NCBI RefSeq assembly: GCF_902826555.1
Contig: NZ_CADEFI010000010.1
Coordinates: 25,032 to 89,031, forward strand
Direction: 5' to 3'
DNA from: an uncultured Hyphomicrobium sp.
GTDB lineage: Bacteria; Pseudomonadota; Alphaproteobacteria; Rhizobiales; Hyphomicrobiaceae
Length of the DNA: 64,000 bases
The notes below the pieces were generated by a model. It had not been told where the DNA came from. It made no database searches and was given only the letters and a program-made list of their open reading frames with translations. The translations under genes were made by a program, and so were the position numbers. Shown piece after piece: positions 1 to 64,000 of this stretch. Every line of letters begins with the position of its first letter. The stretch's first letter is position 1.

Positions 1-1
1 G

Positions 2-232
2 CATCGGCATCCCTCGTCGGCCTTCATCTACGCGCGGGTGCTCGAGGGCGCTATCCGGAGCAAAGTGAACGAGGAGCCGGAGCACACGTATCAAGCCGGC
101 GAGAGCTGGACCGAGAAGCCCGGCGATCATCACCAGGTGAGCCACAACGCCAGCGACACCGCTCCGGCAAAGCTGCTGGCCATCTTCGTCGTCGATACGA
201 ACGACCGCAAGATCGTCATTCCCGACAAGTGA
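2..232 (+). CDS. Cupin domain protein, C-terminal part (cut by window start)
   Basis: The open frame runs in from the left edge with no start codon and stops with TGA at 230-232, giving the last 76 residues. It begins with a histidine-rich strand (HRHPSSAFIYARVLEG), has EHTYQAGESW and ends in a strand with LLAIFVVD, a pattern of small single-domain cupins in which the early histidines bind a metal. The substrate cannot be told from this fragment. The next gene is convergent (minus strand). Confidence 0.7.
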   Translation, partial: HRHPSSAFIYARVLEGAIRSKVNEEPEHTYQAGESWTEKPGDHHQVSHNASDTAPAKLLAIFVVDTNDRKIVIPDK

Positions 233-266
233 GGACGGCCTCCGGCGGTGGAGACGGCAGATACGC

Positions 267-677
267 TCAGGCGACGGCGAGGTTGACGAAGCCGTTGGCG
301 GCCAGGACGTGGTCCAGGGTCTTCTCGAGCATGTCGAGCTTGAACGGCTTCACGAGATAGCCGGTGGCGCCGGCAGCTTTGGCGGCCAGTATGTTCTCCG
401 GCTTCGACTCGGCCGTCACAAGCACGAACGGCGTGGCCTGCGTTTCAGGGTTGAGGCGCATCGCCTTCAGGAGATCGAAGCCGCTCATGCCGTCCATGTT
501 CCAATCCGACAGGATCAGGTCGTAGCGCTTGTAAGAAAGCTTCTCGAGCGCCTGCAATCCATTGGCGGCCTCGTCGATCTGCGCATAGCCGAGCTGGACG
601 AGAAGGCGGCGCATGATCTTGAGCATCACCTGCCGATCCTCGACGATCAGCAGCTCGAGCGTCTTTCTTCCGTCCAT
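267..677 (-). CDS. CheY-like single-domain response regulator
   Basis: This is a 136-residue stand-alone receiver domain with no output domain. The acidic pair is E13-D14 (IVED), the phospho-acceptor is D58 (LILSDWNMDG), the switch Thr is T88 (LVTAES) and the conserved Lys is K110 (LVKPF). Such proteins receive phosphate from a histidine kinase and act by protein contact, for example in chemotaxis or as phosphorelay intermediates. I chose the ATG at 677 because GGGGAAG lies about 5 bases upstream and the domain starts at once; an ATG at 722 with GAGAGAG upstream is possible and would add 15 residues. No kinase is adjacent, so the partner is unknown. Confidence 0.88.
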   Translation of the reverse strand: MDGRKTLELLIVEDRQVMLKIMRRLLVQLGYAQIDEAANGLQALEKLSYKRYDLILSDWNMDGMSGFDLLKAMRLNPETQATPFVLVTAESKPENILAAKAAGATGYLVKPFKLDMLEKTLDHVLAANGFVNLAVA

Positions 678-870
678 GTGCTTCCCCGCGAGCAGGAGCG
701 GTCCCTTTGTCGGGCCGATCATCGTGGTTGCTCTCTCTTCACCATTCCTGAGAGCGATTACTAAATCGTGTGTTCTCTGACTTTCGGATTCGAGTTGCAT
801 GCGCCTACGCGCCATGACGCAGGGGACGCGTACGCGCCGGCGGGGTAAACCCAAGCCCGAGAGGACGAAC

Positions 871-2046
871 ATGGCAACCGGCGGATACAGCGAAGAACGG
901 GCGGATGCGCACGCGACCGGGGGGCTCCCCTCCCGGCCGCAAGCGGCTTCGCGCGCCTACCGCATCCGACGGCTCGTCCGCTACACCGCCGTCAACCTCG
1001 TGAGTCTGGCCGTCGACTACGCCGTGTTTTTCTTCGTGATTTTTGCGCTGGCTGCTCCCGTCCTCGCCAGCGTCGCAGGCTATGCGGTCGCGTTCTCACT
1101 CAATTACAAGCTGTCGCGACTGTTCGTTTTCGGCAGCGACGGATCGCACAAGACCGAAAAGCGGTTGTTTTCGGAATTCATGGCCACCGGGCTGCTCGGG
1201 ATCCTGCTTACGGCCGCCGTCACGGGTGCCGGCGTCCATCTCGTGGGGCTCTCGCCGACTATCGCAAAGACGGCGGCTGTGCTCATCTGCTTCCTCGTGC
1301 TCTATGTCATCCGCAGCCGGCTGGTGTTCACCCGGATCGAGAGCCCATCTTCATCCCCATCTGGTGTCTCGATCGCTGCGATGCCCGTCCACCTCACATC
1401 CAAAAGCTTCGGGTCGCTCGCCGTGCGGGCGCCGCCAGCCGCGCCAGGCCAGCGCATCGGGTTGCTCGGAGGATCCTTCAATCCACCGCACCGGGCGCAC
1501 GTCGTCATCTCCGAGGCGGTGATGAAGCGGCTCGGGCTCGACGAGATCTGGTGGATCGTCACTCCCGGAAATCCGCTCAAGGCCCACAACGAGCTGGCGC
1601 CGCTCGCGGACAGGCTCGATGCGTGCCGGCGTCTCGTCACCAACCCGCGGATCAAAATCACCGCGTTCGAGGCCCGCCTCGGCAGCGCGGCAACCATCGT
1701 CACACTGTCGTTTCTGAAGCAGCGCTACAGGAGCGTGAATTTTGTCTGGATCATGGGCGGCGATAACCTGGCCGGCTTCCATCGCTGGGCGGCGTGGCGG
1801 CGCATCGCAGAGCTGATGCCGTTCGTGGTGGCGGATCGTCCGCAATGGAGGCTCAAGGCGCTCTCGGCTCCCGCGGCGCGGGCGCTCGCCCGTTTCCGTG
1901 TTCCAGACGACGAGGCGGGCACGCTGGCCCGAAAAACGGCTCCGGCGTGGTTGTATCTGACGCTCAGGCTGTCGCCCGAATCGTCGACCGAAATCAGGGC
2001 CAGCCGCTCCCGGTCTCCCGTTTTCCGTTCTGAACAGGCGGGTTAG
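871..2046 (+). CDS. nadD: GtrA-like membrane domain fused to nicotinate-nucleotide adenylyltransferase (NadD)
   Basis: One open frame of 391 residues encodes two unrelated domains. Residues about 30-155 are a GtrA/DPMS-type domain with four hydrophobic helices (AVDYAVFFFVIFAL, LGILLTAAVTG, TAAVLICFLVLYV). After a Ser/Pro linker, residues about 195-380 are NadD, which adenylylates nicotinate mononucleotide in NAD synthesis; the nucleotidyl-transferase motif is GGSFNPPHRAH and the C-terminal motif is SSTEIR. The start at 871 has GAGAGGAC upstream. An in-frame ATG at 1381 could start a free NadD, but it lacks a clear ribosome site, and no stop separates the domains. NadD is normally a separate protein of about 200 residues. 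The next genes, rsfS and rlmH, are its usual neighbours. Confidence 0.88.
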   Translation: MATGGYSEERADAHATGGLPSRPQAASRAYRIRRLVRYTAVNLVSLAVDYAVFFFVIFALAAPVLASVAGYAVAFSLNYKLSRLFVFGSDGSHKTEKRLFSEFMATGLLGILLTAAVTGAGVHLVGLSPTIAKTAAVLICFLVLYVIRSRLVFTRIESPSSSPSGVSIAAMPVHLTSKSFGSLAVRAPPAAPGQRIGLLGGSFNPPHRAHVVISEAVMKRLGLDEIWWIVTPGNPLKAHNELAPLADRLDACRRLVTNPRIKITAFEARLGSAATIVTLSFLKQRYRSVNFVWIMGGDNLAGFHRWAAWRRIAELMPFVVADRPQWRLKALSAPAARALARFRVPDDEAGTLARKTAPAWLYLTLRLSPESSTEIRASRSRSPVFRSEQAG

Positions 2047-2304
2047 CGGGAAAGCCGAAGGCAATTTTTCATTCTGAAGAACGGAACGGGGCGCCGGGGT
2101 GCGACAATCCGGACTCCTCCCTATTGCTGGAGCCCTACCGGACCGCTATCTTGATCGAGCCGACGGCGTCAATCAGCGCCGCGGTGGTGGGGAAGGCCGG
2201 CAAAATGTGCGGGTCGCCGGCGTCGCAAGACATCCCGCCTCGAGCCAAGTGGGCAAACAGGATGGCCTTACTGGTGCTGCAACGGAAAGGATATTCACCC
2301 AAAG

Positions 2305-2715
2305 ATGCGAACCGCCATTGAGGGCGCCCGCAAGGGTGCGCCTCCAGCCGAGATCGTGCCAGCGCACGCAAGCTCGGAGCCGATGCTCAAAAAGATCGTG
2401 CACTGGCTCGATGAAGCCAAGGCCGAGCAGATCGTAACCATCGATCTCAAAGGGAAATCGTCGATCGGCGATTTCATGGTGATCGCCACCGGGCGCTCGG
2501 ATCGCCACGTCGGTGCGGTTGCGGAGCAGCTTCGCAAGCATCTCAAGGATAACGGTGTCGGAACCGTCCGGGTCGAAGGTCTGGAGACCTGCGACTGGGT
2601 GTTGATCGATGCCGGTGACATCCTGGTTCACGTCTTCCGTGGCGAGGTTCGGGATTTCTACAATCTCGAGAAGATGTGGTCGGCCGCTCGTCCCGGCGAG
2701 CAGACGTCGCACTGA
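2305..2715 (+). CDS. rsfS: Ribosomal silencing factor RsfS
   Basis: The 136-residue protein belongs to the RsfS/DUF143 family, which binds ribosomal protein uL14 and blocks joining of the 30S and 50S subunits in starved cells. The conserved segment KAEQIVTIDLKGKSSIGDFM, the GRSDRH motif and the C-terminal HVF-x6-RDFYNLEKMW are all present. The ATG at 2305 gives a 26-residue N-terminal tail before the domain; an ATG at 2383 would give the core alone. It lies between nadD and rlmH, the order common in bacteria, and is probably cotranscribed with them. Confidence 0.92.
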   Translation: MRTAIEGARKGAPPAEIVPAHASSEPMLKKIVHWLDEAKAEQIVTIDLKGKSSIGDFMVIATGRSDRHVGAVAEQLRKHLKDNGVGTVRVEGLETCDWVLIDAGDILVHVFRGEVRDFYNLEKMWSAARPGEQTSH

Positions 2716-2811
2716 TTGGTGAGACCACTTGCGTGGTCTGGGCGGATTTAACGCCGGTCCGTGACGGCGCAGCTTGATTGTGCGTCGTCACGCAGTAGCT
2801 CGGGCGCTCCG

Positions 2812-3294
2812 ATGCGTCTTTCCATCGTCGCCGTGGGGCGCCTCAAGGATGGCCCCGAACGCGAGCTTTATCTCAAATATGCCAAGCGGATCGATGAAGC
2901 CGGGCGCGGTGTTGCGCTTGGTCCCCTCACCCTGTCCGAGCTGCCAGAGGCGCGACAGGCGAGCGCAAACCAGAGGCGCGCGGACGAAGCTGCCCGGCTC
3001 GTGACCGCTTCGGAGAGCGCCGATTTCGCGGTGCTTCTCGACGAGGGCGGCAAGACGTTCGGCAGCGAAGCTTTTGCGCGGCTGCTGGCGCAACGGCGCG
3101 ATGAAGGCCGACGCGCTATGGCTTTCCTGATCGGCGGACCGGACGGTCATGGGGACAGCGCACGCCAAAGGGCCAATTTCGTGCTTTCGCTCGGACCCAT
3201 GACCCTGCCGCACGGCTTGGCGCGCATCGTGCTGGCCGAGCAGCTCTACCGCTCGGCTACCATCCTCTCGGGTCATCCCTACCATCGGGCCTGA
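2812..3294 (+). CDS. rlmH: 23S rRNA (pseudouridine1915-N3)-methyltransferase RlmH
   Basis: This 160-residue SPOUT-class methyltransferase methylates pseudouridine 1915 in helix 69 of 23S rRNA using S-adenosylmethionine. It starts MRLSIVAVGRLK, carries the knot motif FLIGGPDGHG and ends in the diagnostic HPYHRA tail that forms part of the active site. Length matches the family (about 155-160). The frame is open upstream to a GTG at 2761, but the family start is the ATG at 2812. It follows rsfS by 96 bases. Confidence 0.95.
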   Translation: MRLSIVAVGRLKDGPERELYLKYAKRIDEAGRGVALGPLTLSELPEARQASANQRRADEAARLVTASESADFAVLLDEGGKTFGSEAFARLLAQRRDEGRRAMAFLIGGPDGHGDSARQRANFVLSLGPMTLPHGLARIVLAEQLYRSATILSGHPYHRA

Positions 3295-3511
3295 CAAATC
3301 CCGGCCGGCGCCGCATCTTGTCAAATTGCTGAACCAGGAGCGTTTTAGGTTCCTGGCGGGATGTGTCCTCAGACTGCTGCGATGACCGCTTTTTTGCGGG
3401 CTTTTCCGAAGGTTTCGGCGCGTGGACAGGTTAATGGGGAGGCCGGGCTCTGGACCGTCGCCGGTTCAGGCCCTATCACTTTTTTTAGTGGTTTGACCGG
3501 GAGGGGTAGGG

Positions 3512-4981
3512 ATGGCGGCTCAAGACGTTGCAGCGCCGGGTTCGCTCGCTCCCGCCGACGCTTCTGTGTTCGCGATGCCGGCCAAGGATCTGGTGCAGCC
3601 GGATACGGCGCGCCCGCGCGAGCGCTTTATTCCCGTGACGACGTACGCGCTGATCGACCGTCTGACGGCGCCGCAGACTTGGCCCGGCGGCCAAGCGCGC
3701 GCGGCACGGCGCTTCTTCCGCTACCTCGAATACTGGCGTCGCCAGCAGCATGGCGTGGGCCTCGCCAACCTTCTGCAGGCTTATGAGACTTTCAGCCCCG
3801 ACAGCGATCTCCTGATCACGCGGACGTTCACGCCGGACGAGCGGGCGACGCTGCAGAAGCGCGTCGTGCACGAGGTCGCGGGGATCCTGAAGCAAGCCAA
3901 CTACGTGCGCATCGACCCCACGGACGTGCAATTGATCCTGACCAAGGAGTCGCATTACGGGCTCGATCTGCACGTCGACTTCACGGCGTTCGAGGAAATC
4001 CTGATCTACTACCGCGGCGCATCCAGCCGGCGCGACCAGCGCCGCTCCTTCCGCAAATTCATGCGCAAGGAAGAGTTCGACGTGCCGATTTTCCAACGGC
4101 TGTTCCTGCTGTTCAAGCTCAAGCCCTTCGAAACACGCGTTCTCGAGCTGATGAAAGAGCAGCGAATACCGCGCCGCGAGGCCGAGAAGCTCGTGCGCAA
4201 CCTGCGCGCCATGATTCCGGCCGAGGTCAACGAGAGCAACATCTACCTCAAGCTGTTCAAGAACATCCCGCGCAGCGACGTGGAGATGGTGTTTCCCAAC
4301 ACGCGCGTGAAATTCCGGCTGTTGGACAAGCTTCGGCTCGGGCTCACGGCCAGCGGCGGCATCGGCATGGGCGTCGCCGGGGCCGCAGGCAAGCTCGCCC
4401 TCATTGCCAGCAATCCGATCGCGGCGGCCGGCGCCGTGCTCGGCCTCGGCGGTGTCGCGTTCCGCCAGGGCATGAACTTCCTGAACCAGCGGCAGCGCTA
4501 CATGGTCGTCATGGCGCAGAACCTCTACTTTCACGCCATGGCCGACAATCGCGGGGTGCTGATCAAGCTCGCCGACCGTGCGGCCGAGGAGGACGTCAAA
4601 GAGGAGATGCTGCTCTACAGCGTGCTGGCCAAGGAAAGCGCCAAGCATTCGGATCTCCCGGCCATCGACGCGGCCATCGAGCAGTATCTGCAGACGAGCT
4701 TCGGTGTGTCCGTCGATTTCGATCTCGAGGATGCACTCGGCCGGCTGATCGCGGACGGACTGGTGAAGCAGGATGCCGACGGCAACTTGCGTACTCTCGG
4801 ACCGGCGGCGGCGGCCCAGCACCTCGATGCGCAATGGGACGTGTTTCTCGATAATCTGCCGGATCCTACCGGCGACGAGGGAACGGAAGTGGACAGCACC
4901 GTGGTCGCGGAGCAGGCGTCGGCGGACCCCATCCCGGTTGCCGAAACCGCCGCTGACAGCCCCGCCCCGCAGCAAGCCTGA
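3512..4981 (+). CDS. DUF3754-type (TMEM143-like) membrane protein
   Basis: The 489-residue protein has an N-terminal segment with RERFIPVTTYALIDRL, a long soluble central part (FEEILIYYRG, FKLKPFETRVLELMK), and two adjacent hydrophobic helices near residues 285-325 (IGMGVAGAAGKLALI, AAAGAVLGLGGVAF), followed by a C-terminal soluble part and a low-complexity acidic tail. This layout resembles the DUF3754/TMEM143 family, whose function is unknown. The start has GGGAGGGG just upstream. It is followed 73 bases later by prmA on the same strand. The family assignment is from memory of the pattern and is the least certain point. Confidence 0.72.
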   Translation: MAAQDVAAPGSLAPADASVFAMPAKDLVQPDTARPRERFIPVTTYALIDRLTAPQTWPGGQARAARRFFRYLEYWRRQQHGVGLANLLQAYETFSPDSDLLITRTFTPDERATLQKRVVHEVAGILKQANYVRIDPTDVQLILTKESHYGLDLHVDFTAFEEILIYYRGASSRRDQRRSFRKFMRKEEFDVPIFQRLFLLFKLKPFETRVLELMKEQRIPRREAEKLVRNLRAMIPAEVNESNIYLKLFKNIPRSDVEMVFPNTRVKFRLLDKLRLGLTASGGIGMGVAGAAGKLALIASNPIAAAGAVLGLGGVAFRQGMNFLNQRQRYMVVMAQNLYFHAMADNRGVLIKLADRAAEEDVKEEMLLYSVLAKESAKHSDLPAIDAAIEQYLQTSFGVSVDFDLEDALGRLIADGLVKQDADGNLRTLGPAAAAQHLDAQWDVFLDNLPDPTGDEGTEVDSTVVAEQASADPIPVAETAADSPAPQQA

Positions 4982-5054
4982 CGTTCCGCCGGCATTGCGC
5001 TATGGTGCGGCGCCTGCGGCCCGACACCGGCCGTTTTTCCCTGTCTCTCTCGAT

Positions 5055-5963
5055 ATGGACGACATGACCCCTCACAAGCTGATCGCCGAGGTGGAGGACC
5101 GCGGATACGCCATGCGTATCGCGGGCGCTCTGCAGGATCTCATCGAGCCGCCGCCGGATGCGCTCACGGTGTTCGAGGACAAGCAGGGGCACGACGAGGG
5201 CGCGTCCGTGCTCTGGCGCATCGAGGCGTATTTCTCCGAACCGCGCGTGCCGCATGCGCTCCAGGCCGAGCTCGGAGAGCTGCTAGACGAGCCTGTGCCA
5301 GAATTCCTCTCCGCCGACATTCCGGATCTCAATTGGGTTGCGCTTTCCCAAGCCGCGCTGCCTCCAGTGCGCGCGGGCCGCTTCTCCGTGCACGGCGCGC
5401 ACGACCGGGATCGCGTGCCTCAGGGGCCGAACGCCATCCTGATCGAGGCAGGCGAGGCCTTCGGGACGGCGCATCACGCGACGACGTTCGGCTGCCTCGT
5501 GGCGCTCGACCGGCTCACCGAGGAACGGCGCTTCAAGCGCATCCTGGATCTCGGCTGCGGCTCCGGCATTCTGGCCATCGCGGCGGCCCGCTCGTGCCCG
5601 CGGGCCTCCGTGCACGGGGTCGACATCGACCCGCAGTCGGTCGTGGTCGCACGCGAGAACGCGGCTGTGAACAGAGTGGCGGCACATATCACCTTCGTGG
5701 CCGGCGCCGGTGTATCGGCGCCTCAGATCCGCGCCGCGGCGCCCTTCGACCTCATCCTCGCAAACATCCTGGCGGCGCCGCTGATCTCGCTCGCGCCCGA
5801 CGTCCGGCGCGCCGCCAAGGACGGTGCGGCTGTCATTCTCTCGGGGCTGCTGACGCGGGAGGCTCCGCGCGTGCTGGCCGCCTATCGGGCCCAGGGTTTC
5901 GCGCTTTCTTCGCATAGACGCAACGATGGCTGGTCGACGCTCACGCTCTACAAGCGCTCCTAG
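5055..5963 (+). CDS. prmA: Ribosomal protein L11 methyltransferase PrmA
   Basis: The 302-residue enzyme trimethylates several amino groups of ribosomal protein L11 using S-adenosylmethionine. The SAM-binding motif LDLGCGSGILAIAAA, the GVDIDPQSV strand and the NILAAPL active-site motif (usually NILANPL) are visible, preceded by EAFGTAHHATT, which is typical of PrmA. The frame is open upstream, but the ATG at 5055 (MDDMTPHK) gives the family length; another ATG lies at 5064. The next gene starts 19 bases downstream. Confidence 0.93.
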   Translation: MDDMTPHKLIAEVEDRGYAMRIAGALQDLIEPPPDALTVFEDKQGHDEGASVLWRIEAYFSEPRVPHALQAELGELLDEPVPEFLSADIPDLNWVALSQAALPPVRAGRFSVHGAHDRDRVPQGPNAILIEAGEAFGTAHHATTFGCLVALDRLTEERRFKRILDLGCGSGILAIAAARSCPRASVHGVDIDPQSVVVARENAAVNRVAAHITFVAGAGVSAPQIRAAAPFDLILANILAAPLISLAPDVRRAAKDGAAVILSGLLTREAPRVLAAYRAQGFALSSHRRNDGWSTLTLYKRS

Positions 5964-5982
5964 ACTGACTTCAGGGGTCTCC

Positions 5983-7794
5983 ATGTTTCAGACGTTCAAC
6001 GCGCCGTCCGATGCTTCCGCTGTTCCGGAGCGGATCAAGAAGCTGCGTGCGCTGCTCGCCGACGAAGGCGTGCAGGCGCTCCTGCAGCCGCGCGGCGACG
6101 AGCACCAGGGTGAATACGTGGCTCCATGCTCGGAGCGCCTGCGGTGGCTCACCGGCTTTTCTGGAAGTGCGGGTCTCGCGGCGGTGACGAAGCGGCATGC
6201 GGGGCTGTTCGTCGACGGACGCTACACCGTGCAGGCGCGCTCCGAATGCGGCGGCGGGCTGTTCGAGTTTCCGGGCATGGGCCACGCGGCGCTGGTGTCC
6301 TGGCTCAAGGAAAAACTCAGGAGCGGCGACGTGGTCGGGTTCGATCCCTGGCTGCATACCGTCTCCGACATCGAGGGGCTGCGTGGGAAGCTCGCCGCTT
6401 ACGGCATCACGCTGAAGCCGACGCGACGCAATCTTATCGACAGGATCTGGGGCAAGGATCGTCCCGGGCCGCCGGATGGCCCCGTGGTTGCGCATCCGGT
6501 CAAGTATTCGGGGCGATCGGCCGAGACCAAGATCTCGACGGTGCAGAAGAGCCTCAAGGAGGCCGGGCAGGATGCCGTCATTCTCACGGCTCCCGACTCC
6601 CTATGCTGGCTGTTCAACATTCGCGGGCGCGACGTGGCGCACAATCCCGTGGTGCTTGCGTTCGCCGTCGTGCCTGTCACAGGCAAGCCCGAGTTGTTCG
6701 TCGCCGCAGAGAAGGTGACGCGAGAGGCTCTCGCCCAGCTCGACGGCCTGGTCAAGATCTCACCGCCCGCCGCGCTCAAGGAGCGTGTGGCAGCGTTGCG
6801 CAAGGCCGGCAAACGCGTGCGCCTCGACTTCGACCGGGCAGCCTGGTGGCTTCACCGCGCGCTCGGAAAGAGTGCCGTGCGCGGCGCCGACCCTTGCGTT
6901 CCCTTGAAGGCGATCAAGAACGCGACCGAGATCAAGGGCGCACGCATCGCACACGTGCGCGACGGAGCGGCGGTGGCGAGATTTCTGGCCTGGCTCGACG
7001 GCGCGATTGCGGGCGGCGCCAATATCGACGAGATCGGCGCGGTGCGCGCGCTCGAGGAGCAGCGTGCGGGCAGCCAAGCCCTGAAGGAGATCTCTTTCGA
7101 CACCATCTCGGGGAGCGGGCCGAACGGCGCGATCGTGCATTACCGCGTGACGGAGGCGACCAACCGCCAGCTCGCGCCGGGGGAGCTGTTCCTGCTCGAC
7201 TCGGGAGCCCAGTATCTCGAAGGGACAACCGACATTACGCGCACGATCGCCATCGGCACGCCGACGCAGGAGATGCGGGAGCGATTCACGCTCGTCCTCA
7301 AGGGGCATATCGCCATCGCCACGGCGCGCTTTCCGAAAGGCACGCGCGGTATCGATCTCGATCCTTTCGCGCGACGCGCGCTGTGGGCGCACGGCCTCGA
7401 CTACAGCCACGGCACCGGGCACGGCGTCGGCAGCTATCTCTCGGTCCACGAGGGGCCGCAATCCATCTCGCGCGGCGGCATGGCGGAAATCGAGCCGGGC
7501 ATGATCATCTCCAACGAGCCGGGCTACTACAAGGAAGGCGCCTACGGCATCCGCATCGAGAACCTTGTACTCGCCACCGAGCCCGCAACGCCGGCCGGCG
7601 GTGACCGCGACATGCTCGGCTTCGAGACGCTGACGCTGGTGCCGATCGATCGCCGGCTCATCGTCAAGGAGTTGCTGACACCCGACGAGACGCGGTGGAT
7701 CGATACGTATCATGCCACGGTCGCCGCGGTGATCGGACCCGAACTCGATGCGCCGACGCGGCGCTGGCTGGACACGGCGACAAAACCGCTCTGA
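5983..7794 (+). CDS. Aminopeptidase P family (M24B) Xaa-Pro aminopeptidase, long form
   Basis: The 603-residue protein is a three-domain aminopeptidase P. Two creatinase-type N-terminal domains (about 1-300) precede an M24 catalytic domain (about 310-540) and a short C-terminal extension (TLVPIDRRLI). Metal ligands can be read: two Asp in LLDSG and TDITRT, His in HGTGHGVG, Glu in SNEPGYY and Glu in IRIEN. It should remove an N-terminal residue preceding proline, in the cytoplasm. The start has AGGGG seven bases upstream. It probably forms a unit with prmA. Confidence 0.92.
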   Translation: MFQTFNAPSDASAVPERIKKLRALLADEGVQALLQPRGDEHQGEYVAPCSERLRWLTGFSGSAGLAAVTKRHAGLFVDGRYTVQARSECGGGLFEFPGMGHAALVSWLKEKLRSGDVVGFDPWLHTVSDIEGLRGKLAAYGITLKPTRRNLIDRIWGKDRPGPPDGPVVAHPVKYSGRSAETKISTVQKSLKEAGQDAVILTAPDSLCWLFNIRGRDVAHNPVVLAFAVVPVTGKPELFVAAEKVTREALAQLDGLVKISPPAALKERVAALRKAGKRVRLDFDRAAWWLHRALGKSAVRGADPCVPLKAIKNATEIKGARIAHVRDGAAVARFLAWLDGAIAGGANIDEIGAVRALEEQRAGSQALKEISFDTISGSGPNGAIVHYRVTEATNRQLAPGELFLLDSGAQYLEGTTDITRTIAIGTPTQEMRERFTLVLKGHIAIATARFPKGTRGIDLDPFARRALWAHGLDYSHGTGHGVGSYLSVHEGPQSISRGGMAEIEPGMIISNEPGYYKEGAYGIRIENLVLATEPATPAGGDRDMLGFETLTLVPIDRRLIVKELLTPDETRWIDTYHATVAAVIGPELDAPTRRWLDTATKPL

Positions 7795-8074
7795 CACCTT
7801 CTCCATTCTCGAAAAAATAGAACGAGTTTCTCGGAGAAACAGAACGAGAAACGCCCGCATTTCCGCGCATTGGCGCAGCGCGGAGACGGCATCTGTCGCT
7901 GCTACATCCCATTTTCTTCATTTTCTTCAAGGCTTCACGCCGAAATTCTATTATCATTTATCAACTCTGATTCGGGCATGCCGCGGCCCAGCGCTGCATA
8001 GCCCGTTTGCCACAGCGATCGTGCGCCACGCGTACGGCGGCGATTTCGGCTGCAACACAACTTTGGGGCGTTTC

Positions 8075-9340
8075 ATGACCGCGAGCAGCACTCTGCCCGC
8101 TCCAAACCTCATGCCCTTGATGCGCTACCGCGATCTCGCGGAGGCCATGGGCTGGCTCGAGCAGGCATTCGGTTTCGAAAAGCAGATCGCCGTCTCCGAC
8201 AGCGACGGCGCCGTCATCTATGGGCAGATGATCTATCGCGGCAGCCTGCTCATGATGGGAGCCGTACGCGATACCGATCTCGACAAGCTCATGCGCCAGC
8301 CGGACGAGGTTGGGGGCATCGAGACGCAGAGCTGCTATCTGGTGGTCGAGGACGCGGACGCTCACTACGCGCATGCGCAAGAGTCCGGCGCGGAAATCGT
8401 GCTCGAGCTCAAGAGCGATGGGCTCGGGCGGCGCGGCTATTCCTGCCGCGATCCGCAAGGGCACATCTGGAACTTCGGCACCTACAATCCGGCCAAGGGC
8501 CTGACCCTCACGGCCGCCCCGCAGGCGGATGAGGTTGCATCGCCGTCGAAGGCGCCGCGCCGCAGCCGGCGCATGCTCATGAGCCTTGCCGGGCTTCTGC
8601 TTGCTCTCGGCGGCACCTGCTGGGCGTTCGGGGACAAGATCCAGGCCGATCTCTCGCACCGGATCGCGGACGCAGCCGGACAGCGGTCGGCTCAGGATGC
8701 CGAGCGCGCTTACGCGGAGCTCGTGCGCGTGCGGGGTGAGAAGCGGAAGGCCGAAGAGGCCGCGGCTCTTTCCGCCAAGGCGCTCGAGGGCGAGCGTCAG
8801 CGCCGGATTGCGCTCGAGGCCAGGTCTGGATCCTCGGGTGACAAGCTGACAGAGGCCGAAGGGGCACGGCACGCCGCAGAGGCGGCCGTCGCTACACTCC
8901 GAGAAGAGCTCCGGCGCAAGCAGGAGGCTCTCGACGCCGCCATCGAAGCCAAGCGCGTGAGCGAGGAAAAGCTCGCCGTGAAGTCCGCTTCCGCCGAACC
9001 GAAGGCGCAGGCAAGCCCGCCGGTTGCCCTGGCAGCGGAGGACAAGGGCAGCACGCAAGCCCGCAACAACGAGATCGAGACCTCCGCCACGCAGCCTGCG
9101 TCGGACGATGACAGCGTGCGCGCGGCGGCGAAAGCCGGCGCGGCGGACGGCAAGGATGGCAAGGACGAGGCGCGTGCGCCCCAGTCGAGCCAATCCAAGA
9201 CCGCCCGCCCGGCGCGCACGACACAGAAGAGCAAGGGCTCGGCAGGCAGCGGCCGGCGTGGGTATCCCGAGTACGCGGTCGAGGTCGGGCACGTCTGGCC
9301 TTATAGTGGCTGGTCAAAAAGAACTACGTCTCCTCAGTAG
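8075..9340 (+). CDS. VOC/glyoxalase-fold domain fused to membrane helix and coiled coil
   Basis: The 421-residue protein starts with a PhnB-like VOC domain (about 10-145; MPLMRYRDLAEAMGWLEQAF, DPQGHIWNFGTYNP), then a basic patch and one membrane helix at about 170-188 (MSLAGLLLALGGTCWAFG), a long Glu/Arg/Ala-rich coiled coil (about 195-310) and an Ala/Ser/Lys-rich tail. The VOC domain is predicted to face the cytoplasm and the coiled coil the periplasm. The function is unknown. The ATG at 8075 has GGGGCG upstream. The 280-base gap before it carries a GTTTCT-CGG-AGAAAC hairpin flanked by AGAACGAG repeats, and nothing else I recognise. Confidence 0.7.
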   Translation: MTASSTLPAPNLMPLMRYRDLAEAMGWLEQAFGFEKQIAVSDSDGAVIYGQMIYRGSLLMMGAVRDTDLDKLMRQPDEVGGIETQSCYLVVEDADAHYAHAQESGAEIVLELKSDGLGRRGYSCRDPQGHIWNFGTYNPAKGLTLTAAPQADEVASPSKAPRRSRRMLMSLAGLLLALGGTCWAFGDKIQADLSHRIADAAGQRSAQDAERAYAELVRVRGEKRKAEEAAALSAKALEGERQRRIALEARSGSSGDKLTEAEGARHAAEAAVATLREELRRKQEALDAAIEAKRVSEEKLAVKSASAEPKAQASPPVALAAEDKGSTQARNNEIETSATQPASDDDSVRAAAKAGAADGKDGKDEARAPQSSQSKTARPARTTQKSKGSAGSGRRGYPEYAVEVGHVWPYSGWSKRTTSPQ

Positions 9341-9532
9341 CTTACCTCTATTTTCGCGCCTATTTTCTCACCTGTTCCCGCCGGAACAGCCCGCGCGATC
9401 TTTCTCCGCCACATTGCGTCTCGGATAGGTTGCAGCGGCTGGCCGACAGGCTTCCACTGTGGCCGGATTAGACCCGTCCGCACACGCCGGACGTCAGCCA
9501 TGTGGACCAAGAAAGAAGGAAGGGGCGCGGCC

Positions 9533-9919
9533 ATGATCTCGAGAGCTTCCATTGCGTTACTCGTTCTGCTCGTCGGCTCGGTGAGCCTCCCTGCGGGATT
9601 TGCTTCAGCTGCCGACAGCAGCGCGGCGAGCAAGGCACAGCTTCAGAAGGCGCAGCAGGCAAAAGCGCTGCGCGCCAAAAAGGCGAAGCAGCAGCAGCTG
9701 GCACGCCAGCAGCAGCTCGCCAAGCAGCAGGAAGAGCAGAAGAAGAAGGAGTGGTACGAGAACGACCGCGACCGCGGCCTCGACATCGCCTCCGAGTATG
9801 CTCCCAAGGAAATCGCCAAGGTGCGCAAGAACAACTACATCGCCAAGGGCGATACCGTGAGCACCGGCAACGGCAAGAAGGGCTGGCAGCAGTACATGAA
9901 CAAGTACTACTCGCGCTAA
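9533..9919 (+). CDS. Small secreted Gln/Lys-rich protein of unknown function
   Basis: The 128-residue product has a clear signal peptide (ISRASIALLVLLVGSVSLPA, likely cut after FASA) and then a Gln/Lys/Ala-rich segment (KAKQQQLARQQQLAKQQ) that should form a helix, ending in KKGWQQYMNKYYSR. I do not recognise the family. The start at 9533 was chosen because AAGGGG lies upstream and the signal peptide begins there; an ATG at 9500 would add 11 polar residues. A terminator follows directly. Confidence 0.6.
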   Translation: MISRASIALLVLLVGSVSLPAGFASAADSSAASKAQLQKAQQAKALRAKKAKQQQLARQQQLAKQQEEQKKKEWYENDRDRGLDIASEYAPKEIAKVRKNNYIAKGDTVSTGNGKKGWQQYMNKYYSR

Positions 9920-9948
9920 GCCGACCCGAGCCAACTGAACTTTTCGAG

Positions 9949-9981
9949 CGGAGGAGCCTCACGGCTCCTCCGTGTTGGTTT

Positions 9982-9982
<1 letters not shown>
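9949..9982 (+). terminator. Rho-independent terminator after the small secreted protein
   Basis: A perfect 10-base stem, CGGAGGAGCC (9949-9958) with GGCTCCTCCG (9963-9972), has a TCAC loop and is followed by TGTTGGTTTT. The T-rich side faces the plus-strand gene ending at 9919. ligA converges from the right, ending at 9982. Confidence 0.8.
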
Positions 9983-12180
<2,198 letters not shown>

Positions 12181-12201
12181 TTAACGGCCGCTACGACGCC
12201 C

Positions 12202-13062
12202 TCAGCCCGGGCCGCCGAGCGAGAACTTGGGTACCGCCTTCCAGGCCTTCGTCATCCAGGAATCCTGGCTCTGCGCGGGCGCGAGGCCATCCGACTTCAG
12301 GAGCGCGTAGGCGTCCTTGTACCACTTCGACTGCGGGAAGTTGTGGCCCAGCACGGCCACCGCGGTCTGCGCTTCGGTCGTGACGCCGAGAGCCATGTAG
12401 CTCTCGGTGAGGCGCATCAACGCCTCCTCCACATGCGCGGTCGTCTGGTAATCGGACACGACGACCTTGAAGCGGTTGATGGCCGCTACGAAGTTCTTCT
12501 GATTCATGTAATAGCGGCCAACCTCCATCTCGGACGCAGCAAGCGTGTCCTCGCAGATGCGGATGCGATTGTCGGCATCGTTGGCGTATGTGCTGTCGGG
12601 ATAGCGGGCCTTCAGGATCTTGAGCTGCTCGAGCGCTTTGCGCGTCGCCGCCTGATCGCGATTCGACGTGTTGATGTCGTCGAAGTAGGAGGAGGCGATG
12701 ATGTGGTGCGCGAGCGGCGCGTCCTTGGTGCCGGGATGCATGACCGTGTAGCGCTCCGCGGAGGCGATGGCCTCCGGCGTCTTGCCGGCCTTGTAGTAGG
12801 CATAGGCCGCGAGCACGATGGCGCGACGCGCTTCCGGCGAATAGGGGTGCGACCGATCCAGATCCTCGAACTTGCGCGCCGCGTCCTCGAACTTGCCCTT
12901 GCTCATCAGGCGGTCGGCGTCGGCGTACATCTTCTCCGGCGGATCGGCATTGAGGATGCTGGTGGCGTCACCCGATGACGCGCAGCCCGCGAGCGCCAGC
13001 AGAGCGCCGCTCATGGCACACCAAACAACGGCCACGGCCCAATTTGGCGTCTTGCGCTTCAA
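12202..13062 (-). CDS. bamD: Outer membrane assembly factor BamD (lipoprotein)
   Basis: The 286-residue protein has a lipoprotein signal with lipobox LALAGC, then TPR-type helical repeats (DADRLMSKGKFEDAARKFED, SPEARRAIVLAAYAYYKAGK, AQTAVAVLGHNFPQSKWYKD) typical of BamD/ComL. It is anchored to the inner face of the outer membrane and helps BamA insert beta-barrel proteins. It follows lpxC in the same direction with a 252-base gap that holds a CTTCAGG/CCTGAAG hairpin at 13111-13129 without a T-run. Confidence 0.94.
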   Translation of the reverse strand: MKRKTPNWAVAVVWCAMSGALLALAGCASSGDATSILNADPPEKMYADADRLMSKGKFEDAARKFEDLDRSHPYSPEARRAIVLAAYAYYKAGKTPEAIASAERYTVMHPGTKDAPLAHHIIASSYFDDINTSNRDQAATRKALEQLKILKARYPDSTYANDADNRIRICEDTLAASEMEVGRYYMNQKNFVAAINRFKVVVSDYQTTAHVEEALMRLTESYMALGVTTEAQTAVAVLGHNFPQSKWYKDAYALLKSDGLAPAQSQDSWMTKAWKAVPKFSLGGPG

Positions 13063-13314
13063 AATCCCCTACTCCCGGATCGCCATCCCAGCTGGCGTTT
13101 GACTAGCATACTTCAGGGCCTGCCTGAAGACGACAACGCCCGCGTCGCCCCTGTCGTCCACGCTAGGATCACAATGTGGTTGATATGAGGCTCGCCGATG
13201 CAAACCGGCTTCATTTACAAGAGTTTGAGCCAAGCCTTTGAGGCGCCGGAACAGGCGGTCCATGCCGGCCCTGGCCACTCGGATCAGGGACGCGGATTGG
13301 CAGCCGTGCGGGCC

Positions 13315-14256
13315 TTATTCGGCGGCAGCCGCAACGGCGGAGCGCTCGAAAACGACCGGACGAGGCTCGCGACCCCGAGGTGCCTGCACGATGGACCACG
13401 CCGTGGTGTCCTCGAGCAGCTTCTGCAGCACCAGCGAGTTCAGCCTGTGACCGCCCTTGACGGAGCGGTAAGCGCCGAGCAGCGGATGGCCAGACAGGCT
13501 GAGGTCGCCCACGGCATCGAGCATCTTGTGGCGGACGAACTCCATCGGATCGCGCAGACCTTCGCGGTTCATGATGCGATCGTCGCCGATGGCAACGGTG
13601 TTGGTGAGGTTGGCGCCGAGCGCGAGGCCGGCCTTCCAAAGGCGCTCAACGTCGCTCATGAAGCCGAAAGTGCGGGCGTTGGCAAGCTCGTTGCGGAAAA
13701 CGCCGGGGCTCATTTCCAGCGACAGGCGCTGCTGGCCGATGATCGGCGAGGGGAAATCGATTTCGACGTCCAGATGGAAGCCCGAATGGGGGGACAGCTC
13801 GCCCCAGCACTCACCTTCCTCGACGCGAATGGTCTTCAGAACCTTGAGATAACGACGCGGAGCAGAAAGCTCGCGGATGCCGACCCTGTCGATGGCCTCG
13901 ACGAACGGCGCCGAGCTGCCGTCCATGATGGGAACTTCTTTGCTGTCGATCTCGATCAGGCAGTTGTCGATCTGGAGGCCGCGGAGGGCGGCGAGAAGAT
14001 GCTCGACGGTGGAGACGGTGGCGCCGCTTTCGTTTCCGATGACCGTGCAGAGCGTGAGATTCTTGACGTTGCAGACTTTGGCGGGGATCTCAGCGGTGAC
14101 GCGACCGCGTTTCATGACAACAAAACGGAGCCCAGTGTCGGGGCCTGCCGGATGCAGTCTCACCGAAACCGGTGCTCCGCTGTGCACCCCCGTGCCGTGA
14201 ACTTGGATTTCTTGAGCAATCGTCGTCTGTCGCGCGCCAATGAATCGATTTGACAT
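13315..14256 (-). CDS. lpxC: UDP-3-O-acyl-N-acetylglucosamine deacetylase LpxC
   Basis: The 313-residue zinc enzyme carries out the first committed step of lipid A synthesis. The zinc ligands are in STVEHLLAAL and in RHKMLDAVGD, and the catalytic His is in GGHRLN. The ATG at 14256 (MSNRFIGARQTT) matches the family start; the frame is open further upstream. It follows ftsZ, as in many proteobacteria. Confidence 0.96.
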   Translation of the reverse strand: MSNRFIGARQTTIAQEIQVHGTGVHSGAPVSVRLHPAGPDTGLRFVVMKRGRVTAEIPAKVCNVKNLTLCTVIGNESGATVSTVEHLLAALRGLQIDNCLIEIDSKEVPIMDGSSAPFVEAIDRVGIRELSAPRRYLKVLKTIRVEEGECWGELSPHSGFHLDVEIDFPSPIIGQQRLSLEMSPGVFRNELANARTFGFMSDVERLWKAGLALGANLTNTVAIGDDRIMNREGLRDPMEFVRHKMLDAVGDLSLSGHPLLGAYRSVKGGHRLNSLVLQKLLEDTTAWSIVQAPRGREPRPVVFERSAVAAAAE

Positions 14257-14560
14257 GCTGCGCCGTCCCTCGATGCCTTCCCCGGCACTCCGCCCCCACG
14301 GACGGTCTGCCACCCCCGGCCTAAGTTCGCCTGCCGCGCACCCCTTTCCCCGTTTTTTCCCTGCCAGACTACTCTTGCGGTAGGCTCTTTTTCGCCGAAG
14401 CGAACAGGCAGGTGGGTGATGCGGTTGTCGTGCGAACCGGTCGTAATAAAAAAACGATAGCCCCCGTCCCGCTGTGGGACAAATCACGCTTTCTTACGGT
14501 GTGTTACGTATCCTAAACGCGGCCCAGCAGGCTCTACATGCGGGCTCCGCGGCGGCACGC
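14257..14560 (-). other. ftsZ-lpxC intergenic region
   Basis: This 304-base gap has no credible gene. Read on the minus strand, a weak GTCCC-ACAGC-GGGAC hairpin (14466-14480) is followed some 11 bases later by seven T (14448-14454), which may be a poor terminator after ftsZ. The rest probably holds the lpxC promoter, which I cannot place with confidence. Confidence 0.4.
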
Positions 14561-16300
14561 CTAGCGGCGACGTTCGCGGAAAAATACGGGAATCTCAGTG
14601 CCTTGCTCATCGCGATGCTGCGGATCGCCCGAATGGTCGTGGCGATCGTAGGACTCGTGGCCGCTGTGCGTCACCGGCTCCGCATTGCGGCTTTGCGCAT
14701 ACGGATCATGAGAATCACGCTGGCGTGTATCCGAATCACTTGCTCCGCGGACGCGGCCCGCGAGCCGCTCAAAAAGTCCCAGGCGCCTTTTGGGCTCCGC
14801 CGCCGGCTGGGCATGGCGTCCGACGGAGTGGGCGTCCGCATAGCCTCCGTCATCGGGCGCGTAGGTCGGGTGCGCGGGCGGCGGGACATAACTCTGGGGG
14901 GCCTCCGGAAGGCGCCGAGAGACTGGGCGGCGGACCTGGGCCGGCGCCTGAGGCGCGAAGCCGGCGTCCTGGTCGTAGCTTGCGGCATAGCCCTGCGGAA
15001 GAGGCGGCGGCGTGGCGCCATGGAGCTGGGGCGGCCCGTCCTCGATCGTGACGCTGCCCGGCCCCCTCCACGGCGTGCCAGCCCGTGCACGAGCGGGCTC
15101 CGAAGCGGGGTTTCGCGGTGCGACCGGCGGACCGGGCGGAGACTGCTGCAGGGCCTCGGTGAGGCGCTGCTGGAGATCGTGGGCGCCGCTGCGCTGATCG
15201 CGCGGATCGGGAATGAAGTTGCTGCCCGACGACGGCTGGCGCGCGCCTTGGGGCGGGCCGGAGCGGGCTGCGGGCGCGGGCTGCTTCGATACGCGCGACC
15301 AATTCTCGGGCGGCGCCGGCGGAGCGCGCTCGGCCTCGCCGGCGCGGCTCATGCCCGAGGCGACGATGGAGACGCGGATGCGGTCGCCCAAGGTGGGGTC
15401 GTAGGTGGCGCCAACGATGATGTTGGCCTCCGGATCCACCTCCATGCGCACGCGGCTCGCAGCCTCGTCGACCTCGTAGAGCGTGAGGTCGGGGCCGCCG
15501 GTGATGGACAGGAGAAGGCCCTTGGCGCCGCGCAGCGACACGTCGTCGAGCAGCGGATTGGAAATGGCCTCCTCCGCGGCGGCGGTGGCGCGGCCTTCTC
15601 CGGTGGCCTCGCCGGTGCCCATCATCGCGGTGCCCATGCCGGTCATGACGGTGCGCACATCGGCGAAGTCGAGATTGATGAGGCCTTCCTTGAGGATCAG
15701 GTCGACGATGCAGGCGACGCCCGAATAGAGCACCTGATCGGCCATGACGAAGGCCTCGGAGAAGGTGGTCTTGGGGCTCGCGATGCGGAACAGATTCTGG
15801 TTCGGGATGACGATCAACGTGTCGACGTAGTTGCGCAGCTCGGCGACGCCAGCTTCGGCGATGCGCATGCGTCGGGCGCCCTCGAACAGGAAGGGCTTCG
15901 TCACCACGCCTACGGTCAGGATGCCGAGCTCACGCGCAACACGGGCGATGACGGATGCGGCTCCGGTCCCGGTGCCGCCGCCCATGCCGGCGGCGATGAA
16001 GACCATGTGCGAGCCTTGAACCTGATGGCGGATATCCTCGATGGCCTCCTCGGCCGCCGCCTCGCCGATCTCGGGGCGCGACCCGGCGCCCAGGCCCTCG
16101 GTCAGCTCGGCGCCAAGCTGGATGCGGCGATCCGTGCTGGCAGCGACAAGCGCTTGGGCATCCGTGTTGGCAACGATGAAGTTCACGCCCGAGAGGCCGG
16201 TGGCGATCATATTGTTGATGGCGTTGCAGCCTGCGCCGCCGACGCCGATCACCGTGAGCTTCGGTCTCAGATCCGATGGATCCGGATGACTGCCCGCCAT
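14561..16300 (-). CDS. ftsZ: Cell division GTPase FtsZ with long C-terminal linker
   Basis: The tubulin-like core (about 1-320) has the GTP-binding motif GGGTGTGAA and the synergy-loop motif [12 protein letters not shown] disordered Pro/Ser/Arg-rich linker of about 240 residues follows, then the C-terminal peptide [11 protein letters not shown] that binds FtsA and other anchors. At 579 residues it is much longer than E. coli FtsZ (383), as is usual in alphaproteobacteria. The start at 16300 ([19 protein letters not shown]) is preferred over an upstream in-frame ATG at 16360. ftsA is 90 bases upstream. Confidence 0.97.
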
Positions 16301-16390
16301 GCTTGTTTGGCCCCCGTTCACGCGCGGGAGATATCTCCACAGCGCGCGGCTTCCCGGCATTTCGCACCGACCGGCCCCCTTGCCAGCCGC

Positions 16391-17650
16391 TTAGAACCCC
16401 TCACGCAACCATGAGCCGACGCGCTTCAAATAGCTGTCCTGCCCGTCGCTGCGATCGCGGTAAATCCGCCGACCGGCACCTCCCTGCGTCTCCGCAACGA
16501 GCAGCCCGACGACGGTCGAGAACGCCAAACTCGAAAACGCAGGCGGCAACCCTTCGATCGCCTGAGGACCTGCTACGCGTACCGGCCGCCCCAACTCCGC
16601 GGCCATGAAATCCGCCAGGCCGGTCAGCTCGCTCGTGCCTCCGGTGAGGACGATGCTGCGGCCGGCATAGGCCGTCATCTCGCACTCCGCCAGTCGCTGC
16701 CGAAGGTGATGGCATATAGCCGTCACGCGCGGCCTGACGACCTCCGCCAGCTCGGCTTTCGTCATGTGAAACATGACGCCCTGATCGTCTCCCGCGGTGG
16801 GATAGGTGAAGGCGTCGTGCTCATCGGACGGAGCGCAGATCACTGTGCCATAAAGCGCTTTGATTCGCTCGGCTTCTGCAAGGGGTGTATGCAACGCGCG
16901 GGCGATGTCGAAGGTGATTTGCGTGCCCCCCATCGGGGCCGAGCCGGCGTTGATGAAGCGATCGTCGGCGAACATGGCGAGGCTCGTGGTGCCGGCGCCG
17001 ATGTCTACGACGGTGACCCCGAGGCGACGCTCGTCTTCGGTTGCAACGGCAAGGGCGCTGGCATAGGCGGCGGGAACGTGGCTTGCGGGTTCCAGATAGC
17101 AGCGTCCTACGACCGTCAGAAGGTTGCGCAGCGGCGCCTCGTCTGCGGTCACGGCGTGCAGGTCGCAGGCGAGCTCACGCGCCGCCATGCCGCGCGGATC
17201 GCGCGAGCCCGGCATGCCGTCGAGACGCAGGGCCACCTCGTTGATGTGCACGAGCGCGCGCCCGTCCCGCTCGACATAAGCCTGAGCCGCCCGCATGAGG
17301 CGGAGAATGTCGGATTCGTCGACGATGCCGTTGGCGATCTCGGCGCGGGCCGTAAAATTGTGCGAGCTGAGGCGACCGCAGGAGACCGAGACGGCGACCT
17401 CGCCGAGCTCGACACCGGCCATGCGCTCGGCCTGGGCCAAGGCGGCGCGCGCGGCCTGTTCGGCCCGATCGAGGTCGATGATGACGCCGGCCTTGACGCC
17501 CTCGGCACGCTGATGACCGGCGCCGATGACGCGCACGCCCGACGCTTCCACCGATGCGATCAGACAGGCGATCTTGCTGGTGCCGATGTCGAGCACGCCT
17601 GCGATGCGGCTCGATCCGCTGCTGCGCCGTTTCGACTTTTCGCGCGCCAT
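16391..17650 (-). CDS. ftsA: Cell division protein FtsA
   Basis: The 419-residue actin-like ATPase tethers FtsZ to the membrane. The phosphate-1 motif is GVLDIGTSKIACLI, the phosphate-2 region VVDIGAGTTSLA and the adenosine motif IVLTGGTSELTG. The C-terminus SYLKRVGSWLREGF is the amphipathic membrane-targeting helix. It follows ftsQ by 14 bases, as in the standard ftsQAZ order. Confidence 0.96.
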   Translation of the reverse strand: MAREKSKRRSSGSSRIAGVLDIGTSKIACLIASVEASGVRVIGAGHQRAEGVKAGVIIDLDRAEQAARAALAQAERMAGVELGEVAVSVSCGRLSSHNFTARAEIANGIVDESDILRLMRAAQAYVERDGRALVHINEVALRLDGMPGSRDPRGMAARELACDLHAVTADEAPLRNLLTVVGRCYLEPASHVPAAYASALAVATEDERRLGVTVVDIGAGTTSLAMFADDRFINAGSAPMGGTQITFDIARALHTPLAEAERIKALYGTVICAPSDEHDAFTYPTAGDDQGVMFHMTKAELAEVVRPRVTAICHHLRQRLAECEMTAYAGRSIVLTGGTSELTGLADFMAAELGRPVRVAGPQAIEGLPPAFSSLAFSTVVGLLVAETQGGAGRRIYRDRSDGQDSYLKRVGSWLREGF

Positions 17651-17664
17651 CGCCCCTCCTCGCC

Positions 17665-18558
17665 TCAGGAACCGGGGTTCGGCGCAGCAGTCGATGCTGA
17701 AGCGTCCGCCTCGGGGCGGATGGCGACACGGCCGGGGCCGCGGAAATCCAGCGTGGCTTGGCCTGCGGCGACGCGCTTCGCCAGCTCCGCGTCGCGCGTG
17801 ATCGCTTCGAGAGCGCCGATCTCGCCGTCCGCGGGAAGCTCGAGTGTCGCCTTGTTGTCGAGCTTCAGCCTCCAGCGGCGCTCCGAAACGCGTTCGGCTT
17901 CCGCGAGACGGCCGGCAATCTCGGGGTAGCGGGCTACCGTTTCCATGAAGTCCGCGGCCTCGACCGCGGCGCCTTCACCCGCGAAGCGTGGAAGGTGCGG
18001 CAGCGTCTCGCCGTTTATGGCGGCCAGCACGCGGCCTGTCCTGTCGATCAGGTAGAGGCTGTCGGCGCGCGACCACAGCGCGTAGGGCTTGCGCTCGGTG
18101 ACGCGGATGTCGAGTCGGCCGGGATAGACGCGCGTCAGCTCGGCCGTGTCGATCCAGGGCAAGCGCTCGATGCGGCTCTTCACGGCTGCAGTATCGAGGG
18201 CGGCAAAGGTCCGCACATTGGCGAGGTCGAGCGCGTCGAAGACGTCACGATCGTAGCTGAAGCGATGACCGCGGAGTGTCACCTGGTCGATCCCGAAGCC
18301 CATCACGCGCGCAAGGCGCTCGAGCTTTTCCGCGTGACCCGAATGGCGCATGGCCTCCTCGGCTGCGCCGAGCAGCAGCCCAAGGCCCAACGCTGCGAGC
18401 AGGAGGCGCGACCGCTTGCCGGCGCGCCAAGAAAGAAGCGATGTCTTGCGGGTGGAGTTCAGGTCGCGAGCGGGGGAGTGCAGGGACGCATCGTGCGCCT
18501 GCAATCGTGTGGTCCGGCTCTGGCCTACCTCGAACAACTCGCGTCCTCGACGATCCAT
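17665..18558 (-). CDS. ftsQ: Cell division protein FtsQ
   Basis: The 297-residue protein has a cytoplasmic N-terminus, one membrane helix (SRLLLAALGLGLLLGAAEEA, about 50-69), then a POTRA domain (VTLRGHRFSYDRDVFDALDL, LPWIDTAELTRVYPGRLDI) and the FtsQ beta domain with LYLIDRTGRVLA. It recruits FtsB/FtsL at the septum. Its start at 18558 overlaps the end of ddlB by 34 bases; a start further in is possible. Confidence 0.94.
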   Translation of the reverse strand: MDRRGRELFEVGQSRTTRLQAHDASLHSPARDLNSTRKTSLLSWRAGKRSRLLLAALGLGLLLGAAEEAMRHSGHAEKLERLARVMGFGIDQVTLRGHRFSYDRDVFDALDLANVRTFAALDTAAVKSRIERLPWIDTAELTRVYPGRLDIRVTERKPYALWSRADSLYLIDRTGRVLAAINGETLPHLPRFAGEGAAVEAADFMETVARYPEIAGRLAEAERVSERRWRLKLDNKATLELPADGEIGALEAITRDAELAKRVAAGQATLDFRGPGRVAIRPEADASASTAAPNPGS

Positions 18559-19481
18559 CGCGCGAGCTCGCCGAACGACCAGCCCGCATATGCAGCCAGC
18601 TCCGGAACCAGCGAGGTCCCGGTCATGCCCGGCTGCGTGTTCACTTCAAGGCAGATCAGCTCGCCAGTCCCCCCTGCCGTATCGTCGAAGCGGAAGTCCG
18701 CGCGCGACACACCACGGCAGCCCAGCGACGCATGCGCCGCCAACGTGTATTTCCGGATCAACTGGTAAACATTCGGTAAAATATCGGCCGGAAGCTCGTG
18801 CTTGGAGCCGCCAGGCGCGTACTTGGCCTCGAAATCATAGAAGGCGAGGCCCTTCTGCGGGACGATCTCGATCACCTCGGTCGCGAAATCGCCGATGACG
18901 GCGCAGGTCAGCTCGCGACCCGGAATGAAGCGCTCGACCATGACGATCTGGTCGGCCGGTCCACCGTCGCGGATCAGCTTGGCCCAGCCGTTGTCGCCGG
19001 GACGGACGATGAGGACGCCGACGCTCGAGCCCTCGTCGACCGGCTTCACCACGTAGGGCGGCGGAATGGCGTGCGCCTCTGCGGCCTGCGCCCGTGAGAC
19101 CAGCTTCGCCTCGGCGACCGGAACACCCGCCGCGCGCATGACGAGCTTGGCGTTCTCCTTGTGCATGGCGAGGGCCGAAGCCAGAACGCCCGAGTGCGTA
19201 TAGGGGATGGCCATCGTCTCCAGGATACCCTGGATGCAACCATCCTCGCCCATACGGCCGTGGAGCGCGTTGAAGCAGACGTCGGGGCGCACCTCGTCCA
19301 GGCGCCTGGCGACGTCGCGGCCGACATCAATGCGGGTGACGCGATAGCCTTCGCCTTCGAGGGCCGTTGCCACAGCCTCGCCCGAGCGCAGGCTGACGCT
19401 GCGCTCGGCGGAGAGCCCGCCGAACAGCACCGCGACATGCGCGAACGTGCGCTGCGGCGCCTCGCCCAACTTTCCGGTCAT
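18525..19481 (-). CDS. ddlB: D-alanine--D-alanine ligase
   Basis: The 318-residue ATP-grasp enzyme joins two D-alanines for the peptidoglycan stem. Motifs include [45 protein letters not shown] and the C-terminal [12 protein letters not shown] metal site. The ATG at 19481 overlaps the murB stop codon by four bases (ATGA), so the two are translationally coupled. Confidence 0.96.
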
Positions 19482-20443
19482 GATGCCACCCGATCCGCCA
19501 GCGCCTCGCCCACGGGGCGCCCGTCGCGCGGAAGCCCGAGGCGGATGATTTCCCATTCCAGCGTGACGCCCGATTTGGCCTTCACACGCGCGCGCACCGT
19601 CTCGCCCAGGCGCTCGATATCCTCGCCGGTGCCGCTCTGATCATTGATGAGGAAGTTGCAGTGCTTCTCCGACACATGCGCGCCGCCAACGCGGAACCCG
19701 CGGCAACCGGCGTCGTCGATCAGCTTCCAAGCGCTGGACCCGGGCGGGTTCTTGAACGTGGAGCCGCCGGTGCGCTCCTTGATCGGCTGGTTCTTCTCGC
19801 GGTAGTCGGCAACCTCGTCCATCTCGCGCAGGATCGCCGCGGGGTCGCCGGGCGCGCCCGCGTAAAGCGCCTCGGTGAAAATCCAGTCGGCCGGCACGGC
19901 GCTGTGGCGATACGTGAACCCCATGTCAGCGAGCGAAAGAACGTGAACGTTGCCTTGCGGATCGACGGCGCGCGCCTCGACCAGCGTATCCTTTGTCTCG
20001 CGCCCGTGTGCGCCGGCATTCATCCGTAGTGCGCCGCCGATGGAGCCTGGAATGCCGCGATAGAAGGCGAGGCCGGCGATACCGGCGTCTGCTGCCGCGC
20101 GCGCAACCTTCACGTCGGGGCAGGCGGTGCCGGCGCGGAGGCGATGGCCGGGCTCGACTTTGATTTCCGCGAAGCCGCGGCCGAGGCGGATGACGACACC
20201 GGGAACGCCGCCGTCGCGGACCAGCAAGTTGGAGCCGAGGCCGATGACAAAGGCCGGCAGGTTCTCCGGCCTGTGCTTCAGGAAATAGGCGAGGTCCGCC
20301 TCGTCGGCGGGAGTGAAGAGCACCTGTGCCGGGCCGCCGGCACGGAACCAGGTGATGTCGGCGAGCACGACGTTGGCGGCGAGACGGCCGCGCAGCTCGG
20401 GCATGCGCTCCTTCAACTCGGCGGTGATGTCGGGGAAGGTCAA
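19478..20443 (-). CDS. murB: UDP-N-acetylenolpyruvoylglucosamine reductase MurB
   Basis: The 321-residue FAD enzyme uses NADPH to make UDP-MurNAc. FAD-binding motifs [13 protein letters not shown] and [18 protein letters not shown] are present, and the active-site Ser lies in [16 protein letters not shown]. It is a short type I enzyme. It starts one base after the end of murC and overlaps ddlB by four bases. Confidence 0.96.
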
Positions 20444-20444
20444 C

Positions 20445-21884
20445 TTAGTGGGCGCTCCCGGCGCGGCGGGGCTCGGCGGCAGCCAGCCACTCGGGTAGCG
20501 CGTGAGCCCATTCGGTGGAGTTGCCGGCCCCGAGGCAGATCACCATGTCGCCGGGCCGCGCGACGCGGCTTACGACTTCCGACAGTTCTCGCGGGTCGTC
20601 GATGGTGGAAACCTCGGCGTGGCCCGTGGCACGTATGGCGTCGGCGAGCGTCTGCGGGTTGATGCCGTCGATGGGCGCCTCGCCGGCGCTATAGAGCGGT
20701 GTCACGACCACACTGTCGGCAGCGCGAAAGCAGGATGCGAACTCGCCGAAGAGGTCGCGCACGCGTGTGTAGCGATGCGGCTCGACGACGGCGATGACGT
20801 TGCCGCGGGCGCCGGCACGAGCGGCTTCGAGCACGGCTGCGATCTCGGCCGGGTGGTGGCCGTAGTCGTCGAAGATCTGCACGCCGTTCCATGTGCCCGT
20901 GAGCTGGAAGCGACGCTTGACGCCCGAAAAGGCTGCGAGCCCCGCCCGGATGACGTCGTCGGAAAGTCCTGCCTCGGCGGCGACAGCGATGGCCGCGAGC
21001 GCGTTCAAAGCGTTGTGCTGGCCCGGCATCGGCACCGTCCAAGCTCGAATGGCGCGCGGCCCACCCTTTACGCGGGCGCCGAGATCGGCGTCGATGCGTG
21101 TCGTGTGGCCATCGCTCTCGACTTTGCGCAGGACGAGATCGGCGTCCTCCAGCGTGCCGTAGGTCAGCAGGCGGCGCCCGTCACTCCGCAACGCGAGGCG
21201 TTGGACCATGTCGCGCGCGACGGGGTGGTCGATGCAGGTGACGGCGAGGCCATAGAAAGGAATGTTGCGGAAGAAGGCTTCGTATTCCCGGTGCATGTTC
21301 TCGACCGAACCGAAATAATCGAGGTGCTCGGGATCGATGTTGGTGACGACACCGATCTCGGTGGGCAGGCGCGTGAAGGTGCCGTCGCTCTCGTCGGCTT
21401 CGACGATCATCCAGGATCCCGTGCCGAGACGCGCATTCGAGCCCCAGGCGTTGATGATGCCGCCGGTGATGACGGTCGGATCCAGCTTTGCGGTTTCGAA
21501 GATGGTGCTGATCAGCGAGGTGGTCGTTGTCTTGCCGTGGGTGCCGGTGACCGAGACCGTCGCGTAGAGGCGCATCAGCTCGGCCAGCATCTCGGCGCGG
21601 CGGATGATCGGCAGTCCCTTGGCGCGGGCGGCGACGAGCTCCGGATTGGCCGGCTTCACCGCAGTGGAGATGACCACTTGTCCGGCGCCTTCCAGGTTCG
21701 CCGCATCGTGGCCGACGAACACGCGCACGCCCTTGGCGCGCAGGCGGCGCACGTTGGCCGACTCCTTTTGGTCGCTACCTTGAACGCTATAGCCTTTGGC
21801 GAGGAGGATCTCGGCGATGGCGCTCATGCCGATGCCGCCAATGCCGATGATGTGGAACGGCCCGATGTCACGGGGCATCTGCAT
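20445..21884 (-). CDS. murC: UDP-N-acetylmuramate--L-alanine ligase MurC
   Basis: The 479-residue Mur ligase adds the first residue, L-alanine, to UDP-MurNAc. The N-terminal nucleotide motif is [14 protein letters not shown], the ATP P-loop is [10 protein letters not shown] and the C-terminal domain has [11 protein letters not shown] 92-base gap separates it from murG; I see no gene in the gap. Confidence 0.96.
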
Positions 21885-21976
21885 GCGTGGTGTATCCTAT
21901 TTCGTGCGGCCCCGAGAGTAGGTCGCGTCCGAGGCGCCGTCCGTGTGACGTATCGTCAAAGCCATGACGCTCTCGC

Positions 21977-23092
21977 CTAAGCCCGGCGCTTCCCGATCAC
22001 GTCCTCGACGAGATCGGCGAGCAACCCTACGGCCCCTGCCTGACCCTGGGCTTTCGCCCGGGCCGCGGCGGCGGCGAGCTTCTCGGGTTGCTCGAACAGC
22101 TTTCCGAGCTCCGTGGCCAAGCGCAGCGGCGAAAGATCCCTCTGCTCGATACACCAACTGCCCCCCGATTCGGCAAGATTGGTCGCGTTTTCGAGCTGAT
22201 CACTGTCGAGAGAATGCGGCAAAGGTACGAGGATCGACGGGCGTCCGATGACGGCCAGCTCGGCCACGGAGGACGCTCCGGCACGGGCAATGACCAGATG
22301 GCTGCCGGCCATCGTCTGGGGCAAGCCTTTGAAAAACGGGGCGATCTCAGCGTCTATACCGGCGGCGGCGGTTTGTGACGTCACCTCCGCCACATCCTCC
22401 GCGCGGGCCTGCTGCACGAGCTTCAAGCGCTGGCGGACGGAGGCCGGGAGCGTGGCCAGAGCCGGCGGCACGGCTTCCGAGAAGAAGCGCGCGCCCTGAC
22501 TGCCGCCAAAGACGAGAAGGTGCAAAGGGCCGCCCGGATCGAGCGGCGGATAGGGGGTTTTCGCCGCCTCGATGACGGCGTCGCGGACCGGATTGCCGGT
22601 GAAGCGCGCTTTTCCGGCGAGCGGGCCATCGAGCTTCTTCGTCTTGCGGAACGATGTGGCGACGGCGGCGGCGTGGCGTGCGAGCGCGCGATTGGCGCGC
22701 CCGAGCACGGCATTCTGCTCGTGAACGATGGACGGCACGCCCAGCATGCGCGCGGCGACAAGCGGCGGGATGGTGGGATAGCCGCCGAAGCCCACCACGG
22801 CGGCCGGCTTCAGGTTGCGTAGCAGCTTTCGCGCCTTGCGGATGCCGCGCAGGAGCGTGAAGCCGGCGCGGGCGAGCGCGATCGGGTTCCTCTTGCTGCC
22901 CGGAGTCGCCGACGGCAACTGATAGACAGAGCGAGCCGGAAACCCGGTGCCGTAGCGGTCGCCGCGCATGTCGGTGACAAGGTCCACCGGGTAGCCGCGG
23001 CGGCCGAGTTCCTCGGCGAGCGCAAAGGCAGGGAACAGATGCCCGCCGGTTCCGCCGGCGGCAAGCAGGATGGGAGGCAGCTCGCGCGTCAC
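21977..23092 (-). CDS. murG: N-acetylglucosaminyltransferase MurG
   Basis: The 371-residue GT-B glycosyltransferase converts lipid I to lipid II on the inner face of the membrane. The G-loops AAGGTGGHLFPA and VFGGSQGARF and the UDP-GlcNAc site (ASSVAELAVIGRPSILVPLP) are clear. Its start overlaps the ftsW stop by four bases. Confidence 0.96.
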   Translation of the reverse strand: MTRELPPILLAAGGTGGHLFPAFALAEELGRRGYPVDLVTDMRGDRYGTGFPARSVYQLPSATPGSKRNPIALARAGFTLLRGIRKARKLLRNLKPAAVVGFGGYPTIPPLVAARMLGVPSIVHEQNAVLGRANRALARHAAAVATSFRKTKKLDGPLAGKARFTGNPVRDAVIEAAKTPYPPLDPGGPLHLLVFGGSQGARFFSEAVPPALATLPASVRQRLKLVQQARAEDVAEVTSQTAAAGIDAEIAPFFKGLPQTMAGSHLVIARAGASSVAELAVIGRPSILVPLPHSLDSDQLENATNLAESGGSWCIEQRDLSPLRLATELGKLFEQPEKLAAAAARAKAQGQAGAVGLLADLVEDVIGKRRA

Positions 23093-24282
23093 GTTCGGGG
23101 CTCGTTGGTGGCGGTCGATCGGGAGTTGAGGCTCGGAAGGCTTGGCATCAATGCGGGCTTTTTGAGGCGGTCCGCGTCCGGACGATGGCGGGTGAGAGCC
23201 AGCAGCATACCGAGTGTCAGCGAGATGGCCAGCATGGACGAGCCGCCGGCCGATAGAAACGGCAGCGTCATGCCCTTGGCCGGCAGCAACCCGACGTTGA
23301 CGCCCATGTTGATCAAGGCCTGGAAACCGAACATCAGCGCAAGGCCGACCGTACCGATGCGCGTCGCCGGATCGGGCTCACTCTCGGCGTGGCGGAGCGC
23401 ACGAAAAACGATGAACGCGAACAGGAGCAACAGCGCGAGGCAGGCGACGGCGCCATACTCCTCGGCGACGACGGCGAAGATGTAATCGGTGTGGGCGTCG
23501 GGGAGCGACGTCTTGATGGTGCCTTCGCCCGGGCCACGACCGAGAAAGCCGCCCTCGACGAAGGAGCGAATGGCCCGCTCGCCCTGGCTATAGTCGCTGC
23601 CTGTCTGCGGCCCGAAGAAGCGATCGAAGCGGGAGGCCACGTGCGGAAAGTAGAGGTAAGCGCCGTAGAGACCGCCCGCACCCAGTACGGCAGCCAGCGC
23701 TGCGCCCTTGATGGCGGCGCCAGAAACGAAAAACATGGCAATCCACACTGCGGTCACGAGCATGGTCTGCCCGACGTCCGGTTGCACGACGAGCAAGGAC
23801 GCGAAGGCTGCAAACAGAATGAACGCAAGCGGACGGGCCGGCATGTCGGGACGACGCCGGGCCTCGGCGAGCAGCCAGGCCGAGACAACAACAAAGGCGG
23901 GCTTGGCGAACTCCGACGGCTGCACCGAATGGCCCTCGATGGAAAGCCAGCGACGCGCGCCGTTGATCTCCTCGCCGAAGACGTACACCGCGATGAGCCC
24001 GAGCATGGAGGCGGCGAGCACGACGAGCGACAAGCGACGCACGGACGGAGGCGCGAGAAGCGAGACGGCCAACATGATGGCGACGCCCAAGGCCGAGAAC
24101 AGGACGTGGCGCTCGACGAAGTAGTAGGCGGGGAGGCCCTTCTTCAAGGCCACGGCGGGACTCGCCGCGATCGAGAGCACGAGGCCGGTCGCGACGACGA
24201 TCAGGATGGCGTAGAGCAGGACGTGGTCGACCGTGAACCACCATTCGGCGAGCCGGCTTCTGTCGGCGCGCGAGAATTTCAT
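23089..24282 (-). CDS. ftsW: Peptidoglycan glycosyltransferase FtsW (SEDS)
   Basis: The 397-residue membrane protein has about ten hydrophobic helices and the SEDS signature near the C-terminus (LALMFGFQALINMGVNVG, LLPAKGMTLPFLSAGGSSML). FtsW polymerises lipid II at the division site together with a class B PBP (FtsI), which is not encoded in this window. It overlaps both murD and murG by four bases. Confidence 0.96.
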   Translation of the reverse strand: MKFSRADRSRLAEWWFTVDHVLLYAILIVVATGLVLSIAASPAVALKKGLPAYYFVERHVLFSALGVAIMLAVSLLAPPSVRRLSLVVLAASMLGLIAVYVFGEEINGARRWLSIEGHSVQPSEFAKPAFVVVSAWLLAEARRRPDMPARPLAFILFAAFASLLVVQPDVGQTMLVTAVWIAMFFVSGAAIKGAALAAVLGAGGLYGAYLYFPHVASRFDRFFGPQTGSDYSQGERAIRSFVEGGFLGRGPGEGTIKTSLPDAHTDYIFAVVAEEYGAVACLALLLLFAFIVFRALRHAESEPDPATRIGTVGLALMFGFQALINMGVNVGLLPAKGMTLPFLSAGGSSMLAISLTLGMLLALTRHRPDADRLKKPALMPSLPSLNSRSTATNEPRT

Positions 24283-25673
24283 GGGCGCGCCTTTTCGCCG
24301 GCCAGCTCGGCGACGAGGCGCTTGAAGGCGTCGCCGCGCACCTCAAAGTTCTTGAACTGGTCGTAGGAGGCGCAGGCGGGCGAAAGGAGCACAACACTGC
24401 CCGGCTTGCCCGCCTCGAGCGCATCCGCCGCGGCGCGGCGTACGGCGACATCGAGCGTGCCACTCCGCTCGAAGGTAACGGCGCCGCCCAAGGTGGCCGC
24501 AAACTCCTCCGCCGCCTCGCCGATCAAGTAGGCTTTGGCGATGCGCGGAAAATACGATGCGAGCGTCGTGATGCCGCCGGCCTTCGGCTTGCCGCCCGCG
24601 ATCCAGTAGATGTCACCGGGGAAGGACGCGAGCGCCTTCTCGGTGCTATCCGCGTTGGTGGCCTTGCTGTCGTTGATGAAGTCGACGGGGCCGATTTTCA
24701 TCACGACCTCGAGGCGGTGCGGCAGACCGGGGAAGCTCTGCAGCGCCGCCTGCAGGTCGCCCGACTCGCGGAAGCGCGCGGGCAGGGCCTCGACGGCGGC
24801 AACAGCGGCGGCGGCGTTCTGCCAATTGTGCGCGCCGCGGAGCGTCGCGATGCCATTGAGGTCTGCGCGCTCCCGATCGTGCTCGAAAAGCTTTGCGTCG
24901 TGCGCCGAGATGCCGTCGGCGACGGCACCGCGCACCGAAATGCGGCGCACGTTCGTGCCTGCCTCTTGAAGCCTGTCGGCAATCGCGATGCACCAGTCGT
25001 CATCGACACCGACGACGGCGGCGTCTTGCGCCTTCTCGACGAGGCGGCGCTTCACCTCGGCGTAGTGCTCGACCGTCCCGTGGCGATCGATGTGGTCGGG
25101 CGTAACGTTGAGCAGCACGGCGACGGTCGGATCCGCACTCGGCGCGAGGTCGATCTGGAAGCTCGACAGCTCGAGCACGTGAATGCGATTCACGGCCGGC
25201 GGCTCGAGCGTCAACACGGCGCGGCCGATGTTGCCGCCCATCTCGACGTCGTTGCCAAACTGGCGGAGGATGTGCGCAACGAGCGCGGTGGTGGTCGACT
25301 TGCCGTTGGTGCCGGTGATGGCGACGACGGGAGACTGCGGGCAAACGGCGGCGCGCTCGCGAAAGAACAGCTCGATGTCGCCGATGATCTCGATGCCGGC
25401 GGCCTGCGCTTTCACGACGGTCCAATGCGGCTCGGGATGGGTGAGCGGCACGCCGGGCGCCAGAACGAGAGCCGTGAACCCGGACCAGTCGGCCGTTGCG
25501 AGATCGACGAGCGTGGCGCCGCTGTCGGCCGCCGCCTTGCGGCCCGCCTCGCTATCGTCCCAGGCGGCGACGCTGGCACCTCCCGCTTCCAAAGCGCGCA
25601 CGGTGGCTGCGCCCGAGGCGCCGAGCCCGAACACCGCAACGGAGCGATCCTTGAAGGTCGTCACGCGAATCAT
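24279..25673 (-). CDS. murD: UDP-N-acetylmuramoylalanine--D-glutamate ligase MurD
   Basis: The 464-residue Mur ligase adds D-glutamate. The N-terminal Rossmann motif is VFGLGASGAATVRAL, the P-loop is ITGTNGKSTTTAL and the C-terminal domain has DFINDSKATNADST and LLSPACASYDQFKNFEVRG, which are diagnostic for MurD. It starts 19 bases after mraY. Confidence 0.96.
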   Translation of the reverse strand: MIRVTTFKDRSVAVFGLGASGAATVRALEAGGASVAAWDDSEAGRKAAADSGATLVDLATADWSGFTALVLAPGVPLTHPEPHWTVVKAQAAGIEIIGDIELFFRERAAVCPQSPVVAITGTNGKSTTTALVAHILRQFGNDVEMGGNIGRAVLTLEPPAVNRIHVLELSSFQIDLAPSADPTVAVLLNVTPDHIDRHGTVEHYAEVKRRLVEKAQDAAVVGVDDDWCIAIADRLQEAGTNVRRISVRGAVADGISAHDAKLFEHDRERADLNGIATLRGAHNWQNAAAAVAAVEALPARFRESGDLQAALQSFPGLPHRLEVVMKIGPVDFINDSKATNADSTEKALASFPGDIYWIAGGKPKAGGITTLASYFPRIAKAYLIGEAAEEFAATLGGAVTFERSGTLDVAVRRAAADALEAGKPGSVVLLSPACASYDQFKNFEVRGDAFKRLVAELAGEKARP

Positions 25674-25692
25674 GAGGTGAGGCTAGCCGAAA

Positions 25693-26775
25693 TCAGCGGA
25701 GCTTCAGAGTGGCGAGGCCGATCAGGGCCAGGATGACGGCAATGATCCAGAAGCGGACCACGACGGTGCTCTCCTTCCAGCCCTTCTGCTCGTAGTGGTG
25801 GTGGAGCGGGGCCATGCGGAACACGCGCTTTCCCGTGAGCTTGAAGGACGTCACCTGGATGATGACGGAGAGCGTCTCCAGCACGAAGAGGCCGCCGACG
25901 ATGGCGAGCACGACCTCGTGCTTGGTGGCGACGGCGATGGTGCCGAGGGCACCACCCAGCGCCAGCGAGCCGGTGTCGCCCATGAAGATCATGGCGGGCG
26001 GCGCGTTGAACCACAGGAAGCCCAGGCCGGCGCCGATCAGAGCACCGCAGATCACCGCCAGCTCGCCGGTCCCCGCGACGTGGTGGATCTGCAGATAGCC
26101 CGCGAACTTGTAGTTGCCGATCAGGTAAGAGATGAGGCCGAAGGTGGCAGCGGCGATCATCACCGGGACGATGGCGAGACCATCGAGGCCGTCGGTCAGA
26201 TTGACGGCGTTTCCGGCGCCCACGATCACGAACATGCCGACGATGATGAACATGGCGCCGAGGTCGAGCAGCGCCGTCTTGAAGAACGGCAGCGCGAGCT
26301 TGCCGGCGAGGTCCGGCACGGACAGATCCATGATGACGTAGACGGCCGCCGCAGCGACGGCCATCTCGAGACCGAGCCTCGCCCAGCCGCCAAAGCCGCT
26401 CGACTGCTGCTTGGTCACCTTCAGGTAGTCGTCGTAGAAGCCGATGCCGCCATAGGCGAGCGTGACCAGAAGCACGACCCAGACATAGACATTGGCGAGA
26501 TCCGACCAGAGCAGCGTTGCGACCGTGACGCTGGCCAGGATCATGAGCCCGCCCATGGTCGGCGTGCCCTTCTTCGAGAAATGCGATTGGGGGCCATCCT
26601 CGCGGATGGGCTGGCCCTTGCCCTGCTTCAGGCGCAGGAGATCGATGATGCCGGGACCGAACAGAAGCACGAACAGGAGGGCCGTGAAGATCGCGCCGCC
26701 CGTACGGAACGTGATGTACTTGAAGACGTTCAGGATGCCGATCTGATCGCTGAAGGCCACGAGCTCGTACAGCAT
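25693..26775 (-). CDS. mraY: Phospho-N-acetylmuramoyl-pentapeptide transferase MraY
   Basis: The 360-residue enzyme with ten membrane helices makes lipid I from UDP-MurNAc-pentapeptide and undecaprenyl phosphate. The aspartate motifs are FYDDYLKV and [13 protein letters not shown], and the C-terminal [11 protein letters not shown] is conserved. It lies 35 bases after murF. Confidence 0.97.
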
Positions 26776-26810
26776 GTCTTCCCTTTCCCTCGTTTCCGAG
26801 GCCCCCCGCG

Positions 26811-28223
26811 CTACGCGCTACTCAACTTCTTCCGCAGGGCCTCAGCGAGCGGGCCCATGCGGCTGCCGTTCGACCCTTTGATCATGATGACGTCCCCCGG
26901 CGCGAGCGCCGCGAACAGCCGCTCGCTCAGGGCATCGGACGCCGGGGTCCAGGCTCCTTGCTTTTCCGGCGCGAGGACCGCGAAAAGGTGCGCCATGTTC
27001 GGCCCACAGGCAAAAACCAGATCCGTGCCCGCAGCGTCAACCGCTTCCTTGAGGGCGGTGTGGTGGGTTTTCTCCTGCACGCCCAGCTCCAGCATGTCGC
27101 CAAGCACGGCGATGCGACGGCCAAACGCGGCCCTCGGCACTGTGCCGAGCACGGCGAGGGCCGCACGCATCGACGCGGGATTGGCGTTATAGCTTTCGTC
27201 AATCAGGAGAATTTTGCCGCCATCTAGCACGAGTTCGGTGCGGGTGCCACGGCCCGGCGGCGGGGCCAGCGTGGCCAGCGCGGGCAGCGCTTCTTCGACG
27301 TCGGCACCGGCGGCATCGAGGGCGGCGGCAACGGCGAGTGCGTTGCGCGCGATGTGGATCCCCGGCACCGCGACACGGAACCGGAGCGGCCGTCCACCGA
27401 TGTCGACCTCGATGGCGGTTCCTTCGGAGGAGAGCTCCAGCACCTTGGGGCGCACGTCGGCGCGCGCGTCCTGGCCGAAGGAGACGATGCGCGCGCCTTG
27501 GGCCTCGGCGTGCTTTCGCAGCAGCTCGAAATGCGTGTTGTCGCGATTGATGATGGCCGTGCCTCCCGGCTCGAGCCCGGTGAAGATCTCGGCCTTGGCC
27601 TCCGCTATGGCCTCGACGCTCGGAAACTGGGCGAGGTGCACGGGCTCGACGGTGGTGACGATGGCGATGTGCGGCCGGACCATGCCGACGAGCGGCGTGA
27701 TCTCACCCGCATGGTTCATGCCGATCTCGAAAATGCCGAAGCGGGTCGCGGCGGGCATGCGCGCGAGCGTCAGCGGCACGCCCCAGTGGTTGTTGAAGGA
27801 TTTGTCGGCGGCGTGTGTCGGGCCGACGCGGGATAGCGCCGCGCGCAGCATATCCTTGGTGCCGGTTTTTCCGGCACTGCCGGTGACTGCGATAACGCGC
27901 GCTTCGGGGCGGAGGCGCGCCCGGGCAGCGCGGCCGATGGCTTCGAGGGCATGGAGCGTATCCGGCACGCGGATCAGAGGCCCGTCACCCGGCTGCGCTC
28001 GATAGCCCTCCGACACGAGAGCGGCGGATGCTCCCGCCGCGAACGCCTTGCCGACGAAGTCGTGCCCGTCCCGCTGGTCCTTGAGCGCAACGAACAGATC
28101 CCCGGGCTCGAGGGTGCGGGTGTCGATGGAGAGGCCGGTGATGGGCGTCCCGGTCGCGCTTTCGGGCCGGCCGTTTGCGGCACGAACGAGATCGTCAAAG
28201 GTCCACAGGGGGGCACTCGACAT
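26811..28223 (-). CDS. murF: UDP-N-acetylmuramoyl-tripeptide--D-alanyl-D-alanine ligase MurF
   Basis: The 470-residue Mur ligase adds the D-Ala-D-Ala dipeptide. The P-loop is [14 protein letters not shown], followed by [14 protein letters not shown] and, in the C-terminal domain, [18 protein letters not shown]. The ATG at 28223 has GGAG upstream and starts right before the MurF N-terminal domain; a TTG at 28247 is the other choice. It starts 49 bases after murE. Confidence 0.96.
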
Positions 28224-28272
28224 CAATCGTGCTCCAAGCGCCTTCAATGAGACGCCCTCTTGTTGTTTATGC

Positions 28273-29727
28273 TCAGGGGTTTAGCAACGCTTGGCGCAGG
28301 CAATCGTGATCCGAGAACGGCAACACCCTCTGACCTACGATCTGGCCGGTTTCGTGGCCTTTGCCGGCGACGAGGACGACATCCCCCGGCTGCATCATGG
28401 CGACGGCGGCACGGATCGCCTGACCGCGATCGCCGATCTCGGTTGCCCCCGGTGCCGCGGCGAGAATTTCCGCGCGGATGGCGGCCGGCTCCTCCGTCCG
28501 CGGATTGTCGTCAGTGACGATGGTCACGTCGGCGCGCTCGGCGGAAATGGCCCCCATGATGGGGCGTTTGCCGCGGTCGCGATCGCCTCCACAGCCGAAG
28601 ACGCAGATGAGCTTGCCGCTGACGAACGGACGAACGCCGTCGAGGGCAGCCTCCAAGGCCTCGGGCTTGTGGGCGTAGTCGACGACAGCGAGGCCGCCGT
28701 TCCTTTCGCCGACGATCTCGAGGCGGCCCTTGACGCCGCTCACGGCCGCAAGCGCGGGGATGACGACGGCCGGATCCTCGCCAACGGCGAGTGCGAGCCC
28801 CACGGCGACCAGTGCATTCGCGGTCTGGTAGGTGCCGATGAGCGGCAGGCGGACGTCGTAGGTGCGCCCCGCATGCACGATGGAAAGCGCCTGCGTGAAT
28901 TCATCCCGGGCCAGGCGCGCGAGACGCACCGTATCGCCCATGGCGCCGACCGTGACGACCGGCAGCCCGCGGCGGCGCGCGACAGCGACGACATCCTCGG
29001 CGCGTGGGCCATCGACGTTGATCACCGCAGGGGCTCCGTCGGGCAGCAGCTCGTCGAAGAGGCGCAACTTGGCGGCAAGATAGCTTTCGACCGTGGGATG
29101 ATAGTCGAGATGATCGCGGCCGAGGTTCGTGAAGGCGGCAGCGGCGATCTTGACGCCATCGAGCCGGAACTGATCGAGGCCGTGGGACGAGGCCTCGAAG
29201 GCCAAGTGCGTAATGCCTTCGTCGGCGAGTCCGGCCAGAGTCTCGTGGAGTGTCACGGGGTCGGGCGTGGTGAGAGAGCCATAGACGGCGCCGTCCGGCT
29301 TCACGACGCCGATGGTGCCGAGTGACGCGGCGCGACGGCCTGCGGCCGCGAACAGCTGGCGCGTGAACTCGGCGACGGATGTCTTGCCGCTGGTGCCGGT
29401 GACAGCGACGGCGATCTCCGGCTGGCGCCCATAAAAGCGAGCGGCCGTCAGCGCCAGTGCGCGGCGCGGCTCCCTGGCGCGCAACACCGGGACGGACAGA
29501 GCGTCGGGAACCGCCGCCCCCTCTCCCGCGAGCACGGCGACGGCGCCTTTCGCCACCGCATCGGCAATGAACCTTGCGCCGTCCGCCTTGGTTCCCGCGA
29601 GCGCGACGAACAGCGCACCCGGCGTCGCCCGGCGGCTGTCGGCCGTGATACTGGCCACATCGATGCCGTCGGCGCCCGCAGGTGCGGCGACGATCCCGGT
29701 ATCCGTCATGAGCGAGGAAAGGCGCAT
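28273..29727 (-). CDS. murE: UDP-N-acetylmuramoyl-tripeptide synthetase MurE (meso-DAP type)
   Basis: The 484-residue Mur ligase adds the third stem residue. The P-loop is VTGTSGKTSVAEF and the substrate motif is DNPR (in VTDDNPRTEEP), which specifies meso-diaminopimelate. It is the first gene of the cell-wall block here: upstream, on the same strand, lies the DUF1513 gene only 55 bases away, not ftsI or ftsL. The start at 29727 was chosen over an ATG at 29709 because GGGACGAG lies just before it. Confidence 0.96.
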   Translation of the reverse strand: MRLSSLMTDTGIVAAPAGADGIDVASITADSRRATPGALFVALAGTKADGARFIADAVAKGAVAVLAGEGAAVPDALSVPVLRAREPRRALALTAARFYGRQPEIAVAVTGTSGKTSVAEFTRQLFAAAGRRAASLGTIGVVKPDGAVYGSLTTPDPVTLHETLAGLADEGITHLAFEASSHGLDQFRLDGVKIAAAAFTNLGRDHLDYHPTVESYLAAKLRLFDELLPDGAPAVINVDGPRAEDVVAVARRRGLPVVTVGAMGDTVRLARLARDEFTQALSIVHAGRTYDVRLPLIGTYQTANALVAVGLALAVGEDPAVVIPALAAVSGVKGRLEIVGERNGGLAVVDYAHKPEALEAALDGVRPFVSGKLICVFGCGGDRDRGKRPIMGAISAERADVTIVTDDNPRTEEPAAIRAEILAAAPGATEIGDRGQAIRAAVAMMQPGDVVLVAGKGHETGQIVGQRVLPFSDHDCLRQALLNP

Positions 29728-29782
29728 CTCGTCCCGGCCGAAGGGAAGACTTCCACGCTTCTAAGGTCGGACGCGCGAGGCG

Positions 29783-30889
29783 TCAAACGCGGCGCAGGTG
29801 ATTGTCGAACTCGGCGCCGGCGAAATTCACGGTCCGGGCCAGGCCATCGCCGTCAAAGCGCACCACACCCTGGCCGGTGCTCATGGCAAAGGCCGCGGCG
29901 GAGCTGCCGACCGTGACGCCCGAGCTATCCTTGATCTTGATCGTGCGGGCGATTTTTCCGGTCTCGGTGTCGAAGTACACGACCTCACCCGCCAGCGGGG
30001 CCGAGGCCGCAAGCAGCCGGCCGTCGCCGCTCACAGCCACAGCGCCGATGTAGCCCTTGAGCGCAATGCCGAGCGGGTCCGCGGTTTCCAGCACCGCGAT
30101 CGGCTTGTCGAGCCCGACACGGCCGACGAGAGCCGGGGCGTCCTCGAGGCTGCCAAGCCACTGGGAGCCGAACCAGATGTCGCCCTTCGGCGTCTCCGCA
30201 AGGTGGCGCAGCGACAAGAGGTTGATGGAAACGGGCAGGCCATGGCGCGCCTTGAGAGCACCGGTCGCAGTATCGATGAACGTGACGTTGGGTTGCATGT
30301 CGGCAACGCCGATGCTCTCGCGGCCGGTCGCAGGATCGTTACCGAAGCCGCCGTTGGCGACGGCGAGCGTGCGGCCGTCCGAAAGCAGAATCGCCTCGTG
30401 AGGGCCAACACCGTAAGAGGGGAACTCGCCGACACGGCGCCAGCCGCCGGTCGCGTCATAGATGCCGATCATCCCGTCGCCGGTGTCAATGTCGTGCTCG
30501 GTGGCGTAGATCAGACGTCCATCGCTGGCGAATACGCCGTGGCCGTAGAAGTGCCGATCCTCGGGCGGCGCGAAAACTTCCGGCTCGCGCCGGCCGTCGA
30601 CGTCGAAGGCCAGCGCGAAGAATCCCGGACGGCGCGCGAAGATGACGGCACGACGGGTCCCATGGTGAACCGCAATGTCATGTCCGCGCGCGGACATGGG
30701 GATCTCGCGCAGGATGCGTCCGTCTTCGCCGATGACGAGCACGGCATAGGTGCCGTCCGCCAAGCGGGCGCCGGACACATAGGCGGTGGACGCGCTCGCC
30801 CCGTTCAATCCTTCGGCCGCGAGCGCGTGATGCGCAGCGCCAAGCGTCACCAGCGACCCGATCAGGAACTGGCGGCGGTCAATCGCCAT
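29783..30889 (-). CDS. DUF1513 protein, Tat-exported, iron-locus associated
   Basis: The 368-residue protein starts with a twin-arginine signal (DRRQFLIGSLVTLGAAHHAL) and continues as a beta-propeller-like repeat protein (GHDIAVH, FYGHGVFASDGRLIYATEHD, VGPHEAILLSDGRTLAVANG). These features match DUF1513, a periplasmic family that occurs with imelysins and di-heme oxidoreductases in iron-regulated clusters. Its role is unknown. Its start overlaps the upstream imelysin gene by 11 bases, so they are cotranscribed. Confidence 0.88.
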   Translation of the reverse strand: MAIDRRQFLIGSLVTLGAAHHALAAEGLNGASASTAYVSGARLADGTYAVLVIGEDGRILREIPMSARGHDIAVHHGTRRAVIFARRPGFFALAFDVDGRREPEVFAPPEDRHFYGHGVFASDGRLIYATEHDIDTGDGMIGIYDATGGWRRVGEFPSYGVGPHEAILLSDGRTLAVANGGFGNDPATGRESIGVADMQPNVTFIDTATGALKARHGLPVSINLLSLRHLAETPKGDIWFGSQWLGSLEDAPALVGRVGLDKPIAVLETADPLGIALKGYIGAVAVSGDGRLLAASAPLAGEVVYFDTETGKIARTIKIKDSSGVTVGSSAAAFAMSTGQGVVRFDGDGLARTVNFAGAEFDNHLRRV

Positions 30890-32003
30890 CGAGCTCGTTG
30901 AACCCCATGACGATGTCAGCGTTGGGCGCCAGCTCCTTGACGATAATCTGGCGGATGCCGGAGAGGTCGAAGCGCATCTTTCGCAAGGCGTGAAGATGGG
31001 CTTCGGATCCGCGCTCGTTGGCGCGCAGCTCGTCGAGCATCTTGGCGTCGGCGAGCAGGCTGTTCCAGGATGTCGGCAGAAAGTTCGTCATCCACGGCTT
31101 ATCGACGGGCACGTAGGCATCGAGACCGATCGAGTCGTAAAGCTCCTTCAGGGATGTGAGGGAGGACGCGAGATACTCGCCTGTCAGGTGTGAGGATTCG
31201 AAGGCGAGGCGTACGCGTCGCGGCGGCGTCGCGGTGACCGCCGTCAGCTCCGGCATGATGAAGCGATCGCGGCAAAGCTCGATGCCGGCCACGAGGGCCT
31301 TCATCACCTCGCGCACGGTCTCCGAGGAGTCTTTATAGAGTTCATTGTCGGAACCCGGCGTCACCATCTTCATGCGGAAGCCGTCGGGGCCGATCCAGCC
31401 ATCGCGGATCTCGCCGGCCACGGCATGAACGTTGGCGGCAATGGCGGTCGCAAGGGCACAGCGGTATTTGCCTGCCTCGTCGGCCGAAGCGCCGAGGGGC
31501 GCCTTGTCGTCGTAGAGCAGGATTTCGAGCGCAGTGAGCCCCTGTACGGCAACGCTTTGCGTCGCGAGCGCGCCGGGCGCGAGCAGTTCCGGCTTTCTGG
31601 CCGCCACGAGACCGTTCAACTGGCGGAACGCAAAGCCGCGCGGATCGGGCCAGAAAAAAACGCGCTCCAGACGATGCTCGCGGGTGGCGGGTCCGAAGCG
31701 CACGAAGTCGAGACCGCTCCAGGCGCGAACTGTCTCAGCGAAGGCGGCCTTAGCAGCCTTGAGGGAGACTTCGTCGCCGCCCGCCTTACAGACCGCGTCG
31801 ACCTTGGCCGCAAGCTCTCCCGTCGTCGTGGTCAGTGCTTCCGCGCGCGGAACGATGAATTTGTCGATGGTATCGAGCACCATCGTGGCGTGGGACTTGC
31901 GGATCGGCAGTGCATGAGCGGGCCACCGCGATGCGCCGACGACGGCTATCGGCGCCAGAAGAAGGCCTACAAAGAGCAGATGGGACGGCCGGTAAAAACT
32001 CAC
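30879..32003 (-). CDS. Imelysin family periplasmic protein (second type, active-site His absent)
   Basis: The 374-residue protein has an N-terminal signal (PSHLLFVGLLLAPIAVVGAS) and an imelysin/M75-type helical fold (AFAETVRAWSGLDFVRFGP, RLERVFFWPDPRG, GLTALEILLYDD). In canonical imelysins the conserved motif is GxHxxE; here the place reads GLTALE, so the histidine is missing. Imelysins are exported proteins linked to iron uptake. It starts with GTG at 32003, supported by GAGGAG seven bases upstream. It lies between the Bfd-like gene and the DUF1513 gene in one operon. Confidence 0.88.
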   Translation of the reverse strand: MSFYRPSHLLFVGLLLAPIAVVGASRWPAHALPIRKSHATMVLDTIDKFIVPRAEALTTTTGELAAKVDAVCKAGGDEVSLKAAKAAFAETVRAWSGLDFVRFGPATREHRLERVFFWPDPRGFAFRQLNGLVAARKPELLAPGALATQSVAVQGLTALEILLYDDKAPLGASADEAGKYRCALATAIAANVHAVAGEIRDGWIGPDGFRMKMVTPGSDNELYKDSSETVREVMKALVAGIELCRDRFIMPELTAVTATPPRRVRLAFESSHLTGEYLASSLTSLKELYDSIGLDAYVPVDKPWMTNFLPTSWNSLLADAKMLDELRANERGSEAHLHALRKMRFDLSGIRQIIVKELAPNADIVMGFNELDGD

Positions 32004-32103
32004 GCGTCACTCCTCGCGGGCGATCAAAGCCCTCGATGTTTATGCCGGACAAATCCCATGGGAAAGGGGGGACGACACTGCAGACCCAACGGCAACCAAC
32101 GGG

Positions 32104-32418
32104 TCACTCGACCGTTTCGACCGCGGCATCAGGCGCCATCGCGGGCTGCTTGGAGCGCTGCTGCTGCAGGCGCAACAGGCGCTCGCGCGTCGAGAAGCTG
32201 CGATAAGGGCAGACGAGGCCACGCGCTTCCAGGTCCTCGAGCTTGGCGTAGATCACGTCGACCGCGAGCGGCGCGCAACCGCAGCACTGCATACGCTTCT
32301 GCATATAGCGGTAGACGACGCCAGGCGTCGGGATCGGCGCCTCCGGCTCGTTCAGGATATCCAACAGCGCGAGCTCGATATCGAAATCAGAGACTTGCTG
32401 GCAGGAACAGACGATCAT
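32104..32418 (-). CDS. Bfd-like [2Fe-2S]-binding protein
   Basis: The 104-residue protein starts MIVCSCQQVSDFDIE and has QCCGCAPL near residue 50: the Cys-x-Cys and Cys-x2-Cys arrangement of the BFD [2Fe-2S] fold, as in bacterioferritin-associated ferredoxin. A C-terminal extension of about 30 residues (LVCPYRSFSTRERLLRLQQQ) is longer than in E. coli Bfd (64 residues). It could pass electrons for iron release or reduction. AGGAAA lies upstream of the ATG. It is the second gene of the minus-strand iron operon. Confidence 0.85.
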   Translation of the reverse strand: MIVCSCQQVSDFDIELALLDILNEPEAPIPTPGVVYRYMQKRMQCCGCAPLAVDVIYAKLEDLEARGLVCPYRSFSTRERLLRLQQQRSKQPAMAPDAAVETVE

Positions 32419-32437
32419 GACGATGTTTCCTGCCGCT

Positions 32438-32965
32438 CTACTGTCTCAACGCCGCGTCATTGTTCGCCGCCGCATATGCCGCGGCGTTGACGATCAATCC
32501 CGGCGAAAGCACTTGGTCGAGGCCGCGCATGGTGACGGCGAAGCTCTCGGCGTGATGGACAACCTCGTCGATCAGCGAGCTCTCGATCAGCGCGAAGGCG
32601 CAAGCGCGCATGGCAGGGCACGTGTTGTGCTGGCAGGCCGCGATCATGGAAAGCGCCAGGCTCTCATCCCGGCAGAAGCCGTCGCGGTCGCCGGCGCAGA
32701 CCTCGATCTCGCGCCGTGCAGCCGCGCTCACGGCGCGCACCCAGGCAGAAAGCTCCGAGACTGCCGTGCGGGCCGCGTTGGGACCGAGCGCCTGCGAGTA
32801 GATGCGCCACGCGTCCTCCCAGCGGACGATATCGCCGGATTTGTAGCCAGACACCCAATAGCGGAACCCGAGGCCAATCAGGCGCTCAGCGCCGCGGGCG
32901 CCGGGGATGGCGATGTCGATGATGGGATCAGCCGGCCGCAGCACGGAGACATTAGATCTGCGCAT
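32438..32965 (-). CDS. Unrecognised Cys-rich protein leading the iron operon
   Basis: I do not recognise this 175-residue protein. It has no signal peptide or membrane helix. The central part holds five cysteines in a mainly helical stretch: EVCAGDRDGFC, then AACQHNTCPAMRAC, a spacing that could bind a metal or an Fe-S cluster. A further LGFRYWVSGYKSGDIVRWED segment is aromatic-rich. GGGAGG lies nine bases before the ATG. It is followed 19 bases later by the Bfd-like gene, and its promoter region has an iron-box-like element, so a role in iron handling is an inference from context. Confidence 0.72.
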   Translation of the reverse strand: MRRSNVSVLRPADPIIDIAIPGARGAERLIGLGFRYWVSGYKSGDIVRWEDAWRIYSQALGPNAARTAVSELSAWVRAVSAAARREIEVCAGDRDGFCRDESLALSMIAACQHNTCPAMRACAFALIESSLIDEVVHHAESFAVTMRGLDQVLSPGLIVNAAAYAAANNDAALRQ

Positions 32966-33197
32966 GACAGCAGACCTCCCGCGAGCGAAGCCGAGATTGA
33001 GCGATGTGTGAAGGACTTGCAGGCACGCCCAACGCGTGCGTCACCCTCAGAGGGTGCAAAGCGAGAACCATCGATCAGGCCTTCCTATTGTCGGGGTTCA
33101 AGGCCCCGAAAAGGATATGTGCACAGACTGCAGGTAAGCAGTCTCAGGTCGGTAAGCAACCTCTTTCGGCCCGTCGAGTCAAGTGTCCCAAAGACGC

Positions 33198-33234
33198 ATT
33201 ATATGACTGGAATCATTCAAAAGTTTCTTTTGAA
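33198..33234 (-). promoter_or_regulatory. Promoter with operator-like palindrome for the minus-strand iron operon
   Basis: Read on the minus strand, TATAAT (33198-33203) is a full -10 box. A perfect inverted repeat, TTCAAAAG-TTT-CTTTTGAA (33216-33234), covers the -35 region, and GAATGATTCC (33209-33218) lies between the two. The start codon of the Cys-rich gene is about 225 bases downstream, leaving a long untranslated leader in which I see no gene. The palindrome is seen; the regulator is unknown. Confidence 0.6.
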
Positions 33235-33258
33235 GAGTTCCAAGGTACAGAAACCGGA

Positions 33259-33768
33259 TCAGCCGTGACCCGCCGGCTGACGGCGCGTGCTGCTTCCGGC
33301 CACCGCCAAGGTCTTGGTGCGGCGCTGCGCTTTCGCCTTCGGACGCGCCGTAGACGATGCCTCCTTGCGCTGAGCTTTGATCATCTGCTCGAGGGTGTGC
33401 TCGTCGAGCACGCTGATGAAAGCGCCCAGGGCATTGTCGAAAAGTTGATCGAGCGCAGCGAGCTGGCCTTGTGCGCCAGAGCGCGCGCCTTCCTCCTTCT
33501 CGATCTCAAGGTTCAAGATCTCCATGGCACGCACCACGTCACCGATGCGAATCTCGGATGCGGGCCGCGCCAGCCGGACGCCACCGTGGCGGCCGCGCAC
33601 GGCGCGAATGAAGCCGGCACGCGACAGGAGATGAACGATCTTAAAGGTGTTTTGCAGCGTGATGTCGCGACGCTCTGAAATCTCTGCGACCTTCACGAGA
33701 TTGGGGTCGGCAACCGCACAGTCGAGCAGGATGCGAATTGCATAGTTCGTCGTTTTGCTCAGGCGCAT
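33259..33768 (-). CDS. Rrf2 family regulator lacking the Fe-S cysteines
   Basis: The 169-residue protein has the Rrf2 winged-helix domain (LSKTTNYAIRILLDCA, FIRAVRGRHGGVRLARPASE, VVRAMEILNLEIEKEEGA). RirA, IscR and NsrR hold a cluster with three cysteines after this point; here that stretch reads EIEKEEGARSGAQGQLAALD with no cysteine. The only cysteine is in the first helix. A basic tail follows (KAKAQRRTKT). It sits between two iron-linked units, so it probably regulates them, but it cannot sense iron in the RirA way. The divergent imelysin gene shares its upstream region. Confidence 0.9.
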   Translation of the reverse strand: MRLSKTTNYAIRILLDCAVADPNLVKVAEISERRDITLQNTFKIVHLLSRAGFIRAVRGRHGGVRLARPASEIRIGDVVRAMEILNLEIEKEEGARSGAQGQLAALDQLFDNALGAFISVLDEHTLEQMIKAQRKEASSTARPKAKAQRRTKTLAVAGSSTRRQPAGHG

Positions 33769-33829
33769 GGTTTGTCCAGTTCTCTGCCCGCGGTTGGCGG
33801 CCCTGCTGGGGCCTCGCGTTGATCGTTCA

Positions 33830-33857
33830 ATTCTAACCTAACCTAGACTAATTCCAA
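33830..33857 (-). promoter_or_regulatory. Candidate rrf2 promoter with four CTAAN pentamers
   Basis: On the minus strand TTGGAA (33852-33857) and TAGAAT (33830-33835) are spaced by 16 bases, a plausible -35/-10 pair for the Rrf2 gene. The spacer region, read on the plus strand, is CTAAC-CTAAC-CTAGA-CTAAT (33833-33852), four pentamers in tandem. This would be a natural site for autoregulation; this is inference. Confidence 0.5.
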
Positions 33858-34019
33858 ACTGGAGCCTACATCAAGAAATTGTCCGTTCATTTTCAAATGC
33901 TTGATCTTGATATTCCGGATGCAACGCTCAACTGTCCCGGGAATCGACACGCATTCTTGACTGCCTTCGTCAATAAGTTTAGACGCTTTGGCCGCGCTTG
34001 CCAACCGAGGAGACCTTTT

Positions 34020-35312
34020 TTGTCAAAGACATACACAGGCATCCTGCGGAACTGTCTTGCGGTGGCGATGGCCGCCTTGACCTTCGGAGCGGGCCCTGCG
34101 CGGGCAGAGGCTCCCGCAACGAAGGACGTCCTCGCGACCTACGGCAACATGGCGGAAGCCGTATACGGTGACAGCCTCACATCCGCACGCACACTGAAGG
34201 CCGCCATCGACACGCTGATCGCGTCGCCGAGCGAGGAGACACTCGCGGCGGCGCGCAAGGCGTGGATCGCAGCGCGCGTGCCCTACATGCAGACCGAAGC
34301 GTTCCGGTTCGGAAACCCGGTCGTCGATTCCTGGGAAGGGCGCGTGAATTCCTGGCCGCTCGACGAGGGCCTGATCGACTATGTCGCCGAGGCCTACGGA
34401 AGCGACAACCCGGAAAACGAGTACTATGCCGCTGACGTGATCGCGAATACGACCCTGAAGGTCGCCGGCAAAACTCTCGACGCCTCGAAGATCGACGCGA
34501 AGCTCATCCGCAGCCTGCACGAGGCGGGCGGCGTCGAGGCGAACGTGGCAACCGGCTACCACGCCATCGAGTTCCTGCTTTGGGGCCAGGATCTCAACGG
34601 CACAGAGCCCGGAGCCGGCAACCGGCCAGCGACCGACTACGACCTCAAGGCGTGCACAAACGGCAACTGCGACCGGCGCGCGGCCTATCTCTCGACCGTC
34701 ACCGACATGCTGATCGAGGATCTCGACTGGATGGTGAAACAGTGGGGCGCCCAGGGCGAAGCCCGCAAAATCATCACGCAAGACGAAAAGGCCGGTCTCA
34801 CGGCGATCTTCACCGGCCTCGGCAGCCTTTCCTATGGAGAGCTGGCGGGCGAGCGCATGAAGCTCGGCCTCATGATCCACGACCCGGAGGAGGAGCACGA
34901 CTGCTTCTCGGACAACACACACAATTCCCACTACGGCGACGCACTCGGCATCCGCAACGTCTACCTCGGAAGCTACAAGCGCATCGACGGCAGCGTCATC
35001 TCGGGACCGAGCGTTTCGGATCTCGTCAAGGACAAGTCTCCGGAAACGGACGCTCGCGTGCGCTCGGCGTTGGATGCAACCATGGCCAAGATGACGGCGC
35101 TGGTCGAGCGGGCCGACAAGGTCGAGCACTACGATCAGATGATCGGGCTCGACAATGCCGAAGGCAACGCCGTGGTGCAGGCCGGCATCGATGCACTCAT
35201 CGCTCAGGCCAAGGAGCTCGAGCGGGCGATCGCCGTGCTGGATCTCAAAAGCATCAAGTTCGAAGGCTCGGACAGCCTCGACGCCCCCGACAAGGTGGGC
35301 GCGGGCAAGTAG
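34020..35312 (+). CDS. Imelysin family iron-regulated protein (canonical)
   Basis: The 430-residue exported protein has a signal peptide (LRNCLAVAMAALTFGAGPAR, cut near RAEA) and a full imelysin fold. The conserved GYHAIEFLLWGQD motif (GxHxxE) is intact, and HDCFSDNTHNSHYGDALGI is typical of the family. Known relatives are IrpA and ICMP, iron-regulated envelope proteins. I chose a TTG start at 34020 because GAGGAG lies eight bases upstream and the signal peptide begins there; a start at 33879 would add 47 residues without signal character. It is divergent from the Rrf2 gene. Confidence 0.92.
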   Translation: MSKTYTGILRNCLAVAMAALTFGAGPARAEAPATKDVLATYGNMAEAVYGDSLTSARTLKAAIDTLIASPSEETLAAARKAWIAARVPYMQTEAFRFGNPVVDSWEGRVNSWPLDEGLIDYVAEAYGSDNPENEYYAADVIANTTLKVAGKTLDASKIDAKLIRSLHEAGGVEANVATGYHAIEFLLWGQDLNGTEPGAGNRPATDYDLKACTNGNCDRRAAYLSTVTDMLIEDLDWMVKQWGAQGEARKIITQDEKAGLTAIFTGLGSLSYGELAGERMKLGLMIHDPEEEHDCFSDNTHNSHYGDALGIRNVYLGSYKRIDGSVISGPSVSDLVKDKSPETDARVRSALDATMAKMTALVERADKVEHYDQMIGLDNAEGNAVVQAGIDALIAQAKELERAIAVLDLKSIKFEGSDSLDAPDKVGAGK

Positions 35313-35330
35313 TCTCAGAAGCGCTGAGAC
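35312..35330. terminator. Hairpin at the convergent imelysin / outer-membrane gene ends
   Basis: GTCTCAG-AAGCG-CTGAGAC forms a perfect 7-base stem. It overlaps the last base of the imelysin stop codon and the last codons of the minus-strand gene, whose stop is at 35315-35317. The two stops are two bases apart. There is no T-run, so it is a weak candidate for a shared terminator. Confidence 0.35.
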
Positions 35331-36157
35331 AGTCCGGCAAAGACGTTGATATCGTCGGCGGCTTCCGTCACGCCGACGTTGGCGCCGGCATCCAATTGCA
35401 GATGATCGGTGACGGCATAGGTGAAGCCGCCGTCAATCGTAACGATCGTCTCAGCGCCGCTCTCCGCACTACGCTCGACGAAAGCTTCCACGTAGAGTCC
35501 GAGCCGCTGTGTCAGCTCGAAGCTAACGGTAGCTGAGTTAACGAAGGTCGGCTCATAGCCGTTTCCATCCTCGCTCTTGAGGATATCGACCTCGGTCATC
35601 AGCCCGAGCCCCATACCTTGTCCGAGATCGACAGCCAACGGGACGATAACGCCACCTTCCACGTCATCGTCGAGGCTCGACACGGTATTCGTCGGCAGCT
35701 TGACGAAGGGCATGATACCGAGCGCGGTTTTTCCGCCGTCGTTGCCCCAGATATTGCGTTTGAGGCGCACGGTAACGTCGCCGAAGCCATTCTCGTCCCG
35801 GGTGACGCTGCCGTGCGACGTGCGGACGTGGCTGTAGGCGCCATAGACGATCTGCAGGTCCGTGTCGTGCGCGAGCCCGACCTTGAAATTGAAGGGCAAA
35901 ACGTCAAATGCGCTGGTCGTCACACGGTCGGTGCTGTCGTGCGTATAGGCCACGAGATCGGTCTCGATCTGAAAGCGACCTGCGTCGACGGTATAGGGGC
36001 TCTCGGTCTTGTCCGGCCGATCCGTCGACATGTCCCTGAGTTCCGAGTCCGGCGTCGGATGCATGAGCGTATACCGGCTCTTGTCCCCTGCCGCGGCGGA
36101 TGTGGCCAGGAGCAGGACGGCGCCACTCAAACGACAAGCCGCCTTCGAGATACCCAT
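35315..36157 (-). CDS. Outer-membrane beta-barrel protein, PF13557-like (phenol MetA deg family)
   Basis: The 280-residue protein has a signal peptide (CRLSGAVLLLATSAAA) and alternating amphipathic strands ending in the C-terminal aromatic GLSQRF typical of outer-membrane barrels. The motif DRPDKTESPYTVDAGRFQIE is that of the putative MetA-pathway transporter family (PF13557). It sits between an imelysin and a di-heme oxidoreductase and may be the outer-membrane partner of this iron locus, though no substrate can be read. AAGGGGCGGGG precedes the ATG. Confidence 0.8.
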   Translation of the reverse strand: MGISKAACRLSGAVLLLATSAAAGDKSRYTLMHPTPDSELRDMSTDRPDKTESPYTVDAGRFQIETDLVAYTHDSTDRVTTSAFDVLPFNFKVGLAHDTDLQIVYGAYSHVRTSHGSVTRDENGFGDVTVRLKRNIWGNDGGKTALGIMPFVKLPTNTVSSLDDDVEGGVIVPLAVDLGQGMGLGLMTEVDILKSEDGNGYEPTFVNSATVSFELTQRLGLYVEAFVERSAESGAETIVTIDGGFTYAVTDHLQLDAGANVGVTEAADDINVFAGLSQRF

Positions 36158-36174
36158 GCCGTCCCCGCCCCTTG

Positions 36175-36245
36175 TTGCAAATGATTCCTAATAAGAGATC
36201 GCATGAACCATCCGCGTCCGCAATGGTTTTTGCGAACGATTCGCA
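36175..36245. promoter_or_regulatory. Divergent promoter region with two Fur-like operator candidates
   Basis: The 301-base gap between the barrel gene (minus) and the di-heme gene (plus) holds TTGCAAATGATTCCTAATAAG (split here as 36175-36189 and onward) and TGCGAA-CGA-TTCGCA (36231-36245), the latter a perfect inverted repeat. Both contain the ATGATTC or GAANNNTTC core seen in Fur-type boxes of alphaproteobacteria. The same AATGATTCC string recurs at the minus-strand iron promoter near 33210. No gene is seen in the rest of the gap. Confidence 0.5.
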
Positions 36246-36458
36246 TCTGGCACCGACGCGTTGCGTCGATGCCACTGCCGGCTGCGAAACCCTCTGGCGG
36301 GGGCCCGCAACGCTATCCGCGACGCGCCGTCGTCCTTGAAGTCGCAAACAGGCGGAATTAACTGGCCTCGAAATGATAAATCGGTTTGGCTCCGGCGCAT
36401 GTTACCGCGATGGGATCGCACTGCGCAGCGGACGCGTCTTCAGCTCGAGATCTCTAGA

Positions 36459-37946
36459 ATGCCGCGCCAAGCCGGACTGCCCTTTTGGACCATTGCGTTC
36501 GCGGCCTTCGTACCGCTGGCGGCGGGAGCCGTCTCTCTCATTGCTGCGCCCGCCGTGGACGTCGCCACCGGGCTCGAGCCGGGCGAGGAGATGCCGGGCG
36601 GGACGGCCACCTCGCGCGAAAACGTCACCGACCGCGACGCCTTCTCGCACTTCTCGCACGGCATCGGCTTCGAGGGCGAAGCACGCTTCAAAATCGGCAA
36701 TGCGATCTTCCGCAGGCTCTGGGTGGCGGCGCCTTCTTCCACGCAAGCCTCGGATGGGCTCGGACCGCTTTACAACGCGCGCGGATGCCAGAACTGCCAC
36801 CTGAAGGACGGGCGTGGGCGGCCGCCCTTGGCCAACTGGCCCGACGAGACAGCGGTCTCGATGTTCCTGCGCCTTTCGATTCCGCCTGAAACGGCGGAGC
36901 AGAAAAAGCTTCTCGCGGAGGGGCGCGTGAGCAGCATCCCCGATCCCACGTACGGGGGGCAACTGCAGAACATCGCCATCCAGGGCCACGACGGCGAAGG
37001 GCAAATGCACATCGACTATGCGGATGTGCCGGTCACCTTGGCCGGCGGCGCGGTCGTCACGCTGCGCAAGCCCAGCTACTCTGTCGTCGATCTCAAATAC
37101 GGGCCGTTGCATCCCGGGGTGATGCTGTCGCCGCGCGTGGCGCCGCAGATGATCGGACTTGGACTGGTGGAAGCCATCCCCGAGGCGGACATTCGCGCCG
37201 GAGCCGATCCGGATGATTCCACCAAGGATGGGATTTCAGGACGCACCAACGAGGTGTGGTCGCTGTCGCAGGGAAAAGTCATGCTCGGCCGGTTCGGATG
37301 GAAAGCCGGGCAACCGACTATTCTCGACCAGAGCGCCAGCGCTGCAGCCGGCGATATCGGTCTTTCCAACCCGCTGGTTCCTTATGCATCCGGTGATTGC
37401 ACCGAGGCCCAGCCGACCTGCCTTTCGGCACCGAACGGAAACTCACAGCGCCAAGGAGGCTACGAGCTTTCGACCGAGCTGCTCGACCTCGTCACCTTCT
37501 ATTCCGAAAATCTCGCCGTGCCGGCGCGGCGCGGCGCGGGCGATGCGGCGGTGCTCGCAGGAAAGGCGCTGTTTCACAAGGTGGGCTGCGCGGCCTGTCA
37601 CACGCCTTCGTTCACGACCGGCGAGGCACCTGGGCAGCCGCACCTCAGCAAGCAGCTCATCTGGCCCTACAGCGATTTCCTCCTGCACGACATGGGCGCG
37701 GGCTTGGCCGACAACCGGCCCGAAGGTCAGGCGAACGGGCTCGAGTGGCGCACGGCGCCGCTCTGGGGCGTCGGACTCACCGAGACCGTGAGCGAACACA
37801 CGTTCCTCTTGCACGACGGGCGGGCACGAAACGCCGAAGAGGCGATTCTGTGGCACGGCGGAGAGGCGCAAGCGGCGCGCGATGCCTACGCGGCGCTTTC
37901 CGCAGAGGAGCGCGCGTCACTGATTGCGTTCGTCAATTCGCTCTAG
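36459..37946 (+). CDS. Di-heme oxidoreductase (DHOR / thiol oxidoreductase family)
   Basis: The 495-residue exported cytochrome has a signal anchor (FWTIAFAAFVPLAAGAVSLI) and two CxxCH heme sites, CQNCH near residue 108 and CAACH near residue 378. Spacing and the text DGISGRTNEVW, PLWGVGLTETV and HDGRARNAEEAILWHGGEA match the DHOR family that accompanies imelysins and DUF1513 proteins in iron-regulated clusters. It may carry out a periplasmic redox step for iron uptake. The ATG at 36459 is chosen because the signal starts there; the frame is open upstream. Confidence 0.9.
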   Translation: MPRQAGLPFWTIAFAAFVPLAAGAVSLIAAPAVDVATGLEPGEEMPGGTATSRENVTDRDAFSHFSHGIGFEGEARFKIGNAIFRRLWVAAPSSTQASDGLGPLYNARGCQNCHLKDGRGRPPLANWPDETAVSMFLRLSIPPETAEQKKLLAEGRVSSIPDPTYGGQLQNIAIQGHDGEGQMHIDYADVPVTLAGGAVVTLRKPSYSVVDLKYGPLHPGVMLSPRVAPQMIGLGLVEAIPEADIRAGADPDDSTKDGISGRTNEVWSLSQGKVMLGRFGWKAGQPTILDQSASAAAGDIGLSNPLVPYASGDCTEAQPTCLSAPNGNSQRQGGYELSTELLDLVTFYSENLAVPARRGAGDAAVLAGKALFHKVGCAACHTPSFTTGEAPGQPHLSKQLIWPYSDFLLHDMGAGLADNRPEGQANGLEWRTAPLWGVGLTETVSEHTFLLHDGRARNAEEAILWHGGEAQAARDAYAALSAEERASLIAFVNSL

Positions 37947-37954
37947 CCCGTTAC

Positions 37955-39220
37955 CTAACCGGCTGCTCCGCGAATGTTGCGCGTGAGCGGTGCCACGACC
38001 TCCGCCATCAGGCGGTCGGTGTCCGGTGTCCAGCCGTAGAGCCAGTCGTAACGGCGCATGAAGCGATCCGGCGCGATACTGGCGAGCGCGATATTACGCG
38101 CGGCCGCCATGGGGCCACCCAGATGATAGATGACGCCATTCGTCCGCGAGGCCTTGGCGACACGGCGCGCGCGCAACTCCCGAACTTGCGCATAGGCTTT
38201 GAGGGCACGGACGGGATCGGTCGGACATGCGGCCAGCGCGTCGGCGACGACAACGGCATCCTCGAGCGCCAAAACGCCCCCCTGGGCGAGAAACGGGAGC
38301 ACCGGGTGAGCGGCGTCGCCGAGCAGGGCCGTGCGGCCTGCCGCCATCCCCGGCCAACGCGACAATTTCATCAGCGACCATCTGCGCCAGCTCTCGGGCC
38401 GGTCGAGCAACTCGCGCAGAACCGGGGCAAAGCCCGCTGTTCGCCCCGAGACCCAAGCGCCGTCGCAGGACGTGCTCCAGTCCTGTGCGACCCGATGATC
38501 GTCGAAAATCGCAACCAGCGCGACAGCGTGCCCGGCGCTCACCGGATAGTGCACGACATGCACGTCGCGGCTGAGCCACAGGTGAACCTCGGTGCGATGC
38601 AGCTCCTCGGGCACGTCGTCGATGGGCAGGACGGCGCGCACGGCACACTTTCCCGTGTATGACGGCGCCGCGCCTTTGAAATGTCCGGTGCGAAGACCAG
38701 ACCACGCGCCATCCGCGACGATCAGCGCGTCGCCGCGCGCGCGGTCGTTCTGGGCCGATGTCGCCGTCACGGTGTCGGCGTCGTCATGCACGTCGGTGAC
38801 GTCGAAGCCCATGCGGATCTGGATCAGGGGTTCGCGCTCAGCCGTCGAGAGCAGGGCATTGTGCAGGTCGCGCCGGTGCGCCACCCAGTAGGGCGAACCG
38901 TGACGCTGCGCGATCCAGCGGCCGAGAGGGAGCGTGCCAATGGGACGCGCCGTGTTGGCGTCGAGAATTCGCAGCGCATCCGGTGCCGTCACTCGCGCCT
39001 TGAGGAATGACGCGGCGCCAAGCTCTTCAAGGATGCGCGTCCCGTTGGGGCCGATCTGAATGCCGGCACCGTCCTCGCCGAAGATCAACCGGCGCTCGAG
39101 CACGCACGAGGCAATGCCTCGCCGGGCAAGCGCCAAGGCCGCCGCGAGGCCGCCGATGCCACCGCCTACAATGAGGATCTTTTCGAGGTTTCCGCTCGGA
39201 GCCACCGGAGCTGATGTCAT
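37955..39220 (-). CDS. FAD-dependent aromatic-type monooxygenase (salicylate hydroxylase-like)
   Basis: The 421-residue protein is a class A flavin monooxygenase. It has the FAD motif ILIVGGGIGGLAAALALA, the DG motif ALIVADGAWSGLR and the GD motif ALLGDAAHPVLPFLAQGG. The closest known types are salicylate 1-monooxygenase and 3-hydroxybenzoate 6-hydroxylase, but the substrate cannot be set from sequence. The ATG at 39220 avoids overlap with the zinc-finger gene upstream; an in-frame start at 39277 would overlap it. No aromatic pathway genes are adjacent. Confidence 0.88.
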   Translation of the reverse strand: MTSAPVAPSGNLEKILIVGGGIGGLAAALALARRGIASCVLERRLIFGEDGAGIQIGPNGTRILEELGAASFLKARVTAPDALRILDANTARPIGTLPLGRWIAQRHGSPYWVAHRRDLHNALLSTAEREPLIQIRMGFDVTDVHDDADTVTATSAQNDRARGDALIVADGAWSGLRTGHFKGAAPSYTGKCAVRAVLPIDDVPEELHRTEVHLWLSRDVHVVHYPVSAGHAVALVAIFDDHRVAQDWSTSCDGAWVSGRTAGFAPVLRELLDRPESWRRWSLMKLSRWPGMAAGRTALLGDAAHPVLPFLAQGGVLALEDAVVVADALAACPTDPVRALKAYAQVRELRARRVAKASRTNGVIYHLGGPMAAARNIALASIAPDRFMRRYDWLYGWTPDTDRLMAEVVAPLTRNIRGAAG

Positions 39221-39240
39221 GTAACGCCGCCGATGCCGTG

Positions 39241-39495
39241 CTAGGCCGTAGCCTCGCCCGCCAACGATACGAGGCAATCCCGGGGATCGCTCTCGTTCTC
39301 GAGAAGACGCGGGTCATGGACGTAGAGCGTGGAGCAATAGGGGCACAAAATCTGGCTGTCGGCCCCCATATCGAGAAACACGTGCGGATGATCGTAGGGC
39401 GCGCGTGCCCCCATGCACTGCAGCTCCCTGACGCCGACGAAGATCTTCTCGGCTCCGACGTCGTTGGCAAAATGGGGCGTCGTGACCTTGGCCAT
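39241..39495 (-). CDS. zf-CHCC zinc-finger protein (NDUFS6-like)
   Basis: The 84-residue protein has the CHCC-type zinc ligands: HPHVFLDMG and ILCPYCSTLYVHDP. It matches the alphaproteobacterial zinc-finger family related to NDUFS6, an accessory subunit of respiratory complex I. It is encoded away from nuo genes, as usual. The start at 39495 (MAKVTTPHF) fits the family length. Confidence 0.9.
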   Translation of the reverse strand: MAKVTTPHFANDVGAEKIFVGVRELQCMGARAPYDHPHVFLDMGADSQILCPYCSTLYVHDPRLLENESDPRDCLVSLAGEATA

Positions 39496-39728
39496 GGAAT
39501 TTCTTTCGTCTCGTTCAAATCATTGTCGGCTCAAAAACGAGGCTCAACATAGCCGCGCACGACGCGAAATGATAGGCCAGGAAAAACGTCCGTGCGCTGG
39601 ATCCTTAACAGAGGCTTTTGTCTTGCGCGCGGACATTGTAACCGAGTGGTGTTCGCTGCCACCTTGCGCTGCAGTCCATGCGCGCGAGTTGCGCAAAACT
39701 CTAATCCCGCTGACACGAGTGCTTCACG

Positions 39729-40514
39729 ATGCGTCCACGCCCACAGATGAAAACCTTCGATTCGGACGGCGTGACAATCGCCTACCTCGACGAGGCGCCG
39801 GCGAGCCCGGACGCGGAGCCGGTGCTGCTCATCCACGGCTTCGCCTCCAACTCGACCGTCAACTGGGTCGACTCGGGCTGGGTCGCCGACCTCGTGGCCG
39901 CCGGATATCGCGTGATCGCGCTCGACAACAGGGGGCATGGGCGGAGCGACAAGCTTTACGGCATCGAGGACTATGGCGCTCCGCTGATGGCCGAGGATGC
40001 ACGACGATTGCTCGATCATCTCGAAATCCCGCGCGCGCACGTGATCGGCTATTCGATGGGCGCGCGCATCGCGGCGTTCCTGGCGCTCGCGCATCCGGAC
40101 CGCGTGCAAAGCCTGGTTTTCGGCGGGCTCGGCATCAATATGGTGCGCGGCATGGCCGGAACCGGACCGATTGCGCATGCGCTCGAGGCGGCAAGCGTCG
40201 AGGACGTGAAGAATCAGGCGGCGCGTACGTTCCGGGTCTTCGCCGAGCAGACCAAAAGCGACCTCAGGGCACTTGCAGCTTGTATCCGGTCGGCGCGCGC
40301 GCCGATTACCGCGGAGGCGGTCGCGACGCTCAAACCCCCGGTGCTGGTCGCCGTCGGCGAGCATGACGTGGTCGGCGGGCCGGCGCCCGATCTGGCAGCG
40401 CTCATCCCGGGCGCGGAAGCGTACGTGATCGAGGGGCGCGAGCACATGAAGGCGGTTGGCGACCGCACATTCAAAGCGGCGACGCTGGCGTTCCTTGCCC
40501 GCCATCGCCTCTGA
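39729..40514 (+). CDS. Alpha/beta hydrolase
   Basis: The 261-residue protein has the alpha/beta hydrolase fold: oxyanion motif LLIHGFASNS, the nucleophile elbow GYSMGA (Ser), an acid in VGEHDVVGG and the His in GREHMKAV. It resembles cytoplasmic esterases of the 3-oxoadipate enol-lactonase type, but the substrate is unknown. It starts 233 bases from the divergent zinc-finger gene. The downstream 700 bases hold no gene. Confidence 0.88.
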   Translation: MRPRPQMKTFDSDGVTIAYLDEAPASPDAEPVLLIHGFASNSTVNWVDSGWVADLVAAGYRVIALDNRGHGRSDKLYGIEDYGAPLMAEDARRLLDHLEIPRAHVIGYSMGARIAAFLALAHPDRVQSLVFGGLGINMVRGMAGTGPIAHALEAASVEDVKNQAARTFRVFAEQTKSDLRALAACIRSARAPITAEAVATLKPPVLVAVGEHDVVGGPAPDLAALIPGAEAYVIEGREHMKAVGDRTFKAATLAFLARHRL

Positions 40515-40545
40515 ACCTGCTGTCGAAAGGCGGGGAGAGTCACAA

Positions 40546-40627
40546 GGCCCCGGTCAGACAGGGGGTGCTCGTCGAGGGAACATCGTGGGGGATGCCGAGC
40601 GAGCAGCTCTGTCTACGGGCCGGGGCC
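40546..40627. other. Candidate structured RNA element in a 700-base gap
   Basis: The gap 40515-41214 has no credible gene. At 40546-40627 nested pairings can be read: GGCCCCGG with CCGGGGCC at the ends, CAGACAG with CTGTCT inside, TGCTCG with CGAGCA, and CATC with GATG near the tip, making one hairpin of 82 bases with small bulges. A second hairpin, GCATCC...GGATGC, lies at 40687-40710. The shape recalls 6S-type RNAs but I cannot identify it, and the strand is not known. Confidence 0.4.
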
Positions 40628-40862
40628 TCGACGCACGAAAAGGGTTCGACGCCTACGCATACAGTGCCCGTCTTTGCAGGCCCGGCGCATCCTCTGAGAG
40701 GGAGGGATGCTTGACGCCAGACCCGATCAGCGCCGCACACAACGGACATTCAGATTGTAGCAAACACCCAAACAGTTGGACCGCCGATTCATCCCCGCAT
40801 TATCTTTTCTCTGTGGATAACGGCGATTTCGTTGCCGAAAACCGACGCACCCTGAGCGGGAC

Positions 40863-41096
40863 GATTCACGCCGCGTCCGATAGGAGACGCGACGATCGGA
40901 GCTTTTTCCTGCGCTGCCGATTCACGCCGCGTCCGATAGGAGACGCGACGATCGGAGCTTTTTCCTGCGCTGCCGATTCACGCCGCGTCCGATAGGAGAC
41001 GCGACGATCGGAGCGCTCGGACCCGAAACGATCATGGTCTTTCCTGGACCGATGATTCACGTTTCGGGCTGATAGGGCCCGAAACAATCACGGTCC
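40863..41096. repeat. Tandem 56-base repeats, each with a GATAGG-loop hairpin
   Basis: Units start at 40863, 40919 and 40975 with identical 5' ends (GATTCACGCCGCGTCCGATA); the first two are complete and the third matches for 40 bases. Each forms CGCGTC-CGATAGGA-GACGCG. A diverged unit at 41054-41096 keeps GATTCACG and GATAGG but swaps the stem to GTTTCGGGC-TGATAGG-GCCCGAAAC. A half unit at 41022-41039 repeats the right arm (CCCGAAACGATCATGGTC). The array lies 120 bases before the extensin-like gene. Confidence 0.85.
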
Positions 41097-41214
41097 GGCC
41101 TAAGAGCCGCCGCAGGCCCGGCCGGAAAGAGCCGCGAATATCTGCGAAGGGATTTGCCGGGAGGATGGGACATTTACGGTTCGTTATCCCTAATCGGCCT
41201 ACTGTCCCGACGTC

Positions 41215-41880
41215 ATGCGTCTCAGTCGCGTTCTGGTATTGCCGGCTCTCATACCGGCTCTGATCTCCGGATGCAGCTCCGGACCGAATTTCGTCGCCAA
41301 GCTCGAGCCTTGGCGGGCGAGTGAAGAGAATTCCTGCATCGCCTCCGGCGTTCTCGCACACACGACCTTCATCGCCAGCCGTTCGGCTCTCGGTGGCCCC
41401 AGCGTCTGCGGGACCGAGCGCCCCTATGAGCTTTCGGCCGTCAACGACGGGCGTGTCCGTCTCAAGCCCGCGGCGCTGCTCCGATGCCCGATGGTGCCCC
41501 AGGTCGAGCGCTGGATCCGCGAAACCGTGAGCCCGGCGGCGGGCTACTATTTCCGGTCGGAGGTGGTCGAGGTCTCGATTGCCGGGTCTTATTCATGCCG
41601 GCCGATGAACCACGTGTCCGGTGCCAAGCTGTCCGAGCACGGCTATGCCAACGCACTCGACGTCTCGGGCTTCACGTTGGCGGACGGGCGCAAAATCAGC
41701 GTCAAACGCGGCTGGAACGGCAGCGAGGCGGAGCAGGCCTTCCTGCGCACCGTGCATCGCGGCGCCTGCCAATGGTTCACGACGGTGCTCGGGCCAAACC
41801 ACGACCGCGCGCATAACGATCATTTCCACGTCGATCTGGCGCGTCACGGCGGCGACGGGCTCAAGCGCATCTGCAAATAG
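41215..41880 (+). CDS. Extensin-like C-terminal domain lipoprotein
   Basis: The 221-residue protein has a lipoprotein-type signal with lipobox ALISGC and the extensin-like domain of PF06904 (PVERW-type region LLRCPMVPQVERWI, SEHGYANALDVSGF, NDHFHVDLARHG). The His/Asp residues in HGYANALD and HFHVD resemble the metal site of LAS-type peptidases, so a cell-wall hydrolase role is possible. Two cysteine pairs (CIASG, CGTERP, CRPMN, CQWF) may form disulfides. Confidence 0.85.
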   Translation: MRLSRVLVLPALIPALISGCSSGPNFVAKLEPWRASEENSCIASGVLAHTTFIASRSALGGPSVCGTERPYELSAVNDGRVRLKPAALLRCPMVPQVERWIRETVSPAAGYYFRSEVVEVSIAGSYSCRPMNHVSGAKLSEHGYANALDVSGFTLADGRKISVKRGWNGSEAEQAFLRTVHRGACQWFTTVLGPNHDRAHNDHFHVDLARHGGDGLKRICK

Positions 41881-41906
41881 CGGGGCGTAAAGGGTGCCGA
41901 GCGGCG

Positions 41907-43592
41907 TCAGGCCCCCTTGCGCTTGGCAGGGCCGCCGGCCGTCTCAGGGCCGTCGTAGGTGCATCGCGCCGGCGCCTCGACCTTCCACATCAAACCGCCT
42001 GGCGCGTAGTCGACCGTGACTTTGGCGTCGAGCGACTTCTCGACCATGGCGACCATGATCGTATATCCGAAGCCGCGCCGCTCCGGCGGTTTGACCGGCG
42101 GTCCGTCCTCTTCGGTCCATTGAAGGACGAACTCCCGCGCCTCGCCCGAGCCGCGCATGGTCCAAGACACCTGCACCTTGCCATTCTCGTCCGAGAGCGC
42201 ACCGTATTTGCTGGCGTTGGTCACAAGCTCGTGGAGCGCCATGCCGATGGCCTGAGCAGCGGGCGGCTGAAGACGGATCGGAGGGCCCGAAATCTCGATG
42301 CGCGTCCCGATCAGCTCCCTGAACAGCGCAAGCTGAGAGCGAACGAGATCGGCGACGCGAACCCCCTGCCAGTTGCTTTCGATGAGCAGATCCTGGCTGG
42401 CTGCGAGGCCGACGATGCGATCGGAAAATTGGCGCACGAACTGCTTGGGATCGTTCGAGGGCATCTGCCGCGCGATGGCCTGCACAACCGCCAGCATGTT
42501 CTTCGAGCGATGGTTGACCTCGCGCATCAGAAGCAGGATCTGCTGCTCGGCCTGCGCGCGCAGCTCGGCGGCCTCGACGAGCGCGGTGCCGATGGCGTTG
42601 GCCTCGGCGACGACGGTCGGCTCAAAGCTCACCGCGCGACCTTCGCCGAGCGCTTTGGCGGCACTTTCCGCCATATCGAGGGGTTGCGTGATGACGCGCG
42701 CGACGCCAACGGCTCCCGCGAGGCCGACGCATGTGAATGCGGCGACGATGAGCACGTAGCTGAGAAGCGCGTCGCGGGCCGCTGCATCGACCATTGCGGT
42801 GGGGACGGACACGTAAACCGTCCACTCGGCGACCTTCGAGGGCGCCGTGCCCCACTTCACCTCCCGCCCCTCCAGATCCTTGCCTTGAAGCGGCTGCTCG
42901 ACGCGATCGGCACGCGTGGCGTCGGATAGGGGCTTGCCGACGAACCTGTCATGATAATTAGTGCGGGCAATGACGATGCCCTGGCGGTCTACGATCGTCG
43001 CTCGCCATTGGGCGGGCGTTTTCTGGCGGTCTAGCAATTCCTTCATTAGATTCGGCTCGATCGAGAGCGAGAGGACATACCGCAGCTTGTTCTTGCGAAC
43101 CACGGGCACGCTCACGGCCATCACGGCGCGCTTCGCCACATCGCCTATGACGACGTCGGACACGTAAGGCTTCTTCTCGGTGAAGACCTCGTCGTCGAAG
43201 CCCGTGCTCTTCGGAAGATCGGAGCCAAACGGCACGCGCGTATTGAAGAGCTGCTGGCCGTTGGTGTCACGCAGAAAGGCGAACAGTCCGCGCGAGCTCA
43301 ATGCAGCCTGGGCTTGCCGGTACACCGTCGCGAGATCGTCCTCGGCGAGCGCAGGGGTGGTTGCCAGCGACTCCAGCACCGCAACGTAGCCGTTCAGTGT
43401 CTGGTCGAGATCGGCGGCGATGCGCTCGGCGGTCAACCGCGCTTCGCCAAACAGGCGCGAGCGCTCCGATGTGGTGAGCCGGGCGGCCTCCATGCCAAGC
43501 AAGGCCAGCAGGGGCACGGCAAGCGCGATGATCGACAGGGCGAGCAGGAACGAGACGGGCCACGGTGGGCGCAGGGAGAAGGAGCGTTCCAT
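41907..43592 (-). CDS. Membrane sensor histidine kinase, HWE/HisKA_2 type
   Basis: The 561-residue protein has an N-terminal membrane helix (FLLALSIIALAVPLLALLGM), a periplasmic sensor of about 240 residues with a Cache-like pattern, a second helix (YVLIVAAFTCVGLAGAVGVA) with HAMP, and a kinase core. The phospho-acceptor His is in EVNHRSKNMLAVVQAIARQ, and ATPase motifs are ALHELVTNASKYGALS and RRGFGYTIM. These are the HWE/HisKA_2 signs common in alphaproteobacteria. No response regulator is adjacent. Confidence 0.9.
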   Translation of the reverse strand: MERSFSLRPPWPVSFLLALSIIALAVPLLALLGMEAARLTTSERSRLFGEARLTAERIAADLDQTLNGYVAVLESLATTPALAEDDLATVYRQAQAALSSRGLFAFLRDTNGQQLFNTRVPFGSDLPKSTGFDDEVFTEKKPYVSDVVIGDVAKRAVMAVSVPVVRKNKLRYVLSLSIEPNLMKELLDRQKTPAQWRATIVDRQGIVIARTNYHDRFVGKPLSDATRADRVEQPLQGKDLEGREVKWGTAPSKVAEWTVYVSVPTAMVDAAARDALLSYVLIVAAFTCVGLAGAVGVARVITQPLDMAESAAKALGEGRAVSFEPTVVAEANAIGTALVEAAELRAQAEQQILLLMREVNHRSKNMLAVVQAIARQMPSNDPKQFVRQFSDRIVGLAASQDLLIESNWQGVRVADLVRSQLALFRELIGTRIEISGPPIRLQPPAAQAIGMALHELVTNASKYGALSDENGKVQVSWTMRGSGEAREFVLQWTEEDGPPVKPPERRGFGYTIMVAMVEKSLDAKVTVDYAPGGLMWKVEAPARCTYDGPETAGGPAKRKGA

Positions 43593-43748
43593 TCCGTTGG
43601 GGATCGTCCAAGCCGACGGGGGCCTGATCTTTACACCATCCCGCGTGCCTGTTGTAAGAGGCTCCGAATTCTGAATCTCGCGCTCGCTCTTGATCCCCAG
43701 CCGCTAAGCTCCCGTAGAGTCTAGGAATTTTCTTCCCTTACCGAGCAT

Positions 43749-44678
43749 TTACTCCGCAGGCGTCTCGATGCCAGCGCGCACGACCTGTTCCGTGAGCTTG
43801 GGAGAGCAATACTCGATGAAGCGAAACGCGTACCCCCGGAGATAGGTTCCACGGCGAATGGCAACGCGGGAGACGTTGACCTCGAACAGGTGGTCGGCAT
43901 CGATCAGGCGCAGGCCGGGGTCGCGCACGGGATCGAAGGCGCGCGATGCGACGATGCCTATGCCCAAGCCCAGCTCGACGTAGGCCTTGATAACGTCCGC
44001 ATCGAGGGCCGAGAGAACGATGTCCGGCGCGATGCCAGCTTTCTGAAAGGCCCTGTCGATCTTGGAACGACCCGTAAAGCCTTCGCTGTAAGTGATCAGC
44101 GGCCAATCCGCGAGGGCTTCGAGCGTCAGCTTATCTTTGGTGTCCAGCGCATGGCCCGCGGGGACAATGACGCCGTGATGCCACGAGTAGTAGGGGAACG
44201 CGGCAAGCTCCGGCGCATCCTGCAGGGCTTCGGTGGCGATGCCGATATCGGCCTGGCCGCTGCGCAGCATGGAGAGGATCTCGCCCGGGCTCGCCTCGTG
44301 CAGGACGAGGTTGACCTTTGGAAAGTGCTTCTTGAACTCGGTCACGACCGGAGGCAGCGCATAGCGCGCCTGGGTGTGGGTGGTCGCCACGATGAGCTGA
44401 CCGCGATCCTTGTTCGAGAACTGCTCGCCGAGCTTTTTGATGTTTTGTGTGTCGAGCAGAATGCGCTCGACAATGGAGATCAGCTCCTGACCGGGCTCGG
44501 TCAGCCCCAGAAGCCGCTTTCCGCGACGCACAAAGAGCTCGACGCCGAGTTCGTCCTCGAGGTCCTTGATGTGCTTCGAGACGCCGGATTGCGACGTGTG
44601 TAGAGCAGCGGCGACGTCCGTAAGATTGAAGTTGCGCTTCACCGTCTCGCGGACGATGCGCAGTTGCTGGAAGTTCAT
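43749..44678 (-). CDS. cysB: CysB-type LysR regulator of sulfur assimilation
   Basis: The 309-residue LysR protein begins MNFQQLRIVRETVKRNFNLT and has the helix-turn-helix AALHTSQSGVSKHIKDLEDE, which is distinctive of CysB and Cbl. The ligand domain has VATTHTQARYALPPVVTEFK, which includes the CysB inducer-site residues THTQARY. It should activate cys genes and sense N-acetylserine or O-acetylserine. It is near the cysTWA operon and is the best candidate to bind the repeated sulfur box found at six sites in this region. Confidence 0.93.
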   Translation of the reverse strand: MNFQQLRIVRETVKRNFNLTDVAAALHTSQSGVSKHIKDLEDELGVELFVRRGKRLLGLTEPGQELISIVERILLDTQNIKKLGEQFSNKDRGQLIVATTHTQARYALPPVVTEFKKHFPKVNLVLHEASPGEILSMLRSGQADIGIATEALQDAPELAAFPYYSWHHGVIVPAGHALDTKDKLTLEALADWPLITYSEGFTGRSKIDRAFQKAGIAPDIVLSALDADVIKAYVELGLGIGIVASRAFDPVRDPGLRLIDADHLFEVNVSRVAIRRGTYLRGYAFRFIEYCSPKLTEQVVRAGIETPAE

Positions 44679-44934
44679 GGATGTGGCTCACCAAAAAGGA
44701 CGGTACGCCCATGTCGCGGGGTGCAGGGGTCGAAACGGAAGGCCGCGCCAGACAGCGTAACGAAGGCTACTAGGGAGGCGGGCGCGCTACAACAAGGCGC
44801 CCGGTGGAGATCCGTGGACGAGCGTCAACACCGACACGATGCGGACCGCATCACGAGCCGGGCGTGGTTTCGCTGCGCCTCGTTCTTCTCCAAGCTCACC
44901 ACCATCATCCCCTGCATGTCTCGCCAGACGTGAC

Positions 44935-46011
44935 TTACTTCTGGTCCCCGAACAAGCTCAGGCGCTTGCTCTTGATGCGAACACGCTCTCCAGTCGAGAG
45001 GCCAAGCGCAACCAAGTCGTCCGGCGTGACCTCGACCTCGAAATAGTCCTTCTTTCCCTCGCGGGCCTCGCCGTTGGCAAGCAGCTCGACGCGGGTGATG
45101 GCACCGTTGGTGAGGATCCTGTTTACACGCGCTGCAACGCCCTCGCCACCCTCGCCTTTGACGATTTCCGTGTCATGCGGACGAGCGAACGCAACCACGG
45201 AGCTGCCATCGCTGAGATCCGTGCGTCCGTGCGGAAGGAGGTCGTTGCCAACACGCACATAGCTTCCTTCGACCCGCCCCCGGAACTCGTTCACGGTGCC
45301 GATGAAGCCGTAGGCAAACGAGGTTGCGGGCTCGTTGTAGATCTCACGCGGCGAGCCGATCTGCTCGATGCGTCCCTTGTTCATGAGCACGATGCGGTCC
45401 GCGACCTCGAGTGCCTCTTCCTGGTCGTGCGTGACGAACACCGACGAGATATGCAGCTCGTCGTGGAGACGGCGCAGCCAACGCCGAAGCTCTTTGCGCA
45501 CCTTGGCGTCAAGGGCGCCGAACGGCTCGTCGAGAAGCAGCACCTGCGGCTCGACGGCGAGCGCGCGGGCAAGTGCGATGCGCTGGCGCTGCCCGCCGGA
45601 CAGTTGCGAGGGGAAACGATCGGACAGCCAGTCAAGCTGCACCAGCTCGAGCAGACGGTGCACACGCTCGCGGATTACCTTCTCCGGCGGACGCTCGGAT
45701 CGCGGCTTGACGCGCAGGCCGAAGGCGACGTTCTCGAACACGGTCATGTGCCGAAACAGCGCGTAGTGCTGGAAGACGAAGCCGACGTGGCGTTCGCGGA
45801 CATGCTTGTCGGAGGCATCCTGACCCGAAAGGATGACCGCTCCCCGGTCGGCATGCTCGAGGCCGGCAATGATGCGCAGAAGCGTGGTCTTTCCGCAGCC
45901 CGACGGACCGAGGAGAGCGATGAGCTCGCCGCGCGGCAAGTCCAGGGTGATGTTGTCCAGCGCTTTGAACGCGCCGAACGACTTCGAGATGTTGCGGACC
46001 TCGATGCTCAT
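44935..46011 (-). CDS. cysA: Sulfate/thiosulfate ABC transporter ATPase CysA
   Basis: The 358-residue ATPase has Walker [14 protein letters not shown], signature [15 protein letters not shown], Walker [13 protein letters not shown], the switch His in FVTHDQEEA and a C-terminal regulatory domain of TOBE type. It powers sulfate uptake through CysT and CysW. The ATG at 46011 overlaps the cysW stop by four bases. Confidence 0.95.
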
Positions 46012-46904
46012 AACGTCTTCTCCTCGGACGTGCTCAAGCCCGCCCGCCACTCAATGTAGGTTTTGATGCTCAGCGTTACGAGTGCCAGAAGCGCGAGCAA
46101 CGACGCCACAGCGAAGGCGGCCGCGAACTGGTACTCATTGTAGAGAATCTCGACATGCAGCGGCATGGTATTCGTCTCACCCCGGATATGACCGGAGACG
46201 ACGGACACGGCGCCGAACTCGCCCATGGCGCGCGCGTTGCACAAGATGACGCCGTAGAGAAGGCCCCATTTGACGTTGGGAAGCGTCACGCGCCAGAACG
46301 TCTGCCAACCGGAGGCACCGAGCGTGATGGCCGCCTCTTCCTCGTCCCTGCCCTGCGCCTGCATCAGCGGGATCAGCTCGCGGGCAACAAACGGGAAGGT
46401 CACGAAGATGGTGGCAAGCACGATGCCCGGCACGGCGAAGATGACTTTGATGTCGTTATCGCTGAGCCAGGTGCCGAACCAGCCCTGGGCTCCGAAGATC
46501 AGGACGTAGATCAAACCCGCGACGACGGGAGAGACCGAGAACGGCAAATCGATGAACGTGATCAGCAAGTGCTTGCCGGGGAAGTCGAACTTGGCAATAG
46601 CCCAGGCCGCCGAGACGCCGAAGACGATGTTGAGCGGCACCGAAATCGCCGCCGCGATCAGCGTGAGCTTGATTGCCGATAGCGCATCGGGCTCCACAAG
46701 TGCGGCGAGATAGGCTTCCCACCCCTTGCGGAAGGCTTCAACGAAGACGGCGACGAGCGGTAGAAGCAGGAACACGGCGAAGTACGTGAGCCCGATGCCG
46801 AGAACGGCGACCTTCACCCAGGCCGTGTCGCGGGTTGCGAGATTGGCTTCGAACCTGGTCGCCGAACCCGAATGGGGCGCAAGATGTGCAGCAGCTCCGG
46901 CCAT
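46008..46904 (-). CDS. cysW: Sulfate ABC transporter permease CysW
   Basis: The 298-residue permease has six hydrophobic helices and the loop [20 protein letters not shown] with VEILYNEY, which is distinctive of CysW. The cytoplasmic EAA-type loop is [21 protein letters not shown]. The ATG at 46904 shares one base with the cysT stop (TGATG), which suggests translational coupling and decides the start; a longer start at 46937 is less likely. Confidence 0.95.
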
Positions 46905-47740
46905 CAGGCTGATCTCCCCGAACGCCGTGCGGTCCACGCCTGCAGGCCATTGATGATGAGCAGAAGAATGAACGAAACGATCAGCATCACGGACGCGACG
47001 GCGGTGGCGCCTTCATAGTCGTACTGCTCGAGCTTGGTGATGATCATCAGCGGGGTAATTTCGGATACGAGCGGAATGTTGCCGGCGATGAAGATCACCG
47101 ACCCGTACTCGCCAACGGCGCGAGCAAATGCGAGTGCAAACCCCGTCAGGAGCGCGGGCACGATCGCGGGGAACACCACGCGACGAAAGGTCTGCAGGCG
47201 GCTGGCGCCAAGGCTCGCGGCCGCCTCTTCAAACTCCGCGTCGAGATCCTCGAGGATGGGCTGTACGGTGCGAACGATGAACGGCAGGCCGATGAATACC
47301 AGGGCGACGAGCACGCCGAGCGGTTTGAAGGCGACCTCGATGCCGAACAGAGACAGCGGCTGACCGAGCCAGCCGTTCTTGGCATAGATCGCCGTCAGCG
47401 AGATGCCAGCGACCGCCGTTGGCAAGGCAAACGGCAGATCGATCAAGGCGTCGACCAGTTTCTTGCCCGGGAACGTGTAGCGCACGAGGCCCCAGGCCAG
47501 CATCAGCCCAAAAACGACATTGATGGCTGCCGCGAGCAGCGAGGCGCCAAAGCTCAACTCGAATGAGGCGATAACACGTGGACTGGTGACGGTTTCGACA
47601 AACCTCTCCCAGCCCGCGCCGGCCGCCTTGATGAAGACAGCAGAGAGCGGGATCAGGACGATGAGCGACAGGTAAGCGAGGGTAAATCCGAGCGACAGCC
47701 CGAATCCCGGCAAAACTCTGCGAGCGCGTGTGTAAGCCAT
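46904..47740 (-). CDS. cysT: Sulfate ABC transporter permease CysT (CysU)
   Basis: The 278-residue permease has six membrane helices and the CysT loop [20 protein letters not shown]; the EAA loop is [20 protein letters not shown]. Together with CysW it forms the sulfate channel. It is the first large gene of the cysTWA operon. A small reading frame precedes it by 15 bases, and the sulfur box lies further upstream. Confidence 0.95.
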
Positions 47741-47755
47741 CGAAGCGCGTCCCGC

Positions 47756-47851
47756 TCAGTGTGCGATCGTCAGAGCGACAATCACGGAGACAGAACACAG
47801 CAAAGCCGTCCAGGAGATGAGCTTTTCGACGTGGATCTGTTTCGATGACAA
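47756..47851 (-). CDS. Possible small membrane protein or leader ahead of cysT
   Basis: A 31-codon frame starts with TTG at 47851, after GGGGGG, and ends 15 bases before cysT. It would give a short polar start (SSKQIHVEKL) and one hydrophobic helix (ISWTALLCSVSVIVALTIAH). It lies between the sulfur box and cysT, so it would be the first frame of the operon transcript. The TTG start and small size keep this tentative. Confidence 0.4.
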   Translation of the reverse strand: MSSKQIHVEKLISWTALLCSVSVIVALTIAH

Positions 47852-47904
47852 GGTGTGCCCCCCGAACTCTACACGGCACCCTAGGGGCCGGTCTTTAGAA
47901 CTAA

Positions 47905-47930
47905 AACGAAGAAGAACTTGGATGCTTATT
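47905..47930 (-). promoter_or_regulatory. Sulfur box A (cysTWA operon)
   Basis: On the plus strand it reads AACGAAGAAGAA, eight bases (CTTGGATG), then CTTATT. On the gene strand this is AATAAG-N8-TTCTTCTTCGTT. It lies 53 bases before the small frame and 164 before cysT. It is one of six copies with the same internal spacing. Confidence 0.75.
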
Positions 47931-47958
47931 CAATTTCTTGGATTAGGGGCTTGCCCCT

Positions 47959-48612
47959 TCATGCGCTCGGCGTGGTGACGACGAGGTAGGCCCTTGCCAG
48001 CGCGGGGCCTGTGTTTTCAATGACATAGACGTTAGACGCCTCGAAGGTGATGGCGTCGCCTTCGTCCAGGATCACGGAGGCCTCGCTCCCGACGGTCACG
48101 GCAAGACGTCCGGCCGACACGACCAGGTTGTGCCGGGTGCCGATGTCGGCGGCCGGAAAGCTTTCGCGGTGGCTGGCCGCGAAGGTGAGTTCGAAGAAGC
48201 CGGTCGAGCGCTGGCGGTGTCCCGGCGACAAACTCCGGCTTGCGTAGCGGCCTTCGCTTGCAACGAGGACGCTCGCGCGATCGCGATGGATGACGACGAC
48301 ACTCGGCTCGCTCTCGGTCGCCACGAGAGTGGCAACCGGAACGCCGAGTGCGTCCGCCACGCGCCACAGGAGGCTCACGGTCGGCGCGCTCTTGGCTGTC
48401 TCGATCTGGCCCAGCATGGCGCGGCTGACGCCCGACAGCTCCGCAAGGCGCTCAAGCGAGAAACCCTGGGCCTTACGCAGGCGGCGGAGATTGGAACCGA
48501 CGATGGCGGGAACATCGCGCGCGGTGGCTTCAGAGGCGCGGTCGTTCCCGACCTCACTTTCGTCGGGTTCTGCTCTGGGCATGGAGATCGGGATCGCTGC
48601 AATCGTTTTCAT
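47959..48612 (-). CDS. XRE-cupin regulator (SutR-like)
   Basis: The 217-residue protein has an N-terminal Cro/CI helix-turn-helix (GSNLRRLRKAQGFSLERLAE, SRAMLGQIETAKSAPTVSLL) and a C-terminal cupin domain (about 115-215; RHNLVVSAGRLAVTVGSEAS, DEGDAITFEA). This layout is shared by E. coli SutR (YdcN), a regulator of sulfur use genes. Here it lies directly upstream of the cysTWA operon and has its own sulfur box, so it probably belongs to the same regulon. ATG at 48612 is preferred over a TTG at 48621. Confidence 0.88.
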   Translation of the reverse strand: MKTIAAIPISMPRAEPDESEVGNDRASEATARDVPAIVGSNLRRLRKAQGFSLERLAELSGVSRAMLGQIETAKSAPTVSLLWRVADALGVPVATLVATESEPSVVVIHRDRASVLVASEGRYASRSLSPGHRQRSTGFFELTFAASHRESFPAADIGTRHNLVVSAGRLAVTVGSEASVILDEGDAITFEASNVYVIENTGPALARAYLVVTTPSA

Positions 48613-48646
48613 GCCGACCAATGTAGCGGCGTGCGTTAAGCGAACG

Positions 48647-48672
48647 AACGAAGAAGAAATGATGATCTTATG
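48647..48672 (-). promoter_or_regulatory. Sulfur box B (XRE-cupin regulator)
   Basis: AACGAAGAAGAA (48647-48658), eight bases (ATGATGAT), then CTTATG (48667-48672) on the plus strand. It ends 34 bases upstream of the start codon of the XRE-cupin gene. Confidence 0.75.
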
Positions 48673-48724
48673 AACGCGGACGCATAGACGCCGACGGAGG
48701 CGCCATCTTGCTGCAGCGGCTCAC

Positions 48725-48753
48725 GAAAAAGGGCTGCCCTGGGGCAGCCCTTT
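48725..48753 (-). terminator. Rho-independent terminator after the porin gene
   Basis: AAAGGGCTGCC (48728-48738) pairs perfectly with GGCAGCCCTTT (48743-48753) around a CTGG loop. Read on the minus strand it is followed by a T-run, which suits the porin gene ending at 48784. Confidence 0.88.
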
Positions 48754-48783
48754 CCGTTTCATGATCTCGGGAGAAGGCCGAGG

Positions 48784-50181
48784 TCAGAACTTGATGACCG
48801 CACCGGCCTGCACGAGGTCCAGATCCTCGATGGGCGCGTCTGCGATGGGCCCTGTGGCAACGCCACCCACGACTTCACGCACAGTCAGGTCGGCCTCGAC
48901 GTGGCGATACGAGAGGTAGAGCACCATTGCCGCAGCATCGATGCCTTGGGCGATGCCAGCACCATAGACAGTCAAGCCCGTATCCCAGATGGCGGCTCTC
49001 GAGCCGGGCGCGAACGGATTGACGGCATCGTCGTCGGCAAGCGTGCGATTCTGCGAGCTGCCCTCGTAATCGAAGTATTCGCCGTAGATGGTCGTCTTGC
49101 CGAGGGAGTTGAACTTCTTCTCGATACCGGCCTGCACGGCCCAGAACGCGTCCTTGTCGTCGGGATTGGTGCCGACAAAAATCTCGGCGCCAGACAGCAC
49201 GTCGTCCTTCTTTTGGCCGGCGCCGAAGTTCACGAAGATACCCGTCGCCTCATGGATGATGCTGATCGAGCCGCCGACTTGCTGGCAATCCTCGTCATGA
49301 GGCGCGCCGCCGCCGCGCGACGGGCACTCGATCTTTGTTTCCGGGCCATCAGTGATCTTGCCGTAACCGATACCAGCCGCCAGCTTAAACCCGGCGAACT
49401 CTCCAGCATATCTGAGCGCGATATCCCAGACATCATCCTCGCCCCAGGACGCAGACGCGGTGAATCCTGCGAACGTCGGGCTCTCGTATTTCACGGTGTT
49501 TTGGCGGCGATCGCCATCACCTGGCTGGTCGCCAGAGTCACCCAACAAATTGCGATAGCTGCGAGCCGAAAGGCCGCCATCGGTCGAGCGGAGGAAGAGA
49601 CCGAGGCCGGTATCCTCGACGTCCGAATACTTGGAGAAGTCCTTGGTCTGCGTCAGGTTGGTTTCGGTGATGGCGTCTGTCGCGTCCGCCTGCTGGCCGA
49701 CGGACACACCGCCATAAGTTTTGCTTTTTAGATACCAATAGCTGTCGCGCAGATCGAATCCAACGTCGGTAGGGTTGCCATCACCCTCGTCGTTGTCCTG
49801 CGTAAAGCGCTTCGAGTTCGCGGTGCGGATGCCGATCTCTATGCGGTAGCCGGCTTCGAAATCCGAATTGATCTTCGCCTTGCCGCGAAAACCAAACCGC
49901 GTGCGCGAGTTGTCATTGGTGACGACGTAGGCGTTGTCCTCGACGCCATCGTCCCAATAGATGATCGACTCGTTCACCTGACCGTAGACCTCGAGCGAGA
50001 CTTTCCGGTTGCCTTTGCGGGCGGTCGTCGCCTCGAGCTCCGCGATGCGCTCCTCGAGATCGGCGCAGCAGTTGCCGCCCAGATCCGCCGCGCTCGACGG
50101 CACGGCCCCTGCCAAGGCGAGCAAACCGGCGGCGACAGCGACCCACTGCCGACGTCCCATCCATACCCCAACACCAACCAT
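48784..50181 (-). CDS. Outer-membrane porin
   Basis: The 465-residue protein has a signal peptide (WVAVAAGLLALAGAVPSSAA), a short N-terminal coiled coil (CCADLEERIAELEATTARKG), then a beta-barrel typical of general bacterial porins (SLEVYGQVNESIIYW, RTRFGFRGKAKINSDFEAGY) and a C-terminal phenylalanine (QAGAVIKF). The paired cysteines right after the signal are unusual. The ATG at 50181 has GGAGAA upstream; a second ATG at 50160 is possible. It lies between the XRE regulator and the hydrolase gene. Confidence 0.88.
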   Translation of the reverse strand: MVGVGVWMGRRQWVAVAAGLLALAGAVPSSAADLGGNCCADLEERIAELEATTARKGNRKVSLEVYGQVNESIIYWDDGVEDNAYVVTNDNSRTRFGFRGKAKINSDFEAGYRIEIGIRTANSKRFTQDNDEGDGNPTDVGFDLRDSYWYLKSKTYGGVSVGQQADATDAITETNLTQTKDFSKYSDVEDTGLGLFLRSTDGGLSARSYRNLLGDSGDQPGDGDRRQNTVKYESPTFAGFTASASWGEDDVWDIALRYAGEFAGFKLAAGIGYGKITDGPETKIECPSRGGGAPHDEDCQQVGGSISIIHEATGIFVNFGAGQKKDDVLSGAEIFVGTNPDDKDAFWAVQAGIEKKFNSLGKTTIYGEYFDYEGSSQNRTLADDDAVNPFAPGSRAAIWDTGLTVYGAGIAQGIDAAAMVLYLSYRHVEADLTVREVVGGVATGPIADAPIEDLDLVQAGAVIKF

Positions 50182-50365
50182 CAAACTTCTCCGTTATGTT
50201 AGACGTGCATCTGCAATAACACATTGAATTTACATACATTTTCGCGATTCATGCGCCGGAACTCAAGTGCGATGCGCACTCAATACTCGCAATCCCGTCA
50301 TGATGTGGCTGCGGCGCTACGCAAACTGAGCACAAAGCCACGCACGTCATCCGCAATCGTGTACT

Positions 50366-50403
50366 AAAAAGCCCCCGCACGCATGGCGCGCAGGGGCAAA
50401 AAA
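50366..50403 (-). terminator. Terminator after the RBBP9-like hydrolase
   Basis: GCCCCCGCACGC (50371-50382) pairs with GCGCGCAGGGGC (50386-50397) with one or two mismatches, flanked by A5 on the left and A6 on the right. On the minus strand the stem is followed by T5, matching the hydrolase gene that ends at 50440. Confidence 0.8.
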
Positions 50404-50439
50404 TTGCTCGCTTCTGAGAAGCAGCCACTCGCCGTAGAA

Positions 50440-51030
50440 TCAGGCGGCAGCCGAAGGACGCTCAAGGAATCCAACGATCGTCCGGCCTTCGACATGTGCC
50501 GTCCGCTCCGCCGCCACATTGCGCCCGCTGATGTGCTGCAGCAGCACAAGCCCGAAGGGCCAAGGCCCGTAGCCGGAGTCGGCGTTAATGTGCCCGGCTT
50601 CGCCGACATCCACCAGATTGGCGCCCCATCGAATTGCGAGCGCGACGGCGCGCTCGATGGACAGCCATGGGTCGTTCGACGAGGCGACGATCGTTGCCGG
50701 GAAGCCGAGGCGCCCGGCAGGAAGCAGGTCGGTCACGCCGAATTTTTCGGGATCGGCCGGGGCAACGAGCAGCGCGCCCACAATACGCTCGCGATAGTCC
50801 TCGGCCGCCTGAACAGCGGCGAGCGCGCCGAAGCTGTGGGCGGCGATCAAGATGGGGCCTGGATTGCGCGAGATGTCGCGGCGCACGCGGCTCGACCATT
50901 CGGCGAGATTGGCGCGCTTCCAGTCGGCCTGGATGACACGGACGGCGTCGGGAATCTGGGATTCGAACCAAGTCTGCCAATGGGCGGAGCCGCTGGAATT
51001 CAAACCCGGAATGATGAGTGTCGTGGCCAT
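50440..51030 (-). CDS. RBBP9/YdeN family serine hydrolase
   Basis: The 196-residue protein has the family start TLIIPGLNSSGSAHWQTWFE, the nucleophile elbow AAHSFGALA (Ser), the acid in ASSNDPWLS and the catalytic His in GEAGHINADSGYGPWP. It is a full-length RBBP9/YdeN hydrolase. The substrate is unknown. It is the last gene of a minus-strand group downstream of the first sulfate-binding protein gene. Confidence 0.9.
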   Translation of the reverse strand: MATTLIIPGLNSSGSAHWQTWFESQIPDAVRVIQADWKRANLAEWSSRVRRDISRNPGPILIAAHSFGALAAVQAAEDYRERIVGALLVAPADPEKFGVTDLLPAGRLGFPATIVASSNDPWLSIERAVALAIRWGANLVDVGEAGHINADSGYGPWPFGLVLLQHISGRNVAAERTAHVEGRTIVGFLERPSAAA

Positions 51031-51090
51031 GATGGCGATCCTTGCAAAGCTGTCAAATATCGGATGTCGGTGGAGCTCATTTCGAGAGCT

Positions 51091-51240
51091 TCAACAGAGA
51101 TCCGCGGCGGGCTTTGCAGGACGGGGGGTGGCGGAACGCGATGCCGCGGCCAGACGTGACGGCGCGAGCGCGATCACCCACCATGCCGTGGAGACGGCCA
51201 AGACCGCAGCAGCTGCTGTCGCAAGCATCAAGCCGGTCAT
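51091..51240 (-). CDS. Possible 49-residue membrane protein downstream of sbp
   Basis: The frame starts with ATG at 51240 after GGAGACGAG, encodes one hydrophobic helix (MLATAAAAVLAVSTAWWVIA) and a basic Ala/Pro-rich tail, and ends 60 bases before the hydrolase gene. It lies behind the hairpin that follows the sulfate-binding protein gene. The good ribosome site and codon pattern support it, but no homolog is known to me. Confidence 0.45.
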   Translation of the reverse strand: MTGLMLATAAAAVLAVSTAWWVIALAPSRLAAASRSATPRPAKPAADLC

Positions 51241-51270
51241 GGGTCTCGTCTCCGTGGGAACCTGAAAATC

Positions 51271-51320
51271 CATCGCCGCCTCCGGCTCCTCAGGAGAAAA
51301 GGTCTCCGGAGGCGGCGATG
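51271..51320 (-). terminator. Strong hairpin after the sulfate-binding protein gene
   Basis: A perfect 15-base stem, CATCGCCGCCTCCGG (51271-51285) with CCGGAGGCGGCGATG (51306-51320), encloses a 20-base loop. It begins 14 bases after the stop of the first sulfate-binding protein. Only TTTT follows on the minus strand, so it may protect the mRNA end as much as terminate. Confidence 0.75.
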
Positions 51321-51333
51321 CTCTCTGTGTGAG

Positions 51334-52356
51334 TTAGCTCTTGGAGCTGTAGATCTGGTCGAACACGCCGCCGTCCTTGAAGTGGACTTCGGTCGCCTTC
51401 GTCCAGCCACCGAACACTTCGTCGATGGTGAACAGCTTCACGGGCGAGAACTGAGCCTTGTACTTCTCAGCAGCCTTGGCATCGCGCGGGCGATAGTAAT
51501 GCTTGCCGGCGATGTCCTGGCCTTCCGGCGTGTAGAGATAGTTCAGGTAAGCCTCGGCGAGCTTGCGCGTGCCCTTCTTGTCGACAACCTTGTCAACAAC
51601 GGTGACAGACGGCTCAGCGAGGATCGACACCGTCGGCGTCACGATCTCGAACTTGTCGGGACCAAGCTCTTTGGTCGCGAGATAGGCCTCGTTCTCCCAC
51701 GAGATGAGGATGTCGCCGATGCCACGCTCGGTGAAGGTGGTGAGCGAGCCGCGAGCGCCCGAATCAAGCACCTTGGTGTTCTTGTAGATCTTGGTGACGA
51801 GATCTTTCGCCTTCTCTTCGCTGCCGCCGTCCTGCTTCAGCGCATAGCCCCAAGCAGCAAGATAGTTCCAGCGCGCGCCACCCGAGGTCTTCGGGTTCGG
51901 CGTCACGACCTCGACGCCTTCCTTGCCGAGATCAGCCCAATCCTTGATGCCCTTGGGGTTGCCCTTGCGGACGAGGAACACGATGGTCGACGTGTAGGGA
52001 GCGGAGTTGTCCGGGAGGCGCTTCTGCCAATCGGCCGGGATCAGGCTGCCCTTCGTGGCGAGCTGGTCGACGTCGCCAGCCAGCGCGAGCGTCACGACGT
52101 CTGCTTCGAGACCATCGATGACCGCGCGGGCCTGCTTGCCCGAGCCGCCGTGCGATTGCTTGATGGTGACGTCTTCGCCTGCGGTCGCCTTCCAGTGCTT
52201 GGCGAACGCAGCGTTGAACTCCTGATAAAGCTCGCGCGTCGGATCGTAGGACACGTTCAAAAGCTCGGCCGCGTAAGCCGCAGCCGAAAGACCGGCGAGG
52301 CTGACCGAAAGGCCAACCGCGAGCGCGGCGCGACGGGTGAAACGGACAATCGACAT
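51334..52356 (-). CDS. sbp: Sulfate-binding protein, copy 1
   Basis: The 340-residue periplasmic protein has a signal peptide ([20 protein letters not shown], cut near AYAA) and the sulfate-binding family signs [40 protein letters not shown] and [20 protein letters not shown]. It delivers sulfate to CysTWA. The ATG at 52356 has AGAGGA upstream; the frame is open further upstream. It has sulfur box C. Confidence 0.95.
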
Positions 52357-52420
52357 GGTAGGAATCCTCTTTGGTAGGCTTAACCGAGCCGGCAACCTAA
52401 GCGGGGCCTGCGCAGCGACG

Positions 52421-52446
52421 AACGAAGAAGAAATGCTGAGCTTATG
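52421..52446 (-). promoter_or_regulatory. Sulfur box C (sbp copy 1)
   Basis: AACGAAGAAGAA (52421-52432), eight bases (ATGCTGAG), then CTTATG (52441-52446). It lies 64 bases upstream of the sulfate-binding protein start. Confidence 0.78.
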
Positions 52447-52833
52447 AACACCCTTGCCGAACATATTGGCGCATTGAATCGCGCCGCGGAGCCAAACGGA
52501 GCATAAATTTCCTCTCCTGACGGATGGCGCCATTTCGGCTTCGCGCGTTCTCGCCGATGCAAAGAAAGCCCGCGCAAACTGGGGGCTGCGGGCGGTTGCG
52601 ACGACTACCCAAGGCAGCCGCCAACGCGTTGCCGTTGATGCTGTTCACATCCGGCGCGATCGGCCCTCTCATATAACGCCGCTAATGCCAAACCGATTGA
52701 ATGCTTCTCATTTCTTGTTATTTGACCCTTGTGGCGGATCGCGGCTTGATGAGGCTGCGACGCGATCCTGCGCCGCCGCGGTGATTTCGAGTTCACTTGC
52801 GCCGCGTCATCAAACGCTAAGGAGAGCAGCCAA
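52447..52833. other. Divergent spacer between the two sulfate-binding units
   Basis: This 387-base stretch has no credible gene. It must hold the promoter for the plus-strand leader transcript. A degenerate sulfur-box-like string (GAATGCTTCTCATTTCTTG, near 52696-52714) is present, but the spacing does not match the six clear boxes. I could not place a convincing -10/-35 pair. Confidence 0.4.
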
Positions 52834-52929
52834 ATGACCTTCTCCCATCCGGCCCACGACACTTCGATATGCGAGGCTCGTTCGGCTTGTTTTGTGTCGC
52901 GCATCTCGCTTCGGTGTTGTTGCTGCTGA
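52834..52929 (+). CDS. Cys-rich leader peptide ending in four cysteines
   Basis: A 31-codon frame starts with ATG at 52834 after AAGGAGAGC, a near-perfect ribosome site, and stops with TGA at 52927-52929. It contains six cysteines; the last five codons are Arg-Cys-Cys-Cys-Cys (TGT TGT TGC TGC at 52915-52926). The rest, MTFSHPAHDTSICEA and SACFVSRISL, has no known motif. A run of codons for the end-product amino acid just before stop is the mark of attenuator leader peptides; polycysteine upstream frames that control cysteine genes are known in mycobacteria. Here it precedes a 68-residue gene and the second sulfate-binding protein. Confidence 0.8.
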   Translation: MTFSHPAHDTSICEARSACFVSRISLRCCCC

Positions 52930-52957
52930 TCGCGGGCCCCGTGCCCATCGCTGCAAC
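52919..52957 (+). promoter_or_regulatory. Hairpin whose 5' arm contains the cysteine codons
   Basis: GTTGCTGC (52919-52926) pairs with GCTGCAAC (52950-52957) in seven of eight positions, enclosing GGGC/GCCC. A ribosome stalled on the cysteine codons would open it. A second hairpin, CCGCC-GAAA-GGCGG (52983-52996), ends just before the AAAAGGA ribosome site of the next gene. The regulatory role is inferred. Confidence 0.5.
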
Positions 52958-53009
52958 CCTTCTCACAGCTTGCGAGTTGAGCCCGCCGAAAGGCGGAAAA
53001 GGACACCTC

Positions 53010-53216
53010 ATGTCAGACGCATACATCATTGAAGTCGCCGACGAGACCGCCGGCATCGTCGTTCGCCAGAACAGCGAAAAGAGCTATCGATTCCACGCCT
53101 CGCTGCCGCGCTACTATCCGCTCGACGGCAAGATTTTTTCGGCTCCGCGCGATGCCGAGCGGGCTGCACTCGCCCAGTTCGGCCGCGGCGGAAAGCAGAA
53201 AGCGAGGGCGGCGTAA
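53010..53216 (+). CDS. Small conserved-looking protein upstream of sbp copy 2
   Basis: The 68-residue protein starts with ATG at 53010 after AAAGGA and reads MSDAYIIEVADETAGIVVRQ, then SYRFHASLPRYYPLDGKIFS and a basic C-terminus PRDAERAALAQFGRGGKQKA. It has no signal or membrane helix. I do not know its family; it looks like a small soluble alpha+beta protein. Position between the cysteine leader and sbp copy 2 suggests that its translation is the step controlled by the leader, and that it has a role in sulfur metabolism or its control. Confidence 0.7.
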   Translation: MSDAYIIEVADETAGIVVRQNSEKSYRFHASLPRYYPLDGKIFSAPRDAERAALAQFGRGGKQKARAA

Positions 53217-53224
53217 CTCTCTTC

Positions 53225-53250
53225 ACCCGTCGCCACGCGTGGCGACGGGT
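53225..53250 (+). terminator. Perfect 26-base palindrome after the 68-residue gene
   Basis: The site is fully self-complementary: ACCCGTCGCCACG followed by its exact reverse complement. It begins 8 bases after the stop codon and is followed by TTCTCGTTTCTCC rather than a clean T-run. It may be a weak terminator or an attenuator ahead of sbp copy 2. Confidence 0.65.
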
Positions 53251-53351
53251 TCTCGTTTCTCCTCGCGTCACGTCCGTCACACCACGCACTGCACCTCGCA
53301 CTCCCTGGACCTCGGCGGTCACGCCATCGTTTCTGGCCGACGGTTCTCCTC

Positions 53352-53386
53352 AGGCCGGTTCGCAACAGCGAGCCGGCCTCTTTTCC
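53352..53386 (+). terminator. Terminator-like hairpin in the sbp copy 2 leader
   Basis: AGGCCGGTTCGC (53352-53363) pairs with GCGAGCCGGCCT (53368-53379), with one G-U pair, around AACA and is followed by CTTTTCC. It lies 44 bases upstream of the sbp copy 2 start codon, so transcription arriving from the leader would have to pass it. Confidence 0.7.
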
Positions 53387-53429
53387 GATCAGGGCTCTCA
53401 CGAGCCTCACTTCAGCAAAGGGTCACGAC

Positions 53430-54425
53430 ATGTCGAATTTTCGCAATCTCGTTGCCGGCCTCGGCCTTGCCGTACTGGCACCTCTCGCGGCGCATGCGGC
53501 GGAGACCACGCTTCTCAACGCGTCCTATGACGTCTCGCGCGAGCTCTACAAGGAGATCAACCCGGCTTTCGTGACGCACTGGAAGAAGGAAAAGGGCGCC
53601 GACGTTACGGTCAACCAGTCGCATGGCGGCTCGACCAAGCAGGCTCAAGCCGTAGCGAACGGCCTCGAAGCCGACGTGGTGACATTCAATCAATCCACCG
53701 ACCTCGACTTCCTTGCGGACAAAGGCGTGATCGCCAAGGATTGGAAGACCAAGTTCCCGAACGAGGCCGCTCCCTACACGACGACCACGGTCTTCATTGT
53801 GCGCAAGGGAAATCCCAAGGGCATCAAGGACTGGAGCGATCTCGTGAAGGACGGCACTTCCGTCGTCATTCCGAACCCGAAGACGTCGGGCAACGGCCGC
53901 TACTCGTATCTCGCGGCCTGGGGCTACGCCCTCGAGACCGAAAAGAGCGACGATAAGGCGAAAGAGTTCGTCGCGAAGCTGTTCGCCAACGTGCCGGTGT
54001 TCGACGGCGGCGGACGCGGCGCGACGACGACCTTCACCCAGCGCGACGTCGGCGACGTGCTCGTGACCTTCGAGAACGAGGTCGACCTCCTCAAGACCGA
54101 GTTCGGCGACAAGTTCGACGTCGTCTATCCGACGCTCAGCATCGAGGCCGCGCCGCCGGTTGGCATCGTCGAAGGTGTCGTCGCCAAGCGCGGCACTGCA
54201 GAACTGGCCAAGGGCTACCTCGACTTCCTGTATTCGCCGGAGGGCCAGAGCATCATCGCCAAGCACGGCTTCCGCCCGCGCAATGAGGCGGCACTCGCTG
54301 CTGCGAAGCTGCCGACCATCAAGACGTTCAAGGTCGAGAACGTCTTCGGATCGTGGGCCGACGCGCAGAAGAAGCACTTCGCCGACGGTGGCGTCTACGA
54401 CCAGATCACGACCAAGAGCAACTGA
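53430..54425 (+). CDS. sbp: Sulfate-binding protein, copy 2
   Basis: The 331-residue periplasmic protein has a signal peptide (VAGLGLAVLAPLAAHA) and the family signs LLNASYDVSRELYKEINPAF, NQSHGGSTKQAQAVANGLEA and [20 protein letters not shown]. It is clearly related to copy 1 but diverged along its length. It has no clear sulfur box; instead it sits behind the cysteine leader and two hairpins. CAAAGGG precedes the ATG. A strong terminator follows. Confidence 0.95.
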   Translation: MSNFRNLVAGLGLAVLAPLAAHAAETTLLNASYDVSRELYKEINPAFVTHWKKEKGADVTVNQSHGGSTKQAQAVANGLEADVVTFNQSTDLDFLADKGVIAKDWKTKFPNEAAPYTTTTVFIVRKGNPKGIKDWSDLVKDGTSVVIPNPKTSGNGRYSYLAAWGYALETEKSDDKAKEFVAKLFANVPVFDGGGRGATTTFTQRDVGDVLVTFENEVDLLKTEFGDKFDVVYPTLSIEAAPPVGIVEGVVAKRGTAELAKGYLDFLYSPEGQSIIAKHGFRPRNEAALAAAKLPTIKTFKVENVFGSWADAQKKHFADGGVYDQITTKSN

Positions 54426-54442
54426 TGCAGCCTTGCTGATCG

Positions 54443-54476
54443 AGCCCGGTCCCGCCAACGCGGGGCCGGGCTTTTC
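54443..54476 (+). terminator. Rho-independent terminator after sbp copy 2
   Basis: AGCCCGGTCCCGC (54443-54455) pairs with GCGGGGCCGGGCT (54460-54472), with one G-U pair, around CAAC, followed by TTTT. It begins 18 bases after the stop codon. Confidence 0.9.
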
Positions 54477-54485
54477 ATTGCGCGG

Positions 54486-54511
54486 AATTTGCTCAGCACT
54501 TCTTCTTGGTT
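54486..54511 (+). promoter_or_regulatory. Sulfur box G (serine acetyltransferase-encapsulin operon)
   Basis: On the gene strand it reads AATTTG, eight bases (CTCAGCAC), then TTCTTCTTGGTT. Compared with box C on its gene strand (CATAAG, CTCAGCAT, TTCTTCTTCGTT) the right arm and spacer are nearly identical and the left arm is weaker. It lies 52 bases upstream of the chosen start of the serine acetyltransferase. Confidence 0.68.
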
Positions 54512-54563
54512 CGCCGCGGGCAGGCCCATTTCTAACATCGTTGCCGAACTCTCCGTCATTTTT

Positions 54564-55496
54564 ATGCAAGAGGCCCATGCCGTGAGCTTCAACATCGATC
54601 GTGTCGTCACCTCGCTCAGAAATGCCCGTAGCGTGCTTCCTCGTACCGTCGATAAAACAGGACGCGTGCTTCCACTGCCCTCGCCGCGCGCGGTTTCCGA
54701 GGCCATCTCGGATCTCACCTCATCGCTTTTCCCCCGCCGCTTCGGCGGTGCCAGAGCGAATAGCAACGAGGCCCTCGACTATTTCGTCGGCCATACGCTC
54801 GGCAGGGCGCTCGACGTGCTGCAAGGGCAAGTGATCCGCGAGCTCGCCTTCACGGCTTCGCTGTCCTCCGAAGGACTCGTGGATGCGGACCAGACATCGC
54901 GCGTCATCGTGCAGGAGTTTGCCGATTCGCTACCAGCGATTCTCGAGGTCCTCTACACCGACGTGCGCGCAGCCTACGACGGAGATCCCTCGGCAAAGAG
55001 CCAGGACGAGGTGCTTCTCAGCTTTCCGGGCGTGCGGGCCATCATCTATCACCGGCTCGCGCATGCGCTGTACAAGCTCGACCTGCCGATCATCGCGCGC
55101 ATCATTGCAGAAAGCTCGCATTCGCAGACCGGCATCGACATTCACCCCGGCGCCGAGATCGGCGGCAGCTTCTTCATCGATCATGGAACGGGCGTCGTGA
55201 TCGGTGAAACGGCGATCATCGGCGAGCGCGTGAGGCTCTATCAGGCGGTGACGCTCGGTGCCAAGCGCTTTTCGGTCGACGAAAACGGCGCGCTCGTCAA
55301 AGGCCAGCCGCGCCATCCGATCGTCGAGGACGATGTGGTCGTCTACGCGGGCGCCACCATTCTCGGGCGCGTCACGATTGGGCGCGGTTCGGTGATCGGC
55401 GGCAACGTGTGGCTGACACGCAGCGTGCCCCCCGGCAGCAACATCGTGCAGGCGCAGGCCCGCAGCGACGTGTTCGACAGCGGCGCTGGAATATAA
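54564..55496 (+). CDS. Serine O-acetyltransferase (EpsC/SrpH type)
   Basis: The 310-residue enzyme makes O-acetylserine from serine and acetyl-CoA, the first step of cysteine synthesis. An N-terminal helical domain (about 1-175) is followed by the left-handed beta-helix with IDIHPGAEIGGSFFIDHGTG, VIGETAIIGERVRLYQAVTL and RHPIVEDDVVVYAGATILG. It is of the longer EpsC/SrpH type, not E. coli CysE. The start at 54564 is used because the upstream frame would run through sulfur box G. A GTG at 54582 is another choice. SrpH accompanies the encapsulin SrpI in Synechococcus, and the shell gene here follows after 93 bases. Confidence 0.92.
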   Translation: MQEAHAVSFNIDRVVTSLRNARSVLPRTVDKTGRVLPLPSPRAVSEAISDLTSSLFPRRFGGARANSNEALDYFVGHTLGRALDVLQGQVIRELAFTASLSSEGLVDADQTSRVIVQEFADSLPAILEVLYTDVRAAYDGDPSAKSQDEVLLSFPGVRAIIYHRLAHALYKLDLPIIARIIAESSHSQTGIDIHPGAEIGGSFFIDHGTGVVIGETAIIGERVRLYQAVTLGAKRFSVDENGALVKGQPRHPIVEDDVVVYAGATILGRVTIGRGSVIGGNVWLTRSVPPGSNIVQAQARSDVFDSGAGI

Positions 55497-55589
55497 ATCT
55501 CTTATTGACTTGTATAGCGCAATGCGCGATGCGTCATTTGCCGCCTTTGAGGCATAATATTCTCCAATATAACAGCATAAGGGGTTAAC

Positions 55590-56501
55590 ATGGCAGACGA
55601 GGAGCAAACAGCATTAGGCGATGTCGCCGCAAGGCAATTGGCCAATGCCACCAAAACCGTTCCGCAAATGCAGAGCATCACCCCGCGGTGGCTCGTGCAT
55701 TTCCTGAACTGGGTTCCGGTCGAGGCTGGCATCTATCGCGTGAACCGCGTGAAGGACGAGAGCAGCGTCGAAGTCGCCTGCTCGCTGCGCGATGAGCGCG
55801 CGCTCCCCAACACCTACGTCGACTACATCGAGAACCCGCGCGAATACATGCTGTCGGCCGTCAACACCGTGCTCGACATCCATACGCGCGTCTCCGACCT
55901 CTACTCGGTGCCGCACAACCAGATCAAAGAGCAGCTCCGCCTCACGATCGAGATCATCAAGGAGCGGCAGGAAAGCGAACTCATCAACAACAAGGAGTAT
56001 GGCCTCCTTGCCAGCGCCGCATCAGCGCAGAAGATCAAGACGCGCGGTGGCGCACCGACGCCCGACGATCTCGACGAGCTGATCGCACGCGTGTGGAAAG
56101 AGCCGGCGTTCTTCCTCGCCCATCCGCTCGCCATCGCCGCCTTCGGCCGCGAGTGCACGCGTCGCGGCGTCCCGCCGCCGACGGTCAACCTGTTCGGCTC
56201 TCCGTTCCTCACCTGGCGCGGCGTTCCGCTGATCCCCTCCGACAAACTCGAAGTGAAGAGCGGAAAGACCAACATCCTGCTCCTCCGCACCGGTGAGTCG
56301 AAGCAGGGCGTCGTCGGCCTCTATCAGCCGGGGCTGCCGGGCGAGCAGAGCAAGGGTCTCTCCGTCCGCTTCATGGGCATCAACCACAAGGCAATCGCTT
56401 CTTACCTCGTTTCGCTCTACTGCTCTCTCGCAGTTCTGACGGACGATGCGCTCGGTGTTCTCGAGGGCGTCGAGGTGGGCAAGTATCATGAGTATAAGTG
56501 A
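55590..56501 (+). CDS. Family 2A encapsulin shell protein (SrpI-like)
   Basis: The 303-residue protein matches the SrpI-type encapsulins, HK97-fold proteins that assemble into protein nanocompartments. Readable family signs are [60 protein letters not shown] and [20 protein letters not shown]. It lacks the cyclic-nucleotide-binding insertion of family 2B, so it is placed in family 2A. AAGGGG lies upstream of the ATG. Its last 14 bases overlap the cysteine desulfurase gene, the known cargo of family 2A shells. Expression is expected under sulfur limitation from box G. Confidence 0.93.
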
Positions 56502-58584
56502 CTCCCCCAGCCCGAGCCCGGATCCGGCACGGCACAACCCGTCGCTCGGCGGCGCCGGAATAAGCCCGCAAGGGCTTAGTCCGGGGTACGGTTTTCCGGA
56601 CGAAGCCTTGCTGACGCGGCTGGCGAACGAGGCATTCTCGTCTCCTCCCGGCTCGCCTGCGGGCTTCCTTCCCGGCGTTCCGCCCGCTGCATCCCCGCAG
56701 GGACTGGCGCCCGACGTCTCGACGGCCAACCCGACGCGGAACAATCCGTCGCTCGGCGGCTTCGGTGCGAGCCCGCAAGGGTTTGCTCCGGGGTATGGAC
56801 TGCCGAACGAAACTTCGCTGGCACGGCTTGCAAGCGAAGCCTTCTCCTCAACGCCTGGCTTACCTGCCGGCGTATCGCCGGGCATCCCCAATGCGCCCGT
56901 CGCCGCGCCGCCGCAAGTGCTGGTGCCGGACGTTCCCCTCGCCACGCCTCCGTTGCACGGTGCCGTGCCCGGACCGGCAGGACTTTCGCTTCCTTACGAG
57001 GCGGAGCTCAAGGCGTTGCTGGGCACGCTGGCTCCGGCGCAGGAACCCGAGCACGGGATGGAGCTGGTGCCCGATGTTTCGCTCGGCGGCACGCCGCCGT
57101 CCGCGGGGACAGTGGCATCCTCTTCGCCATCTCCGCAGCCGGTCCCGCTTCCGTACGACGCGGAGCTCAAGGCCCTGCTCGGCACGATCGGCGGCGAAAC
57201 CCGCGTTGCGGATCCGACGAACGGCGGCTCGTCCCTCTACTTCCTGAAGGACGTCGGCGGCGCTTCGGCAGACCCGGGTCGCGCAAGCGGCATCGGCGTT
57301 CCGGGCGCCTCGGGGCCGGGCATCCAGTCGGAGTTCGCGTCGGCGCATCCGCCGTTCGACGTGAATGCCATCCGGCGCGATTTCCCGATCCTGTCGGAGA
57401 CTGTCAACGGACGTCCGCTCGTGTGGCTCGACAACGCGGCCACCACGCAAAAGCCGAAGGCGGTCATCGATCGCCTCGTGCACTTCTACGAGCATGAGAA
57501 CTCGAACATCCACCGTGCAGCGCATGAGCTGGCCGCGCGGTCGACGGATGCCTACGAAGGAGCGCGCCAGAAAGTCCAGCGCTTCATCAATGCGCCGTCG
57601 ATCGACGAGATCGTGTTCACGCGTGGCACGACGGAGTCGATCAACCTCGTTGCCGCGACTTTCGGGCTGAAGCACGTGAATGAGGGCGACGAAATCGTCA
57701 TCACGCACCTGGAGCATCACGCCAACATCGTACCCTGGCAGCAGCTTGCACTCGCCAAGGGCGCGAAATTGCGCGTCGCACCGGTGGATGACCGCGGCGT
57801 CGTGCTGCTCGAGGAGTATGGAAAGCTCCTCAACAGCAGGACCAAGCTCGTCGCGTTTACCCAGGTCTCGAACGCCCTCGGCACCGTCACCCCCGCCAAG
57901 CAAATGGTGGAGATGGCGAAGCACGCGGGCGCGCGGGTTCTGCTCGACGGCGCACAGTCGGTCTCGCACATGAAGGTCGACGTGCAGGAGCTCGGGCCGG
58001 ACTTCTTCGTCTTCTCCGGGCACAAGCTGTTCGGACCGACGGGAATCGGCGTGCTGTGGGGCAAGAAAGACCTGCTCAACAGCCTGCCGCCCTACCAGAC
58101 CGGCGGCAACATGATCCAGGACGTTACCTTGGAGCGGAGCATTTTCCACAATGCACCCAACCGCTTCGAGGCCGGCACCGGCAACATCGCCGACGCCGTA
58201 GGCTTGGGCGCGGCAATCGACTACGTGGAGCGGATCGGGCTCGAGAACATCGCTCACTACGAGCACAGCCTGATGGTGTACGCCACGAAGCGGCTGCTCG
58301 AGAACGTGCCGGGGATCCGGATCATCGGCACCTCTCCCGAGAAGGCGGGCGTGATCTCGCTCGTCCTCAAGGGCGTGCCGAGCGAAGAGGTTGGCGCACG
58401 GCTCAACAAGTACGGCATCGCCGTACGGTCGGGCCATCACTGCGCACAGCCGATCCTACGCCGTTTCGGACAGGAGACGACGGTCCGGCCGTCGTTCGCG
58501 TTCTACAATACGTGCGGTGAGATCGATCTCCTGGTCTCGGCGCTGCGCGACATCCAGCGTGACGCCGGGCAGTCGTATCTCTGA
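56488..58584 (+). CDS. Cysteine desulfurase cargo with long disordered N-terminal domain
   Basis: The 698-residue protein has a Pro/Gly/Ser-rich N-terminal region of about 288 residues and then a complete SufS-type desulfurase (about 289-698). Catalytic parts: [13 protein letters not shown], the PLP lysine in [17 protein letters not shown] and the active cysteine in [16 protein letters not shown]. It takes sulfur from cysteine, forming alanine and an enzyme persulfide. The N-terminal region holds two copies of a 69-residue module ([23 protein letters not shown] at 17 and 86) and two of [13 protein letters not shown] (168 and 221). In family 2A systems this region directs the enzyme into the shell. 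The ATG at 56488 overlaps the shell gene, with GAGGTGGG upstream inside its last codons. Confidence 0.94.
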
Positions 58585-58607
58585 TCGGCACCAAGACGGT
58601 AGAAAAA

Positions 58608-58645
58608 CGGCGGTCTCACAAGCGTGGGGCCGCCGCTTCTTTTTC
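58608..58645 (+). terminator. Terminator after the cysteine desulfurase gene
   Basis: CGGCGGTCTCAC (58608-58619) pairs with GTGGGGCCGCCG (58624-58635), with two G-U pairs, around AAGC, followed by CTTCTTTTT. It begins 24 bases after the stop and overlaps the end of the convergent DUF4326 gene. Confidence 0.88.
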
Positions 58646-58966
58646 CGCTACACGCAAGGTGGCCTCTCCGCCTTCGTCCGCGAGAGCAAGCAGCAGGTCG
58701 GCATGACGCGGCTCGCCGGGCTTGCACCAGCAGGCGAGGTTTTTTCCCTCGAGCTCATGCAGGCGCTCGCGCACGAGTGCCATGCCTTTGAGCGATGTCC
58801 GCAGCCAGTGCGCGTAGGCCTCGACCGCCCAGGCCTTGCCGAGATAGCGCTGATGATCGAAGGGAAACGGGTTTCCCCACTTGCTGCCGCGGCCCACATA
58901 GACCGTGTTGGGCGGCATGCGCCAGCCCTTCGCTCTTTTGCGCTGGATGCGTCGCGGCTTCGTCAC
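58616..58966 (-). CDS. DUF4326 protein
   Basis: The 116-residue protein has the DUF4326 signs NTVYVGRGSKWGNPFPFD, KNLACWCKPGEPRHADLLL and a basic start. The family occurs in phages and bacteria and its function is unknown; the Cys/His residues in CWCKPGEPRHAD could bind a metal. I use a GTG start at 58966 (TKPRRIQRKRAKGWRMPP), as in relatives; ATG at 58918 is the alternative. Confidence 0.82.
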   Translation of the reverse strand: MTKPRRIQRKRAKGWRMPPNTVYVGRGSKWGNPFPFDHQRYLGKAWAVEAYAHWLRTSLKGMALVRERLHELEGKNLACWCKPGEPRHADLLLALADEGGEATLRVAEKEAAAPRL

Positions 58967-59059
58967 GCAGCCTCCACCGGCCAAATACTCTCTCGAAGGC
59001 GAAAACCTACGAGACTTCGGCGCGCGGTGAAAGGGCGTTGCGGCGGCACATCGACAGCT

Positions 59060-59476
59060 TCATTTCCTCTGCTGAAGAAGCACGCCGGCGGCGATGGCGG
59101 CGACCATAGCCGCCGTGAAGGCGACGGCGCCTGGCGCCGCGAGCGGCAGCGAAACCAATGCGGGGCCGGGACAAAAGCCGGCCAGTCCCCAGCCGATACC
59201 GAAGATGGCCGCGCCGATCAAAAGCGTGCGATCGATGGGAGCGTCAGCGGGCGGAACATGAAAAGCGGAATCGGCGAGGGGGACCGTACGCCGGCGCACC
59301 AACCAGAACCCCGGCGCGGCGACACCGATGGCGCCGGCCATCACGAAGGCGAGGCTCGGATCCCAGGTGCCGGCGATGTCGAGAAAGTTTTGCACCTTTG
59401 CGGGATCGACCATACCGGAGAGGATCAATCCGACGCCGAACAACAGTCCGGCGGCGAGAGACGCGATCACGCCCAT
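59060..59476 (-). CDS. YeeE/YedE-type sulfur transport protein, half-size B
   Basis: The 138-residue membrane protein has four hydrophobic helices and the conserved motif LAGFCPGPALVSL with one cysteine. It is the second half-size partner of the YeeE/YedE family, whose full-size members (TsuA) import thiosulfate by handing it along conserved cysteines. The start at 59476 has GGGGACA upstream; an in-frame ATG at 59491 is possible. It follows the A partner by 72 bases. Confidence 0.88.
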   Translation of the reverse strand: MGVIASLAAGLLFGVGLILSGMVDPAKVQNFLDIAGTWDPSLAFVMAGAIGVAAPGFWLVRRRTVPLADSAFHVPPADAPIDRTLLIGAAIFGIGWGLAGFCPGPALVSLPLAAPGAVAFTAAMVAAIAAGVLLQQRK

Positions 59477-59548
59477 GGCCAGTGTCCCCATTCCGAAGTT
59501 CGCCAGAGTTTGAGGCCAGGTTCCAGAGCGAATTTCTCGATCATCACA

Positions 59549-59983
59549 CTAGCCTCCCACCACGTGGCGCGCGACGTAGACCGTCGCCACCGCCGTCGCC
59601 ATAAAGATCGCGGTCGCTGCGATCGAGCGCCGAGATAGGCGGGCGAGGCCGCAGACGCCGTGGCCGCTCGTGCAGCCGCGCGCGGCAAAGACACCAGCGC
59701 CGACCAGAAGCCCCGCCACAACCGCGAGGCTCAAGCTGCCGGTCACGGTCTGGTGGACCGCTTCGCCGGACACGAACGTCCAGACAGCCGGCGCAGCGAA
59801 AAGCCCGATCAGGAACGTGCCGGCCTCGACCGGTGCCGTAGCGCCGTAGGGTGGAAAGAGGCGACGCACGATGCCGCTAATGCCGGCGATGCGCCCGGTG
59901 ACCAGCAACAGCAGAACGGCGGATGTGCCGATCAGAGCGCCGCCCGCGAGCGATGCCCAAGGCGTGAAGTCGGTTGGTGTCAT
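59549..59983 (-). CDS. YeeE/YedE-type sulfur transport protein, half-size A
   Basis: The 144-residue membrane protein has four hydrophobic helices and the motif ARGCTSGHGVCGLARLSRRS, whose cysteines are characteristic of YeeE/YedE. With the B partner it would make a full transporter for a reduced sulfur compound; the substrate is inferred from the family. GAGG lies nine bases before the ATG. It follows the FadL-like gene by 31 bases. Confidence 0.9.
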   Translation of the reverse strand: MTPTDFTPWASLAGGALIGTSAVLLLLVTGRIAGISGIVRRLFPPYGATAPVEAGTFLIGLFAAPAVWTFVSGEAVHQTVTGSLSLAVVAGLLVGAGVFAARGCTSGHGVCGLARLSRRSIAATAIFMATAVATVYVARHVVGG

Positions 59984-60014
59984 CGATGAACCTCGACGAA
60001 CGAGCCCCGCCGCC

Positions 60015-61343
60015 CTACTTGAGCGGCGCGTCGGCACCAAACTTGTACTTCACACCGAAGGTGGCCTCAAACTGATACATGCTGATCTCCACGGTGTGCG
60101 CGGGATCATAGACGAACGGGTTGGGGAGATCGCCGCCCTTGACGGACTCTTCGGGAGCGTAAAGGCCCGCGAGCTCCACCGACCATGCGCTGTCGATCTT
60201 GTACTCGAGACCAGCCGTGATGTGGTGCTGAACCACGGCCGGCGCCAGGATGTTGAACTGCACGTCGCGCGAGGAGATCGGGTTGGTGGCGTAGGAGTAG
60301 CCGGCGCGCAGCGTCAGGTCCGGAGACGTGCGCCACTCGACGCCGAGCTTCACCACGTCGACATCATCCCAACCGAAGCCAGGCCCGTCGTCCGACCCGA
60401 GCTGATGGCCGAGGAGAAGGTTGGTGGACGGGTTGGCGATGGAGGCAATCGAGCCGAACCAGATGTGGCGATAGTCCGCAAGCAGGGTGAGGTTCGGCGT
60501 CACGTCGACGGCAATGCCGGCCTGGATGCTGGCTGGAATGTCGAAACTGCCCTGCTCGGCGAACAGGCCGCGATACTTCTCGAACTCCTGCGACCAGATG
60601 GGCGAGTTGCCTGCCACACCGAGGCGAACGCTCGGCGTGACGGCCCACTCCACACCGCCGCGCACGCCGAAGCCCCACGACACGTCATAGCCGTTGTTGG
60701 TGACGGCATCGGAATCGATGGAGAAGCCGGGCTGCGTGAATGCGCCGAGGCCTTTGAGCTTGATCTGCTGACGCGCGATGATGGGCGCAACACCAACGGA
60801 CACGCCGGGAGCGATCGTTTTGGCGACGGCGACCGAGATCAGAGCTTGCTGCAGGTCGACGCCCAACGCGCCACCCAAAAAGACGCCGTCGAAGGGAAGC
60901 GGGGCGCGCGACACGCCTGGATAGTCCGTGTTCATGCCGCCGCTGCCATAGACCGAGACGCCGATGACGTCGAAGAACGAGTCCGGGCCGAGCCGGTAGC
61001 TCGCCGAAAGATTGGGGATCGCGAACCAGTTGCTGTCGCTTTCGACTTCACCGTTCGGCGTGAAGCTTGGAAAAATTCCGCCACCTTCGAACTCGCGGCG
61101 CGGGCTGAAGGCTGAAACGGCGGCGGTCACCTCGTTGCCCGAGTGAACGAGGCCGGCGGGATTGAGCGAAATGGCGGTCGAGTCGCGACTGTCCGCTGCG
61201 CCTGCTCCTCCGAGTGCTTTGTGGCGTGCGCCGTAGCCATGCTGGAAGTAGCCTTCCGTTGCATCGGCCGCCGACGGCAGCGTCAATCCAAATGCCACGA
61301 CGGCGAGCGCCGACCTGATCAGAGACGACGGACGAACAAACAT
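60015..61343 (-). CDS. FadL/OmpP1/TodX family outer-membrane protein
   Basis: The 442-residue protein has a signal peptide (SALAVVAFGLTLPSAADA) and the FadL-type start ATEGYFQHGYGARHKALGGA with DSTAISLNPAGLVHSG, then barrel strands to the C-terminal KYKFGADAPLK. FadL-type barrels let hydrophobic compounds such as fatty acids or aromatic hydrocarbons through the outer membrane. It leads an operon with the YeeE/YedE pair and has sulfur box E, so it may admit a sulfur-bearing hydrophobic compound. The start at 61343 is chosen for the signal peptide. Confidence 0.9.
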   Translation of the reverse strand: MFVRPSSLIRSALAVVAFGLTLPSAADATEGYFQHGYGARHKALGGAGAADSRDSTAISLNPAGLVHSGNEVTAAVSAFSPRREFEGGGIFPSFTPNGEVESDSNWFAIPNLSASYRLGPDSFFDVIGVSVYGSGGMNTDYPGVSRAPLPFDGVFLGGALGVDLQQALISVAVAKTIAPGVSVGVAPIIARQQIKLKGLGAFTQPGFSIDSDAVTNNGYDVSWGFGVRGGVEWAVTPSVRLGVAGNSPIWSQEFEKYRGLFAEQGSFDIPASIQAGIAVDVTPNLTLLADYRHIWFGSIASIANPSTNLLLGHQLGSDDGPGFGWDDVDVVKLGVEWRTSPDLTLRAGYSYATNPISSRDVQFNILAPAVVQHHITAGLEYKIDSAWSVELAGLYAPEESVKGGDLPNPFVYDPAHTVEISMYQFEATFGVKYKFGADAPLK

Positions 61344-61351
61344 GTAATCCC

Positions 61352-61374
61352 CCACGTACAAAACCCCTACGTGG
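61352..61374 (-). other. Hairpin in the 5' leader of the FadL-like gene
   Basis: CCACGTA (61352-61358) pairs perfectly with TACGTGG (61368-61374) around a nine-base loop. It ends just before the GGGGGAT ribosome site of the FadL-like gene. It may affect translation; no known riboswitch is recognised. Confidence 0.5.
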
Positions 61375-61404
61375 CGAATGCTAGATTTTCGGATGCGCGC
61401 CTCG

Positions 61405-61430
61405 AACGAAGAAAAACTGCGGAGCTTTTC
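61405..61430 (-). promoter_or_regulatory. Sulfur box E (FadL-YeeE/YedE operon)
   Basis: AACGAAGAAAAA (61405-61416), eight bases (CTGCGGAG), then CTTTTC (61425-61430) on the plus strand. The left arm and spacing match the other boxes; the right arm is weaker. It is 61 bases upstream of the FadL-like start. Confidence 0.65.
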
Positions 61431-61528
61431 CGATTCGCTCTCGGCGAGAACGATCGACGGTGGCGCGTGCCACGGCAACGACACACTACGTAGTATGCTG
61501 ATCGCCGATATCCTGGAGAGACTGCTTC

Positions 61529-62287
61529 ATGAAACGGATTACGTGGCTCTGCCTTACCGCGATTACAGTCTGCTTATTCGTGTCGCCGGCAGAGCGAAGT
61601 GATGCGCATGTGGCCGCTCCGCGTTTCAAAGCGGTCGCCTTCGACTACTTCGTCATTTTCAATCCGAATTCCGTGGTGCCGACTGTCGAGAAGGTTTTCC
61701 CTGGAAGAGGCCTCGAGTTCACGAAGGCATGGCGCGCCAAACAGTTCGAGTATGGCTTTCTGCGCTCGATCACAAACCGGCACGAAGACTTCTTCAAGGT
61801 CACCGAGGATGCGCTGACCTATACCGCCGAGGCGATGAAGCTCGAGTTCTCGCCTCAGGCCAAGCAGGAGCTTCTCAACGCCTATCTTACGCTCACGCCG
61901 TGGCCTGACGCCATCGAGGGGCTCAAGACGCTCAAGGCATCCGGCGTGCGGATCATCACGATTGCCAATTTCAGCTCGAAAATGCTGCGCGCCAATGCGG
62001 AGCACGCCGGCATCGCCGATCTCTTCGACGCGTTGCTGAGCACCGAGGAAAACCACACCTACAAGCCCGATCCGCGCGCCTATGGGCTCGGGCTCGAACG
62101 GTTGGGATTGAAGAAAGACGAAGTGGCGTTCGCCGCATTCGGTGGATGGGATGCCTACGGCGCCAAGAGCTTCGGCTTTCCGACCTACTGGGTCAACCGC
62201 TTCAACTTGCCGGTCGAGAAGCTCGGCATTTCCGCCGATGGGACTTCGCACGACTTTGCCGGGCTTCTCGAATTCGTCCTCAACTAA
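61529..62287 (+). CDS. Exported HAD-superfamily protein (haloacid dehalogenase type II-like)
   Basis: The 252-residue protein has a signal peptide (KRITWLCLTAITVCLFVSPA), then a type II haloacid dehalogenase-like domain. The nucleophile region is VAFDYFVIFNP (usually FDAYGTLFD), motif II is ITIANFSSKML, the Lys is in YKPDPRAYG and the acidic motif is AFGGWDAYGAKSFGFPTYWV. An exported form of this normally cytoplasmic enzyme is unusual. It lies between the FadL-like operon and cysK, divergent from the first, and converges with cysK 17 bases apart. Confidence 0.85.
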   Translation: MKRITWLCLTAITVCLFVSPAERSDAHVAAPRFKAVAFDYFVIFNPNSVVPTVEKVFPGRGLEFTKAWRAKQFEYGFLRSITNRHEDFFKVTEDALTYTAEAMKLEFSPQAKQELLNAYLTLTPWPDAIEGLKTLKASGVRIITIANFSSKMLRANAEHAGIADLFDALLSTEENHTYKPDPRAYGLGLERLGLKKDEVAFAAFGGWDAYGAKSFGFPTYWVNRFNLPVEKLGISADGTSHDFAGLLEFVLN

Positions 62288-62304
62288 AGATCGGCCTTGA
62301 TCGA

Positions 62305-63303
62305 TCAGGCGCCCTGCGGCGTCGGGAACAGATCGCTCGAGAAATAGCGCTCGGCGGACGACGGAGCGAACGTGACGATAGTCTTGCCGGAGAACTCCGG
62401 ACGTTTGGCGAGCTGAAGGGCGGCCGCGATATTGGCGCCCGTCGAGATACCGCCCGGGATGCCTTCCAGCTTGGCAATGCGCCGCGACGTCTCGAAAGCC
62501 TTGTCGTTCGAGACCGTGATCACCTCGTCGATGAGCTTGGTGTCGAGGACGCCCGGAACGAAGCCGGCACCGATGCCCTGGATCTTGTGCGGGCCCTTCT
62601 GTCCGCCGGAGAGAACCGGGCTCGCGTCGGGCTCGACGGCGATGATCTTGAGGCCGGAGATGCGCGGCTTCAGCACGCGACCGACGCCGGTGATGGTGCC
62701 GCCGGTACCGACGCCTGCGACGACGGCATCGACCTCGCCGCCGGTATCCTTCCAAATCTCCTCTGCGGTCGTGCGCTCGTGCACCAGCGGATTGGCGGGA
62801 TGGTCGAACTGGGCCGGGATGACCGCATTCGGCAACTCGTCGGCCAATTCCTTGGCGCGAGCGATCGCGCCACCCATGCCTCCCGCCGCTGGCGTGAGCA
62901 CGAGCTTGGCGCCGAGATGGGCGAGAATCTTGCGCCGCTCGAGCGACATCGATTCCGGCATGACGAGGATCAGCTCGTAGCCGCGTGCGGCGGCGACGAA
63001 CGCGAGCGCGATGCCGGTATTGCCGGAGGTCGGCTCGATCAGCACCGACTTGCCCGGCTCGATCTTGCCCTGCTGCTCGAGGCTGTCGATCAGCGACACG
63101 CCGATGCGATCCTTGACCGAGTTGAGCGGGTTGAAGAACTCAAGCTTGAGCAAGATGCGCGCCGTGACGTTTTCTTCGGCCTGCAGACGGTTCAGCGCGA
63201 CGAGCGGGGTATGCCCGATGGTCTCGGTGATGTTGTCGTAAACGCGACCGCGGCCCCAGGAGGTGGTGGCGGCAAGCGTCTTGATGTCCAGAATCTCGTT
63301 CAT
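62305..63303 (-). CDS. cysK: Cysteine synthase A (O-acetylserine sulfhydrylase)
   Basis: The 332-residue PLP enzyme makes cysteine from O-acetylserine and sulfide. The PLP lysine is in [12 protein letters not shown], the substrate loop is [13 protein letters not shown] and the phosphate site is [13 protein letters not shown]. The C-terminal end ([20 protein letters not shown]) is close to other CysK enzymes. The ATG at 63303 is used. It has sulfur box D. With the serine acetyltransferase in this region it completes cysteine synthesis. Confidence 0.96.
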
Positions 63304-63373
63304 GGCGCGCGGAGCTCCGACTCGCAAAAGATGTCAGCTGTGCGGGAAGCTAAGCGGCGGGACGCAGCGTCCT

Positions 63374-63399
63374 AACGAAGAAAAATCGAATTACTTATT
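63374..63399 (-). promoter_or_regulatory. Sulfur box D (cysK)
   Basis: AACGAAGAAAAA (63374-63385), eight bases (TCGAATTA), then CTTATT (63394-63399) on the plus strand. It lies 70 bases upstream of the cysK start. Confidence 0.76.
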
Positions 63400-63577
63400 C
63401 GATGCCGATGGCAACCAACGGCCGGGCAAATCTGCACAAAATGTAAGGTGGACCGCGTGCAACGCGTTTGTCGTGCCGCGCATTGAGCGGTTGAAGCGGG
63501 CGGGCCGCGTTTCCGTCGTCGGCACCCTCAATCGCTGTGCTCGGGCTGCTTTCTTCGTCCAATCGCAGGAGCTTGCC

Positions 63578-63958
63578 ATGACCGACCATTTGAAACCCGA
63601 CGAGATTCCCGGTGGCGAACTCCCCCGTGCCGTCTACAGGACAGTCGGAGCAGCCTTTGCCTGGATGATGCTTGCGGCCTGGCTCGCCTTCGGCACCGCG
63701 CGCGAAGCGGACTTCACGCTCGCTTTCGCCTCCCTGCTGTTCCTGGTGTTCTTCGGCGTCCTGCTTTTCATCGTGACGACGGCCCGGCATCACATGACGG
63801 CGCCACGCGAAACGCTCGATCATTTCCTGCAGTCGGACGTGGACACCGCGAGCGGACCGTTGCCGGGGCGCGCGGCGTGGATCGAAATCGCGGTCATCCC
63901 GCTGGCCTTGGCACTTGCGGCGACGGCAATCGGACTCGTGTTCGTATTCACGACCTGA
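63578..63958 (+). CDS. Small membrane protein of unknown function
   Basis: The 126-residue protein has three hydrophobic helices (AFAWMMLAAWLAFG, ASLLFLVFFGVLLFIVTT, IEIAVIPLALALAATAIGLV) and a polar loop with RETLDHFLQSD. I do not recognise it. The start at 63578 has AGGAG seven bases upstream; the frame is open far upstream but without gene character. The 274 bases between cysK and this gene hold sulfur box D and nothing else I see. After the stop 42 bases remain in the window. Confidence 0.7.
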   Translation: MTDHLKPDEIPGGELPRAVYRTVGAAFAWMMLAAWLAFGTAREADFTLAFASLLFLVFFGVLLFIVTTARHHMTAPRETLDHFLQSDVDTASGPLPGRAAWIEIAVIPLALALAATAIGLVFVFTT

Positions 63959-64000
63959 GCCGCCTCGGGTCTACAAAAACAGTTGGTGCGGACGGTGGGA

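Follow-up and report, generated by a model that had tools for sequence, protein, structure and literature searches.

Our analysis of a 64,000-nucleotide stretch of DNA from an uncultured Hyphomicrobium sp. (hereafter, the window) indicates that a small protein of 68 residues, p68, is probably under the control of a two-stage, RNA-based regulator of the sulfur response, in which a switch resembling the SAM-II riboswitch gates the translation of a leader peptide and ribosome stalling at the cysteine codons of that leader opens p68. In the first stage, the ribosome site of the leader overlaps the 3' strand of a shortened SAM-II-type pseudoknot (52773-52826), and when the ligand, most likely S-adenosylmethionine (SAM), is plentiful, helix P2 of the pseudoknot would close and the leader would go untranslated. 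In the second stage, at low ligand, the leader would be translated and the cysteine codons near its stop would measure Cys-tRNA; a ribosome stalled at those codons would cover the leader RNA, thereby exposing the p68 ribosome site and opening expression. The ligand, the translation of the leader, the stalling and the direction of control are the parts of this scheme that we infer. The features of the leader region are as follows:

52722-52750, + strand: promoter-like TTGACC-N17-CTTGAT, identified by eye
52773-52826, + strand: shortened SAM-II-like pseudoknot, a riboswitch candidate (model R1 and covariation in relatives)
52777-52781 with 52802-52806, + strand: P1 of the SAM-II-like element
52796-52800 with 52816-52821, + strand: P2 of the SAM-II-like element
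52819-52824, + strand: leader ribosome site AAGGAG, overlapping the 3' strand of P2 (direct reading)
52834-52929, + strand: leader open reading frame (ORF) of 31 codons with an ATG start, encoding MTFSHPAHDTSICEARSACFVSRISLRCCCC and then a stop (direct reading)
52905-52909, + strand: CTCGC within the leader, with GCGAG at 52972-52976 as its complement
52915-52926, + strand: four cysteine codons, TGT TGT TGC TGC, followed by TGA (direct reading)
52972-52976, + strand: GCGAG, possible partner of 52905-52909
52983-52996, + strand: hairpin CCGCC-GAAA-GGCGG, abutting the p68 ribosome site AAAAGGA (52997-53003)

A SAM-II-like element upstream of the leader

The bases at 52777-52824 of the window read CGCGGUGAUUUCGAGUUCACUUGCGCCGCGUCAUCAAACGCUAAGGAG; a canonical SAM-II sequence from the same genome is CGUGGUGAUUUGGCCGGCCGGCUUGCAGCCACG...CGCUAAAGAGG. 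The SAM-II pocket bases listed in PMC3764141 comprise U10-12, U20, U21, G22, C23, G42, C43, U44, A45 and A46, and direct reading found all of these in the window element. Position 47 is a G, in place of A47, which is reportedly in contact with the methionine moiety of SAM. The Rfam model SAM_alpha did not match the window element at E values up to 5, and the Rfam gathering cut-off (36 bits) was not reached. Because both A47 and that cut-off were tested with these outcomes, we do not file the window element as a member of SAM-II. Model R1, which was built from 86 short elements including the window sequence itself, scored the element at 61.9 bits, and folding without pseudoknots gave it a z of +0.29. 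The 3' strand of its P2, GCUAAG, overlaps the leader ribosome site AAGGAG, so that a closed P2 would hide that site. Visual inspection of relatives showed promoter-like hexamers and spacing, similar to those at 52722-52750, 5' of their elements; a sigma-70 promoter scan found none.

Two alignments were used for comparison across relatives: A1, the 86 short elements found by pattern, and A2, a class-wide set of 79 rows found by a model that did not include P2. P1 and P2 were paired in 94.9% of cells in A1 and 97.7% in A2. Cells with two-sided changes numbered 45 in A1 versus 16.9 in shuffles, and 15 in A2 versus 1.4, and none of 500 shuffles, which ignore relatedness, reached either number. The count of pairs with two-sided changes exceeded all 500 shuffles in A2 only; in A1 it was not above them (495 of 500 reached it), and the A1 core alone had no two-sided changes. 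Three P1 pairs in A2 had two-sided changes, in 2, 3 and 3 rows, together with a fourth in a single row that may be spurious. The outer P2 pairs of A1 vary, one being CG in 42 rows, UA in 21 and AU in 3, and the other GC in 54 and AU in 12, with 16 rows unpaired in each; these outer pairs are thus missing in about 16 of the 86 rows. The P1 stem and P2 pseudoknot by which SAM-II is recognized were therefore found with two-sided changes among relatives in both alignments. Of the 79 rows of A2, 78 retain the pocket bases UUU, UUGC and GCUAA; their presence in 86 of 86 in A1 proves little because the search pattern fixed them.

Searches in both directions connected the short element with SAM-II. 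SAM_alpha matched it in eight of eight relatives of other genera (21.5-41 bits), once above the cut-off of 36; at gathering score, it matched one of 16 other loci, and at E values up to 2, it matched none of the 14 element-bearing loci among 16 given from the Hyphomicrobium group. Conversely, R1 found canonical SAM-II in all 26 loci given, representing 25 distinct places, at 17.8-30.4 bits. Of 397 genomes searched in the order, representing 141 genera, 29 from 11 genera had the short-form pattern, whereas the reversed pattern had no matches among them. The short form was also present in at least 119 stretches of named genomes. A class-wide model search detected elements in 165 of 385 genomes, canonical SAM-II being included in that count. 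From this search, 70 of the places scoring about 38 bits and more were taken, not every such place being included, and 67 were counted; for one (L218), the first match gave way to a second weak one, and neither has a leader. Sequence comparison establishes the pseudoknot in relatives and its kinship to SAM-II. Most likely, the system combines a switch that works like SAM-II with a cysteine leader in series.

Short elements without a cysteine leader were also observed across the class. These precede genes resembling sbp2 (L213, L214), cysG (L225, L253, L264), cysH (L244, L248, L266) and cysI (L232), as well as genes identified by eye as of sulfhydrylase type (L218, L227, L230) and metE type (L249). 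Several genomes have two element places (L094 and L107; L112 and L130; L126 and L151; L103 and L115; L105 and L135).

A leader with a conserved cysteine-rich end

A preliminary description of this DNA had proposed a polycysteine leader peptide, and the 31-codon frame, its ribosome site and the four cysteine codons before TGA are all where it had placed them. The CCCC of the leader is the sole run of four cysteine codons in the six frames of the 64 kb, and the leader is the sole ORF with at least three cysteines in its last four codons among the 704 short ORFs (10-70 amino acids) of the window; this uniqueness argues that the run is not due to chance.

For the survey of relatives, loci had to have at least 260 bases of downstream sequence; the 173 that did were reduced to 126 by removal of redundancy, and the leader ORF was picked in each by its ribosome site, blind to cysteine content. 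A short ORF preceded by a Shine-Dalgarno (SD) sequence was found at the leader place in 110 of the 126 loci (mean in shuffles, 27.5) and was absent from 16. At least one cysteine was present in the last ten codons of 99 of these 110 ORFs (27% in dinucleotide shuffles, with a maximum of 53% in 100 shuffles) and at least two in 75 (4.3%, maximum 17%), leaving 11 with none. Cysteine had the highest enrichment in the leader tails (6.7-fold), followed by methionine (3.0-fold); arginine was also enriched (1.7-fold). The median leader starts 51 bases 3' of the element and is 26 codons long. The rest of the peptide diverges among relatives while the cysteine-rich end is kept, and one leader tail (L068) has seven cysteines.

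These data include the features expected of a cysteine-codon attenuator, namely a conserved short ORF that has a ribosome site and, close to its end, regulatory codons, and they support a cysteine-sensing role for the leader. The preliminary description had named lack of conservation of the cysteine run in relatives as an outcome that would count against its proposal, and the survey found the run's counterpart conserved in 99 of 110 leaders versus 27% in shuffles. Its proposal of a cysteine-sensing leader is therefore supported as regards the conserved tail; what it lacked was the SAM-II-like element upstream.

The p68 family and the downstream genes

The genes around the leader, and the elements between them, are as follows:

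51334-52356, - strand: sbp copy 1, divergent (NF008022, E 2.2e-161)
53010-53216, + strand: p68 gene, 68 amino acids, the first gene 3' of the leader; no cysteine and no internal methionine
53225-53250, + strand: terminator-like hairpin 3' of the p68 gene (scan: one found, 1.3 expected by chance)
53301-53386, + strand: second attenuator-like element before sbp2, CTCCCTGGACC ... GGCCGGTTCG-CAACAG-CGAGCCGGCC-TCTTTT, identified by eye
53430-54425, + strand: sbp copy 2, sulfate-binding protein (TIGR00971, E 6.8e-124)
54579-55496, + strand: serine acetyltransferase of EpsC/CysE type, start uncertain (NF041874, E 5.3e-49)
55590-56501, + strand: family 2A encapsulin shell (NF041162, E 6.7e-163)
56446-58584, + strand: family 2A encapsulin cargo cysteine desulfurase, start uncertain (NF041166, E 1.5e-252)

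No NCBIfam or Pfam match to p68 was found at E values up to 1. Its predicted structure is a confident small alpha-beta fold without a clear structural match. Cysteine is absent from 37 of 39 representatives of the p68 homologs, and 32 of the 39 have neither cysteine nor internal methionine; one of the two cysteine-bearing representatives (L089) is an ORF run into the next gene by the calling rule. The association of p68 with the leader was evident in the 67 class-wide places, 15 of which have both p68 and a cysteine leader, two p68 alone, five the leader alone and 45 neither (Fisher 5e-9, with relatedness ignored). Three of the five places with the leader alone (L208, L211, L224) precede ABC genes resembling metN, as named by eye. 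Among the loci found by pattern, duplicates included, 109 have both, eight p68 alone, 13 the leader alone and three neither, with 15 loci that were too short set aside. The p68 family is likely part of the sulfur starvation response.

The gene order is divergent sbp1, leader, p68, sbp2, serine acetyltransferase, encapsulin shell and cysteine desulfurase cargo. All five downstream genes occur in the same order in two relatives (L180, L206), and the first four are present in a third (L106) before its stretch ends. The preliminary description proposed that the leader opens the expression of both the p68 gene and sbp copy 2. Both genes are indeed downstream of the leader, but direct leader control of sbp copy 2 is doubtful, given the terminator-like hairpin 3' of p68 and the separate attenuator-like element before sbp2. 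The latter consists of CTCCCTGGACC...GGTTCTCC, then the GGCCGGTTCG/CGAGCCGGCC hairpin and a T-rich tail. By eye, it is alike in the window copy (L003) and in L007-L010, and it is conserved in the genus group. A pattern for it matched L007-L010 and their duplicates and missed the window copy; Rfam had no match to 53301-53386, and the terminator scan did not call it.

A possible link from leader stalling to p68

The preliminary description had also placed the cysteine codons in a first hairpin and a second hairpin against the next ribosome site. The second is present (52983-52996; z -1.3 when folded alone with flanks), but the first, folded over 61 nt at -16.9 kcal/mol, is at chance level (z -0.19); a 102-nt stretch spanning the two has a z of -1.2. 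Nor did modeling bear out, in the window, the claim that stalling opens p68, as the opening cost was 3.7 kcal/mol with the leader free, with a ribosome on the cysteine codons or with one at the stop. A broader set of 30 loci in which a cysteine leader is present and the p68 start could be placed, the window among them, was modeled with a ribosome on the cysteine codons, and the cost of opening the p68 site fell by more than 0.5 kcal/mol in 12 loci and rose by more than 0.5 in five. The modeled cost fell from 21.8 to 13.4 kcal/mol in L191 and from 19.7 to 14.3 kcal/mol in L126.

The clearest anatomy for such a link is in Microvirga. In L191, the leader has TCTCCTGTCG shortly 5' of the cysteine codons, a ten-base complement of the p68 ribosome site CGACAGGAGA; L194, a Methylobacteriaceae metagenome-assembled genome, differs on both strands of this pairing. 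Of 20 Microvirga-group loci examined, ten have a p68-type ribosome site, and seven of those ten have a leader anti-SD, which in L089 consists of five bases only. At 50 loci with both a cysteine leader and a placed p68 start, which do not include the window, leader-to-SD duplexes were on average somewhat stronger than those formed by shuffled leaders (mean z -0.76), with nine of the 50 at p 0.05 or less. The duplex is strong in L126, L191 and L194 (z -4.5, -4.2 and -3.1) and weak by energy in L089, L095 and L098 (z -0.2, +0.2 and -0.4). Some of the Microvirga leader anti-SDs could link stalling to p68 opening.

For the window itself, a possible short helix between CTCGC (52905-52909) and GCGAG (52972-52976) is a lead only. 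Among eight genus-group sequences, two-sided changes in this helix were seen by eye in L009/L168 and L010/L072 (two of the eight), and its register slides two bases in L006 and L008.

Alternative explanations

The strongest alternative, which we consider rather unlikely, is transcription attenuation without a structure switch, in which a stalled ribosome protects the growing transcript from Rho at a Rho-dependent stop in the leader-p68 gap, and the SAM-II-like element, through its effect on leader translation, influences Rho indirectly. The window scan found no terminator-like site between the leader and p68, the gap is without structure common to the clades, and Rho control has been proposed for actinobacterial/mycobacterial cysteine leaders (PMC1262725), all of which favors this explanation; the Microvirga anti-SD with its two-sided change, however, points to translation control there.

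Less probable again is that the leader alone matters and that the pseudoknot of the Hyphomicrobium group is a decayed SAM-II relic or, with A47 changed to G, a binder of another ligand. Position 47 is A in 54 of the 86 A1 elements, G in 28 (the window included) and T in 4, and SAM_alpha matches neither the window element nor the 14 Hyphomicrobium-group loci, which favors this reading. The change is coupled to a second position, however, since all 23 elements with an A preceding CTTGC have G47, whereas the 61 elements with G there have A47 in 54, T in 4 and G in 3. In addition, the element core is nearly invariant within the Hyphomicrobium group, which favors a maintained function.

It is improbable that the riboswitch alone matters and that the cysteine tail is a side effect of RNA conservation in a stretch, TGTTGTTG, that pairs elsewhere. 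The tail DNA, GTGTTGTTG, is invariant in eight of eight genus-group sequences, and leader tails prefer TGT over TGC (154 to 81, versus 19 to 92 in 45 window ORFs), both of which favor this reading. Across clades, however, both the DNA and the place of the cysteine codons vary: the genus group has CCCC and CRCC, Methylobacterium CCRR and RCRR, and Kaistia CRCRRNS, and MCMPGCC also occurs. What persists is cysteine, together with an SD-preceded open frame. In addition, among 20 canonical SAM-II loci, 19 of them placeable by pattern, a leader-type ORF was found in three of the 19 and cysteine in none of the three. A chance short ORF with a chance cysteine run has next to no probability given the conservation of the leader, its association with p68 and the uniqueness of the run in the window.

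Comparison with known systems

The two-stage regulator that we favor resembles several known systems in its parts. Like SAM-II (RF00521, SAM_alpha; PMC1273637), the element has a single P1 stem with a pseudoknot P2, the loop GAUUU, CUUGC and CGCUAA, and it is associated with sulfur amino acid genes of Alphaproteobacteria. It differs in having one base fewer between CUUGC and P1 and shorter loops, in falling below the Rfam cut-off in seven of eight relatives and being unmatched in the window, in carrying G or U instead of A at position 47 (32 of 86 elements), and in preceding, here, a cysteine-codon leader ORF. The SAM-II of Sinorhizobium meliloti metA (PMC9373788) likewise has an SD inside the riboswitch with the translated start further downstream, and it controls translation at a distance. 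That SD, however, serves metA from AUG2, and the paper's text nowhere uses the word cysteine. SAM-II domains joined to a second control element are also known, the partner there being another SAM riboswitch rather than a leader peptide.

Leaderless polycysteine ORFs of mycobacteria were reportedly described by Canestrari in 2020. Mycobacterial polycysteine ORFs and actinobacterial cys leader peptides (PMC1262725) share with our leader a short ORF with cysteine codons near the stop, 5' of sulfur genes, whereas the ORF described here is SD-led, lies 3' of a SAM-II-like element and belongs to Alphaproteobacteria. A leaderless start is spoken against by the AAGGAG nine bases before the leader ATG and by the conserved element 5' of it. 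Closer in taxonomy is the uORFC-8-2 motif before cysS in Rhodobacterales (PMC8632094), an alphaproteobacterial upstream ORF with tandem cysteine codons. There, the motif has an intrinsic terminator, the gene is cysS and UGC is dominant, and a SAM-II-like element is not mentioned in the parts of the paper considered. The SrpI/family 2A encapsulin with its cysteine desulfurase, upregulated in sulfur starvation in Synechococcus (PMC8049743), corresponds to the shell and cargo genes of this cluster; the word riboswitch is absent from the main text of that paper.

Significance

The arrangement joins two known types of sensor in one leader, and its logic, whether a riboswitch gates an attenuator, is testable with a short RNA. 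The relatives of SAM-II described here are mostly missed by standard annotation, as seven of eight are under the cut-off and that of the window is unmatched, and they precede sulfate-binding, MetN-like, cysG-like, cysH-like and cysI-like genes. They also lead to p68, an unnamed family of small proteins with almost no cysteine or methionine. Tentatively, and with slightly less than an even chance in our estimation, the arrangement may be a widespread alphaproteobacterial two-input gate in which a SAM-II-type riboswitch regulates the translation of a leader that senses Cys-tRNA, and not a gene, so that p68 would be made only when SAM and cysteine are both short; the A47G change may shift the ligand in the Hyphomicrobium group. 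The recurrence of this two-part arrangement in many related bacteria, and its place here upstream of a sulfur-uptake and sulfur-storage cluster, suggests a two-input switch for sulfur shortage.
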